This document shows, piece after piece, positions 1-42,893 of a DNA stretch of 42,893 nucleotides. Numbering within the stretch: position 1 is the stretch's first letter; the number at the start of each line of letters is the position of its first letter. This DNA is from Candidatus Hydrogenedentota bacterium. Lineage in GTDB: Bacteria > Hydrogenedentota > Hydrogenedentia > Hydrogenedentales > JAEUWI01. The notes below the pieces were generated by a model that was given only the letters and a program-made list of their open reading frames with translations, was not told the origin of the DNA and did not search any database. The stretch is from positions 1 to 42,893 of the forward strand of contig JAEUWI010000058.1 of NCBI GenBank assembly GCA_016791475.1. Direction: 5' to 3'. Made by a program: the position numbers and the translations under genes.

Positions 1-25
1 ACCTCCTTTCCGAGATCCACAGTAT

Positions 26-70
26 GGGGACATTTTCAAAGAGTTAGCAGGGGGACATTTTCAAAGAGTT
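26..70. repeat. Two 20-bp direct repeats, possible IS end
   Basis: The 20-mer GGGGACATTTTCAAAGAGTT occurs identically at 26-45 and 51-70, separated by 5 bp. Multiple direct copies of a roughly 20-bp motif are known at the termini of some insertion sequences, IS21-like ones in particular. No transposase is in the window, so the element body, if any, lies to the left or is gone. The repeat is seen directly; the IS assignment is inference. Confidence 0.6.
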
Positions 71-240
71 TCGACACGGACCACGGCGCGCGTAGAGGCG
101 CATGTGGCCCGGCACCCGACCCGCACGGCATGGAAAGTGGAAAGTTTCACGCCGATCATCGTAGCGCGGGCTCCACCCGCAACCGAACGTTTCACCACGA
201 AGGCTTCAGAGCAGCCGTTGGCCGCAACCAAAATACTGGA

Positions 241-440
241 TCATCCGGTTCGAGCGTACATTTCGCGTTACCGGCAGATTCATCGACACGTTGCTTGCTG
301 CATTAGGAAGATCTGAACCACGAATGGACACGAATCCACACGAATAATGAACCGGGATTCGACTCATGAAATGGACGTCTTCTCAGGATCGCAATCGGAT
401 CTCCAGGAAATAAAGGTTCATCCGGTTTGAGGGTGCATTT
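241..440. repeat. Dispersed TCATCCGGTT motif, two forward copies
   Basis: Near-identical motifs occur at 241-263 (TCATCCGGTTCGAGCGTACA then TTT) and 418-440 (TCATCCGGTTTGAGGGTGCA then TTT). A third copy lies inverted at about 989-1019; its reverse complement reads TCGTCCGGTTTGAGGGTAC followed by TTTTCGCGT. Copies 1 and 3 also share the TTTCGCGTT that follows. This looks like a small dispersed repeat family of unknown function. Confidence 0.55.
319..345. repeat. CACGAAT short periodic tract
   Basis: Three CACGAAT units repeat with a 10-bp period (spacers GGA and CCA). A similar CACGAAG tract with a 9-bp period occurs at 32595-32620. No function is apparent. Confidence 0.6.
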
Positions 441-551
441 CCATTTGACTGAGAATTGTTTGTGTGTTGTGTTATGTTCTGCTTCATTGACAATCAGGGA
501 TTCGGCTCAAGGGCCAGTCGCCGCGCCTAATCCGTATTCGTTTTCGTTTTT

Positions 552-939
552 GCCCCGGAGGGGCTGAGGAACTTAGCCCAGGGTGAGCGAGGTACGAGCG
601 AAACCCTGGGATCGGGGCCAATAATAACAGCTAACCCCCGAAGGGGGTGACGGAAAACCCGCCAAGGCAGTCAAGATATAGCGATTGGGACACGTTCAGA
701 CAATCACGCTACGCGAGCATATCGGACGATGTACCGGTAATATTTTGCGTTGCGATTTTTCCGCCACCCCCTTCGGGGGTTTGAAATTCTTATTGCTTCA
801 TACTCAGGGTTCCGCTTAGGCTCCATTCGCCGCGGCGAACTAAGTTCCTCAGCCCCTCCGGGGCCAAGACAAATACCCGTTGAGGCCGAATGATGCCTCG
901 GCATCTGGGCTGGGCTAAGTTCCGCGACCCCTCCGGGGC
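552..939. repeat. Mirrored CCCCGGAGGGG repeat cluster
   Basis: The 25 bp at 552-576 (beginning GCCCCGGAGGGGCTGAGGAA) recur as an exact reverse complement at 840-864. A third, diverged copy in the same orientation as the second lies at 915-939. Inside the cluster, ACCCCCGAAGGGGGT at 634-648 is exactly mirrored at 766-780. The whole looks like a large decayed inverted repeat or two head-to-head copies of one small non-coding element. No open frame of interest lies within it. Confidence 0.7.
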
Positions 940-1213
940 CAAGAACTTCCTCGATAACTTGAGCGTAAATCATGGCGCGCCTTGCAACAAACGCGAAAAG
1001 TACCCTCAAACCGGACGAACCATAAGCTTCACGCGCCTGAGATTCTTGCTGCAATCGAGGCGATTCCCGACTGAACTTGCCCCGCTCGGAACGTTGCGCC
1101 TTCGCGTGCAAGAAATACAGGCCTGCAACGTCCCACGGATCTGTGTAAATCTGTGGGAAAGTTCTTGCTTGCGGCCTGCGGCTGCCCAAGGCAGGTATGG
1201 CCCGAAAGAGGGG

Positions 1214-3295
1214 TCAAACGTTGATGGATCCGCTGATCATCAGCGGCTCGGGCTCGCCCAGCGTCTCGATGGTGCTCTTCTCCGTGCGCAGATAGGTCTG
1301 GCGCGCGGGAATGCCGTTCTCCCAGGCCTTTGTGACGATCCGGCTCCGGCCCATGCCCTTCTCTTCGTCCAGCAGGTGGCGCCAGGCGCAAATGACGATG
1401 CCGGGCGTGAAACAGCCGCGCGCGCGCGCGCCGCCCACCGCCCAACCCTGCAGCACGTGATCGGGCAGGGACACCATGTACTCCGTCCACAGGCGCTCCC
1501 GGAGTTCCTCAATGCGGGCCGCGATCTCACGGCAGCTCGCCAGGTAGCCCGTCACGCGCGACATGCGGATTTCCATGGTCCGGAGCAGCACCTTCACATA
1601 ACGGTCGTTGGCCCGCATCTTGAATAGATCCGCATCGGGCCGTTTGCGCGCCGCCGCCAGAAGCTGGCGCAGCATTTCGACTCGGGAGCACTCCGCCTTC
1701 GCCCGTTCCAGCAGCGCGGCCCGGCCCATGGCCCGCTCGATCTCCTGCTCGTCCCGGGCGATCGCCTGGGCCAGCGCGTCGAACTTCTCCTGGACCTCGT
1801 CGCACTTGGCCAGCAGCCGTGAGAGCACCTGCTCCACCCCCTGCGGCGCCAGGCCCTTTCGTTGCAACTTGCGGCCCAGATAGAGCACTTCCTCCTTGTC
1901 CGCCTGCAATTCGGTGTCGATGCTGCCCTCGTTGGAGAGCATGGTCAACTCCCGGCGCAGATCATCCAGCGTCGCCTGCTCCTCCGCCGAGCCGCTCGAC
2001 GCCTCCGCGCCGTTGCCCTTCATGGAGGCCATCAGGTTCAGGCGATCCTCCGCCGCCACCATCACCGATCGGATCCCGGAAAGCAGCCGCTCCAGAAAGG
2101 AGAGTTTGCGCCGGAGCTTCTCCACATGGTGGACCTGCTCCTTCGTACTTTCCTCCCCCAGGATATACATCAACACGTTGCCCGCCAGGTTGTCCGCCTC
2201 GCGTTCCGTGATTTCGATAAGCTCTTCCACATTCGCGAGGCGCTGGCGAAGTTTCATGGCGGAATTCAGCATGCGCCCGGATTCGAGGGTGAGCACTTCG
2301 CCGTAGTCCTGGCAACTCAGACCACGCAGCAGGCAGATGTTGATGTTGCGCTCTTCCGTGCACACAAAATTCGCGGCCTCCGCCCACTCGGTCGCGAAAA
2401 GTTCGCCGCCGACAAAGTCGCCTCCCACCGTGATCTTCCGGCCGAAGTAACGGCCTCCGATGGCGTTGCCGGTGATTTCGATCTCCCGCGCCGCGAATAT
2501 CATTCGCGGGTTTTCGGCGGCCATCGCCCGCACCGAATTCTCCTTGGAGATCACCGTGGCCTGATTGAGAATATCCTTCGCGCCCACGCTGCCCCGCCGC
2601 GCCACCACGACCCCCGCGAGATTCCCCATGATCTCGCAGCCGACCGTTGTCGCCACGTTGCCCTGGACATCGCCCCGGACATAGCAACTGCCCTTGTCCA
2701 CCACCACCGTGCAATCCGGGGGCACATCCGAAAGAATCAGGAGATCGCCTTCCCGCATGCACACCGGCCCGCGGATGGGATGATTGATCCCCCCGAAGGT
2801 GCGAACATCACGCATTTCCGCCGACTTTAGTTCCTCCGCCGAAAGTACGGCGAGGCGGCGGTGCAGGGCGGGACATCCGGGTATGACCGGTTTGTGTTTG
2901 CGCGCATGCTCGATATCCCGCGTGTGGGGCGCAAGGCAGCCCATCGTCCGCCGGAAGAGATCCAGCTTGCCGCTCCGTCGGGCCAGGCCCGCGGCAAAGG
3001 AGAGAAAGTCGAGCTCGTCCCGCTCCAGCCGCGTTACGTTGCCTTCGGAAAGCTCCTTGATCAGCGCGCGCGAAAGGGGCTGCTGGCGGTAGCCCATCGT
3101 ATCCGTTCGGGGGGCCTTGACCTCCGTGACCCAGATATCAAAGATCTGGCGGAGCAATTTGTAGGACTCCTGGACTTCCGGGTTGTCGTGGTGCGATTCA
3201 TACCAGGCCGCGCATAGAGCGATGTCGTCCAGGAAAAGTTCGGAAACCTTTTCCCTGGGCAGATTCATCACATGGTTTGCGAGGGACTCGTACAT
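1214..3295 (-). CDS. FapA/DUF342-like polymer-forming domain protein
   Basis: A 693-residue cytoplasmic-looking protein with no signal peptide. The centre (roughly residues 165-330) has short Gly/Val-rich strands of the type seen in the right-handed beta-helix of FapA (DUF342), such as GSCYVRGDVQGNV and REIEITGNAIGG. The C-terminal half (about 340-600) is long and Glu/Arg/Leu-rich and probably coiled coil. A FapA-like architecture fits, but I see no flagellar gene nearby, so a flagellar role is not supported. The ATG is 18 bp after the mtnA stop, suggesting co-transcription, although no strong Shine-Dalgarno precedes it. It is the last gene of the minus-strand block. Family assignment is moderate; function is unknown, with a polymer-forming or envelope-associated scaffold possible. 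Confidence 0.65.
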   Translation of the reverse strand: MYESLANHVMNLPREKVSELFLDDIALCAAWYESHHDNPEVQESYKLLRQIFDIWVTEVKAPRTDTMGYRQQPLSRALIKELSEGNVTRLERDELDFLSFAAGLARRSGKLDLFRRTMGCLAPHTRDIEHARKHKPVIPGCPALHRRLAVLSAEELKSAEMRDVRTFGGINHPIRGPVCMREGDLLILSDVPPDCTVVVDKGSCYVRGDVQGNVATTVGCEIMGNLAGVVVARRGSVGAKDILNQATVISKENSVRAMAAENPRMIFAAREIEITGNAIGGRYFGRKITVGGDFVGGELFATEWAEAANFVCTEERNINICLLRGLSCQDYGEVLTLESGRMLNSAMKLRQRLANVEELIEITEREADNLAGNVLMYILGEESTKEQVHHVEKLRRKLSFLERLLSGIRSVMVAAEDRLNLMASMKGNGAEASSGSAEEQATLDDLRRELTMLSNEGSIDTELQADKEEVLYLGRKLQRKGLAPQGVEQVLSRLLAKCDEVQEKFDALAQAIARDEQEIERAMGRAALLERAKAECSRVEMLRQLLAAARKRPDADLFKMRANDRYVKVLLRTMEIRMSRVTGYLASCREIAARIEELRERLWTEYMVSLPDHVLQGWAVGGARARGCFTPGIVICAWRHLLDEEKGMGRSRIVTKAWENGIPARQTYLRTEKSTIETLGEPEPLMISGSINV

Positions 3296-3313
3296 GGAGG
3301 CCGGCGGTATCCT

Positions 3314-4369
3314 TCAGGTCGTGTCGAGGCGCCGGAATATCCGGCTCAAACTGATATCGTAAGGCGGGGTTACAATCCCGTACTCAGTGATTATACCCGC
3401 TATCAGCGCCGCGGGCGTCACATCAAAGGCGGGATTGTACACCGAAATACCCTCGGGCGCCGTGGACCGGCCGAATCCATGGGTTACCTCCTCCGCGGCC
3501 CGCTCTTCAATCGGAATAGCTTCGCCGTCGGTCAGCGTTCCGTCCAGCGTGGAGGTCGGCGCCGCCACATACAGGGGGATATCGTGGGCCTCCGCCAGCA
3601 CCGCCAGCCCGTAGGTACCGATCTTGTTCGCCGTATCGCCATTGGCCGCGATGCGGTCCGCGCCCACGATCACCAGATCGACCCGGCCTTCGCGCATGAC
3701 CTGCGCCGCCGCATTGTCGCATATCAGCGTCGTGTCGATTCCCGCCCGGTGCAACTCCCACGCCGTCAACCGCGCGCCCTGCAACAGGGGCCGGGTTTCA
3801 TCGGCAAAAACATGAAAATTTCGCCCTTCCGATTTCGCCTGGTACAGCACGGAGAGGGCCGTACCCAGGCCGCCCGTCGCCAGGGCGCCCGCATTGCAGT
3901 GGGTGAGTACGCCCGCGCCCTCGTGCACCAGGTGGGCCCCAAACTGGCCGATGCGGCGGCACTGTTCGAGGTCTTCGGCAAGAATTGCGAGCGCCTCCGC
4001 TTCGAGCGCCTCGAAGAACGCCGCAGGCGTCGCGTTGTCCGCCACCGAGGTTGCCCGGCGCTCCATACGCGCAAGCGCCCAGAAGAGGTTGACCGCCGTC
4101 GGGCGGGAACCAGCGAGGCTCCGGGCAACTTCCGCCACCGCCGTCCGCGATGCCGCCAGGCTCTCCGGCTGCCGCTCCGCCAGGCCCACGAGCACGCCAA
4201 AGGCCGCGCAGATGCCAATGGCCGGCGCACCGCGCACCTTGAGTTGCGTGATGGCATCCCATACATCCGTCACGGAAGCCAGCTCGATCCAGCGCAGTTC
4301 TCCAGGCAGGAGCGTCTGATCGATGATGCTGAGGGTGCCCTCGGTCCAGTTGACTGGTTGGCAAGTCAC
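3314..4369 (-). CDS. mtnA: S-methyl-5-thioribose-1-phosphate isomerase
   Basis: Isomerises 5-methylthioribose 1-phosphate to 5-methylthioribulose 1-phosphate in the methionine salvage pathway, in the cytosol. At 351 residues it is of normal family length. Signatures are RGAPAIGICAAFG near the N-terminus, THCNAGALATGG with the catalytic Cys, FADETRPLLQGARLTAWEL, and VGADRIAANGDTANKIGTY with the catalytic Asp. The start is a GTG with a good Shine-Dalgarno (AAGGAG, 7-nt spacing). A TATAAT-like box and a 15-bp palindrome lie just upstream, so it may have its own promoter rather than only reading through from proB, 193 bp away. No other methionine-salvage gene is in the window. The related eIF-2B alpha/ribose-1,5-bisphosphate isomerase family is the main alternative, but the motifs favour MtnA. 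Confidence 0.93.
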   Translation of the reverse strand: MTCQPVNWTEGTLSIIDQTLLPGELRWIELASVTDVWDAITQLKVRGAPAIGICAAFGVLVGLAERQPESLAASRTAVAEVARSLAGSRPTAVNLFWALARMERRATSVADNATPAAFFEALEAEALAILAEDLEQCRRIGQFGAHLVHEGAGVLTHCNAGALATGGLGTALSVLYQAKSEGRNFHVFADETRPLLQGARLTAWELHRAGIDTTLICDNAAAQVMREGRVDLVIVGADRIAANGDTANKIGTYGLAVLAEAHDIPLYVAAPTSTLDGTLTDGEAIPIEERAAEEVTHGFGRSTAPEGISVYNPAFDVTPAALIAGIITEYGIVTPPYDISLSRIFRRLDTT

Positions 4370-4388
4370 ACTGCTACTCCTTTGCCTT

Positions 4389-4422
4389 GCATACTCCGTA
4401 TGCTACCCTAATTCCGATTATA
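4389..4422 (-). promoter_or_regulatory. mtnA leader: -10 box and palindrome
   Basis: On the minus strand a perfect TATAAT (4417-4422) sits about 48 bases before the mtnA GTG. No good -35 is seen at 17 bp. Between it and the ribosome binding site is the perfect inverted repeat GCATACTCCGTATGC (4389-4403), with 6-bp arms and 3-bp centre. It could be an operator or a short leader hairpin. Confidence 0.4.
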
Positions 4423-4562
4423 AAACAAATTGCTCACCTATTAATGGATTTTTACCCTATTTCCAGTGCGGCGACGGCGGCAGGCGAGAGGCGCCGGCGA
4501 AACACCATGGCAACTGGCGCGCGGGCGGAAGGGTAAGGGGCAGAGGGCAGGTGGAAGGACGG

Positions 4563-5690
4563 CTAAATCAGCACGAGATTGTCGCGGTGTACAACTTCGT
4601 CGTAGAGCTTCGCCCCGAGAATTCCCGCGATCTCGTGGCTCTGGCGCCCCATGATCTTCCGCAGGTCCTCGCTCGAATAGTTTACCAGCGCCCGCGCGAT
4701 GAGGCCCCCGTCTTCGCCCCGGATCTCCACCGCGTCGCCCACGTGGAAGTGGCCCGTGGAATCGGTGATACCGGCGGAAAGAAGGCTCTTGCCGTGGGTC
4801 TGTATGGCGTCGCAGGCGCCCCGGTCGATTTTCAGCGTGCCCTGGGCCGTGCGGCCGAAGGCAATCCAGCGTTTGCGGTGGGAGAGGGCGGACTCGGCCG
4901 GTTTGAAGTGGGTGCAACGGGCCTCGCCCGAGAGTACGCCGTGAAGCACGTTGGGCGTGTGGCCGTTGGTGATGATGGTGGGGACGCCCGCCGCGAAAGC
5001 GATCCGCGCGGCGTCGAGTTTGGTGCGCATGCCGCCCGTGCCGGTGAGGGTGCCCGCGCCGCCGGCGTACTGAATGATTTCGGGCGTGATTTCCTCGACT
5101 TCGGGAATATGGGGCGCATCGGGATTCTTCTGGGGATTGCCCGCGTAGAGCCCGTCGATATCGCTGAGAATAATCAGAAGTCCGGCATTGAGCTTCGCCG
5201 CGATCTTGGCGGAGAGGGTGTCGTTGTCCCCGAAGCGCAATTGCTCCACGGCGGTGGAGTCGTTTTCGTTCACGATGGGGATGATACTCTTCATGTTGAA
5301 GAGGTTCTTGATCGTGTTGCGGACATTCAGGTAGCTGTCGCGCAGGTCGAGATCGCGCAGGGTGAGGAGGACCTGGGCCGTGTGGAGCCCCTCGCCATAG
5401 GTCATGAAGAGGGTCTCATAGTAGTGCATCAGCGTGGCCTGGCCCACGGCTGCGACGGCCTGCTTGTCGGGCAGGGCCGAGGGGCGCTCGGTCATCTTGA
5501 GGGTGTTCATTCCGCAGCCGATGGCGCCCGAACTCACGATCAACACGTTGATCCGGTGGTCCTTCTTGAGGGCGCAGATCTCCTTGACGACCGACTCCAT
5601 CACGTGGCCTTCGAAGGCGCGACGCCCGCTCAAGAGGCTGGTTCCGATCTTGATGACGAGAGTTTCCAGGGCGTCGGGATCAAATTTCAT
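4563..5690 (-). CDS. proB: Glutamate 5-kinase with PUA domain
   Basis: Phosphorylates L-glutamate to gamma-glutamyl phosphate, the first step of proline synthesis. The amino-acid kinase domain spans about residues 1-255, with VIKIGTSLL, VSSGAIGCGM, NENDSTAV, FGDNDTLSAKIA, LSDIDGLY and GTGGMRTKLDAA. A C-terminal PUA domain follows (about 275-365: GACDAIQTHGKSLL, VGDAVEI and GLIARALVNYSSEDL). At 375 residues it is full length for the PUA-containing form. It lies 59 bp downstream of obgE on the same strand; the obg-proB neighbourhood is widely conserved. proA is not in the window. Confidence 0.95.
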   Translation of the reverse strand: MKFDPDALETLVIKIGTSLLSGRRAFEGHVMESVVKEICALKKDHRINVLIVSSGAIGCGMNTLKMTERPSALPDKQAVAAVGQATLMHYYETLFMTYGEGLHTAQVLLTLRDLDLRDSYLNVRNTIKNLFNMKSIIPIVNENDSTAVEQLRFGDNDTLSAKIAAKLNAGLLIILSDIDGLYAGNPQKNPDAPHIPEVEEITPEIIQYAGGAGTLTGTGGMRTKLDAARIAFAAGVPTIITNGHTPNVLHGVLSGEARCTHFKPAESALSHRKRWIAFGRTAQGTLKIDRGACDAIQTHGKSLLSAGITDSTGHFHVGDAVEIRGEDGGLIARALVNYSSEDLRKIMGRQSHEIAGILGAKLYDEVVHRDNLVLI

Positions 5691-5749
5691 AGGAGTCGAT
5701 GCTTCTCAGGGCCGAGATTAACAGGTCGCTGCGGGCGCTAGTATGGCCC

Positions 5750-7006
5750 TTAGTCCGGGTGATACTCAAGTTCCAGATCGCCGATGAAGATGGACTGGCC
5801 CTCTTCCGCGCCGAGGCGCTTCAGGGCCCGGAAAATGCCCATCTTCTCCAGCACCTTTTGGAGGTGCTCGGCCCCTTCGGGATTGCCGAAGTCGGTCATG
5901 CGCACGGCGCGCACGGGGCGTTCGCCCTCGATACGGAAGCCGCCCTTGATCCGGATGACGTCGTAGGGCGCTTCGTAGGTGTATTCGCGCTCCGGCTCCG
6001 GCGCTTTCTCGCCATAGAGCTCCGCGTTGCGGGCCGCTTCCACCTCCGTCCAGAGGTGTTCGAGCAGGGCGGGAATGCCCTCGCCCGTGGCTCCGGAAAT
6101 CAAGTGCGCATTGGGGAAGGCGTCCTTCACTTCTTCATAGCGCTTCCGGTTTTCGGTGATGTCGGACTTGTTCAGGGCGTAGACCGCCGGACGGCTTTCG
6201 AAGACTTCACTGTGCTGGCGAAGTTCGCTCTTCAGCGTTTCCAGCGTCTCCACGGGATCGCCATCCCCCAGATCGATCAGGAAAAGGAGGACCCGCGTGC
6301 GCTCGATGTGGCGCAGGAAATCGAGCCCCAGGCCCTTGCCCTCCGCCGCGCCCTCGATAATGCCGGGGATATCCGCCACCGCCAGGGTGCGGTGGTCGCT
6401 CAATTGGACGATACCGAGATTGGGCGTTATGGTGGTGAAGGGGTAATTGCCGATCTTCGGCGTCGCCGCCGAGATGGCGGAGAGCAGGGTGGACTTGCCG
6501 GCATTGGGCAGGCCGACGAAACCCACTTCCGCGATCAGCTTGAGTTCCAGCACATACTCGCGCTCCTCACCCGGCTCGCCGCGCTCTGCGAAGCGGGGCG
6601 CCTTGTTGGCCGAGGTCTTGAAACGCGTGTTGCCCTTGCCCCCCTTGCCGCCCCGGCTCACGCGAAAGGACTGCCCTTCCTCCGTCAGGTCGGCCAGCAG
6701 TTCACCCGTCTCCGGATCGTGGACCATGGTGCCGCAGGGCACCGCCAGGATGATGTCGTCGCCGCCCCGACCGTGCAGGCACTTTCCTTTGCCGTGAAGG
6801 CCGCGGTTCCCCTTCCAAAGGGGATGGAAACGCAGGTCCATGAGGGAGGTATAACGAGAAGAGGCAGCGATATAAATATCGCCGCCTTTTCCTCCGTCTC
6901 CGCCATCGGGGCCGCCGAGGGGGACGTATGCTTCTTTTCTGAAACTGCAGCACCCGTCGCCGCCATGGCCACCGATAACTTTAATTCGGACGCGATCTAC
7001 AAACAT
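5750..7006 (-). CDS. obgE: GTPase Obg/CgtA
   Basis: Essential ribosome-associated GTPase involved in 50S assembly and stress signalling. All three expected domains are visible. The Gly-rich Obg fold is at residues 1-155 (GGHGGDGCCSFRKEAYVPLG, GGDGGKGGDIY, GKGGKGNTRFKT). The G domain is about 160-325, with Walker A GLPNAGKSTLL, DIPGIIEGAAEGKGLGLDFL and NKSD. A C-terminal OCT domain is about 345-418 (RVTDFGN-like VRMTDFGNPE and GDLELEYHPD). Full length at 418 residues. It begins 21 bp after rpmA in the classic rplU-rpmA-obg order, so it is very likely co-transcribed. Confidence 0.97.
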   Translation of the reverse strand: MFVDRVRIKVIGGHGGDGCCSFRKEAYVPLGGPDGGDGGKGGDIYIAASSRYTSLMDLRFHPLWKGNRGLHGKGKCLHGRGGDDIILAVPCGTMVHDPETGELLADLTEEGQSFRVSRGGKGGKGNTRFKTSANKAPRFAERGEPGEEREYVLELKLIAEVGFVGLPNAGKSTLLSAISAATPKIGNYPFTTITPNLGIVQLSDHRTLAVADIPGIIEGAAEGKGLGLDFLRHIERTRVLLFLIDLGDGDPVETLETLKSELRQHSEVFESRPAVYALNKSDITENRKRYEEVKDAFPNAHLISGATGEGIPALLEHLWTEVEAARNAELYGEKAPEPEREYTYEAPYDVIRIKGGFRIEGERPVRAVRMTDFGNPEGAEHLQKVLEKMGIFRALKRLGAEEGQSIFIGDLELEYHPD

Positions 7007-7027
7007 GGCTGCCGGTGCTGCCGGCCG

Positions 7028-7288
7028 TTATTCGGCCGCCGGTACGATATCAACGCACTGCCGGCCTTTCTTGAAGAACCGGAACTGCACCACACCGTCG
7101 GCGAGGGCAAAAAGGGTATGATCCTTGCCGAGGCCGCAGTTCTTGCCCGCGGCAAACTTGGTGCCGCGCTGGCGAACGATGATATTGCCCGCGATGGCCT
7201 TCTGGCCGCCGTAGAGTTTTACACCAAGGCGTTTGGACTCACTGTCGCGACCGTTGCGGGAACTGCCGCCTGCTTTCTTGTGTGCCAT
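7028..7288 (-). CDS. rpmA: 50S ribosomal protein L27
   Basis: 86-residue large-subunit protein whose N-terminus reaches the peptidyl-transferase centre. It begins directly with [20 protein letters not shown], so it lacks the cleavable N-terminal extension found in Firmicutes. Further family signatures are [22 protein letters not shown] and [12 protein letters not shown]. It follows rplU by 15 bp and precedes obgE by 21 bp in a conserved operon. Confidence 0.97.
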
Positions 7289-7303
7289 TGAGAAACCTCT
7301 CCC

Positions 7304-7615
7304 TTATGCTTTGATTTCGCGAATCATGATTTCGGTGAACAACTGGCGGTGGCCCTGGGTGCGCATGTAGCCTTTCCGGCGCTTCTTCTTGAAGACGCGG
7401 ATTTTCTTGCGCTTGCCTTCGTCGGTGATCTCGGCAATGACGCGCGCGCTGCTGAGCGCGCCCGGTTCGGCCGTGATGCCGTTGCCGTTCACCAGCAGGC
7501 AGACCTTGCCCAGTTCAATCTGGCCGCCGACGGGACCATCCAGCTTTTCCACCCGCAGCCGGTCGCCTTCGGCAACCTTATACTGCTTTCCGCCTGTAAC
7601 CACTACAGCGTACAT
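7304..7615 (-). CDS. rplU: 50S ribosomal protein L21
   Basis: 103-residue large-subunit protein that binds 23S rRNA. Signatures are MYAVVVTGGKQYKVAEGD at the N-terminus and the basic KKIRVFKKKRRKGYMRTQGHRQ toward the C-terminus (the family's KKRRKxYRRxxGHRQ). The start has a Shine-Dalgarno GGAG 7 nt upstream. It is the first gene of the rplU-rpmA-obgE-proB run. The 149-bp spacer to nadX contains a hairpin that could belong to its leader. Confidence 0.97.
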   Translation of the reverse strand: MYAVVVTGGKQYKVAEGDRLRVEKLDGPVGGQIELGKVCLLVNGNGITAEPGALSSARVIAEITDEGKRKKIRVFKKKRRKGYMRTQGHRQLFTEIMIREIKA

Positions 7616-7681
7616 GGTTAATCTCCATTCTTAACGATGCCCGCGGGCCGCTATGGCGCGCAGGGGTCATGCTCCACGTTT

Positions 7682-7704
7682 CCTGGGGGCCTGTCCACCC
7701 CAGG
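7682..7704 (-). promoter_or_regulatory. Hairpin upstream of rplU
   Basis: CCTGGGG (7682-7688) pairs with CCCCAGG (7698-7704) across a 9-nt loop in the spacer between nadX and rplU. No T-tract follows on the minus strand, so it is not a clear terminator. It may be part of an L21 leader or a remnant repeat; the evidence is weak. Confidence 0.3.
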
Positions 7705-7764
7705 GGGTCGAATCATGCCCTACTTTATGCACTCACCGCGACCGCGAAAGCGGCCCGTTTCTTA

Positions 7765-8583
7765 TCAGGACTCTTTAAACTGCCGGCAAAACGCCGTTGC
7801 GGCCACCCGGAGTTCCGCGCTCGCCGAAAGCGACGCCAGATAGCTCGATTTCGCATTGCGCGGCGACGGCAGATTGATCGTTATCGCCTTCAGGCTCCCA
7901 AAGGCGCCCTCGGCATCCACTTCGTGGCTGTTCCGCGTCGCGTTCGGATCGGCGATGACGCAAACCCGCGTCTCCTTCGGCCCGATACCCATCAGACTCA
8001 GCGCGCCGGCCACGTTCACGTTGGCCGGAAAGGCTTTCACCGCTTCCAGAGCATTGCCTTCAAAGACGACTCTGGGCTCGGTCAGGTTACTAATATCTAT
8101 ATTGTTCTCAATGAGATAGGGCGCGCCGGCCAATCCTTCCGGCGGCTTGCGCGTGGTCAGCGTGACCATATGCAGGCCGCCTTCCATGGCGGCGCGGATT
8201 CCGTCCAGGCCGCACAGGGCGCCCGAAGGTATCCGTACCTGTATTCCGCTCTGCTTCGCCCGTTCGATCTCGTCCGGGAGCGCCATCAGGCCGCCCACGC
8301 TCATGACAAGACAGTCCTTGTGGTGGCGAATCGCCACTTCCAGGACGTCCTTTACGACGCTGGCAACCGCGCATTCTACAATAAAATCGACCTGCTCCGC
8401 CAGTTCGTCCAGCGTGCAGATTCGGGCATTGAGCTGAAAGGTGCGCACCAGCACGGCGGCTCGGTCCGGATCCACATCCGTCAGCGCCACGACTTCCGCC
8501 GGAATCCCCCCTTTATGAAGGGCGATGCAGATGTCGGCGCCGATATTGCCACACCCGACCAAACCGATCTTCATCTTGGTCAT
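7765..8583 (-). CDS. nadX: L-aspartate dehydrogenase (NadX type)
   Basis: NAD(P)-dependent oxidation of L-aspartate to iminoaspartate, which can feed quinolinate and NAD synthesis in place of NadB. Family motifs run the full length: nucleotide-binding GLVGCGNIGADICIAL, VDFIVECAVASVVKDV, MSVGGLMAL, IPSGALCGLDGIRAA, RKPPEGLAG, FPANVNVAGALSLMGIG and ADPNATRNSHEVDAEGAFG. I chose the ATG at 8583 (MTKMKIG) over the in-frame ATG 15 bases upstream because a GAGAGGA Shine-Dalgarno sits 6 nt before it; this gives 272 residues, normal for the family. A good promoter lies about 120 bp upstream. nadA and nadC are not nearby, so its pathway role is by family only. Confidence 0.9.
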   Translation of the reverse strand: MTKMKIGLVGCGNIGADICIALHKGGIPAEVVALTDVDPDRAAVLVRTFQLNARICTLDELAEQVDFIVECAVASVVKDVLEVAIRHHKDCLVMSVGGLMALPDEIERAKQSGIQVRIPSGALCGLDGIRAAMEGGLHMVTLTTRKPPEGLAGAPYLIENNIDISNLTEPRVVFEGNALEAVKAFPANVNVAGALSLMGIGPKETRVCVIADPNATRNSHEVDAEGAFGSLKAITINLPSPRNAKSSYLASLSASAELRVAATAFCRQFKES

Positions 8584-8703
8584 GGTGCATCCTCTCATTG
8601 CTCAGGTTTTCCCCGCGCGCGGGGCATCAGGAAAGCGCGCCTCGCGCCGGGTCATCGCGCACGGTTCAAAGCGCGCGGCCCGACATTGGGCACAAACCCG
8701 AGG

Positions 8704-8733
8704 ATGATAGCATGCGTGGTTCGGGCAAGTCAA
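8704..8733 (-). promoter_or_regulatory. Sigma-70-type promoter of nadX
   Basis: On the minus strand TTGACT (8728-8733) and TATCAT (8704-8709) are 18 bp apart, with a TGC just before the -10 (extended -10). The predicted start near 8697 gives a leader of about 115 nt to the nadX ATG. Each box is one mismatch from consensus. Confidence 0.55.
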
Positions 8734-8779
8734 TGTTGGGACGGTCTTTACATCGCACACCGGGCCGGGGCGCCGTCAT

Positions 8780-8812
8780 AAAAAAGGCGCCCCCGCCTGG
8801 GGCGGGGGCGCC
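8780..8812 (-). terminator. Rho-independent terminator of the PKD gene
   Basis: A perfect 12-bp GC stem (8786-8797 with 8801-8812) and 3-nt loop is followed on the minus strand by six T (8780-8785). It starts 19 bp after the PKD lipoprotein stop codon and separates that gene from nadX. Confidence 0.9.
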
Positions 8813-8831
8813 GGATCAGATTGCCTGGAAC

Positions 8832-11381
8832 TTACGGATTGATCTGGATGAAATCTTCCTTCGTTTCCGCGATGGACATGGGCGCACCCGTGATGGCGTG
8901 GGTGAAGTCCAGCGTCAGGGTGACGTCGTAGATTCCAGCGGTTTCATAGGCGTGGGTCGGATTCTCGCCCGTCGCGATGAATCCATCACCAAACTCCCAC
9001 AGGCGGCCTTCAATCGGCTGGCTGTTGGTGTCGTCCGACTGGTCGAAGAACTGGATGGCCGTGTCCCGGGTCGCAATGCGGGGGATCGCACTGAAATCGG
9101 GTACGGGCGGTTCGTCGATGGCCACATCGTGGGTTGCGGTGGTCACGCTGGTCGGCGTGGTGACCGTGAAGACCACGGTGTAGGTGCCGCTGTTCGCATA
9201 GGTGTGGGTCGGTTCTTCCAGCGTGCTGGATTCGCCGTCGCCGAAGTCCCAGGCATAGGAGAAGTCCGCCGCTTCCGTTTCCGTGCCGGGCGTAATCAGG
9301 CTCGTGAACTGGAGCGAGTCCGTCGTCAGGGCGCCGTCTTCCAGCACATCCTCGCGCGGCGTGTCCTCGTCCGTTTCCACGGAGAAGTCAACCGTCGGCG
9401 GGTCGAAGACGATGGTGACCACCTGAGACGTCGTGACTTCCCGGGTGCCCGTCTGAACGGTCAGCGTCACCGTGAAGTTTCCGGCCGTGGTGAACTCGTG
9501 GGTCGGATTCTCCGAGGTGCTCGTGTTGGCGATGCTCGTGGGGTCGCCGAAGTTCCAGAGGTAGACATAGCTGGAACTGGGTTCGCTGCCGGCCACAGTT
9601 TCATTCGCGAACTGGACGATGTCCGGGCGGTCGGGATTGGTCGTGCTGAAGGAGAACGCGGGCGTGGGGGCCTGGACCACCTGAATGTACGACGTCTTCG
9701 TTTCCGTGTCCGAGTTGTCCGTCGTCACCGGGGTACGCACCGTCAGGGTGACGGTGTAGAAGCCCGGCGCGTTGTACGTGTGGGACGGATTCTGGAGAAT
9801 ACTCAGGTTGTCGTCGCCACTGTCCGGATCGCCGAAGTCCCACAGCCACTGGTTCACCGCCGCGGTGCCGGGGATGGAAAGGTCCTGGAACTGAACCGCC
9901 TGGCCCACACTGGGACTGCGGGGCGCGCCGGAGAAATTGGCCGTCGGGGGCTGGAAGGACACGGTAACCACTTCGGTGGCCGTGTCGGAGCCGTGATCGC
10001 TGACGACCGTCAGCCGCACATTGAAGGGGCCCGCGCTGTTGTAGGTGTGGGTCGGGTTCTGCTGTGTGCTGCTGGAGCCGTCGCCGAATTCCCAGAGGTA
10101 CTGCTCGATGGGCGCGGAGCCCGCCAGGGAGCCGTTGGTGAACTGGACTTCCGTCAGGATGAAGGGCGTCCTGTCGCTCACGCTGAATGCGGCCGTGGGC
10201 GGAACCGTAACCACGGTAACCGTCGTGGTCACCGTGCTGCTGCCGTGGGCCGAAACCACATAAAGGGACACCTCATAGTCGCCACCGGCGGCGAAGGTAT
10301 GGGTCGGATTCTGTACCCGGCTCGTCGCGCCGTCGCCAAAATCCCAGAACCACTGCTGAATCTCCGCCGAACCCGCGTCGGAAATGTCCGAGAAGCGCGC
10401 CGTCGTCAGGGCGACGGGGCTGGAGGGGTTGACGGCGATCCGGGCAATCGGGGCAAGCTTGCGCTGCACCACGATAAGATTCGTCTTGGATTCGGTGCTG
10501 CTGCCGTTGGCCGTGTTGACCGTCAGGCTGACCGTAAATACGCCGGGCTCCGTGTACTGGTGGGTCGGGCGGGATTCGGTGCTGGTGCGGCCATCGCCGA
10601 AGTTCCACAAGACGCCGGTGACGGGTTCGGTGGGGGCGATGGAGAGGTCGGTAAAGGTGACCGATTCACCCTCGTAAATATTGGTTGTGCTCGCTTCGAA
10701 GTCCACCACGGGCGCGGGGCTGCCCACGGTGACCCACGCGGCCTTGCGGATCGTCTCTTCGCCGTTGGCGGTCGTCACCGTCAGTGTGATGCTGTAGAGT
10801 CCCGGCGTGCTGTAAACGTGGATCGGGTCGGTCGCCGTGCTGGTGTTGCCGTCGCCGAACTCCCAGAGCCGCGAAACCACATCGCCCGCCGCATCGGTTT
10901 TCTCGCTGGCGTCTTCGAAGGTTACCGCCTGGCCCACGGCGGGGCGGCGGTTGTTCACCCGGAAGTCGACCTGGAGCATATCCTCCGCGTAGACCGTGAT
11001 CTTCTGATCCGCCGCGCCGCCCGTGCGAACGATGATTTCGCCCCGGTTCGTGCCCAGCAGCATCAGATTGCGATCAACGCGGACGGGCACCAGAAGGCGA
11101 TCAACAATGCCAACGCCGAGGCAATTGTCCGCCGAGTCGGTGCACAGTTGGGGAATGATCCAGGGCTGATTGCTCGAAACGACCACGGGCTCCACCGGCG
11201 AATTGGTTAAATTGCGGTGCACCTGAAAGGTGAGGGTGTCCTGGTCGGCCTCGAAGTTCAGAACCTGCGGTGTCAGCAGCAGGGCCAGGCCGTTATCCCC
11301 CTTCCAGGGGCATCCGGCGAGGATGGCCGTCAGACAAGCGGCTAACATCAAACGAGTTACACTACCCCGATTCACAAACAT
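8832..11381 (-). CDS. Lipoprotein with eight PKD domains
   Basis: An exported lipoprotein of 849 residues. The ATG at 11381 is chosen because AAGGAG lies 8 nt upstream and it opens a lipoprotein signal peptide (MFVNRGSVTRLMLAACLTAI, then LAGC lipobox). Residues about 30-130 (LNFEADQDTLTFQVHRNL, SSNQPWIIPQ) resemble a BACON-like beta domain; this is tentative. Then come eight tandem PKD domains of about 80-95 residues, each with the WxFGDG or WxFGDP core, an NPTHxY-type strand and a YxVxLTV-type ending. Domains 5 and 6 have FGDP and domain 7 carries an acidic insert. No catalytic domain is seen, so a surface adhesive or spacer role is inferred. It is monocistronic, with its own terminator and a divergent promoter region shared with the efflux operon. 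Confidence 0.9.
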   Translation of the reverse strand: MFVNRGSVTRLMLAACLTAILAGCPWKGDNGLALLLTPQVLNFEADQDTLTFQVHRNLTNSPVEPVVVSSNQPWIIPQLCTDSADNCLGVGIVDRLLVPVRVDRNLMLLGTNRGEIIVRTGGAADQKITVYAEDMLQVDFRVNNRRPAVGQAVTFEDASEKTDAAGDVVSRLWEFGDGNTSTATDPIHVYSTPGLYSITLTVTTANGEETIRKAAWVTVGSPAPVVDFEASTTNIYEGESVTFTDLSIAPTEPVTGVLWNFGDGRTSTESRPTHQYTEPGVFTVSLTVNTANGSSTESKTNLIVVQRKLAPIARIAVNPSSPVALTTARFSDISDAGSAEIQQWFWDFGDGATSRVQNPTHTFAAGGDYEVSLYVVSAHGSSTVTTTVTVVTVPPTAAFSVSDRTPFILTEVQFTNGSLAGSAPIEQYLWEFGDGSSSTQQNPTHTYNSAGPFNVRLTVVSDHGSDTATEVVTVSFQPPTANFSGAPRSPSVGQAVQFQDLSIPGTAAVNQWLWDFGDPDSGDDNLSILQNPSHTYNAPGFYTVTLTVRTPVTTDNSDTETKTSYIQVVQAPTPAFSFSTTNPDRPDIVQFANETVAGSEPSSSYVYLWNFGDPTSIANTSTSENPTHEFTTAGNFTVTLTVQTGTREVTTSQVVTIVFDPPTVDFSVETDEDTPREDVLEDGALTTDSLQFTSLITPGTETEAADFSYAWDFGDGESSTLEEPTHTYANSGTYTVVFTVTTPTSVTTATHDVAIDEPPVPDFSAIPRIATRDTAIQFFDQSDDTNSQPIEGRLWEFGDGFIATGENPTHAYETAGIYDVTLTLDFTHAITGAPMSIAETKEDFIQINP

Positions 11382-11463
11382 GCAACAGACTCCTTGCTTC
11401 CGCGACGGTTGTATATTACGGCGGATCCCACTGGTCCAATCAGGCACCACGATTCATGTTGGC

Positions 11464-11492
11464 ATCATGCCATTTTCACAGTTCAGTGTCAA
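11464..11492 (-). promoter_or_regulatory. Putative promoter of the PKD lipoprotein
   Basis: On the minus strand a perfect TTGACA (11487-11492) is 17 bp from CATGAT (11464-11469; 4 of 6). The expected start is about 75 nt before the ATG at 11381. It sits in the divergent spacer shared with the efflux operon. Confidence 0.45.
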
Positions 11493-11562
11493 CAATATAT
11501 TATACGGCAATTTACCTGTTCATTCCCCAATGAGAACCATCATAAGAAATCACACCCACCGA

Positions 11563-11593
11563 TTGCACACTTTGAAGTCCGGACTGGTATAAT
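11563..11593 (+). promoter_or_regulatory. Putative promoter of the efflux operon
   Basis: TTGCAC (11563-11568) and a perfect TATAAT (11588-11593) are 19 bp apart, and TGG precedes the -10, making an extended -10. If used, it gives a leader of about 235 nt before the adaptor gene, including a GGGGGCGCGCCCCC palindrome near 11620. I see nothing else in the leader. Confidence 0.5.
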
Positions 11594-11834
11594 GGGGAAA
11601 TTCCAGCGCCTCACTATCGGGGGCGCGCCCCCTGTAACAGCCCCGCCACAGTACTGCGGGTACCGCCCGAGTGGTGGTGGTATCCGCCGCGGTTCGCGTA
11701 ATAAAGGCCGCGCGCGCAGGTATGGTGTGGCGACCCTTAACGGCCCCAGCGTTGTGCGGCAGGCCGCTCCCCCCGCCACCGAGACCAACGCTCCCCGCGC
11801 TCCGGCGTCGTAGACGAAAGGAAATGATTCTCCC

Positions 11835-13091
11835 ATGCGAAAGACCTTGTGCTGGATTCTTGGCACCGCCATGCTTGCGGGCCTGGCTGGTTGCAACCAG
11901 TCGGAAAAAGGCACGGTCAGCGCCTTGAACGCGGAGAAGCCCGCCCGGAACCCCTTTCTGGTGGAGGCTTCGAAGCCCGAGCGCCGCGACATCTCCGAAT
12001 ATCTGACCGAAACGGGGAACATCACCGCCGAGCGGCAGGTGGAGGTACTGGCCAAGGGTACGGGGCATTGTATGGAGATTCTGGTGGAGGAGGGCGATCA
12101 TGTGGAGAAGGATCAGGTGCTGGCCGAGATCGACAAGGCGGAGATGCAGGTCAATATCCAGCAGTCCCGCGTCAATGTGAAGCACCAGGAGAATATCTAC
12201 CGGCGCACGGAGAATGGCTGGAAGCAGGGTATTTTCAGCGAGGCGGAGAAGGACAACGCCAAGTCGGCCTTTGAGCAGGCGCAGGCCTCCCTGGAGATGC
12301 AGGAAGTGCAATTGACCTACCTGACGATCCGCGCGCCCATCTCCGGCGTCGTCACCCACCGCAAACTTCAGGCGGGCATGCTCGTCAGCACGGGGATGCC
12401 CGTGTTCAGCATTGTGGATCCCTCGTCCTTCATTCTGCCCATCTTCGTTACGGAGCGCAGCCTGCCCCGCCTGAAACTGGGCCAGGAAGCCCGGGTGACC
12501 ATCGATTCCTCGGGCGACCGGGAATTTGTGGCGAAAGTCCGCCGTATCAACCCCGGTGTGGACGCCCAGACGGGCTCGGTGAAGGTCGTGCTCGATTTCG
12601 ACCCCAGCGATCACGAATACCTCCGCGAAGCGGCCTTCGCCCGCTACAGCCTGGTGATGGACACCCACACGGATGTGCTGGTGGTGCCCAAGGATGCGAT
12701 CGTCGAAGAGAACGCCCGGCGCTACGTCATGGTGGCGCAGCGCGGCGCGGCGTCGGCCCAGGCCGCGGAGGCCCCGGCCGCCGCCGAAGGCGGTGCCGCG
12801 GCGCCCGCGACCACGGACACGCCCGAGTGGGTTGCCGCCCGCGTGGAGGTTGAAACGGGCCTGGAAGACAGCAACTACACCGAGGTCCTCTCCGGAATCA
12901 ACGACGACACGCTGGTGATCACGCTGGGCCAGCAGACGGTGAACGAAGGGGACTTGCTTCAGGTGGGCAACCTGGAAGAAACCTTGAAAACCCGCGGCGA
13001 AATCTCGGCCGATGCGGCGCTGGACGAGGTGGAGAAAGAGAAGGCGGCCCAGGAAGCCGAGACCGCCGCCCGGGCCAAAGGCGGCGCCTGA
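11835..13091 (+). CDS. RND efflux periplasmic adaptor lipoprotein
   Basis: Membrane-fusion protein that bridges an inner-membrane RND pump to an outer-membrane channel. It has a lipoprotein signal (MRKTLCWILGTAMLAGLAGC, lipobox LAGC). A lipoyl-like half follows (about 60-100, GTGHCMEILVEEGDHVEKDQ), then an alpha-hairpin with Gln/Glu-rich helices (about 100-155), and the second lipoyl half with LTYLTIRAPISGVVTHRKLQ. A beta-barrel comes next (LPRLKLGQEARVTID, VDAQTGSVKVVLDF). An Ala/Pro-rich stretch around 305-335 and a Glu/Ala-rich charged tail (about 390-418) are additions to the usual plan. It leads a three-gene plus-strand operon with two RND pumps; 134 bp separate it from the first. The substrate cannot be told from sequence. 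Confidence 0.93.
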   Translation: MRKTLCWILGTAMLAGLAGCNQSEKGTVSALNAEKPARNPFLVEASKPERRDISEYLTETGNITAERQVEVLAKGTGHCMEILVEEGDHVEKDQVLAEIDKAEMQVNIQQSRVNVKHQENIYRRTENGWKQGIFSEAEKDNAKSAFEQAQASLEMQEVQLTYLTIRAPISGVVTHRKLQAGMLVSTGMPVFSIVDPSSFILPIFVTERSLPRLKLGQEARVTIDSSGDREFVAKVRRINPGVDAQTGSVKVVLDFDPSDHEYLREAAFARYSLVMDTHTDVLVVPKDAIVEENARRYVMVAQRGAASAQAAEAPAAAEGGAAAPATTDTPEWVAARVEVETGLEDSNYTEVLSGINDDTLVITLGQQTVNEGDLLQVGNLEETLKTRGEISADAALDEVEKEKAAQEAETAARAKGGA

Positions 13092-13225
13092 CCGGGCTCC
13101 GCGCCGCCCGGTGACGCGCGGGCGGGCGCCGGAGCGACGACGCCGGCCGGGTCCCGTTCACCCCTTTTCAGCAATGCGCCCCGCGACCAGCGCGGGTTCA
13201 ACTTCGACCCCGACACGGATACCTC

Positions 13226-16200
13226 ATGACCGAAGCACAGCCTGAAGCGCCGAACAACTACCGCCTGGCCATCCGGCGCCCCGTGACGACGGCCATGATC
13301 TTCCTCACCATGATCGTGTTCGGCGTTCGCTCCTACCAGCAACTGCCCATCAACCTCATGCCGGACATGGACTACCCGACCCTCACCGTCCGCACGGAAT
13401 ACGAGGGCGCGGCCCCCGAAGTCGTGGAGAATCTCGTTACCCGCCCCCTCGAAGAAATGCTGAGCATCGTGACCGGCCTGGTGGAGATCAGCAGCGTATC
13501 CTCACCCGGCACTTCGGAAATCATCCTCGAATTTACCTGGGATACCGACATGAGCGCGGCCCAGCAGGACGTGCGCGATCGGCTTGACCTCTTCGAGGCC
13601 CCCCAGGAGTTGACGGAGAAGCCGGTCATTCTGCGCTACGACCCCACGCTGGATCCGATCATGCAGGTGGCCATCACCACGCCCGATCTGGCGGCCCAGG
13701 GACGGGATGTGGATCCCGCGATCGAGAAGAAGCTGCTGACGGAAATCCGCGAGGCCACCGAACGCAACGTAAAGAGCGATCTGGAGGCCAAGTCCGGTAT
13801 TGCGCAAGTGCTGGTCAAAGGCGGTCAGGAAGCGGAAATCCAGGTGCTGGTCGATCCGCAGCACGTCAAGAGCCTCGGACTTTCCATGGAGGCCATCGGC
13901 AACAGCCTGGCCCAGCAGAATATCAGCCGCTCCAGCGGCAGCCTGAAGGAAGGCAAGTCCGAGTACCTCGTCCGCACCTACAACGAGTTTGAGACCGTGG
14001 AGGATATCCGCGAGTCCATCATCACTTCGGCCATGGGCCGGCCCGTGCGCCTGGCCGATGTGGCGGAAGTGTTCATGGGAACGAAGGAAGTGGAGACCAT
14101 CGTTCGCATTAACGGCCGCGAGGCCGTGGCCCTCGAAATCTACAAAGAGGGCGATGCCAACACGGTCGACGTCTGCAACATGGTCAAAGATCTCCTGGGT
14201 TTCGAGCGGGAGCTCGGGTTCTGGGAGAAGATCATCAAGCAGGTCAAGGAAAACGTGCGCGAGGGCAATCGAAAGGCCGGTCGCCCCGCGCCGCTGGAAA
14301 CCCTGGAGGCGTACACCCTCCTCGACGAGCTTCCCGACGGCACCGGCCTGACGTTGATCAGCGATCAGTCCCGCTTCATCCAGGGTTCCATTGACGAGGT
14401 CAAAGACGCGACCATCATGGGCGGTATCCTGGCGCTCATCGTACTGTTCCTCTTCCTGCGCGAAATGAAAAGCACCATCATCATCGGCGTGGCCATTCCC
14501 ATTTCCGTGGTGGCGACCTTCGTGCCCCTCTTCGCCGGTGGCGTGACGCTCAATATCATGTCCCTCGGCGGTCTGGCCCTGGGCGTGGGTATGCTCGTAG
14601 ACAACTCCATCGTGGTGCTGGAAAGCATCTTCCGCTGTCGTGAAGAAGGCGACAGCCCCGTCGACGCGGCGGAGCGGGGTACGCGGGAAGTCTCCGGCGC
14701 CGTTATCGCATCCACCCTCACCACGGTGTGCGTGTTCTTCCCCGTCACCTTTGTCGAGGGCGTGGCCGGTCAGTTGTTCGGCGATCTCGCCTTGACGGTT
14801 TCCTTTTCGCTGCTGGCTTCGCTCCTTACCGCGCTCTACCTCATTCCCCTCGTGGTCTCCCGCCAGGGCTTGAAGCTCGAGCGCACCGGCCAGGTCTTCT
14901 GGGCGACGCGCGCCTATGATCACCTTCGCGGCACCGAAGGACGCGGGCGGGTGGCCGCCGCACTCGGCGTTTTTCCGCTGGGCTTCACCTATGCGCGAGG
15001 CTACTTCGTAAAGACCGTGTCCGAGGCCTTTGTGCCGTTGACCGGCTTTGGCGCCCGCTGGCGTGAAGGCGGGGCCTCCGGCAAGCTGATTTGTCTGGTC
15101 GGGCTGCCAATTATGTTGCCCTTTCTGATCGCCCTCTGCCTGCTTCAACTTGTTCTTGGCTTTCTCGGGGGTATCCTGGCAACGGGGCTCTTTGTGGTGC
15201 TGCTAAATTGTTACGCGGTATACGCCATCATTCGCGCCGCGCTCCGGGTCATCCTCTGGCTTCCTCTCGAAGCATTCGATCTGGCCTACGGCACCATGTG
15301 CCGGGTATACCGCGCCGTGCTGGAGCAGGCGCTCCGCTTCAGCCCCGTCATTCTGCTCTTGACGGTGCTGGGCGCCGCCCACGCGCTTCAGACCCTCATG
15401 GGCCTGGGCAGCGAACTTATTCCTCCGATGAAACAGGGTGAATTCCATGTGCGGCTTGAAGCGCGCGCGGGCACGCGCATCGAACAGACCGAACTGCGCG
15501 CCCGCGAGCTTGAGAAGATTCTCCGGGCCGATCCCGATGTGGATCGCGTCACCGTCGAAGTGGGTGAAGAAGGCACCCGGGGCACCACGGAGCGGGGGGA
15601 GAACGTGGCCGAGTTCACGGTCATGTTGCGCGACCCCGAGCGCCTGGCCCTCTTCCAGGACGAGATCATCGAGCGCCTGCGGCCGAAACTGGTGCCCGCA
15701 CCCGGCGAGGAGGTCACCTTTCAGTTGCCCTCCCTGTTCAGCTTCAAGACGGCCATCGAACTGCAGATTGTAGGTGATGACCTCGTAACCCTTCGGACCA
15801 TGGGCGAAAAGGCTATCGAGTTGGTTTCGGCCGTTCCCGGGGTCAAAGACGCCGAACTGAGCGTCAAGTCGGGCTTTCCCGAAATCATCATTTCGCCCGA
15901 TCGCCTCGCTTTGGCGAAGAAGGGCCTTTCCACCAGTCAGGTCGCCTCCCGGGTGCAGTCGGAATTGCAGGGCGATGTGCCCACGCGCTTCAGCCTGGCC
16001 GGCGAAAAAATCGATATTCGGGTGCGCGCGGACAAGTCCTTTCTCAAGAGCAAGTCCGACCTGCGCCAGCTCAACCTTACCGAGGGCCTCGCATCGACTC
16101 CGCTCGACTCCGTGACCCTGATCCAGCAGCAGGAAGGCCCCAGCGAGATCCGCCGCGTGGGCCAGCGCCGGACCGTGGTCATTACGGCAAATCTCGAAGG

Positions 16201-16834
16201 ACGGGATCTGGCGGCCGTGTCGCGCGACATCCTGACGGCCATGAACACGATGGAGCGCCCCCAGGGCTACCTCTTTGAACTCGGCGGACAGAACCGCGAG
16301 CTGGAGACCTCCTACGAGAGCCTGCGCTTCGCCCTCCTTCTGGCCATCTTCCTGGTCTACGTGGTCATGGCGTGTCAGTTCGAATCCATGTGGCACCCGG
16401 CCATCGTCATGTTCAGCGTGCCCCTCGCCTTCTTCGGTGTGGCCTACGCCCTCAAGTACATGGGCATCGACCTGAGCATCATGGTGTTTCTCGGCGGCAT
16501 CATTCTCGCCGGTATCGTGGTGAACAACGCCATTGTGCTTGTGGACTATATCAATCAGCTTCGCGAGCGCGGTTACACGAAGCACAAGGCGATCGTGGAA
16601 TCCTGCGCGGTCCGCCTGCGCCCCATTCTCATGACCACGATTACCACGGTGCTTGGCCTGTTGCCCATGATCGTGGCTTCCGGCGAAGGCGCGGAGATGC
16701 GCCGCCCACTGGCCGTCACCGTCATGTTCGGCCTTTCGTCGGCAACACTCCTTACCCTCTTCATCATCCCCATGATCTACTACCTCGTGGGAGGACGTGA
16801 CAAAGTCCCCGCAGGGGAGACCCCCGCGTCTTGA
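13226..16834 (+). CDS. RND efflux pump, HAE1 type, with extra insertion
   Basis: Inner-membrane proton-driven exporter of the AcrB/MdtB class, 1202 residues where about 1020-1060 is usual. The N-terminal TM1 region is YRLAIRRPVTTAMIFLTMIV; the porter loops and TM2-TM6 follow (GMLVDNSIVVLESIF in TM4), then TM7-TM12 with GIVVNNAIVLVDYINQ (TM10) and RLRPILMTTITTVLGLLPM (TM11). The excess length comes mainly from about 155 residues between TM6 and TM7 (roughly 547-703), including a hydrophobic run at about 620-680 able to form two or more extra membrane segments. A smaller charged insert lies near 325-365. The stop overlaps the start of the next pump gene (TTGA), so the two are translationally coupled. 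Confidence 0.93.
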   Translation: MTEAQPEAPNNYRLAIRRPVTTAMIFLTMIVFGVRSYQQLPINLMPDMDYPTLTVRTEYEGAAPEVVENLVTRPLEEMLSIVTGLVEISSVSSPGTSEIILEFTWDTDMSAAQQDVRDRLDLFEAPQELTEKPVILRYDPTLDPIMQVAITTPDLAAQGRDVDPAIEKKLLTEIREATERNVKSDLEAKSGIAQVLVKGGQEAEIQVLVDPQHVKSLGLSMEAIGNSLAQQNISRSSGSLKEGKSEYLVRTYNEFETVEDIRESIITSAMGRPVRLADVAEVFMGTKEVETIVRINGREAVALEIYKEGDANTVDVCNMVKDLLGFERELGFWEKIIKQVKENVREGNRKAGRPAPLETLEAYTLLDELPDGTGLTLISDQSRFIQGSIDEVKDATIMGGILALIVLFLFLREMKSTIIIGVAIPISVVATFVPLFAGGVTLNIMSLGGLALGVGMLVDNSIVVLESIFRCREEGDSPVDAAERGTREVSGAVIASTLTTVCVFFPVTFVEGVAGQLFGDLALTVSFSLLASLLTALYLIPLVVSRQGLKLERTGQVFWATRAYDHLRGTEGRGRVAAALGVFPLGFTYARGYFVKTVSEAFVPLTGFGARWREGGASGKLICLVGLPIMLPFLIALCLLQLVLGFLGGILATGLFVVLLNCYAVYAIIRAALRVILWLPLEAFDLAYGTMCRVYRAVLEQALRFSPVILLLTVLGAAHALQTLMGLGSELIPPMKQGEFHVRLEARAGTRIEQTELRARELEKILRADPDVDRVTVEVGEEGTRGTTERGENVAEFTVMLRDPERLALFQDEIIERLRPKLVPAPGEEVTFQLPSLFSFKTAIELQIVGDDLVTLRTMGEKAIELVSAVPGVKDAELSVKSGFPEIIISPDRLALAKKGLSTSQVASRVQSELQGDVPTRFSLAGEKIDIRVRADKSFLKSKSDLRQLNLTEGLASTPLDSVTLIQQQEGPSEIRRVGQRRTVVITANLEGRDLAAVSRDILTAMNTMERPQGYLFELGGQNRELETSYESLRFALLLAIFLVYVVMACQFESMWHPAIVMFSVPLAFFGVAYALKYMGIDLSIMVFLGGIILAGIVVNNAIVLVDYINQLRERGYTKHKAIVESCAVRLRPILMTTITTVLGLLPMIVASGEGAEMRRPLAVTVMFGLSSATLLTLFIIPMIYYLVGGRDKVPAGETPAS

Positions 16835-19800
16835 AGTTTTCCCTGCCTGATTTCGCGATACGCCGCCCGGTAACGGTGACCATGCTGAGCATCAGTGTGG
16901 TGATTCTCGGCGTGATCGCGGCCACGCGGATTCCCCTGCAATTCCTGCCGAATGTGGACCCGGCCTTCCTCGGCGTCACCATTCCCTATCCGGGCGCCAC
17001 GCCGGCCCAGGTGGAGCAGCAAATAGCGATTCCCGTGGAGGGCGAATTCCGCACGGTGTCCGGTTTGGACAACATCCGGACCATTTCCAACGGCGACGGC
17101 TGCTTCGTAAGCATGATGTTCACACCGGAAACTGACATGGCCCTCGCTGCTGCGGAAGTCCGGGATCGCATGGAGCGCCTGAAGCTGGTGTTGCCCGACG
17201 ATGTTGAGCGCATGGTCATCCAACGATTTAATTCCCGGTCGATCCCCATCATGGCCTTTGGCCTCTTCCGGGAGGGGGGAGACTCGGCCTTCGTGGATAT
17301 GCTCCGCCGCACGATGGAGCCGCGACTGCGGCGTATCGATGGCGTGGCCGATATTCAGATGCAGTCCTCCAGCCCCGAGCGCGAGGTCATCATCGAGTTT
17401 GAGCAGGATTACCTGCGCAACCTGAATCTCGGCCTTTTCGACGTCATCTTGCGCCTTCGGGAGAGCAGCCTGAACGTGTCCGTCGGCGAGCTCGTGGACG
17501 GTACGAATAAACATATCGTGCGCGTGGTGGGCGAATACCACCGCCTGGACGAGCTGGGCGATCTGGTGGTCACGCCCGGGGGCAAGCGGCTCCGCGACGT
17601 GGCGAATATTCGCTATGGCACCCGGGAAGAAAACCAGCACGTGTCGCTGGATGGCCAGGGGGGGGCGCTGGTTCTGGTGACCAAGGAGTCCGAGGCCAAC
17701 GCGGTGAAGACCTGCCGGCTGGTTCGCGAAGAGATGGAGAAGATTCTGGCGGAGGAAGACTACCAGAATGTGGGGCAGAAGGTTTTCTTCGATCAGTCCG
17801 ACTACATCACGGGCGCCCTCAAGAACCTGATGAAAGAGGGGGTCTACGGCGGGGCCATGGCCCTCATCGTATTGTTTGTTTTCCTGCACCGCATCGTGCC
17901 CACCATTGTCGTGGCGCTGATGATCCCGACGTCGCTCGTGGTCGCCCTGGTATTTATGTTCTTTGCAGGAATGAGCATGAACATGATCACCATGGTCTCC
18001 TTGATCATTGTTGTGGGCATGCTCGTGGACAACGCCATTGTCGTCGTGGAGAACATTATCCGTCATCGCCAACTCGGCGAGAGTCCAACGGACAGCGCCT
18101 TGAAGGGCGCCAAGGAAGTGGGGCTGGCGATTGTTGCATCCACGGCGACCACGGTGGTGGTGTTTGTCCCCATGTACTATATGGACACGGGAAGCATGTC
18201 GGTGTTCATGGAGGAGCTCGGGCTTCCCCTGATTATTGCGCTCTCGGGAAGTCTGGTGCTGGCGCTTACCATCGTTCCGCTGGTGATGAGCCGCATTAAT
18301 ATGGCGCACCACGCCAATTTTTTTCATCTCCTGTCCGGCGCGCGTGATGGTGAACGCGCCACCGGAATCCTCGGGGGGCTCCTTGGAGCGCTGGGTAATC
18401 TACGCGCGGTGGAGCGGACTATTTCGTTCTACTCTTTCTGCCTGCGCTGGTCGCTGAGCAACCGCCTGGCCATGTTGCTGCTGTTGATTATTGTCGGCGT
18501 GGTCACCGCTGTTGTGCCCTTCCAGCACGTGGGCATGGGCGGCATGCCCCGGCTGGATACCCGGGAGGTGGAAATTCGCGTCGAGCTGGATCAGAGCTAC
18601 GACATGGAGCGGGCGGAGCGTCTCTTCAGCACCATGCAGGCCGAGCTGGACAGTCGCCGCGAAGAATTGGGCATCAAGAACATCATGACGCTCTACGGCG
18701 CGATGGGCGGCTCGTTCAATATTTACCTCTACACGGAGGAAGATGGGCCGGAGTGGGTGGACCCGCCCTATACGACGGACGAGGTCATGAAGATCACCTC
18801 CAAGCTGATGGGCACCCAGTTGCCGGGGGCCGAAATCAAGCATAGTGTCACCGATGCCGGATCTTCCAATGACAGCGAGACGGTCACCGTGTACCTATAT
18901 GGCGACGAACGCGACGAGCTCCACAAGCAGGCGAACAACTTCAAGCTCCGGATGGAGGCCCTGTCCGACGTGAGCGATGTGAAGACGGATCTGGAGCGCG
19001 CGACGAGCGAGATCCAGATCCAGATCGACGAGCCCCTGGCGCAGCAGTATGGAATCACCGCGCAGGCGATTGCCGTAACCGCCGATGCGGCCCTGCGCGG
19101 CGCGCGGCTCCAATACATGAAGCAGGGCATAAGGGAAATCCCCGTGTGGGTCCAGTTCCGCGAGGAAGACCGGAAGTCGCGGGCGAACCTGGAGAATGTG
19201 GCCGTTGTGGGCGCGACGGGCACGCTGGTGCCCCTCAGCCGTCTGGTTACTTTTCCCAAGGAGCGCACCGCCGCGACCATCCAGCGCTACAACGGCAAGA
19301 ACGTCATCGCCCTGACGGCCCACGCGGACACGGAAGATCTGGGCACGGTGCGGAATTCTCTGGCCCGGGCGATCAAAGAGTTCCGCATGCCCACCGGCTA
19401 CTACATCGACTTCGGCGACGCGCTACGCGAATTGGGCGACAACATGTCCAACTTCATGAGCACCTTCATCATGGCGGTCATTCTGATTTACATCGTGATG
19501 GCCGCGCTCTTTGAATCGGTGGTGCTGCCCCTTTCCGTGCTTTCCACCGTGCCCCTGGCCATGGGGGGCGCGATCTGGATGCTCTATCTCACCGGCTCGC
19601 AATTCGACAGCGTCACGCTCATCGGGTGTATTCTCATGGCGGGCGTCATTGTGAACAACGGTATCGTTATTGTGGATCACATCAACACGCTTCGGGCGGA
19701 AAAAGGCGATCTTGCCGAGGGCATCGTGAACGCGGGCGCGGATCGATTCCGCCCGGTGATGATGACGGCCCTTACGACCATTCTGGGTCTCGTGCCCATG

Positions 19801-20007
19801 GCCGCCGCGACCTCCGGAAGCGGCGCGACCTTCGCCGGACTGGGGCGCGCGCTTATAGGCGGCCTGACCGTGGGGACGGTGCTGACGCTCGTGGTCGTGC
19901 CCGTGTTCTACAGCCTCATCGACGAGTTCCAGGGGTGGTGCATCGGGTTTCTGGGGAGCTTCAAGCGACGTTTACCAGAGAAGGGTGCTGTGGCGACCGC
20001 AGATTAG
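16831..20007 (+). CDS. RND efflux pump, HAE1 type, second subunit
   Basis: A second AcrB-class pump of ordinary length (1058 residues). It starts with TTG inside the stop codon of the preceding gene (TTGA overlap), and the N-terminus FSLPDFAIRRPVTVTMLSIS is a standard RND start; GGGGAG lies about 11 nt upstream. TM4 reads GMLVDNAIVVVENIIR, TM10 GVIVNNGIVIVDHIN and TM11 RFRPVMMTALTTILGLVPM. The two pumps are clearly different in sequence, so this is not a recent duplication. By analogy with MdtB/MdtC, two pumps behind one adaptor may form a mixed trimer; this is inference. An outer-membrane factor gene is absent. Confidence 0.95.
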   Translation: MKFSLPDFAIRRPVTVTMLSISVVILGVIAATRIPLQFLPNVDPAFLGVTIPYPGATPAQVEQQIAIPVEGEFRTVSGLDNIRTISNGDGCFVSMMFTPETDMALAAAEVRDRMERLKLVLPDDVERMVIQRFNSRSIPIMAFGLFREGGDSAFVDMLRRTMEPRLRRIDGVADIQMQSSSPEREVIIEFEQDYLRNLNLGLFDVILRLRESSLNVSVGELVDGTNKHIVRVVGEYHRLDELGDLVVTPGGKRLRDVANIRYGTREENQHVSLDGQGGALVLVTKESEANAVKTCRLVREEMEKILAEEDYQNVGQKVFFDQSDYITGALKNLMKEGVYGGAMALIVLFVFLHRIVPTIVVALMIPTSLVVALVFMFFAGMSMNMITMVSLIIVVGMLVDNAIVVVENIIRHRQLGESPTDSALKGAKEVGLAIVASTATTVVVFVPMYYMDTGSMSVFMEELGLPLIIALSGSLVLALTIVPLVMSRINMAHHANFFHLLSGARDGERATGILGGLLGALGNLRAVERTISFYSFCLRWSLSNRLAMLLLLIIVGVVTAVVPFQHVGMGGMPRLDTREVEIRVELDQSYDMERAERLFSTMQAELDSRREELGIKNIMTLYGAMGGSFNIYLYTEEDGPEWVDPPYTTDEVMKITSKLMGTQLPGAEIKHSVTDAGSSNDSETVTVYLYGDERDELHKQANNFKLRMEALSDVSDVKTDLERATSEIQIQIDEPLAQQYGITAQAIAVTADAALRGARLQYMKQGIREIPVWVQFREEDRKSRANLENVAVVGATGTLVPLSRLVTFPKERTAATIQRYNGKNVIALTAHADTEDLGTVRNSLARAIKEFRMPTGYYIDFGDALRELGDNMSNFMSTFIMAVILIYIVMAALFESVVLPLSVLSTVPLAMGGAIWMLYLTGSQFDSVTLIGCILMAGVIVNNGIVIVDHINTLRAEKGDLAEGIVNAGADRFRPVMMTALTTILGLVPMAAATSGSGATFAGLGRALIGGLTVGTVLTLVVVPVFYSLIDEFQGWCIGFLGSFKRRLPEKGAVATAD

Positions 20008-20107
20008 TAGGACAGATACGACGAATACGACCGATGGCGCACACAATGTCTTTTTGGGGGGTTGGATAGCGCCGCCCCATCTGTCTTATCGGTCCAATCC
20101 GTCTTAT
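20005..20107. repeat. Mirrored GGA(C/T)AGATA-type tandem-unit element
   Basis: The left arm (20005-20040) is made of short units like AGGACAGATACGACGAATAC, and the right arm (20073-20107) is its imperfect reverse complement (ATCTGTCTTATCGGTCCAAT and so on). A 32-bp centre separates them. It fills the whole spacer between the convergent second pump gene and the activase gene and could act as a bidirectional hairpin. The same unit recurs at 40311-40390. Confidence 0.65.
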
Positions 20108-20114
20108 GTTTTTC

Positions 20115-23100
20115 CTACGACGCCGCGGCCATTTCTTCTTCCGGATTGCGCAGGGCCTCCTCGAAAGCCGCCAGCTCACGCTCGATCTCTTCGCGCTTGC
20201 GCGCTTTTTCAATCATGGTCTCGCGATAGCGCTTCAGGAAATAGCCAATCGTCTCTACGCGGATCTTGATCGCGCCCTGGGGCTTGTTCTCGTCGATGTC
20301 CTTGAAGTAGAAGAAGGGTGTGCCCGAGTTTTCCACGATCTCCTCGATTACGGTGTAGATGGGCGCGTCGTGGCCGCACTTGAAGTTGCTCAGTTCCAGG
20401 GCCACGAGGTTGGGGTGGCGCGCGACATACTTCGCGGCCCACACCTTGCGCGAGGTGTTTTCGGAGTAGCTATTCTTCCAAACGTCGTCGATATCAAAGC
20501 CGCTCTTGATCTCGCCCCGGGCCACTTCCTCGCCAAAGAGCCGATCGATGATGTCTTCGTCGATGGGGAGGCTGTCCTGGGTGAACACGGGGTAGCCCAG
20601 CTTCTGGAACTCGTCCATGATCTCGTGATTGATGCCGGGATCGTTGTGGTAGGGGCGGGCCAGCAGCACGATGCCGAGGCGCTGTTCGCGTTCAAGCGTG
20701 TCGAGCATCGCCCGGGCCTCGTCTCGACGGGCCTGATAGAAATCGGCCAGGGCCTTCAGGCCCACTTCAGTAGCGCGAACGGCCTCTTCTTCCGAAAGGC
20801 CGAGCTCCGCGCCCCAGTCTTCATACATCTGGCGGGCGCAGAGGGGGCCGTTGTCCATGTTGATGAAGGTTTTCTTGTAGACCACACCCTTCTCGACGAA
20901 GAGATCGCTTTCCTTGGTGAAGGCCGCGTGGACCGCTTCGGGCGTCGCGGTGACGGTGGGGCAAGCGCGGCTGCCGAGAATGTTCTCGAGCCAGGTGGGG
21001 AAGGAATCCACCATGGGGAAAAGGATGAAATCCAGCGGCTTCTTTGCCGTGTGCTTGTGGTAAAGCAGGTTGTGTACGTGGGGGATGCCCACCTTGCTCG
21101 GAAAGCAGGGATCGATGCTGCCGCGCTTCGCGCCTTCCTTGTAGAGGCCCTCGCTGGTGTAGTCCGACCACACGAGGTTGCGATCCCGGATGCCGAGGCT
21201 CTGGAAAAAGGCCATGAAAAACGGCGCCTGGGAGTACATGTTCAGCACTTTGGGCATGCCGATGCGGATCGCGCCGCGCTTCTCGATCGCCGCGCGCCGC
21301 GCCAACAGTTCCGCGCGCTTTCTGCCGCGATGATGCCACCGGATTTCCGGGAGCGGGTCCGCCACGGAGTCTACGGTAACGGCCATGAAGGCCTTGGTCG
21401 CGGAATGCTCCACGAGATTGGGATAGCGATCCTTCAGGTCGTCGAGGCCCTTCTTGATCTTCTTCATGTCCGCCACGTCTTCCACGGTGCCTTTTTCACA
21501 GGTGGCGATGATGAGGCGTTGCTCGTCTTCCGCCAGCGGCACTTTGGACTCGAAATCGGGCGACTTTTTCTCTTCTTCGGTCGAGCCGCGCTTGAGGCGC
21601 GTGTGACTCACCGTGGAGGTGTTGAGCTTGAGCGTGCTGGCTTCGACGGCTATGGGTTCGGCGACTTTCGACGCCGCCGATTTCACATCGATGAAGGTGC
21701 GGAGGCAGTTGTTCTTGCAGAAGTAGCAGCGCGTGTTTTCGTCGCGCGTGGTGCGGTACTCGATAGAACGGACCGCCTCCAGCCCGATGAAGCTCGTGCG
21801 TCGGCCCTGCTCGGTGGCCAGGCGATGGGCTTCGAAGGCCGCTCCGATAGCGCCGGATTCACCGCAGTGTTTGTGCACCACGATGCGGGGCTCGATGCCC
21901 GTGCCGTGGAAGCGGCTGCTAATGAAGTCCACTTGGGCCTTTACCGCCGCCATGTTGTTCTGCGTTCCGCCCTGGAGGATAAAGGTGCTGCCGAGCTTGG
22001 GCAGGTTGGGAATTTGGGAGACGTAGAGCCAGATGTTCTTCGGCAGCACATCGGCCAGGCCCGCCATGATCTCCTGGGCCTGCCAGCCCTGGCGCTGGAA
22101 GTCCACAATGTCGGACTGCATGAAGACGGCGCAACCATAGCCGAACTCCGGCATGGCTTCGGCTTTGAAGGCCACATCGGCGTATTTGCGCACGTCCACG
22201 CCGAAGTCCTGCGCGGTGGACTGAAGGAAATAGCCGTTGCCCGCCGAACACTGGGTGTTGAGCTTGAAGTCCTTCACCGCGCCATTGCGCAGGATGATGA
22301 CCTTGATATCCTGGCCGCCCACGTCGCAGATCACATCGGCGTCGGGGTAGAAGTGGAGGCCGCTCTGGGTGTGGGCCACCGTCTCCACCAGCGCCACATC
22401 GGCGTTCAGCACGTCCTTGAGCACGTCCTTCGCGTAGCCCGTCGTGCCCACGCCCAAAACCTTCAGCGTACAGCCCTGCGCGGAAATCTTTTCCTCCAAT
22501 TGGGCGAGGATGTCCATCGTGTCTTCGATGGGGTTGCCCTTGGAAAGCTGGTACACCTTCGCGGTGATGTTCTTGTTGTGATCGATGAGCACGGCCTTGG
22601 TGCTCGTCGAGCCGCCATCGATGCCGATGTAGCCCTCCACCACCGTGCCGGGCGTAAAGGCGAAAGGCTCCCACGACTCAATCGCGTAGCGCTGGTTGAA
22701 GGCGTCGAGCTCTTCCTGGGTCTTCGCCAGGCCGGTTCGCCCCGCCGCTTTCTTTTCCTCGATGCGGCCCACTTCCAGATACCACTGGAGCTGCTTCGTG
22801 CCCTGGTACACGCCCATGTTGATATCGTCGTCCACCTCGGACTTGCCAAATTCCACCGCGCCGATGGCCGCGAAGTATTGGGCGTTGTCCGGCACCTTGA
22901 TCAGCTCTTCAATGGGCCGATCGGGCACTTCGACATTGCGCTCTTTCCAGATGAGGGGGATGTTGTGACGCCAGCACTCGGCCATACCCTTGACGTAGCA
23001 GTTGGGTCCGCCGAGCAGGAGCACATTGGGCAGGAGCGTGTGGCCGCGCGTGAGCACAGAGAGGTTCTGCTGGATGATGGACTCGAAGAGGGAGGCCATG

Positions 23101-23888
23101 AGCTCTTCCGAGGGCACGCTCTGCTTCTGCAGGCCGTTGATGTCGGTCTCGGCGAATACGCCGCATTTGCCCGCGACGGGGTGGAGCTTATGGCCCACAT
23201 AGCCCATCTGGCTCAGGCGCTCGGCGGGGATGCGGAGCTTGGCGTTGATCTTGTCGATCACCGCGCCCGTGCCGCCGGCACACTTGTCGTTCATCGAGGG
23301 GATTTTCTTCTTACCGCCGCCTTCTTCGTTTTCCTTGAAGACGATGATCTTCGCGTCCTGTCCGCCGAGCTCGATGACGCTCATGACGTCGGGGTAGAGC
23401 TTTTCCACGGCGAGGGAGACGGCGTTAACCTCCTGCACGAAGCGCGCGCCGATGTGGCGTCCGACGGCGGTGCCACCCGATCCGGTGATGAAGATGCGCA
23501 GGGCATTGTGGGGCACGCCGGGAAAGGCAAGCTTCACTGCTTCGAGCAATTCAAGGCACTTCTCGGGCTGTTTCGTTTCGTGGCGCTGGTAATCCTTCCA
23601 GAGGATCTCGTCGGTGGCGGGATCGATGACCACGGCCTTCACCGTGGTGCTGCCCACGTCCAGGCCCATCATGAGGCCCTGGGGATAGGCGGCCGTGCTC
23701 TGAAAGGGCACAAACTCATGTTGCGGCGCGCGCACGGGGGGCAGCGGCGCGGATTTTGTGCTGCAACCGCAACCGCCGCCCGAGCCGCAGGAAGATTTCG
23801 CGGCGGACGCGGGCTCCGAGGCGGGTGTCGAACATGTGCCCGTACTGCACCCGCCGGAGGTCGATGTTTTCGTGCTGCAACAGCCCAT
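20115..23888 (-). CDS. 2-hydroxyacyl-CoA dehydratase activase-like protein, two ATPase domains
   Basis: Large cytosolic protein of the BadF/BadG/BcrA/BcrD ATPase family (1257 residues). Residues 1-45 are Cys-rich (Cys at 3, 4, 14, 19, 34, 40, 42) and unlike the core family. Two ASKHA ATPase domains follow: the first from about 75 (GLDVGSTTVKAVVID, ELGGQDAKII, NDKCAGGTG), the second from about 420 (GYIGIDGGSTSTKAVLID, CDVGGQDIKVI, TQCSAGNGYFL). In homologous activases the Cys of the C-x-G-x-G loops binds a [4Fe-4S] cluster between subunits. A further CYFCKNNC motif lies near 719-726. A DUF2229-type CoA-dehydratase-related region starts near 870 (GMPKVLNMYSQAPFF, DPCFPSKVG). The start has AGGA 8 nt upstream. 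It is followed on the same strand by nothing and preceded by the partner gene. Family role: ATP-driven low-potential electron transfer; the actual substrate is unknown. Confidence 0.87.
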   Translation of the reverse strand: MGCCSTKTSTSGGCSTGTCSTPASEPASAAKSSCGSGGGCGCSTKSAPLPPVRAPQHEFVPFQSTAAYPQGLMMGLDVGSTTVKAVVIDPATDEILWKDYQRHETKQPEKCLELLEAVKLAFPGVPHNALRIFITGSGGTAVGRHIGARFVQEVNAVSLAVEKLYPDVMSVIELGGQDAKIIVFKENEEGGGKKKIPSMNDKCAGGTGAVIDKINAKLRIPAERLSQMGYVGHKLHPVAGKCGVFAETDINGLQKQSVPSEELMASLFESIIQQNLSVLTRGHTLLPNVLLLGGPNCYVKGMAECWRHNIPLIWKERNVEVPDRPIEELIKVPDNAQYFAAIGAVEFGKSEVDDDINMGVYQGTKQLQWYLEVGRIEEKKAAGRTGLAKTQEELDAFNQRYAIESWEPFAFTPGTVVEGYIGIDGGSTSTKAVLIDHNKNITAKVYQLSKGNPIEDTMDILAQLEEKISAQGCTLKVLGVGTTGYAKDVLKDVLNADVALVETVAHTQSGLHFYPDADVICDVGGQDIKVIILRNGAVKDFKLNTQCSAGNGYFLQSTAQDFGVDVRKYADVAFKAEAMPEFGYGCAVFMQSDIVDFQRQGWQAQEIMAGLADVLPKNIWLYVSQIPNLPKLGSTFILQGGTQNNMAAVKAQVDFISSRFHGTGIEPRIVVHKHCGESGAIGAAFEAHRLATEQGRRTSFIGLEAVRSIEYRTTRDENTRCYFCKNNCLRTFIDVKSAASKVAEPIAVEASTLKLNTSTVSHTRLKRGSTEEEKKSPDFESKVPLAEDEQRLIIATCEKGTVEDVADMKKIKKGLDDLKDRYPNLVEHSATKAFMAVTVDSVADPLPEIRWHHRGRKRAELLARRAAIEKRGAIRIGMPKVLNMYSQAPFFMAFFQSLGIRDRNLVWSDYTSEGLYKEGAKRGSIDPCFPSKVGIPHVHNLLYHKHTAKKPLDFILFPMVDSFPTWLENILGSRACPTVTATPEAVHAAFTKESDLFVEKGVVYKKTFINMDNGPLCARQMYEDWGAELGLSEEEAVRATEVGLKALADFYQARRDEARAMLDTLEREQRLGIVLLARPYHNDPGINHEIMDEFQKLGYPVFTQDSLPIDEDIIDRLFGEEVARGEIKSGFDIDDVWKNSYSENTSRKVWAAKYVARHPNLVALELSNFKCGHDAPIYTVIEEIVENSGTPFFYFKDIDENKPQGAIKIRVETIGYFLKRYRETMIEKARKREEIERELAAFEEALRNPEEEMAAAS

Positions 23889-23947
23889 GATGTGATTCCT
23901 GATCTATGATGAGGTGCCCAAGGTGGGCCACTTGCTTTATTCGTTTT

Positions 23948-24028
23948 CAGGGACGACAGGGACGGCAGCGACAGCAGGTGAGGAACCATTCCCGGTCCCT
24001 GCTGTCTCTGAAGTCCCTGCTGTCCCTG
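23948..24028. repeat. Mirrored CAGGGACAG tandem-unit element
   Basis: The left arm (23948-23978, CAGGGACGACAGGGACGGCA and so on) consists of short GGGACAGCA-type units. It is mirrored imperfectly by 23993-24028 (GTCCCTGCTGTCTCTGAAGT and so on). It has the same design as the elements at 20005 and 40311 but a different unit. It lies in the 163-bp spacer between the two activase-related genes and could form a hairpin in their transcript. Confidence 0.6.
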
Positions 24029-24051
24029 TGCTCAGGACTCCAAACTCCAGA

Positions 24052-25806
24052 CTAGACAGCCGCCTTACGCTCCGTCTCCGTCGCCACTTTCCACGCCGTG
24101 TCCTTTTTCATCAACTCCGCCACATACAGTACAAAATTCGCCGCGCGGCTCACCACGCCCTCGTAGTGGGGCAGATGCTGGATCGGCACCTGCAGTTCAG
24201 GGTGTTCAGCAACATACGTCCGGATCTGTTCGACGGTGTATCCGCAACGCTTCACGCACTGCTGGAATTCCTGCTTGCACTTGAGCTTCGCCTCGCCCAG
24301 GGCCATCTGCGCGCGGCTGTGGGCGTTCACATCGCCCTCGCCGGAGGTCTCGATGGGGATGTAGATCATGTCCGGGAAGTGGGAGGTCACCGCCGCCTGG
24401 GCACCGTCGGATTGCGCCGAGGGCATGCACCCGAAGGGCTTCAGGCTCATGACCATGTGGGCCAGGCTTTTGTTGGCGTAGTAGATGTTCTTCGCGACCT
24501 CCAGGTGGCCTTCGCCGCCCGCGGCCTTGCTGTTGTAATAGGGGTGGCCCATGCGCTGGAGCTCAAGCTGGCACACCTGCGCGTGCGCGGTTCCGCCCAA
24601 TGCCGCGCGGAGGCGATCATACTCGCGGTTGAGAAAATGCTTCGCAATGTTAATGCGCGCAAGCTTGATGCGGTGATTCAAATTGCCGCGCAGCTTGCCG
24701 AAGAAGCCCTTGGAATCGTGCAGACCCTTCGTGTCCACGATCTTGCCGCGCGCCTGATTGATGAGGTAATTCACCCAGGTGGTGATGGTCTCCACGAGCA
24801 CTTCCGAGCCCTGGGACTCCAGGAATTCGAACATGTGAAAGTTGCCATCGCCCTCGGTGGTCTGGGCCCAGAACTCGCCCGTGACCTTGCAGATGGGTTT
24901 CGGCCGCGTAAAGTCAACGCGCACATTGGCTTCGAGGATTTCGCGCGCTTCCGCCATCAACTGGACATAGAAGGGCTCCCAGCGCTGCTGGAGGATCTTG
25001 GCAACGTCTTTCTTGCGCCATTTTTCCGGCAGGTGCTTCCACCAGCCGGGGGCCGAGCCCACCTTATCGCCGGCGGTCCGCATTTCCGTGCAGATGTGGT
25101 CCATCGCCTTGTCGAAGGCCCGGTTTACCATGCCCGGTTCGGTTTCGTAGGGGCGGAGCTGATAGGCCACTTCGTTGAGCAGGTCACCCATCATAATCGC
25201 ATTGAGCAGACGCAGGGCGAAGTCCACGTTCAGCTCCAGGCCCGCATCTTCCGCCGACTGGCCCAGGCCGCCTGTCTGCTGGAACAGCATCACGCGGAAG
25301 CCGTCGAAGCCGCTGTTGCGCAGGGCGAGGCGGTACTCGGCTTCATACATGCCGAAGCGGCACGGCCCGCAGGAACCGGCGGTGATGTACATGTAGTTCT
25401 TGAGAATGTCTTCCGTTGGGACGCCCTGGTTGTCTCGGAGGTCCTTCAGGTAGTTCACCAGTGAGCCCACGGTGAAGTAGGTGGGGTTGCACTGGCCATT
25501 GTTGCCGTATTCCTTGCCCGCCTGGAAGTCGGCCTTTTTGGGCGTGGGCACAATGGTCAGGTTGTAGCCGAGGGAGCTCATGGCCGCCTGAAGCAGCTTC
25601 TCATGGCGCAGGGTCAGCCCGCCGAAAAGGACCGTGTTGGTTTCGCGGTCCTTTTTTGTAAAGGGGCGCTCCACCGGGCGCTTGAAGTGCTTTTTGGGGG
25701 CCTCATGCAGGCCCGCTTTCGCCATCAGACGCTGCCGTTCGCGTTCGACGGCTTCGGCCACATAGTCGCGGACGGGAGGGGTGTCGGTCAATTGGGTTGG
25801 GCTCAT
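24052..25806 (-). CDS. 2-hydroxyacyl-CoA dehydratase-related protein (COG3581-like)
   Basis: A 584-residue soluble protein that, by its relation to activase partners, resembles the uncharacterised dehydratase D-component-like family often fused or adjacent to large double activases. Visible features include VLFGGLTLRHEKLLQAAMSS, GKEYGNNGQCNPTYFTVGSL and a Cys in TAGSCGPCRFGMYEAEYRLA; the C-x-x-C may bind an Fe-S cluster. Near 450 there is KPFGCMPSAQSDGAQAAVTS. It lies upstream of the activase gene on the same strand, 163 bp apart, so the two probably act together. The classical HgdA/HgdB-type dehydratase subunits are not found here. A specific reaction cannot be assigned. Confidence 0.75.
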   Translation of the reverse strand: MSPTQLTDTPPVRDYVAEAVERERQRLMAKAGLHEAPKKHFKRPVERPFTKKDRETNTVLFGGLTLRHEKLLQAAMSSLGYNLTIVPTPKKADFQAGKEYGNNGQCNPTYFTVGSLVNYLKDLRDNQGVPTEDILKNYMYITAGSCGPCRFGMYEAEYRLALRNSGFDGFRVMLFQQTGGLGQSAEDAGLELNVDFALRLLNAIMMGDLLNEVAYQLRPYETEPGMVNRAFDKAMDHICTEMRTAGDKVGSAPGWWKHLPEKWRKKDVAKILQQRWEPFYVQLMAEAREILEANVRVDFTRPKPICKVTGEFWAQTTEGDGNFHMFEFLESQGSEVLVETITTWVNYLINQARGKIVDTKGLHDSKGFFGKLRGNLNHRIKLARINIAKHFLNREYDRLRAALGGTAHAQVCQLELQRMGHPYYNSKAAGGEGHLEVAKNIYYANKSLAHMVMSLKPFGCMPSAQSDGAQAAVTSHFPDMIYIPIETSGEGDVNAHSRAQMALGEAKLKCKQEFQQCVKRCGYTVEQIRTYVAEHPELQVPIQHLPHYEGVVSRAANFVLYVAELMKKDTAWKVATETERKAAV

Positions 25807-25991
25807 GTGAGGTATCCCTGTGCTGCGTTGAGTCGGAGCTTCTCAATAATACGGTTGCCCGGGCGTGGGAACAAATTCTGCCATTCACCCGCCCGCGGGA
25901 CAGGGGGCCAGGGCGCACGTGTGGCGTCCTGGATAGCACTGCTTTAGCCGAAGCGGTGCGTGGTGACAATCGCTGCTCACTGTCAAGTGTT

Positions 25992-26020
25992 TTTATAGCA
26001 CATGGCAGGTCTGGACACAA
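25992..26020 (-). promoter_or_regulatory. Putative promoter of the activase gene pair
   Basis: On the minus strand TATAAA (25992-25997) is 17 bp from TTGTGT (26015-26020; 3 of 6). This would start transcription about 180 nt before the ATG at 25806. The -35 is weak, so the call is tentative. I see nothing else of note in the 237-bp spacer. Confidence 0.33.
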
Positions 26021-26043
26021 GTGTTTTGGCCCGCCGCCAGTCA

Positions 26044-26922
26044 CTATCTCGGCGATCCGAGTGCCCGCAGCCGCTCGATGCGGTCCGGCTCGTGCGCGCT
26101 CAACCAGCTATCCGCCGAAAGCAGCGCATGGGCCTGGGCAAAGTGGCGCGTGGCCTCGTGTGGCCGCGCGCACACCAGAAGGCACTCGGCGATCTCCTCG
26201 TGGACATAGCCATCCTTCTCTCCAAGTGCGTCGAGGTCGCCCAGGAGCTTCAATTGCATCCCCAGGGCCTCTTCAACGCGTTCCAGCGACCGGAGTGCTC
26301 GGGCCACGGCCCATCGCGCGATGTGCACCTGTTGGGGCTTGCCGTTTGACTGAAATGCGGCCAATGCGCTTTCAAAGGATTGGAGGGCGCCTTTGAAGTC
26401 CCCCGCGTCATGCCGGGTCCAGCCCAGGTTGTTGTGGAGGGCGCCCAGCCAGCCGCGCGCCTTGGGATCATCGCTCGATTCCGCCCGGTGCACGCCCTTC
26501 TCCATCCAGTGGCGTTGCTCCTCAGGCGGCAAGGCTATCGCCAGCATGTGGGCGGCGTCGACGGCATAGAAGTCCAGCTCGGGCGCCTGGGCGCATTCCC
26601 AGGCCTGGAGAAAGAGGAGAGCCGCCTCCGCCTTGTCGCCCGAGGAATTCAATACCCGCCCGCGCTCCAGGAGATTACGTACACGCACCCGCGGACTGGC
26701 GTCCACAATGCCGGGGTCGATTTCGTCCAGTATACGGTGGGCTTCCGCAAAACGATCCTGCAGGCCGAGGGCACGGGCCCATTGGGTCTGCGCTTCGGCG
26801 CGCAACGCGGGCTGCTGCTTCGCGTCAATATCGGCCAGCAAGCTTTCGAAGCGCTGGGCCGAGGCCGCAGGATCACCGAAGTCCCACAACGTATCCAGAT
26901 TGTCCGATCGAATATCTTTCAA
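26044..26922 (-). CDS. TPR-like helical repeat protein
   Basis: A 292-residue cytosolic-looking protein made of helical pairs with tetratricopeptide character. Examples are RAEAQTQWARALGLQDRFAE, the unit around GALHNNLGWTRHDAGDFKGA (the clearest TPR, near residues 160-195) and EEIAECLLVCARPHEATRHF near the C-terminus. TPR proteins act as protein-interaction scaffolds; no catalytic motif is seen. The start is a TTG 25 bp downstream of the ceramidase-like gene with only a weak GGGA-type ribosome site; nearby start choices are not excluded. The tight spacing suggests an operon. Its partner and function are unknown. Confidence 0.7.
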   Translation of the reverse strand: MKDIRSDNLDTLWDFGDPAASAQRFESLLADIDAKQQPALRAEAQTQWARALGLQDRFAEAHRILDEIDPGIVDASPRVRVRNLLERGRVLNSSGDKAEAALLFLQAWECAQAPELDFYAVDAAHMLAIALPPEEQRHWMEKGVHRAESSDDPKARGWLGALHNNLGWTRHDAGDFKGALQSFESALAAFQSNGKPQQVHIARWAVARALRSLERVEEALGMQLKLLGDLDALGEKDGYVHEEIAECLLVCARPHEATRHFAQAHALLSADSWLSAHEPDRIERLRALGSPR

Positions 26923-26947
26923 ATCGCCAATCCCGTTGAATCTGGTC

Positions 26948-28375
26948 CTATTGCTTCAACGAACCCAGCAATTCCAGCACCGTTGCCTGGATCGTGTTGG
27001 CCGCCGTCACTTCGAGGTAGCTCGACCGGGCGCGCCAGGTTTCGTAGCCGCCGTAGCGGTGCTGTTCTTCTGTCGGCAGATAGCCGTTACAGCCGTTGGC
27101 CAGCTCGATGGTGAAACTCTTGCCGAAGGGCGTTTTTTCTTTGATGGCGAGACCAATTTCCACGAAGACTTCGCAGGGGATGGCCGCGATGCCCAGATCG
27201 CCGATCTGCACGGCCTGAAGGATGAGGGGCACCGTGTCGGGGTAGTCGGCCAGGGCGACGGTTTCGTTGGCATAGATCTCGCGCAGGCCCTGAAGCTCGC
27301 GACCCTGCGCGGCGGCGAGGAGGCCCTTCGCTTCTTCCACTTCCTCCGCCGTGGGCTTGCGCACGCCGAGGGAAATCTCCGTCTGGGCCGATTTGAGCGG
27401 CACCCAGTCCTGAAATTGAACCGTCTGCCAGGCGCGGTGCACTTCCGCCGCCACTTTGTCGGCGACGAGCTTCATCTGCACATAGGGCGGCTGCGCCGGA
27501 CGCGGCACGGCGAAGCTGATGTTGTTGATGTTGCCACTGGTGCCGTTGGACATCATGGCGAGGAAGGTGTCATCGGCATCCAGCAGGCGGGCAATCTCCT
27601 CCGAGAAGACACCGAAATAGTCGGCGGAGATGTCGGTGCCCAGGGTGCCGCCCACGTAGTGGAGGGAATAATTGGCCAGCAGGCCCAGCGGTTTGCCTTC
27701 GGTTGTCTGTACGGCCAGGAAGGCCACTTCCGGGTCAGTCGGCCCCGCTGGTTTCACCAGATTCTCACTGCCGACCGGCGGGTTCATCTGCACGGTGTCA
27801 TTCTTCCTGCCGAAGGGATCCTCTCCGATGGCGCCCTCTTTCATGAACCAGCGGCGGTTGAAGACCTCGTCCGGCACGGAACCCGCGCCCCAGCCGATGC
27901 GCGCGGGCACGCGCTTATTCCACGCGAGTGTGACGGCGTCCGCGAGGCGATTGGTGAGAAAGGCGTCGTAGGCCGGGTCGGATTTCGACTGGAATCCGAT
28001 AAAGGTGCAGGGTGCGGAGTGGGTGTGGGTGGCGGAGAAGAGCATATTCTCCACGGGCACGCCTGTGGCCGCCTGGGCGCGCACTTTGGCGTCGTCCATG
28101 ATTTTCCGCGTTACGGCGCAACTGTCCACCACGGCGAAGGCCAAGGCATTGGCGCCATCGTCCAGCACCAGCGCGCGGACATGGATCTCGTCGTGGATCG
28201 CCTCCACCTTACGGTCGTTCATATAGCCCACGATGGACAGGCCGAGCCACGGCGTTATGTTTACTTTGGCGACTCCGGCCTGGAAGGTCTTCGGGGGATC
28301 CTGGGCGCGGGCCGAGAAGGGGGCGGCGACCAGAAGGGTGACGAGGGCCAGTGCGGTGCGAAGTGACAGCATCAT
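26948..28375 (-). CDS. Neutral/alkaline ceramidase-like secreted protein
   Basis: An exported protein of 475 residues with a signal peptide (about 1-25, hydrophobic LALVTLLVAAPFSARA ending AQ). It matches the N-terminal domain of neutral/alkaline non-lysosomal ceramidases: GVAKVNITPWLGLSIVGYM, VLDDGANALAFAVVDSCAV, NMLFSATHTHSAPC (the THTHS metal-binding motif) and MMSNGTSGNINNISF. The C-terminal ceramidase domain seems absent, as in many planctomycete and verrucomicrobial members of the family, so the substrate may not be ceramide. A Shine-Dalgarno AAGGAA precedes the double-ATG start. It is the first gene of a two-gene unit with the TPR-like protein. Confidence 0.88.
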   Translation of the reverse strand: MMLSLRTALALVTLLVAAPFSARAQDPPKTFQAGVAKVNITPWLGLSIVGYMNDRKVEAIHDEIHVRALVLDDGANALAFAVVDSCAVTRKIMDDAKVRAQAATGVPVENMLFSATHTHSAPCTFIGFQSKSDPAYDAFLTNRLADAVTLAWNKRVPARIGWGAGSVPDEVFNRRWFMKEGAIGEDPFGRKNDTVQMNPPVGSENLVKPAGPTDPEVAFLAVQTTEGKPLGLLANYSLHYVGGTLGTDISADYFGVFSEEIARLLDADDTFLAMMSNGTSGNINNISFAVPRPAQPPYVQMKLVADKVAAEVHRAWQTVQFQDWVPLKSAQTEISLGVRKPTAEEVEEAKGLLAAAQGRELQGLREIYANETVALADYPDTVPLILQAVQIGDLGIAAIPCEVFVEIGLAIKEKTPFGKSFTIELANGCNGYLPTEEQHRYGGYETWRARSSYLEVTAANTIQATVLELLGSLKQ

Positions 28376-28880
28376 ATCGGAGTCTTCCTTGGTTGGACCA
28401 GAGCCGGTGGGGGGGATTGTACTACACGGACGGTCGTGGGAAGGAATGGGGCGGGAGTCTCCGAAGAATCGATTTGAGTCGTTGCGTTACGTGATCGGTG
28501 GTCTGGATGCACTTCGGGCTGCAAGGAGTTGTCCGGCGCCGGACGCATAGGGAAGCCTGGGTATCTCCGTGAGGCATGAGAACGGCCCGCGGGCTGGCTG
28601 GCGCACCTTCGGGGAGGTCAACTAGTATTGCTCCAGGAAGAATGGGCGCAACGCAGGGTCCACGGGTTGTCGTTCCATGCGGTTCGGGAGGGGAACTCCG
28701 GTTCGGAATTCTCCACAGGCCTCCTATAAGTATGGATCGGGCGTTGCAGTTTTTTTGCCCTTGACGCCAAACCGCCCTCATGCTTTCCATCGCCTGAACC
28801 CGCGGCACAATAGAAACGGCGCGCTCTGGGGATGAATTCCCGTGAAGCGCGCCGTGGGGCGTCAAACTCAATCGAAGTGA
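28376..28880. other. Gene-free spacer
   Basis: About 500 bp between the ceramidase-like gene and the Cys-repeat gene. No open frame here has recognisable motifs or a credible ribosome site. It must hold the ceramidase promoter and the end of the Cys-repeat transcript. The only structure I can point to is a hairpin at 28816-28855. Confidence 0.6.
28816..28855 (-). terminator. Possible terminator of the Cys-repeat gene
   Basis: ACGGCGCGCT (28816-28825) pairs with AGCGCGCCGT (28846-28855) in a 10-bp stem with a 20-nt loop. On the minus strand only a short TTTCT follows, so termination efficiency is doubtful. It lies 26 bp after the stop of the Cys-repeat gene. Confidence 0.45.
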
Positions 28881-29747
28881 TTAGACGGAAGCGGTGGTCT
28901 TCTTGCCGGTGATGGGGCAAACTTTGGTTTCGCCTTCGGAAGAAGCCGCGTTCGCCTTGCTCGGGCAGGTCTTGGCTTCGCCTTCGGAAGAGGCGGCCTT
29001 CGCCTTGTCGGCGCAGCAGCCTTCCTTCTTCTCGCCCTCGGAGGAAGCGGCCTTGGCCTTGTCGCAGGTCTTGGCTTCGCCCTCGGAAGAAGCGGCCTTG
29101 GCCTTGTCGCAGGTCTTGGCTTCGCCTTCGGAAGAAGCGGCCTTAGCCTTATCGGCGCAGCATTCCTTCTTCTCGCCCTCGGAAGAGGCGGCCTTGGCCT
29201 TGTCGCAGGTCTTGGCTTCGCCTTCGGAGGAAGCAGCCTTGGCCTTGTCGCAGGTCTTGGCTTCGCCTTCGGAGGAAGCGGCCTTGGCCTTATCGGCGCA
29301 GCAGCCTTCCTTCTTCTCGCCTTCGGAGGAAGCAGCCTTGGCCTTGTCGCAGGTCTTGGCTTCGCCTTCGGAGGAAGCAGCCTTGGCCTTGTCGCAGGTC
29401 TTTACTTCGCCTTCGGAAGAGGCGGCCAGCGCGATGGCTTCGGAACGCTCAAGACCCGCCTTCATCACTTCCTGGCGGCGGTGGCACGGGACCGGGGTAC
29501 CGGCCTCTTCTTCCGTTGCCGCTTCAACCTTGGTCGCGGTTCCGCCGACGAAGGCGAGCACCGCCTTCTGAATTTCGCAGGTGCCGCCGCTGTTCGCAGC
29601 ACCGCCGAGCGCGCCCGCCGTGGCCACACCGGAAATCGCCACCATAGTCAGAACGAAGGCCGTCCATTTCAAACGGCTGCTTCCAGACTTCCGTGCGGCA
29701 ACTGTTTCCGTGGCCGCTACCTGTTCTTCGTGGTGTTCTTCATGCAT
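28881..29747 (-). CDS. Membrane-anchored Cys-containing SSEGE-repeat protein
   Basis: 288 residues from the ATG at 29747, chosen for AGGAG 8 nt upstream; the upstream in-frame start lacks one. The N-terminus MHEEHHEEQ is His/Glu-rich. One membrane segment follows at about 28-50 (WTAFVLTMVAISGVATAGAL). A linker with Cys57 and Cys88 leads to eleven SSEGE units from about 108 to 278. Units end in TCDK, TCDK, then GCCADK or CCADK, and this set of three repeats three times before two diverged units ending TCPSK and VCPITG. The tail is GKKTTASV. The repeats are Lys/Glu-rich, probably disordered, with about 14 Cys, so metal or redox chemistry is conceivable. I recognise no family and assign no function. 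It is probably monocistronic. Confidence 0.85.
   Translation of the reverse strand: MHEEHHEEQVAATETVAARKSGSSRLKWTAFVLTMVAISGVATAGALGGAANSGGTCEIQKAVLAFVGGTATKVEAATEEEAGTPVPCHRRQEVMKAGLERSEAIALAASSEGEVKTCDKAKAASSEGEAKTCDKAKAASSEGEKKEGCCADKAKAASSEGEAKTCDKAKAASSEGEAKTCDKAKAASSEGEKKECCADKAKAASSEGEAKTCDKAKAASSEGEAKTCDKAKAASSEGEKKEGCCADKAKAASSEGEAKTCPSKANAASSEGETKVCPITGKKTTASV
28914..29426 (-). repeat. Coding tandem repeats with three-unit superperiod
   Basis: Units of 45, 45 and 54 bp (51 bp in the second cycle) encode A(K)AASSEGExKTCDK, the same again, and AASSEGEKKEGCCADK. Copies differ at several silent positions (for example AGC/TCG-type and GCC/GCA choices), so the array is not freshly amplified. 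It ends with two diverged units. Confidence 0.85.
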
Positions 29748-30123
29748 GGTTTCTGCTCCTGACTCGGTTTGACAAGGATACACATGGGCGCCCGGAGAGG
29801 GGCCCTAAATTTCTCAGGTCTCGTTACACTGTATTCATGAAGGGTGGGGATTCATTTCACAACATGCCACCAGCCCAACGCCTTTTAGAATAGCAGACAA
29901 GGTTGAAAACTGCAACCACGCCACAGCCCGTGGAGCAGGGACGACTCGCGCTCCGGCAACGGGCTAAGGTATTGATTTTGAATGTCTTCGGTGCTCCTCC
30001 GTCCCCTATGGCGGGTCTTCGCAAGGCCGCGGGGTCCCGGTGGTGCGCCGATGCCCCGAAAGATCGTACCATGACGCCTCCGGTCCGTCCCCTCGCGACG
30101 GGCCAGACCATGAAGGTGAAACC
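29748..30123. other. Divergent spacer without a gene
   Basis: About 375 bp between the Cys-repeat gene and rarA, which are divergent, so promoters for both must lie here. I could not identify a convincing -35/-10 pair on either strand. An in-frame extension of rarA reaches 30040 but has no family similarity and is not included. Confidence 0.55.
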
Positions 30124-31446
30124 TTGACCGATTTGTTTGAGATAGCCGCCGCCGAGCGGATGCGCCGGGAGGCTCCCCTGGCCCGGCGGGTGGCACCGCG
30201 CACGCTGGATGATTTTGTGGGGCAGGAGCACATTCTGGGTCCTGGAAAGCTTCTCCGGCGTGCGATTGAGGCGGATCGCATCACCTCGCTGCTCCTTTAC
30301 GGCCCCCCCGGCACCGGGAAGACCGCCCTGGCCCGCATCGTGGCCATGCGGACCAAATCGGCCTTCGAGCCGCTGAACGCGGTGACTTCCGGCGTGAAAG
30401 AGCTCCGGGAACTTCTCGCCCAGGCGAAACAACGCCGCATCCACGAACAGCGGCGTACGATTGTTTTTGTGGACGAGATCCACCGCTTCAACCGCGCCCA
30501 GCAGGATGCCCTCCTGCCCGACGTGGAGAATGGCAACATCACCATGATCGGCGCCACCACGGAAAACCCCTTTTTCTCCGTGGTCGCGCCGCTCTTGTCC
30601 CGCTCGCAAATTTTTGAGTTCAAACGCCACACCGAGGAGGCGTTGATCGGTCTTATGCGGCGCGCGCTGCGCCACCCTGAGCTGGGCATGGACCCGGAAG
30701 CCATCACGGTGGATGATGACGCGCTGGAGCACATCGCGCGTTACGCCGAGGGCGACGTGCGTCGCTCCTTGAATGCGCTGGAAGTGGCCCTGCTCACCAC
30801 GCCGCCAGTAGAAGGCCGCATCCACATCACGGTGGAGGAAGCCCGGGAGTCGATCCAGCGCAAGCTGCTCCATTACGACGGCACGGGCGACGCGCACTAC
30901 GAAGCGGCCTCGGCCTTCATCAAGTCCATGCGCGGCAGCAATCCCGATTCGGCGCTCTACTGGATGGCGCGAATGCTGGAAGCGGGGGAGACGCCCCGCT
31001 TCGTGGCGCGGCGCATCTGCATCGCTGCGGCGGAAGACGTGGGCAACGCCGACCCTATGGCGCTGGTGCTGGCGAATGCCGCGTTTCAGACCTGCGAGTT
31101 CATCGGCATGCCCGAGGCGCGGATACTCCTGGCCCAGGCCGTGACGTATATCGCGTCGGCACCCAAGAGCAACGCATCGTATACCGCCATCGACGCCGCT
31201 ATTGCCGACGTGCGCGAGGGAAAGACGGTGGAAGTGCCTCAGCACTTGATGGATGCCCACTACAAGGGCGCGAAGCGGCTGGGCCACGGCAAGGATTACC
31301 AGTACGCCCACGACTTCGAGGAGAACTACGTGCCCCAGGATTACGGCGTGGCCCGGGGGACGTACTACCAGCCGACGACCAACGGGAAAGAAGCCGAGAT
31401 CAAAGCCAGGATGGACCGGCTCGACGCGCGGGACCGGGAAGAGTGA
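30124..31446 (+). CDS. rarA: Replication-associated recombination protein A
   Basis: AAA+ ATPase of the RarA/MgsA (WRNIP1) family that acts at stalled replication forks together with clamp and SSB. I take the TTG at 30124 (MTDLFEIAAAERMRREAPLA) as start; it gives 440 residues, typical for the family, and follows GAAGGTG. Features are Walker A GPPGTGKTALAR (about 60), Walker B IVFVDEIHRFNRAQQ (about 115), TTENPFFSVVAPLLSR with the sensor/arginine-finger region, and the C-terminal domain with RRICIAAAEDVGNADP and HYKGAKRLGHGKDYQYAHDF. It is the first plus-strand gene after a divergent spacer, and is convergent with the toxin-antitoxin pair that follows. Confidence 0.95.
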   Translation: MTDLFEIAAAERMRREAPLARRVAPRTLDDFVGQEHILGPGKLLRRAIEADRITSLLLYGPPGTGKTALARIVAMRTKSAFEPLNAVTSGVKELRELLAQAKQRRIHEQRRTIVFVDEIHRFNRAQQDALLPDVENGNITMIGATTENPFFSVVAPLLSRSQIFEFKRHTEEALIGLMRRALRHPELGMDPEAITVDDDALEHIARYAEGDVRRSLNALEVALLTTPPVEGRIHITVEEARESIQRKLLHYDGTGDAHYEAASAFIKSMRGSNPDSALYWMARMLEAGETPRFVARRICIAAAEDVGNADPMALVLANAAFQTCEFIGMPEARILLAQAVTYIASAPKSNASYTAIDAAIADVREGKTVEVPQHLMDAHYKGAKRLGHGKDYQYAHDFEENYVPQDYGVARGTYYQPTTNGKEAEIKARMDRLDARDREE

Positions 31447-31482
31447 GGGGGTCGGTCAGTCAATCTGATTCCCTCTCGGCTA

Positions 31483-31710
31483 TCATTTCTTGGCCGGATG
31501 CCAAGCGATTTCGAGTTCACGTTTGGTTGTGGCGCAGTCCCGCAGGTACAGGTTAATCAGCGACTGGTAGGGAATATCCTGTTTCTCAGCCAAGGCCTTG
31601 AAGTACTCGATCACACTCGGATCCAGCCTCAAAGTAATTTGCTGCTTCAGCCGACGGGCATAGGGGTTGGGGCGAGATTTCATGTTCGAAAGATCGTATT
31701 CTTTTTTCAT
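31483..31710 (-). CDS. brnA: BrnA-type antitoxin
   Basis: A 75-residue protein with a ribbon-helix-helix-like core, QQITLRLDPSVIEYFKALAE then PYQSLINLYLRDCA, as in BrnA/CopG antitoxins. These bind and neutralise the BrnT toxin and repress their own operon. It lies 4 bp downstream of the toxin gene; toxin-first order is normal for brnTA. The N-terminus KKEYDLSNMKSRPNPYARRL also fits the family. Confidence 0.85.
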   Translation of the reverse strand: MKKEYDLSNMKSRPNPYARRLKQQITLRLDPSVIEYFKALAEKQDIPYQSLINLYLRDCATTKRELEIAWHPAKK

Positions 31711-31714
31711 ATTG

Positions 31715-31999
31715 CTAACCTCGGTAATACGTCGATTCGGTCCGAGTGGCTTTGCGGGCGGAAATGATGCGAATTACATCATCCTGCTCGCGAAAGCAAT
31801 GGCAAACGAGAAGGAGCCTGCTTTTCTGGCTCATTCCAAGCAGCAAGAACCGCTCTTCCTCCTCCGCGTGGTCTTCATCGAAGAATTCAGTGGCAAAATC
31901 ATCCAGGAAAACGGTTTTTGCCTCTTCGAAAGACACCCTGTGCTTCAGGCGGTTGACACGATCCTTTTCAGGATCCCAAGTGAATCGGATTGGACTCAT
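31715..31999 (-). CDS. brnT: BrnT-type ribonuclease toxin
   Basis: RNase toxin of the RelE-like BrnT family that blocks translation by cleaving mRNA. Signatures are IRFTWDPEKDRVNRLKHRVS followed by FEEAKTVF at the N-terminus and VIRIISARKATRTESTYY at the C-terminus. I use the ATG at 31999 (MSPIRFTW, 94 residues), which matches the usual start at the WDPxK motif. Longer in-frame starts exist up to 32065, and no start has a strong ribosome site. It is the first gene of a two-gene operon with brnA. Confidence 0.85.
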   Translation of the reverse strand: MSPIRFTWDPEKDRVNRLKHRVSFEEAKTVFLDDFATEFFDEDHAEEEERFLLLGMSQKSRLLLVCHCFREQDDVIRIISARKATRTESTYYRG

Positions 32000-32173
32000 G
32001 CTTACATTGTAACTACACTTTTCCAGTTTCGCAATAGGGTCGATGCTCATTTTTTTGGCGTGCAACCAGACCCGGTGATGGTGCAGACTATAGGCTTGGA
32101 ATGAGCAGGCGGGGCCTCCGGTGGCATTACCCCATCGGGGCCGCGAGCCTCGTTAATTGAGGAGAAGCTTGTA

Positions 32174-32575
32174 ATGGAATCGTGGGTCCTATTTCTGGCA
32201 ATCGTGGTGACTTCACTGGCCTTCGTCATGTGGCTGGCCATGTTTGCCCTCAGCCGAGGCATGAACTCCAATCTCGAAACGGATGCCGAGAGCCGCCGTA
32301 TCGCGGGCCGACAAATTGTTTTCGGCGCCCTGCTTCTGGCCGTCGCTGTCGCCCTGAGTATCTGCTTTTTCAATATGGATCGCCCCGAGATAATACCGGA
32401 AATTGGTCCCGGTCTTCCGGATAATGCGCCCCTGGTGAAGAAGGAAATGGGAGCGCATTCGGGTGCCCGGATCGAGGCGCCGAAAGTCGCCGAACCCACG
32501 CCCCCGGCACCGGCAGTTCCTCCAGTCAACCAATCTGGTGAAGGGAAGCCGCTGCCCAATCCGGCCGTGATCTGA
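32174..32575 (+). CDS. Small membrane protein of unknown function
   Basis: 133 residues with two predicted membrane segments, about 4-27 (WVLFLAIVVTSLAFVMWLAM) and 46-66 (RQIVFGALLLAVAVALSICF), followed by a Pro/Ala-rich hydrophilic tail. GAGGAG lies 9 nt before the ATG, which makes it a credible gene. I do not recognise a family. Neighbours (brnTA upstream on the other strand, the secreted hydrolase downstream) give no clue. Confidence 0.65.
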   Translation: MESWVLFLAIVVTSLAFVMWLAMFALSRGMNSNLETDAESRRIAGRQIVFGALLLAVAVALSICFFNMDRPEIIPEIGPGLPDNAPLVKKEMGAHSGARIEAPKVAEPTPPAPAVPPVNQSGEGKPLPNPAVI

Positions 32576-32594
32576 GCGAGAACAAGACTTTCAC

Positions 32595-32620
32595 CACGAA
32601 GCTCACGAAGAGCACGAAGG
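32595..32620. repeat. CACGAAG periodic tract
   Basis: Three CACGAAG units with a 9-bp period, in the 76-bp gap before the secreted hydrolase. It resembles the CACGAAT tract at 319-345. Confidence 0.6.
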
Positions 32621-32651
32621 AAGAATCATTGGCAATGGACACGGTTCCGCT

Positions 32652-34259
32652 ATGATCGGCGAGCGTTTTCGCTATTTTCTTGTCATCGTGCTATTGGCGT
32701 GTCTGCCGGTCTTCGCCGCGCCGACGCTTAGCATGGTGCCCATGGGCGACGGGACGAAACTCGCCACGGATGTCCACACGCCGGAGGGAACGGGCCCCTG
32801 GCCGGTGATCCTCATGCGCAGTACCTATGGCCGTCTCGAAAATGTGGCGGAGGAGTGGCTGAAGCAGGATTACGCCGTGGTGATTCAAGACGTGCGCGGC
32901 ATGGGGTCGAGCGAGGGCGAGCCTCACGTGTTTTACGCCGAGGGCTGGCGCGCGGGCTTTACCGATGGCGCGGACACGGTGACTTGGATCAAGGCCCAGC
33001 CCTGGTGCAATGGGAAGATCGGTACCGTCGGCGGATCGGCCCTGGCGATTACCCAGATGCTTCTCGCGCCGAGCACGGATGGCGTGCTGATCCAGAATAT
33101 GGACGCCGTGCCGTCGAGCCTCTATGGCGACACGGCCTACACGGGCGGCGTGTTCCTGAAGAATATGATCGAGGGCTGGCTGACCATGATCAAGCAGCCT
33201 CACCTTGTGGAAGTCTACAAAAGCCATCCACGCTACGACGACTACTGGGCGCACTTCGACAGCATCGCGAAGGTGGAGGACATCAACGCCCCGGCGCTCT
33301 TCGTGAACGGCTGGTACGACATTTTCCAGCAGGGCACGATCAACGGCTTCATGGCGCGGCAGGCGCTCGCGAAAGAACCCGCAAAGGGCAAAAACTTTCT
33401 CATCATGAAATGGTCGAGCCATGGGCCCGATGTGGAAACGGACTACAAGCTTAACCCCAATCGCTTTGATTTGAAGGTGAGCCAGATCCGCAACAAGATA
33501 TTCCGCCATTACCTTCAGGGCGATGAAAAGGCGATTGAGGGCATTCCGGCGGTTCACTACTACGTCATGGGCGCGGACACGCCAGGCGCGCCGGGCAACG
33601 AATGGCGCACGGCGGACACCTGGCCTCCCTATGAAACGAAGGCGACGGCCTTCTACCTCCACCCGGATGGCGGCCTGGCCACCAGCGTGCCCCAAGCGGT
33701 CAACGGGGAACTCAGCTTTGTCTTTGATCCGGCGAATCCCGTGCCCACCCACGGCGGCGCGAATCTGCTCATGCCCTCCGGGGCTTTCGATCAGCGGAAG
33801 AAGATCGAGGGACGCGCGGATATCCTGCGCTTCGCCACGGAGCCGCTCGACGAGGCCGTGGAGATCACGGGCCGCGTTACGGTGAAGCTCAACATCAGCT
33901 CCGACGCGCCCGACACGGATTTTACCGCCATGCTCGTCGACATCTATCCCGATGGCCGGGTGCTGAATGTGCTCGACGGCATCCGCCGGGTGAAAACCCG
34001 CAACGGTTTCACGGAGCCCGCACCCCTGCTGATGGGGCCGGACCAGATTGTGGAACTGGAAATCGACCTCTGGAGCACCGCCTGGATCTTCGACAAGGGG
34101 CATCGGATCGGCCTGCACATTTCCAGCAGCAATTTTCCGCGCTTTGAGGTGAACCCGAACACGGGCGAAGATTTTCCCGGCGCGGAATTGCGCAAGGCGA
34201 CAAACGCGGTCTACTTAAGCGCCGAACACCCGAGTGTGCTGGTGTTGCCCGTGCGCTGA
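32652..34259 (+). CDS. CocE/NonD-family secreted hydrolase
   Basis: An exported alpha/beta hydrolase of the X-Pro dipeptidyl-peptidase S15 / cocaine esterase class (535 residues). It has a signal peptide (about 1-23, YFLVIVLLACLPVFA). The hydrolase domain contains LATDVHTPEGTGPWPVILMR, DYAVVIQDVRGMGSSEGE (oxyanion region), GGSALAITQM with the probable catalytic Ser, FVNGWYDIFQQGTINGF with the Asp, and KWSSHGPDV with the His. The C-terminal jelly-roll domain (about 380-535) contains TGRVTVKLNISSDAPDTDFT and GHRIGLHISSSNFPRF, typical of the family. Family members hydrolyse esters, amides or acyl groups; the true substrate cannot be told. Export fits degradation outside the cytoplasm. Confidence 0.92.
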   Translation: MIGERFRYFLVIVLLACLPVFAAPTLSMVPMGDGTKLATDVHTPEGTGPWPVILMRSTYGRLENVAEEWLKQDYAVVIQDVRGMGSSEGEPHVFYAEGWRAGFTDGADTVTWIKAQPWCNGKIGTVGGSALAITQMLLAPSTDGVLIQNMDAVPSSLYGDTAYTGGVFLKNMIEGWLTMIKQPHLVEVYKSHPRYDDYWAHFDSIAKVEDINAPALFVNGWYDIFQQGTINGFMARQALAKEPAKGKNFLIMKWSSHGPDVETDYKLNPNRFDLKVSQIRNKIFRHYLQGDEKAIEGIPAVHYYVMGADTPGAPGNEWRTADTWPPYETKATAFYLHPDGGLATSVPQAVNGELSFVFDPANPVPTHGGANLLMPSGAFDQRKKIEGRADILRFATEPLDEAVEITGRVTVKLNISSDAPDTDFTAMLVDIYPDGRVLNVLDGIRRVKTRNGFTEPAPLLMGPDQIVELEIDLWSTAWIFDKGHRIGLHISSSNFPRFEVNPNTGEDFPGAELRKATNAVYLSAEHPSVLVLPVR

Positions 34260-34660
34260 AGGGGACGGACACGCGCCCAGGATGAATCCGAGGGAGAGGA
34301 ACTTGATGCGCCCCTCCTGTCCTCAATCCGACGGGGTGTCTGCAATCGCGCGTGCCTGTCCCTGCGGATGTATCCGCGTGTTTCGATCTCGTTCGAATCA
34401 CGATTTCAACATCCACGGGGACATGCCCCCGCGTTGGTGCGGGCTGACCGGGTGGTTGAGGGAGGTTTGAGTGGTGTGTCGCTTGTCGCCGAACCCGTGC
34501 GGTGGTTCGTCCCTGCGGCCGTTGTTTTTTGCGTGCGTCATCGCTTATATGCTACTCTTCACCGTTCAAAACCCCCAATAGACCTGAATACGCCCGCCGG
34601 TGCGTCCTGCCTGGCGGGTCATGCGACACTAAGGTGTTGCGCCATGGGAAGATACAGATT
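34260..34660. other. Gene-free spacer upstream of tpiA
   Basis: About 400 bp with no credible gene. A TATATG near 34547-34552 with a poor -35 may be the tpiA promoter, but the support is weak. No terminator was recognised after the secreted hydrolase. Confidence 0.5.
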
Positions 34661-35437
34661 ATGAGCGGAACGAGCAGAACGCCCCTGGTTGCGGGCAACT
34701 GGAAAATGAACAAGCTGATCGGCGAGGCCGTGGCGACGGTGGAAGCGCTGAAGCCGCTGGTTTCGGGCGTTACGAATGTTGATATCGTGGTGTGCCCGGT
34801 CTTTACCGCGCTCCATGCCGCGAGCCAGGCGGCTCAGGGCAGCAATATTGAAGTCGGCGCGCAGAATGCCTACGTCAAGGAAAGCGGCGCCTACACCGGC
34901 GAGCTCAGCCCCCAGATGCTGAAGGACGCGGGCTGCACGTGGACCATTCTAGGCCATAGCGAACGCCGCCAGTATTTTGGTGAGACGGATGCCTTTTTGA
35001 ATGAGAAGCTTCACTTCGCGGTGAACGCGGGCCTCAAGGTGATGTTCTGCATCGGCGAGACCCTCGAAGAGCGCGAAGGCGGCAAGATGGACGATGTGCT
35101 GACGCGCCACGTGGTGGAAGGGCTCAAGGGCCTGACCGAGGCGCAGTTTGGGCAGGTCGCCATCGCTTATGAGCCCGTCTGGGCCATCGGTACGGGCGTG
35201 ACGGCAACGCCGGAGCAGGCGGAGTCGGCCCATTTGTTTGTACGTGATTTGGTGCGCAAGCACTTTGGCGATGTGGTGGCCGACGCCATCCGCATCCAAT
35301 ACGGCGGCAGCGCCAAGCCGGACAACGCGGCGGAGCTCATCTCGCAGCCCAACGTGGACGGTTTCCTCGTGGGTGGCGCGGCCCTCCAGGCGGACAGCTT
35401 CGCGGCGATCGTGAACGCGGTCAGCAACCACGGCTGA
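34661..35437 (+). CDS. tpiA: Triosephosphate isomerase
   Basis: Interconverts dihydroxyacetone phosphate and glyceraldehyde 3-phosphate in glycolysis and gluconeogenesis. The ATG at 34661 gives the classical start MSGTSRTPLVAGNWKMNKL and 258 residues. Catalytic motifs are NWKMNK (Lys), LGHSERR (His) and AYEPVWAIGTG (Glu), with phosphate-binding QYGGSAKPDNA and FLVGGAAL. GGGAAG is a modest ribosome site upstream. secG follows, a pairing (tpiA-secG) common in bacteria. Confidence 0.97.
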   Translation: MSGTSRTPLVAGNWKMNKLIGEAVATVEALKPLVSGVTNVDIVVCPVFTALHAASQAAQGSNIEVGAQNAYVKESGAYTGELSPQMLKDAGCTWTILGHSERRQYFGETDAFLNEKLHFAVNAGLKVMFCIGETLEEREGGKMDDVLTRHVVEGLKGLTEAQFGQVAIAYEPVWAIGTGVTATPEQAESAHLFVRDLVRKHFGDVVADAIRIQYGGSAKPDNAAELISQPNVDGFLVGGAALQADSFAAIVNAVSNHG

Positions 35438-35557
35438 GTCCGGACATTTTGTAAACGAAACTAACTTTCTGGTGCGGTGACAGTGCGTCGCCGGCCAAAA
35501 ACGTCGGGAAGGCCGGACACGGTTGCGACCCCGGTATCGCAGAGGAAATTAAGTAAC

Positions 35558-36088
35558 ATGCTGGATACGATTTTTAGTTGGAATACCGTGTGGTATCTGT
35601 TGTTGTTTCTTTATGTGCCGGCCTGCATCTTTCTGATCGTCATTGTGCTGCTCCAGAAGGGCAAGGGCGTGGGCTTTGCGGGCGCGTTTGGCGCGGGCCC
35701 CGGTGGCGCGGATGCCGTATTCGGCCCCCGTTCGTCCAAGAGCCTTCCCCAGAAGATTACCTATACCATGGCCGGGATCTTCATGACCCTGTCCCTGGCC
35801 ATGTCCATGTTGTCCGGCAATCTGGGCAGCAGTGTGGCGCCTTCCCTCGTGGAAGACACGGGTGTTGTGCCCCAGAACAACAGCGGCGGTGGCGTAAGCA
35901 GCATCGACGATCTGTTCAACGCCGCGCCGGCCGCCGAGGCCCCCGCCGCCGCGCCTGCCGCCGCTGCGCCCGCCGCTGAAGCGCCCGCGGCTGCCCCGGT
36001 CGTAGAGACGCCGGCTCCCGCCGCGGAAGCCCCTGCGCCGGCTGAAGCCCCCGCCGCCGAGGCCCCGGCCGCTCCCGCCGCTCAGTAA
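35558..36088 (+). CDS. secG: Preprotein translocase subunit SecG
   Basis: Small membrane subunit of the SecYEG channel. The ATG at 35558 starts MLDTIFSWNTVWYLLLFLYV; AGAGGA lies about 12 nt upstream. Two membrane segments are seen, about 12-33 and 68-85. The conserved cytoplasmic loop between them is LLQKGKGVGFAGAFGAGPGG. The C-terminal half (about 120-176) is an Ala/Pro/Glu-rich low-complexity tail that most SecG proteins lack, making this one 176 residues instead of about 75-120. It follows tpiA by 120 bp and has its own terminator. Confidence 0.93.
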   Translation: MLDTIFSWNTVWYLLLFLYVPACIFLIVIVLLQKGKGVGFAGAFGAGPGGADAVFGPRSSKSLPQKITYTMAGIFMTLSLAMSMLSGNLGSSVAPSLVEDTGVVPQNNSGGGVSSIDDLFNAAPAAEAPAAAPAAAAPAAEAPAAAPVVETPAPAAEAPAPAEAPAAEAPAAPAAQ

Positions 36089-36110
36089 CCAATCTCAATT
36101 TAATCAAATC

Positions 36111-36145
36111 AACGGCGCATCTCCGGAATGGGGATGCGCCGTTTT
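36111..36145 (+). terminator. Rho-independent terminator after secG
   Basis: AACGGCGCATC (36111-36121) and GATGCGCCGTT (36133-36143) form a perfect 11-bp stem with an 11-nt loop, followed by TTTTC (36142-36146). It lies 22 bp after the secG stop and ends the plus-strand run from rarA. Confidence 0.85.
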
Positions 36146-36324
36146 CTTATGGTTCGTCCGATGGCGCCCGACGAACACGGGGCCCGGCCAGGACAAGATG
36201 GGTGGCGAGTCCTTTCGGTTTGAAGGGATCCGCCGCAGACGCGCGAAGGCCATTTCCTTGACCGGCGGTGGGTGGGCAGGCGGTCATTTCCCGGGGGTGG
36301 CGCAATGCCGCCTTGGCGGTTTTC

Positions 36325-37371
36325 TTACAACATCCCCCGCAGGGCCGTGAGCAGTTCGTCGCACTCCTCGTCGGTGCCGATGGTGATGCGGAGCGCGTTT
36401 TCCAGCCTGCGGTAGTTGAAGTAGCGCACGAGGATGCCGTTCTCGCGGAGCTGTTCGAAGATCGTCTTCGCATTGGGCTGGCCGTGCCAGTGGGCCAACA
36501 AAAAGTTGGTCTGGGAATCGGGCACGTCGAAGCCCATGGCGATGAGTTCTTCGCGGACGCGCTCGCGGGTGACGCAGACGTTACCCGCGGAGATCTCCAT
36601 GTGGGCGTAGTCGTCCATGGCGGCGATGCCGACGGCCTGGGCGATGGCGTTCATGTTGTAGGAGTCTTTGGTTTTGAGGAATTCGTTGATGATGGCGGGA
36701 TTGGCCACGGCGGTGCCGATCCGCATGCCGGCGAGGCTGAAGGACTTGGAAAAGGTCCGCATGACGATGACGTTGTCGAATTGCTTCGGCAGATCGATGC
36801 AGGTGTCGTCGGCGAAGTCGGCGTAGGCTTCGTCGATGACCACGATGCCGTCGAACCCGGCGCAGAATCGCTCTACTTCCTTGCGGCTCGCCGCCACGCC
36901 CGTGGGCGCGTTGGGCCGCGTGAAGAAACACAGGCGCGCGGGTGTGTTGAAGAACTCCTCGGTTAGTTCATAGTTCTCGCCGAGATCGACGTACTTCAAG
37001 TTGCAGCCGTGGAGGGCGCAGAGCACCTCGTAGAGCGTGTAGGTGGGGTACATCGCCAGCACGTCGTCGCCGGGATCCACGAAGGTGCGCAGGGCCAACG
37101 CCAGCAACTCGTCCATGCCGTTGCCCGCGATGATCCAGTCGGCGCTTTCGTAGCCGTAGCGCCAGGCGCAGATCTCGCGAAACTCGCGAAAGACGGGATC
37201 GGGGTATTTCCGCAGGCGGTCGAGATCGAAATTGACCAGCGCCTCCTTCACGCGGGGCGAGGGCGGGTAGGGATTTTCGTTGGTGTTGAGCTTTACGAAG
37301 CGGCGGCCCTGGGGCTGCTCGCCGGGCACGTAGCCCTCCACGGGCTTCAACAATTCTCGCTGGTACTTCAC
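36325..37371 (-). CDS. hisC: Histidinol-phosphate aminotransferase
   Basis: PLP-dependent transaminase that makes histidinol phosphate from imidazole acetol phosphate in histidine synthesis. Of normal length (348 residues). Motifs are LNTNENPYPPSPRV, YPDPVFREFREICA, WIIAGNGMDELL, FTRPNAPTG, VVIDEAYADFADD and RTFSKSFSLAGMRIG, the last holding the PLP-binding Lys. It overlaps the end of hisD by 4 bp (ATGA), so the two are translationally coupled. Confidence 0.95.
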   Translation of the reverse strand: MKYQRELLKPVEGYVPGEQPQGRRFVKLNTNENPYPPSPRVKEALVNFDLDRLRKYPDPVFREFREICAWRYGYESADWIIAGNGMDELLALALRTFVDPGDDVLAMYPTYTLYEVLCALHGCNLKYVDLGENYELTEEFFNTPARLCFFTRPNAPTGVAASRKEVERFCAGFDGIVVIDEAYADFADDTCIDLPKQFDNVIVMRTFSKSFSLAGMRIGTAVANPAIINEFLKTKDSYNMNAIAQAVGIAAMDDYAHMEISAGNVCVTRERVREELIAMGFDVPDSQTNFLLAHWHGQPNAKTIFEQLRENGILVRYFNYRRLENALRITIGTDEECDELLTALRGML

Positions 37372-38672
37372 TGGCGAACCTCAATCGAGCGGGCGTGGGC
37401 CTGCAATTCTTCGGCTTCGGCGAAGGCGCGGATGTCGGCCGCGTCTTTGTGTAGCCGTTCCTTCGAGTAATAGAGCACGCTGGTCGTCTTGCGGAAATCT
37501 TCCGCGGTAAGGGGCGACGCAAAGCGCGCTTTCCGGCCGGTGGGCAGGATGTGGTTGGGCCCGGCGTAGTAATCGCCCACGGCCACGGGGGTCATCGCGC
37601 CGAGCATGATGGCCCCGGCGTGCCTGATCTTGTCCACCAGATTGCGGGGATACTCCACCTGCACGCTGAGGTGCTCGGGGGCGTAGAGATTGGTCAGATC
37701 GATGGCCTCCTGCATGGTACGCGTCTGGATCAGCACGCCGCAGTGCGATAGCGAGTGCTCGATGATCGTCTTGCGGGGCAGCCGGGCCGTCTCTTCTTCG
37801 AGCCGCTTCTTTACGGCCTCGACGAGGCGCGCCGACGGCGTGATCAGCACGGCCATGGCCTCTTCGTCGTGCTCCGCCTGGGCGAGCAGTTCCGCCGCCA
37901 CGTAGTTGGGGTTGGCGTGATCGTCCGCGAGCACGACCACTTCCGAAGGGCCCGCTTCACTGTCGATCTCCACGACGCCGCGCACGAGGGCCTTGGCCGC
38001 CGTGACAAAGGTGTTGCCCGGGCCGGTGATCTTGGTCACGGCCGGGACGGTCTCGGTTCCATAGGCCAACGCGGCAATGGACTGCGCGCCGCCGATGCGG
38101 AAGATGCGCGTGGCCCCGGCAATCCGGGCCGCCGCGAGCACCACGGGGTGGATGCCGCCCTTGTAGGAGGGCGGCGAAACCATGATGATCTCTTTCACGC
38201 CGGCCACGCGGGCGGGGGCAATGTTCATCAACACCGACGAGGGATAGAAGGCCTTGCCGCCGGGCACATAAACGCCGGCGCTCTCGATGGGCGTGATGCG
38301 CTGGCCGAGGACCGTGCCGTCGTCATAGGTTTCTTCCCAGGATTCGCGGAGGTGCTTGCTGTGGAAGCTGTGTATGTTTTCGTAGGCCCGCTTGAGGATC
38401 TGGATCATGCGCGGTTCGACCGTCTTGAGGGCCGCTTCGATCTCGGCGTGCGTCACCTCAAACTGGCCCGGCTCCAGTTCCACGCCGTCGAAGCGCTGCG
38501 TGAGATCGGCCAAGGCCTTGTCGCCCTCTTTGCGCACGGCCTCCACAATCCAGCGGGTCTGATCCAGTTTATCCTGGATCAACTGGCCCATCGTCTGCTT
38601 GTCGCCGTGCTGGCTCACCTGCCGCTTCAGTTTCTCGAAGGAGGCGTCGTCTGTAACCACGAATTCTTTCAT
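37368..38672 (-). CDS. hisD: Histidinol dehydrogenase
   Basis: NAD-dependent, zinc-containing enzyme that performs the last two oxidations of histidine synthesis (histidinol to histidine). The ATG at 38672 ([12 protein letters not shown]) has AGGA 7 nt upstream and gives 434 residues, normal for HisD. Motifs are [59 protein letters not shown] and [14 protein letters not shown] (with the zinc-binding Gln/His), ending in [20 protein letters not shown]. It is the first gene of the hisD-hisC pair. Other his genes are elsewhere. Confidence 0.96.
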
Positions 38673-38722
38673 ACGGTATCCTGTCCAGAATATTTTTTTC
38701 GAAGGCGGCCTCGCGCGCAAGT

Positions 38723-38816
38723 CTTACCCCCCTTCCCCCCCCGCAATCGGGGAGGACCAGGAGGCTCACTTTGACACGCAAGGTTCCCCCCGCTTGCGGG
38801 GGGCCAGGGGGGTAAG
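38723..38816. repeat. GC-rich mirrored repeat upstream of hisD
   Basis: CTTACCCCCCTTCCCCCCCC (from 38723) is mirrored imperfectly by GGGGGGCCAGGGGGGTAAG (38798-38816). A second small palindrome, CCCCCCGCTTGCGGGGGG, lies at 38786-38803. It fills most of the 213-bp spacer between murA and hisD and could form a strong hairpin in read-through RNA. Confidence 0.55.
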
Positions 38817-38885
38817 CTCCCGGTTTGGCAAAGGCCTTTTCGACATTTTTATGGCCTCTCTAATATATTTCCAGAGCAGTATTGT

Positions 38886-40139
38886 CTACTCCCGCACCCG
38901 TTCGATATCCGCGCCGAGGCTGCTGAGCCGTTCTTCTATCCGCTCGTAGCCGCGGTCAATATGATACACTCGCGAAATCGCCGTCTCCCCCTGCTTCGCC
39001 ATCAATCCGGCAATCACCAGCGCGGCGCTGGCCCGCAGGTCCGACGCCATCACCGGCGCGCCGGAGAGCTGCTCCACGCCGCGCACGATGGCGGTGTTGC
39101 CGTCGAGGCTGATGTCCGCGCCCATGCGCGCCAGCTCCGCCACCTGCATGAAACGATTTTCGAATACGGTTTCTTTAATTCGGCTGACGCCCCGGGCCCG
39201 TGTCAACAGGGTCATCATCTGGGCTTGCAGGTCCGTGGCAAAGCCGGGGTAGGGCAGCGTGGTGATATCCACCGCGTTGATGCCGTTGGGGGCCGCCGCG
39301 CGGATCTTGTTGCCGTGGGTCTCCACCTCCGCGCCCGCCTCCTGCAGTTTCTTCAGGAAATTCGGCAGGTGATCCGCATTCGCATTCGCCACGGTCACGT
39401 CGCCGCCGGTCGCCACGCCCGCCACCAGAAAGGTGCCCGCCTCGATGCGGTCGGGCATCACAATGTGCTCCGCACCGCCCAGGGCATCCACACCGACGAT
39501 GGTGATCATGTCCGTGCCGGCGCCGGAGATGCGCGCGCCCATGGAATTCAAGAACAGGGCCAGATCTTCAATTTCCGGTTCGCGCGCCACATTCGTCAGG
39601 CGCGTCACGCCCTCCGCCAGCGTCGCCGCCATCATCAGGTTCTCCGTGGCGCCCACGCTGGGGAAGTCCATGGCGTGGTTTGCGCCGGTCAACTTGCCTT
39701 CCGCCAGCACATACCCCTCTTCTATGCGTATCGAAGCGCCCAGGGCCTCCAGCCCTTTCAGGTGGATATCCACCGGTCGCGCGCCGATGGCGCATCCGCC
39801 GGGCAGGGACACCTTGGTCTTGCCGAAGCGCGCCAGCAGCGGACCGAGCACGAAGAAGGAGGCCCGCATGCGACGCACGAGGTCATATTCCGCTTCGGGT
39901 TTGTTGATCGACTTCGGATCCAGCGTCATGGAGCGGCCCGTGAAATCGATGCCCACGCCCATGTCGCCCAGCAGCTTGTCCATGGAAAAAATGTCGTGCA
40001 GACAAGGTACGTTGTGCAGCACGCAGGTATCTTCGGCCAGCAGGGTTGCGGCCATGAGGGGCAGGGCGGCATTTTTTGCACCGCGCACCTGAACGGTGCC
40101 GTTGAGTGCCTTGCCGCCACGAATGAGAATTTTGTCCAC
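38886..40139 (-). CDS. murA: UDP-N-acetylglucosamine 1-carboxyvinyltransferase
   Basis: Transfers enolpyruvate from PEP to UDP-GlcNAc, the first committed step of peptidoglycan synthesis; target of fosfomycin. The start is taken as the GTG at 40139 (MDKILIRGGKALNG), which has AAGGA 7 nt upstream and gives 417 residues, standard for MurA; another GTG 27 bases further up has no such site. Motifs are VRGAKNAALPLMAATLL, PGGCAIGARPVDIHL with the catalytic Cys (the fosfomycin-sensitive form), PGFATDLQAQMM, ENRFMQVAELARMGADI and ASDLRASAALVIAG. It lies upstream of hisD-hisC on the same strand. Confidence 0.96.
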   Translation of the reverse strand: MDKILIRGGKALNGTVQVRGAKNAALPLMAATLLAEDTCVLHNVPCLHDIFSMDKLLGDMGVGIDFTGRSMTLDPKSINKPEAEYDLVRRMRASFFVLGPLLARFGKTKVSLPGGCAIGARPVDIHLKGLEALGASIRIEEGYVLAEGKLTGANHAMDFPSVGATENLMMAATLAEGVTRLTNVAREPEIEDLALFLNSMGARISGAGTDMITIVGVDALGGAEHIVMPDRIEAGTFLVAGVATGGDVTVANANADHLPNFLKKLQEAGAEVETHGNKIRAAAPNGINAVDITTLPYPGFATDLQAQMMTLLTRARGVSRIKETVFENRFMQVAELARMGADISLDGNTAIVRGVEQLSGAPVMASDLRASAALVIAGLMAKQGETAISRVYHIDRGYERIEERLSSLGADIERVRE

Positions 40140-40310
40140 CAGGTCGTCCTTCGGTTGTGGTCGCACGGATTATCCCGATGAAAAGCGGGAAAAACACGCG
40201 CTTCGGCCCGACGAAACACAACCGGCGGGCCGACTTAGGGTTGAGGGGAGAATTATGCCACAGCGGCGTGGGGCATTAATACCTTGCGGCGGGGTGGAAG
40301 GTTCCGCGGG

Positions 40311-40390
40311 GGATAAGACGGATAGGACGGATAGGACCGATGAAATCTGCCATCCGTCTTATCGGTCCTATCGGACGTATCCGTCCCAGG
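40311..40390. repeat. Mirrored GGATAGGAC tandem-unit element
   Basis: The left arm holds repeats of GGATAGGAC-type units (GGATAAGACGGATAGGACGG from 40311). The right arm holds the mirrored form (CCGTCTTATCGGTCCTATCG and on to GTATCCGTCCCAGG by 40390). It shares its unit with 20005-20107. It lies between divergent murA and the SRPBCC gene, so it is not explained as a terminator there. Confidence 0.65.
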
Positions 40391-40421
40391 GCGCCACAAA
40401 AACCGAACCCGTTCACTTTTC

Positions 40422-40450
40422 TTGACAAGATCCTCCGGGCAAGATAAAAT
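40422..40450 (+). promoter_or_regulatory. Near-consensus sigma-70 promoter
   Basis: A perfect TTGACA (40422-40427) and TAAAAT (40445-40450; 5 of 6) are separated by exactly 17 bp. The expected start falls about 40457, in the palindrome described next, and about 23 nt before the SRPBCC ATG. Confidence 0.75.
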
Positions 40451-40461
40451 GAACATGTTCA
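40450..40461. promoter_or_regulatory. Palindrome at the transcription start, candidate operator
   Basis: TGAACATGTTCA is a perfect 12-bp palindrome lying from the last base of the -10 box across the expected start site. Its position suits a repressor operator. ArsR/SmtB-type sites often contain TGAACA half-sites and SRPBCC genes are often under ArsR-type regulators, but none is seen in the window. Confidence 0.45.
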
Positions 40462-40479
40462 ACAAATGAGGAGGTTATC

Positions 40480-41484
40480 ATGAGCCCGCATCCCTTCACC
40501 CGCCCATGCGTCGCCGGTCTGCTTGCCGTTAGCCTGTTGCTCTTCATGTTCGGACTTTTCGCCACCGAATGGGTCGGTCATTACGGTTTCACGCTCTTCC
40601 AGGTACTCCCCGCGGCCGGCGGCTTCCTCGCGGTCCTGATCGCATCGCGGCCCGCCCGCGTTACCTTCGGGTGGGGCGTGGGGCTCAGTCTGATTCCCGT
40701 GGCCATCGGCGGCCTGCTGTTCCTGGCCACGGGCTTCGAGGGCTTCATCTGCCTGGTCATGGCGGCCCCCATCATGGTCTTCTTCGCCGCGCTTGGGGCG
40801 GTGATTGCCCTGATCGCGACCGGCGTCATTCCCTGGGTCGAAAACTGCTTTCATGTCCGGGGCTGCGGCGGCGGAGGGGGGCCGAAGGCCAACACCACAG
40901 CCCTGGTGATACTTCCGCTCGCGATCGCGCTCACAGTGGAGCCCCGCTTTCTCCCCCACCCGCCCACCCGCGAGGTCCGTTCCAGCGTGGTGGTCCGGGG
41001 GGACATCGCGAAGGTCTGGGAAACGGTCGTGGCTTTCCCTGAGATCACGTCGGCCCCCGGAGGCATCTTCGACTATGGCATCGCCTACCCCATTCGCGCG
41101 ACCATCGAAGGCACGGGCGTTGGCGCGATCCGGCGCTGCACCTTCAACACGGGCGACTTCGTGGAGCCCATCACCGCGTGGGAAGCGCCCCATCGCCTCG
41201 CCTTCGACGTGGTGGAGAACCCGCTGCCGATGAAGGAGTGGTCCTTCTGGGGCGATATAGACACGCCCCACCTCCACGGCTTCATGGTTTCCGAGCGCGG
41301 TCAGTTTGAGTTGACCGCGCAAGCCGACGGCACGGTGCTCCTGGAAGGGACGACCTGGTATCACCAGAACCTTTGGCCCAACGCCTACTGGGGGGCCGTT
41401 TCCGACGAAATCATCCACAAAATCCACGGGCGCGTGCTGGGGCACATAAGAGACGTGGTGGAAGGCAGATCGGGACTGTCTTGA
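40480..41484 (+). CDS. Membrane-anchored SRPBCC domain protein
   Basis: 334 residues: four hydrophobic segments (about 10-32, 38-56, 62-84 and 90-120), a Cys/Gly-rich loop (FHVRGCGGGGGPK), a fifth hydrophobic stretch near 142-155, then an SRPBCC (polyketide cyclase-like) domain at about 165-320 (VVVRGDIAKVWETVVAFPEI, ITAWEAPHRLAFDVVENPLP, GTTWYHQNLWPNAYW). SRPBCC domains form a hydrophobic ligand cavity; here it would be tethered to the membrane. GAGGAGG 5 nt before the ATG and a strong promoter suggest high expression when not repressed. The ligand is unknown. Confidence 0.8.
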   Translation: MSPHPFTRPCVAGLLAVSLLLFMFGLFATEWVGHYGFTLFQVLPAAGGFLAVLIASRPARVTFGWGVGLSLIPVAIGGLLFLATGFEGFICLVMAAPIMVFFAALGAVIALIATGVIPWVENCFHVRGCGGGGGPKANTTALVILPLAIALTVEPRFLPHPPTREVRSSVVVRGDIAKVWETVVAFPEITSAPGGIFDYGIAYPIRATIEGTGVGAIRRCTFNTGDFVEPITAWEAPHRLAFDVVENPLPMKEWSFWGDIDTPHLHGFMVSERGQFELTAQADGTVLLEGTTWYHQNLWPNAYWGAVSDEIIHKIHGRVLGHIRDVVEGRSGLS

Positions 41485-41696
41485 GGGGAAAACCTCGCAG
41501 GACGCCGGAAAGACGCGGCCCCGCCCGGGCCCAACCCGGTAGGTCGGCGCCCCGCCGGCCTCAGGGAGCGTATTCCTTTGCAGAATGGACATCCGGCCCG
41601 CCCGAAGGTACACTTTCCGTGGTGCGTGTTTACCGGGTGCTGGCCAGGTGGCCCCGCGATCTCCCCGGTGCGGCGTGTAGAGAAGAAACGAAGTTC

Positions 41697-42893
41697 ATGG
41701 GCAAGGCAAGCAGTACCCTCCAGTTATTGGCCGCGCTGTGCGGTGTGTTGCTCTCGTTTTGCGCGGGCTCGCAGGGCATCACCCAGATCTCCAAGGCTGT
41801 GCAGGTCGGCCGGGTCACCTGGATCGAGTCCATGGCCCTGGAAAGCATCGCGCAGATCGCAAAGGGCTACGAGGCCTACTACACGCTGGCCGCCACCACC
41901 GGGCCCAATTCCCTGGTGTACGCGCCGGTGGACCACACCCTTGACCCGCCGATTGTTGGCGCCTTCGCGGCTGTGCCCGATCTTGGGGCCGAGGCGGGCT
42001 TCGGCGCGATTGATTCCTTTGCGGTGGACAACGTTTCCGGCGCCTATTTTTTTGCCCATGAATCCGGGCTCTGGGGCGGCACCCTGACGCCGGGCAGTCT
42101 GCGCCAATACGCCGGCGGCGCCGTCGGCGGCCGCATCCTGGTTCAGGACCGCACGCTCGTATACACCACGGGCAACGCCGTGCACTTCGGGCAAATTGAT
42201 CGCGCAACAGGATTTTACGCCGACGGACCGGTCTCCCCGGCGACGCTCTTTGGCACGGGCCCCTATCTGATCGCGGGCAATCCGGCAAATAAGCATGTCT
42301 ATTTCTATGATATGGACCGGGAGATTTTTCGGTCTTCCGTGCCGCTGGCCAGCTTCACGGCCATTACCACGTTTGAGTCCATCGCGCTGCCGGTGGCGGT
42401 GCAGGTGGCCACGTGGAGCGCGTTTGGCATAGGCCCCGATGGACGGCTGTTTCTGGGAGGGCAAACCGGCGGTGAAAGCCCGACCAGCGTCGTCGCGTTT
42501 ACGGACGGGGACGACGGCAACGGCTGGACGGTGGTGGACACGGGGGTGCCCGGCGGGGCTGGTCGAACCATCGAGTGGGCCGGGCTGCCCGAGGCCTACG
42601 AGATCTATTTTGGCCGTGCGGCCAGTGTCTTCAAGGGCGATGAGGGCACCTGGGAAGCTATCCCGCGCGGCGCGAAGTCGGAGCCCGTTCCCGATGATGG
42701 CGTGGTGCGCCGTGACGCGTATAACCCGAAGATGCTCTATATCACGACCGCATCAGGACTGGCCGTATCCTTTGATCGCGGGGAAACACTTGAAAGTTTG
42801 TCGATTGGCGGCGAGGGCGAGGGCGAAGGCGAAGGCGAAGGTGAGGGTGAGGGTGAGGGTGAGGGCGAGGGCGAGGGCGAGGGCGAGGGCGAG
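41697..42893 (+). CDS. Secreted protein with (Gly-Glu)n tract, partial
   Basis: Open to the end of the window: 399 codons without a stop. It starts at the ATG at 41697, after a weak AGAGAAG, with a signal peptide (MGKASSTLQLLAALCGVLLS then FCAGSQG). The body has short repeated patterns of a beta-propeller or WD/YVTN kind (for example GRILVQDRTLVYTTGNAVHF, NKHVYFYDMDREIFRS, GPDGRLFLGGQTGG, NPKMLYITTASGLAVSFDRG), so a sensor-like or extracellular propeller is plausible. From 42810 the chain becomes GEGEGEG and runs out of the window. What follows is unknown; in related lineages such tracts are linkers before other domains. No family name is offered. Confidence 0.8.
   Translation, partial: MGKASSTLQLLAALCGVLLSFCAGSQGITQISKAVQVGRVTWIESMALESIAQIAKGYEAYYTLAATTGPNSLVYAPVDHTLDPPIVGAFAAVPDLGAEAGFGAIDSFAVDNVSGAYFFAHESGLWGGTLTPGSLRQYAGGAVGGRILVQDRTLVYTTGNAVHFGQIDRATGFYADGPVSPATLFGTGPYLIAGNPANKHVYFYDMDREIFRSSVPLASFTAITTFESIALPVAVQVATWSAFGIGPDGRLFLGGQTGGESPTSVVAFTDGDDGNGWTVVDTGVPGGAGRTIEWAGLPEAYEIYFGRAASVFKGDEGTWEAIPRGAKSEPVPDDGVVRRDAYNPKMLYITTASGLAVSFDRGETLESLSIGGEGEGEGEGEGEGEGEGEGEGEGEGEGE
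42810..42893 (+). repeat. (Gly-Glu)14 coding tract
   Basis: 84 bp encoding 14 Gly-Glu pairs (GGCGAG, GGCGAA and GGTGAG codon pairs mixed) reaches the last base of the window. The mixed codons show that the peptide repeat is selected or old rather than a fresh slippage product; the most distal part is pure GGCGAG. The true length is unknown. Confidence 0.9.

Follow-up and report, generated by a model that had tools for sequence, protein, structure and literature searches.

Among the described systems closest to the locus analysed here are the periplasmic metal sponges SilE and PcoE and the bacterial metallothioneins. SilE is intrinsically disordered when free, its ligands are His and Met, it belongs to the sil operon, and it contains no Cys-bearing SSEGE units (PMC5008109). 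Bacterial metallothioneins of the SmtA/BmtA type and MymT are Cys-rich, with few aromatic residues and with Lys near Cys (PMC7387436), and have been described as cytosolic (PMC8790569).

We analysed a stretch of 42,893 nucleotides from a Candidatus Hydrogenedentota bacterium (contig JAEUWI010000058.1), hereafter the window, which encodes a Cys-repeat protein comparable to both systems. Like SilE and PcoE, the protein is predicted to be exported and carries short repeated motifs with, in this case, presumed metal ligands. It differs from them in that the presumed ligand is Cys, His/Met repeat motifs are absent, and the gene does not lie in a metal-resistance operon. With the metallothioneins it shares the abundance of Cys, the scarcity of aromatic residues and the proximity of Lys to Cys; metallothioneins, however, are small and much denser in Cys, whereas this protein and its relatives are repetitive, probably exported or anchored, and 134-288 residues long. 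Pfam gave no similarity of the family to SilE or PcoE, and the Pfam metallothionein models had no match at E up to 1 among 8 family members. Sequence membership thus fails for both, and the two likenesses hold by analogy only. The gene starts with an ATG at 29747 and ends with a TAA at 28881-28883, and the minus-strand frame is open throughout. Its features and its divergent neighbour are as follows:

29756..29760, minus strand: ribosome-binding site AGGAG (Shine-Dalgarno), 8 nt before the ATG
28881..29747, minus strand: gene of the predicted exported Cys-repeat protein (288 aa), ATG start, TAA stop
29664..29747, minus strand: His/Glu-rich N-terminal tail, residues 1-28 (MHEEHHEE...), predicted cytoplasmic
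29607..29669, minus strand: hydrophobic segment, residues ~27-47, signal anchor or signal peptide
29427..29606, minus strand: non-repeat linker, residues 48-107, two Cys (C57, C88)
28884..29426, minus strand: eleven SSEGE-Cys units, residues 108-288, one or two Cys each, plus C-terminal CPITGKKTTASV
30040..31446, plus strand: rarA/mgsA (MgsA_C PF12002), divergent neighbour; the listed GTG start is mechanical and the true start may lie further in

An earlier note on this DNA had described eleven SSEGE units, a His/Glu-rich N-terminus and one membrane segment, and all of these were recovered in the 288-residue protein. His is absent after residue 89, and Met is absent from the repeat region. Units 1-9 end in TCDK, TCDK and (G)CCADK, in an order that repeats three times as the same note had stated; unit 10 ends in TCPSK and unit 11 in VCPITGKK. 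The 144-bp period scores 711 in TRF, versus 482 for the 45-bp period. Over the first 24 nt, the mean difference is 2.0 nt for units three apart versus 4.1 nt for units one or two apart. This halving of the divergence, together with the TRF scores, shows that the superperiod is real and was produced by duplication of a three-unit block. As a family trait the superperiod does not hold: no relative shares it, and it is a private duplication of the window genome. Relatives have 20-residue units (G001), 21-residue units with two Cys (G003), CPSK units (G005) or two alternating types (G004). Every genome differs in repeat number and order, and the arrays are homogenised within each gene. Two other repeat tracts were seen in the window: short GC-rich tandem repeats of Ala/Pro type at 35920-35993, and the hexamer GGCGAG in 14 copies at the contig end (42810-42893).

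We sought relatives with a protein query in 60 related genomes and with a profile in 386 genomes, and the matches were confined to 13 genomes of Candidatus Hydrogenedentota, including that of the window. The full protein is present in 11 of the 13 carriers, namely the window genome and ten others; the remaining two have a fragment at a contig end (G006) and SSEGE-Cys units on a different N-terminus (G056). Outside the phylum, the profile search found none in about 318 genomes. A scan of 84,980 species, from which records very near the window may have been omitted, returned a single confirmed locus, also in Candidatus Hydrogenedentota. By genome family, the carriers comprise 6/7 genomes of f1, 2/2 of f3, 1/1 of f6 and 3/3 of f10, plus G056 (f5). 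In the sole f1 genome without the gene (G002), rarA is likewise undetected, which makes an assembly gap likely. No match was found in Pfam, NCBIfam, PHROG or PDB sequences, in Rfam, or in the phage records, plasmids and viral contigs searched; an NCBIfam scan of the window protein gave chance matches only. Literature searches on SSEGE and on Cys-rich proteins in Hydrogenedentota found nothing, and the phrase 'periplasmic metallothionein' was not found either. The view that no known family fits this pattern therefore stands, and we conclude that the gene belongs to a previously unnamed, Hydrogenedentota-specific family of exported Cys-repeat proteins.

Homology within the family can be recovered from the N-terminus alone. 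A profile built from the first 62 residues of five f1 proteins was run against 2,132 background ORF N-termini from the retrieved loci, and it ranked f6, f10 and f3 members at E values of ~1e-10 to 8e-4, with the best background sequence at 0.37. An f10-only profile retrieves f6 and most of the f1 members, and an f3-only profile is weaker, mixing with background near E 0.05-0.2. The N-terminal match places the f10 proteins in the family despite their SSEGE-free tails. The common layout comprises a short N-terminal tail, R/K, a hydrophobic segment resembling KW..F..A...AGV.T...LAG, and a Cys-rich tail. The single hydrophobic segment of the window protein has a conserved counterpart across f1, f3, f6 and f10, and comparable AGGAG, GGAGA or GGAAA sites precede the ATG of the relatives. 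G056 was rejected as a full member, as its protein has SSEGE-Cys units but an ordinary signal peptide and failed the N-terminal profile. This Cys-rich protein (L035:335-928, plus strand) has three SSEAE/SSEGE-Cys units and its gene adjoins uvrB; the SSEGE-Cys unit thus occurs on an unrelated N-terminus.

Exported proteins with many free Cys residues are unusual. Among the homologues, no feature is as constant as Cys. At least one Cys is present in 80/80 SSE-type units from 13 proteins, where units within a gene are duplicates and the independent observations are the lineages rather than the 80 units. The tails after the hydrophobic segment contain 6.6-13.8% Cys and 0-2 aromatic residues; in f1 the Cys are sparse beside those of metallothioneins, with roughly one in every 15 residues, a point against metal binding. 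Of the SSEGE-like element, f10 has just one to three eroded copies (AAGEKE or SGEAE), and 9-12 Cys follow the hydrophobic segment. The pattern named by the earlier note as refuting its reading, SSEGE kept and Cys lost, is absent, and f10 shows the reverse. Ligand-rich residues also recur before the segment, in two alternatives: HEEHHEE or NEHHD in f1 and f6, and, in place of the His/Glu-rich tail, a Cys cluster (CACSCG or CCxxCxxxC) in f3 and f10. The conservation of HEEHHEE, CACSCG and CCxxCxxxC suggests an N-terminus of some importance, which might be kept on the protein.

Most relatives have V/A-x-A (VLAG, VFAG, ALAG, AQAI) after the hydrophobic segment, a signal-peptidase-like site through which the chain may be released. 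The exported chain may therefore be either anchored or secreted, judging from sequence. AlphaFold2 on the single sequence, which is to be read as weak evidence, placed a helix at 23-47 and gave pLDDT values mostly of 33-37 over the repeats. The repeat chain is predicted to be unstructured and is nearly free of aromatic residues, a composition that suits disorder. Of the earlier description as a tethered, flexible thiol-rich chain, flexibility (as a prediction) and thiol richness are borne out, and tethering is, given the signal-peptidase-like site, one of two possible outcomes.

We propose that the protein is an exported, disordered thiol chain, anchored or secreted, that binds soft metals, and we give this reading a probability of roughly 45%. 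The data show the family itself, its layout, selection on the protein sequence, the constancy of Cys and the lack of detectable DsbB or VKOR in carriers, whereas disorder, topology, metal binding and the physiological role are inferred. In the mechanism that we infer, the short tail with its ligands (His/Glu here, clustered Cys in relatives) would stay inside the cell, and the hydrophobic segment would direct the remainder across the inner membrane, possibly serving as its anchor. Once exported, the chain would consist of flexible, nearly aromatic-free short units with one or two Cys each beside Lys and Glu. It would probably act as a multivalent thiol ligand, with several units gathering round soft or borderline metal ions (Zn, Cu(I), Cd, Ag), which would thereby be buffered or sequestered at the envelope. 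If total thiol capacity is selected rather than exact geometry, as we propose, unit number and arrangement would be free to drift by tandem duplication.

The window gene lies between rarA and a ceramidase-like gene. Gene and rarA stand directly head-to-head in the window, G004, G005, G008, G017 and G026, and rarA lies within about 4 kb of the gene in G001 and G003; in G011, G021 and G015 the gene sits elsewhere, away from rarA. To our knowledge, rarA has no obvious connection to metals, and the pairing may simply be a stable neighbourhood. A Ca2+-type P-type ATPase adjoins the G001 copy and a MacAB-like efflux operon lies upstream of the G021 copy, each a single case. In the neighbourhoods examined, we saw no recurring metal-responsive, metal-transport or redox neighbour, and the earlier suggestion that the chain may bind metal or undergo redox change keeps its conditional form. 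Alignment of the upstream regions showed no metal-regulator-like or other shared box beyond the ribosome-binding site, and promoter and terminator scans gave nothing informative. The missing metal neighbour and the missing regulator box both count against our metal-binding reading.

The thiol chemistry of the hosts bears on an alternative in which the Cys of the exported chain switch between thiol and disulfide states, or cross-link chains with one another or with the envelope matrix, so that the protein would serve as a redox buffer or as a structural or antioxidant polymer. The constancy of Cys and the vicinal CC pairs are consistent with such a role. A DsbD-type reductase was found in 60/68 Hydrogenedentota genomes, including 10/13 carriers (the three misses, G006, G011 and G056, include the two least complete genomes), and DsbD is able to feed electrons outward. 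DsbB, however, was undetected in 68/68 genomes, with 6/14 control genomes positive, and VKOR was present in 8/68, comprising 0/13 carriers and 8/55 others, so that no recognised disulfide-forming oxidase is found in carriers. We rejected the absence of VKOR as a carrier-specific co-occurrence signal because this contrast is too small. In addition, the Cys-rich N-terminal tails of f3 and f10 are predicted to be cytoplasmic, where disulfides are unlikely. With neither DsbB nor VKOR detected and DsbD in most carriers, the exported Cys may be reduced or metal-bound rather than disulfide-bonded. We favour this state, although unrecognised oxidases may exist, and regard a redox or cross-linking chain as unlikely while still taking it seriously.

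A second alternative is that the repeats are lineage-specific low-complexity filler, a neutral or weakly useful spacer made by slippage in which Cys is incidental. It would account for the genome-specific repeat number and order and for the internal homogenisation of each gene. The codon-level comparison of units argues against it, and agrees with the earlier claim that the protein sequence is retained by selection. Pairwise, the eleven ASSEGE cores show 102 synonymous and 0 nonsynonymous differences, and the six 15-residue TCDK units show 28 synonymous and 10 nonsynonymous ones, all 10 tracing to a single Val in unit 1; as unit pairs are not independent, these counts are descriptive. Unit-level pN/pS for equal-length units is 0.009/0.222 in the window, 0.013/0.322 in G001, 0/0.199 in G003 and 0.027/0.383 in G005, with a higher 0.120/0.446 in G004. 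The f1 ratios are thus mostly far below 1, and the synonymous excess is weaker in G004. Cys is also present in every unit of separately amplified arrays and is kept in f10 despite loss of the SSEGE spacer. Filler is already disfavoured and seems to us quite unlikely.

A mirrored 225-aa ORF lies opposite the repeat gene at 28894-29571 (plus strand) and has wobble positions in common with it, so silent differences alone do not distinguish the strands. The conserved N-terminus, the start codon and the Shine-Dalgarno sequence identify the minus strand as coding. We rejected the antisense ORF as a real gene, since it has neither a conserved start nor homology and the homologues' N-terminus is on the opposite strand; it is judged to be an artefact.

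Several relatives have Cys-Pro in flexible segments, like haem regulatory motif regions, and the Cys-Pro and other unit Cys could on this account bind haem. CP dipeptides recur in ACPSK (G005), ECPSK (G004), CCPxK (f3) and TCPK (G056). The main pointer to haem comes from G003, where an exported haemin protein of HemS/ChuX type carries a unit-like ASSEKEGATC in its linker, the one further instance of the unit pattern judged convincing across four genomes. That protein (L145:1043-2527, minus strand, on contig 431) has an EF-hand-like end and an ApbE-like gene adjoining it. In the window protein, however, CP occurs in only 2/11 units and most units end in TCDK or CCADK; the HemS homologue of the window genome has no unit-like segment, and that of G001 has SSEPE without Cys. 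We consider haem binding an improbable function for the family. A RiPP-like precursor, in which repeated core peptides would be modified at Cys and excised, would fit a protein that opens with a leader-like N-terminus and continues in near-identical Cys-bearing units, but the supposed leader is a membrane or signal segment and, in the neighbourhoods examined, we noticed no maturation enzyme next to the gene, which leaves this idea with hardly any credibility.

Returning to the soft-metal-binding chain, a more far-reaching version would see in the family a novel kind of thiol polymer at the envelope. Here a disordered Cys-repeat chain, signal-anchored and with a cytoplasmic metal-ligand tail, would act as an exported metallothionein whose repeat number tunes its capacity, in hosts without recognisable DsbB or VKOR. 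We hold this version to be conceivable but doubtful. If the chain binds metal, the His/Met sponges would gain a counterpart built on Cys, retained by a clade within an uncultured phylum that seemingly lacks the usual disulfide-forming oxidases. The family's arrays, constant in ligand and drifting in architecture, also form a natural series that is useful for studying the evolution of capacity-type proteins. If true, the proposal would let one test whether such bacteria hold their envelope thiols reduced or metal-loaded.
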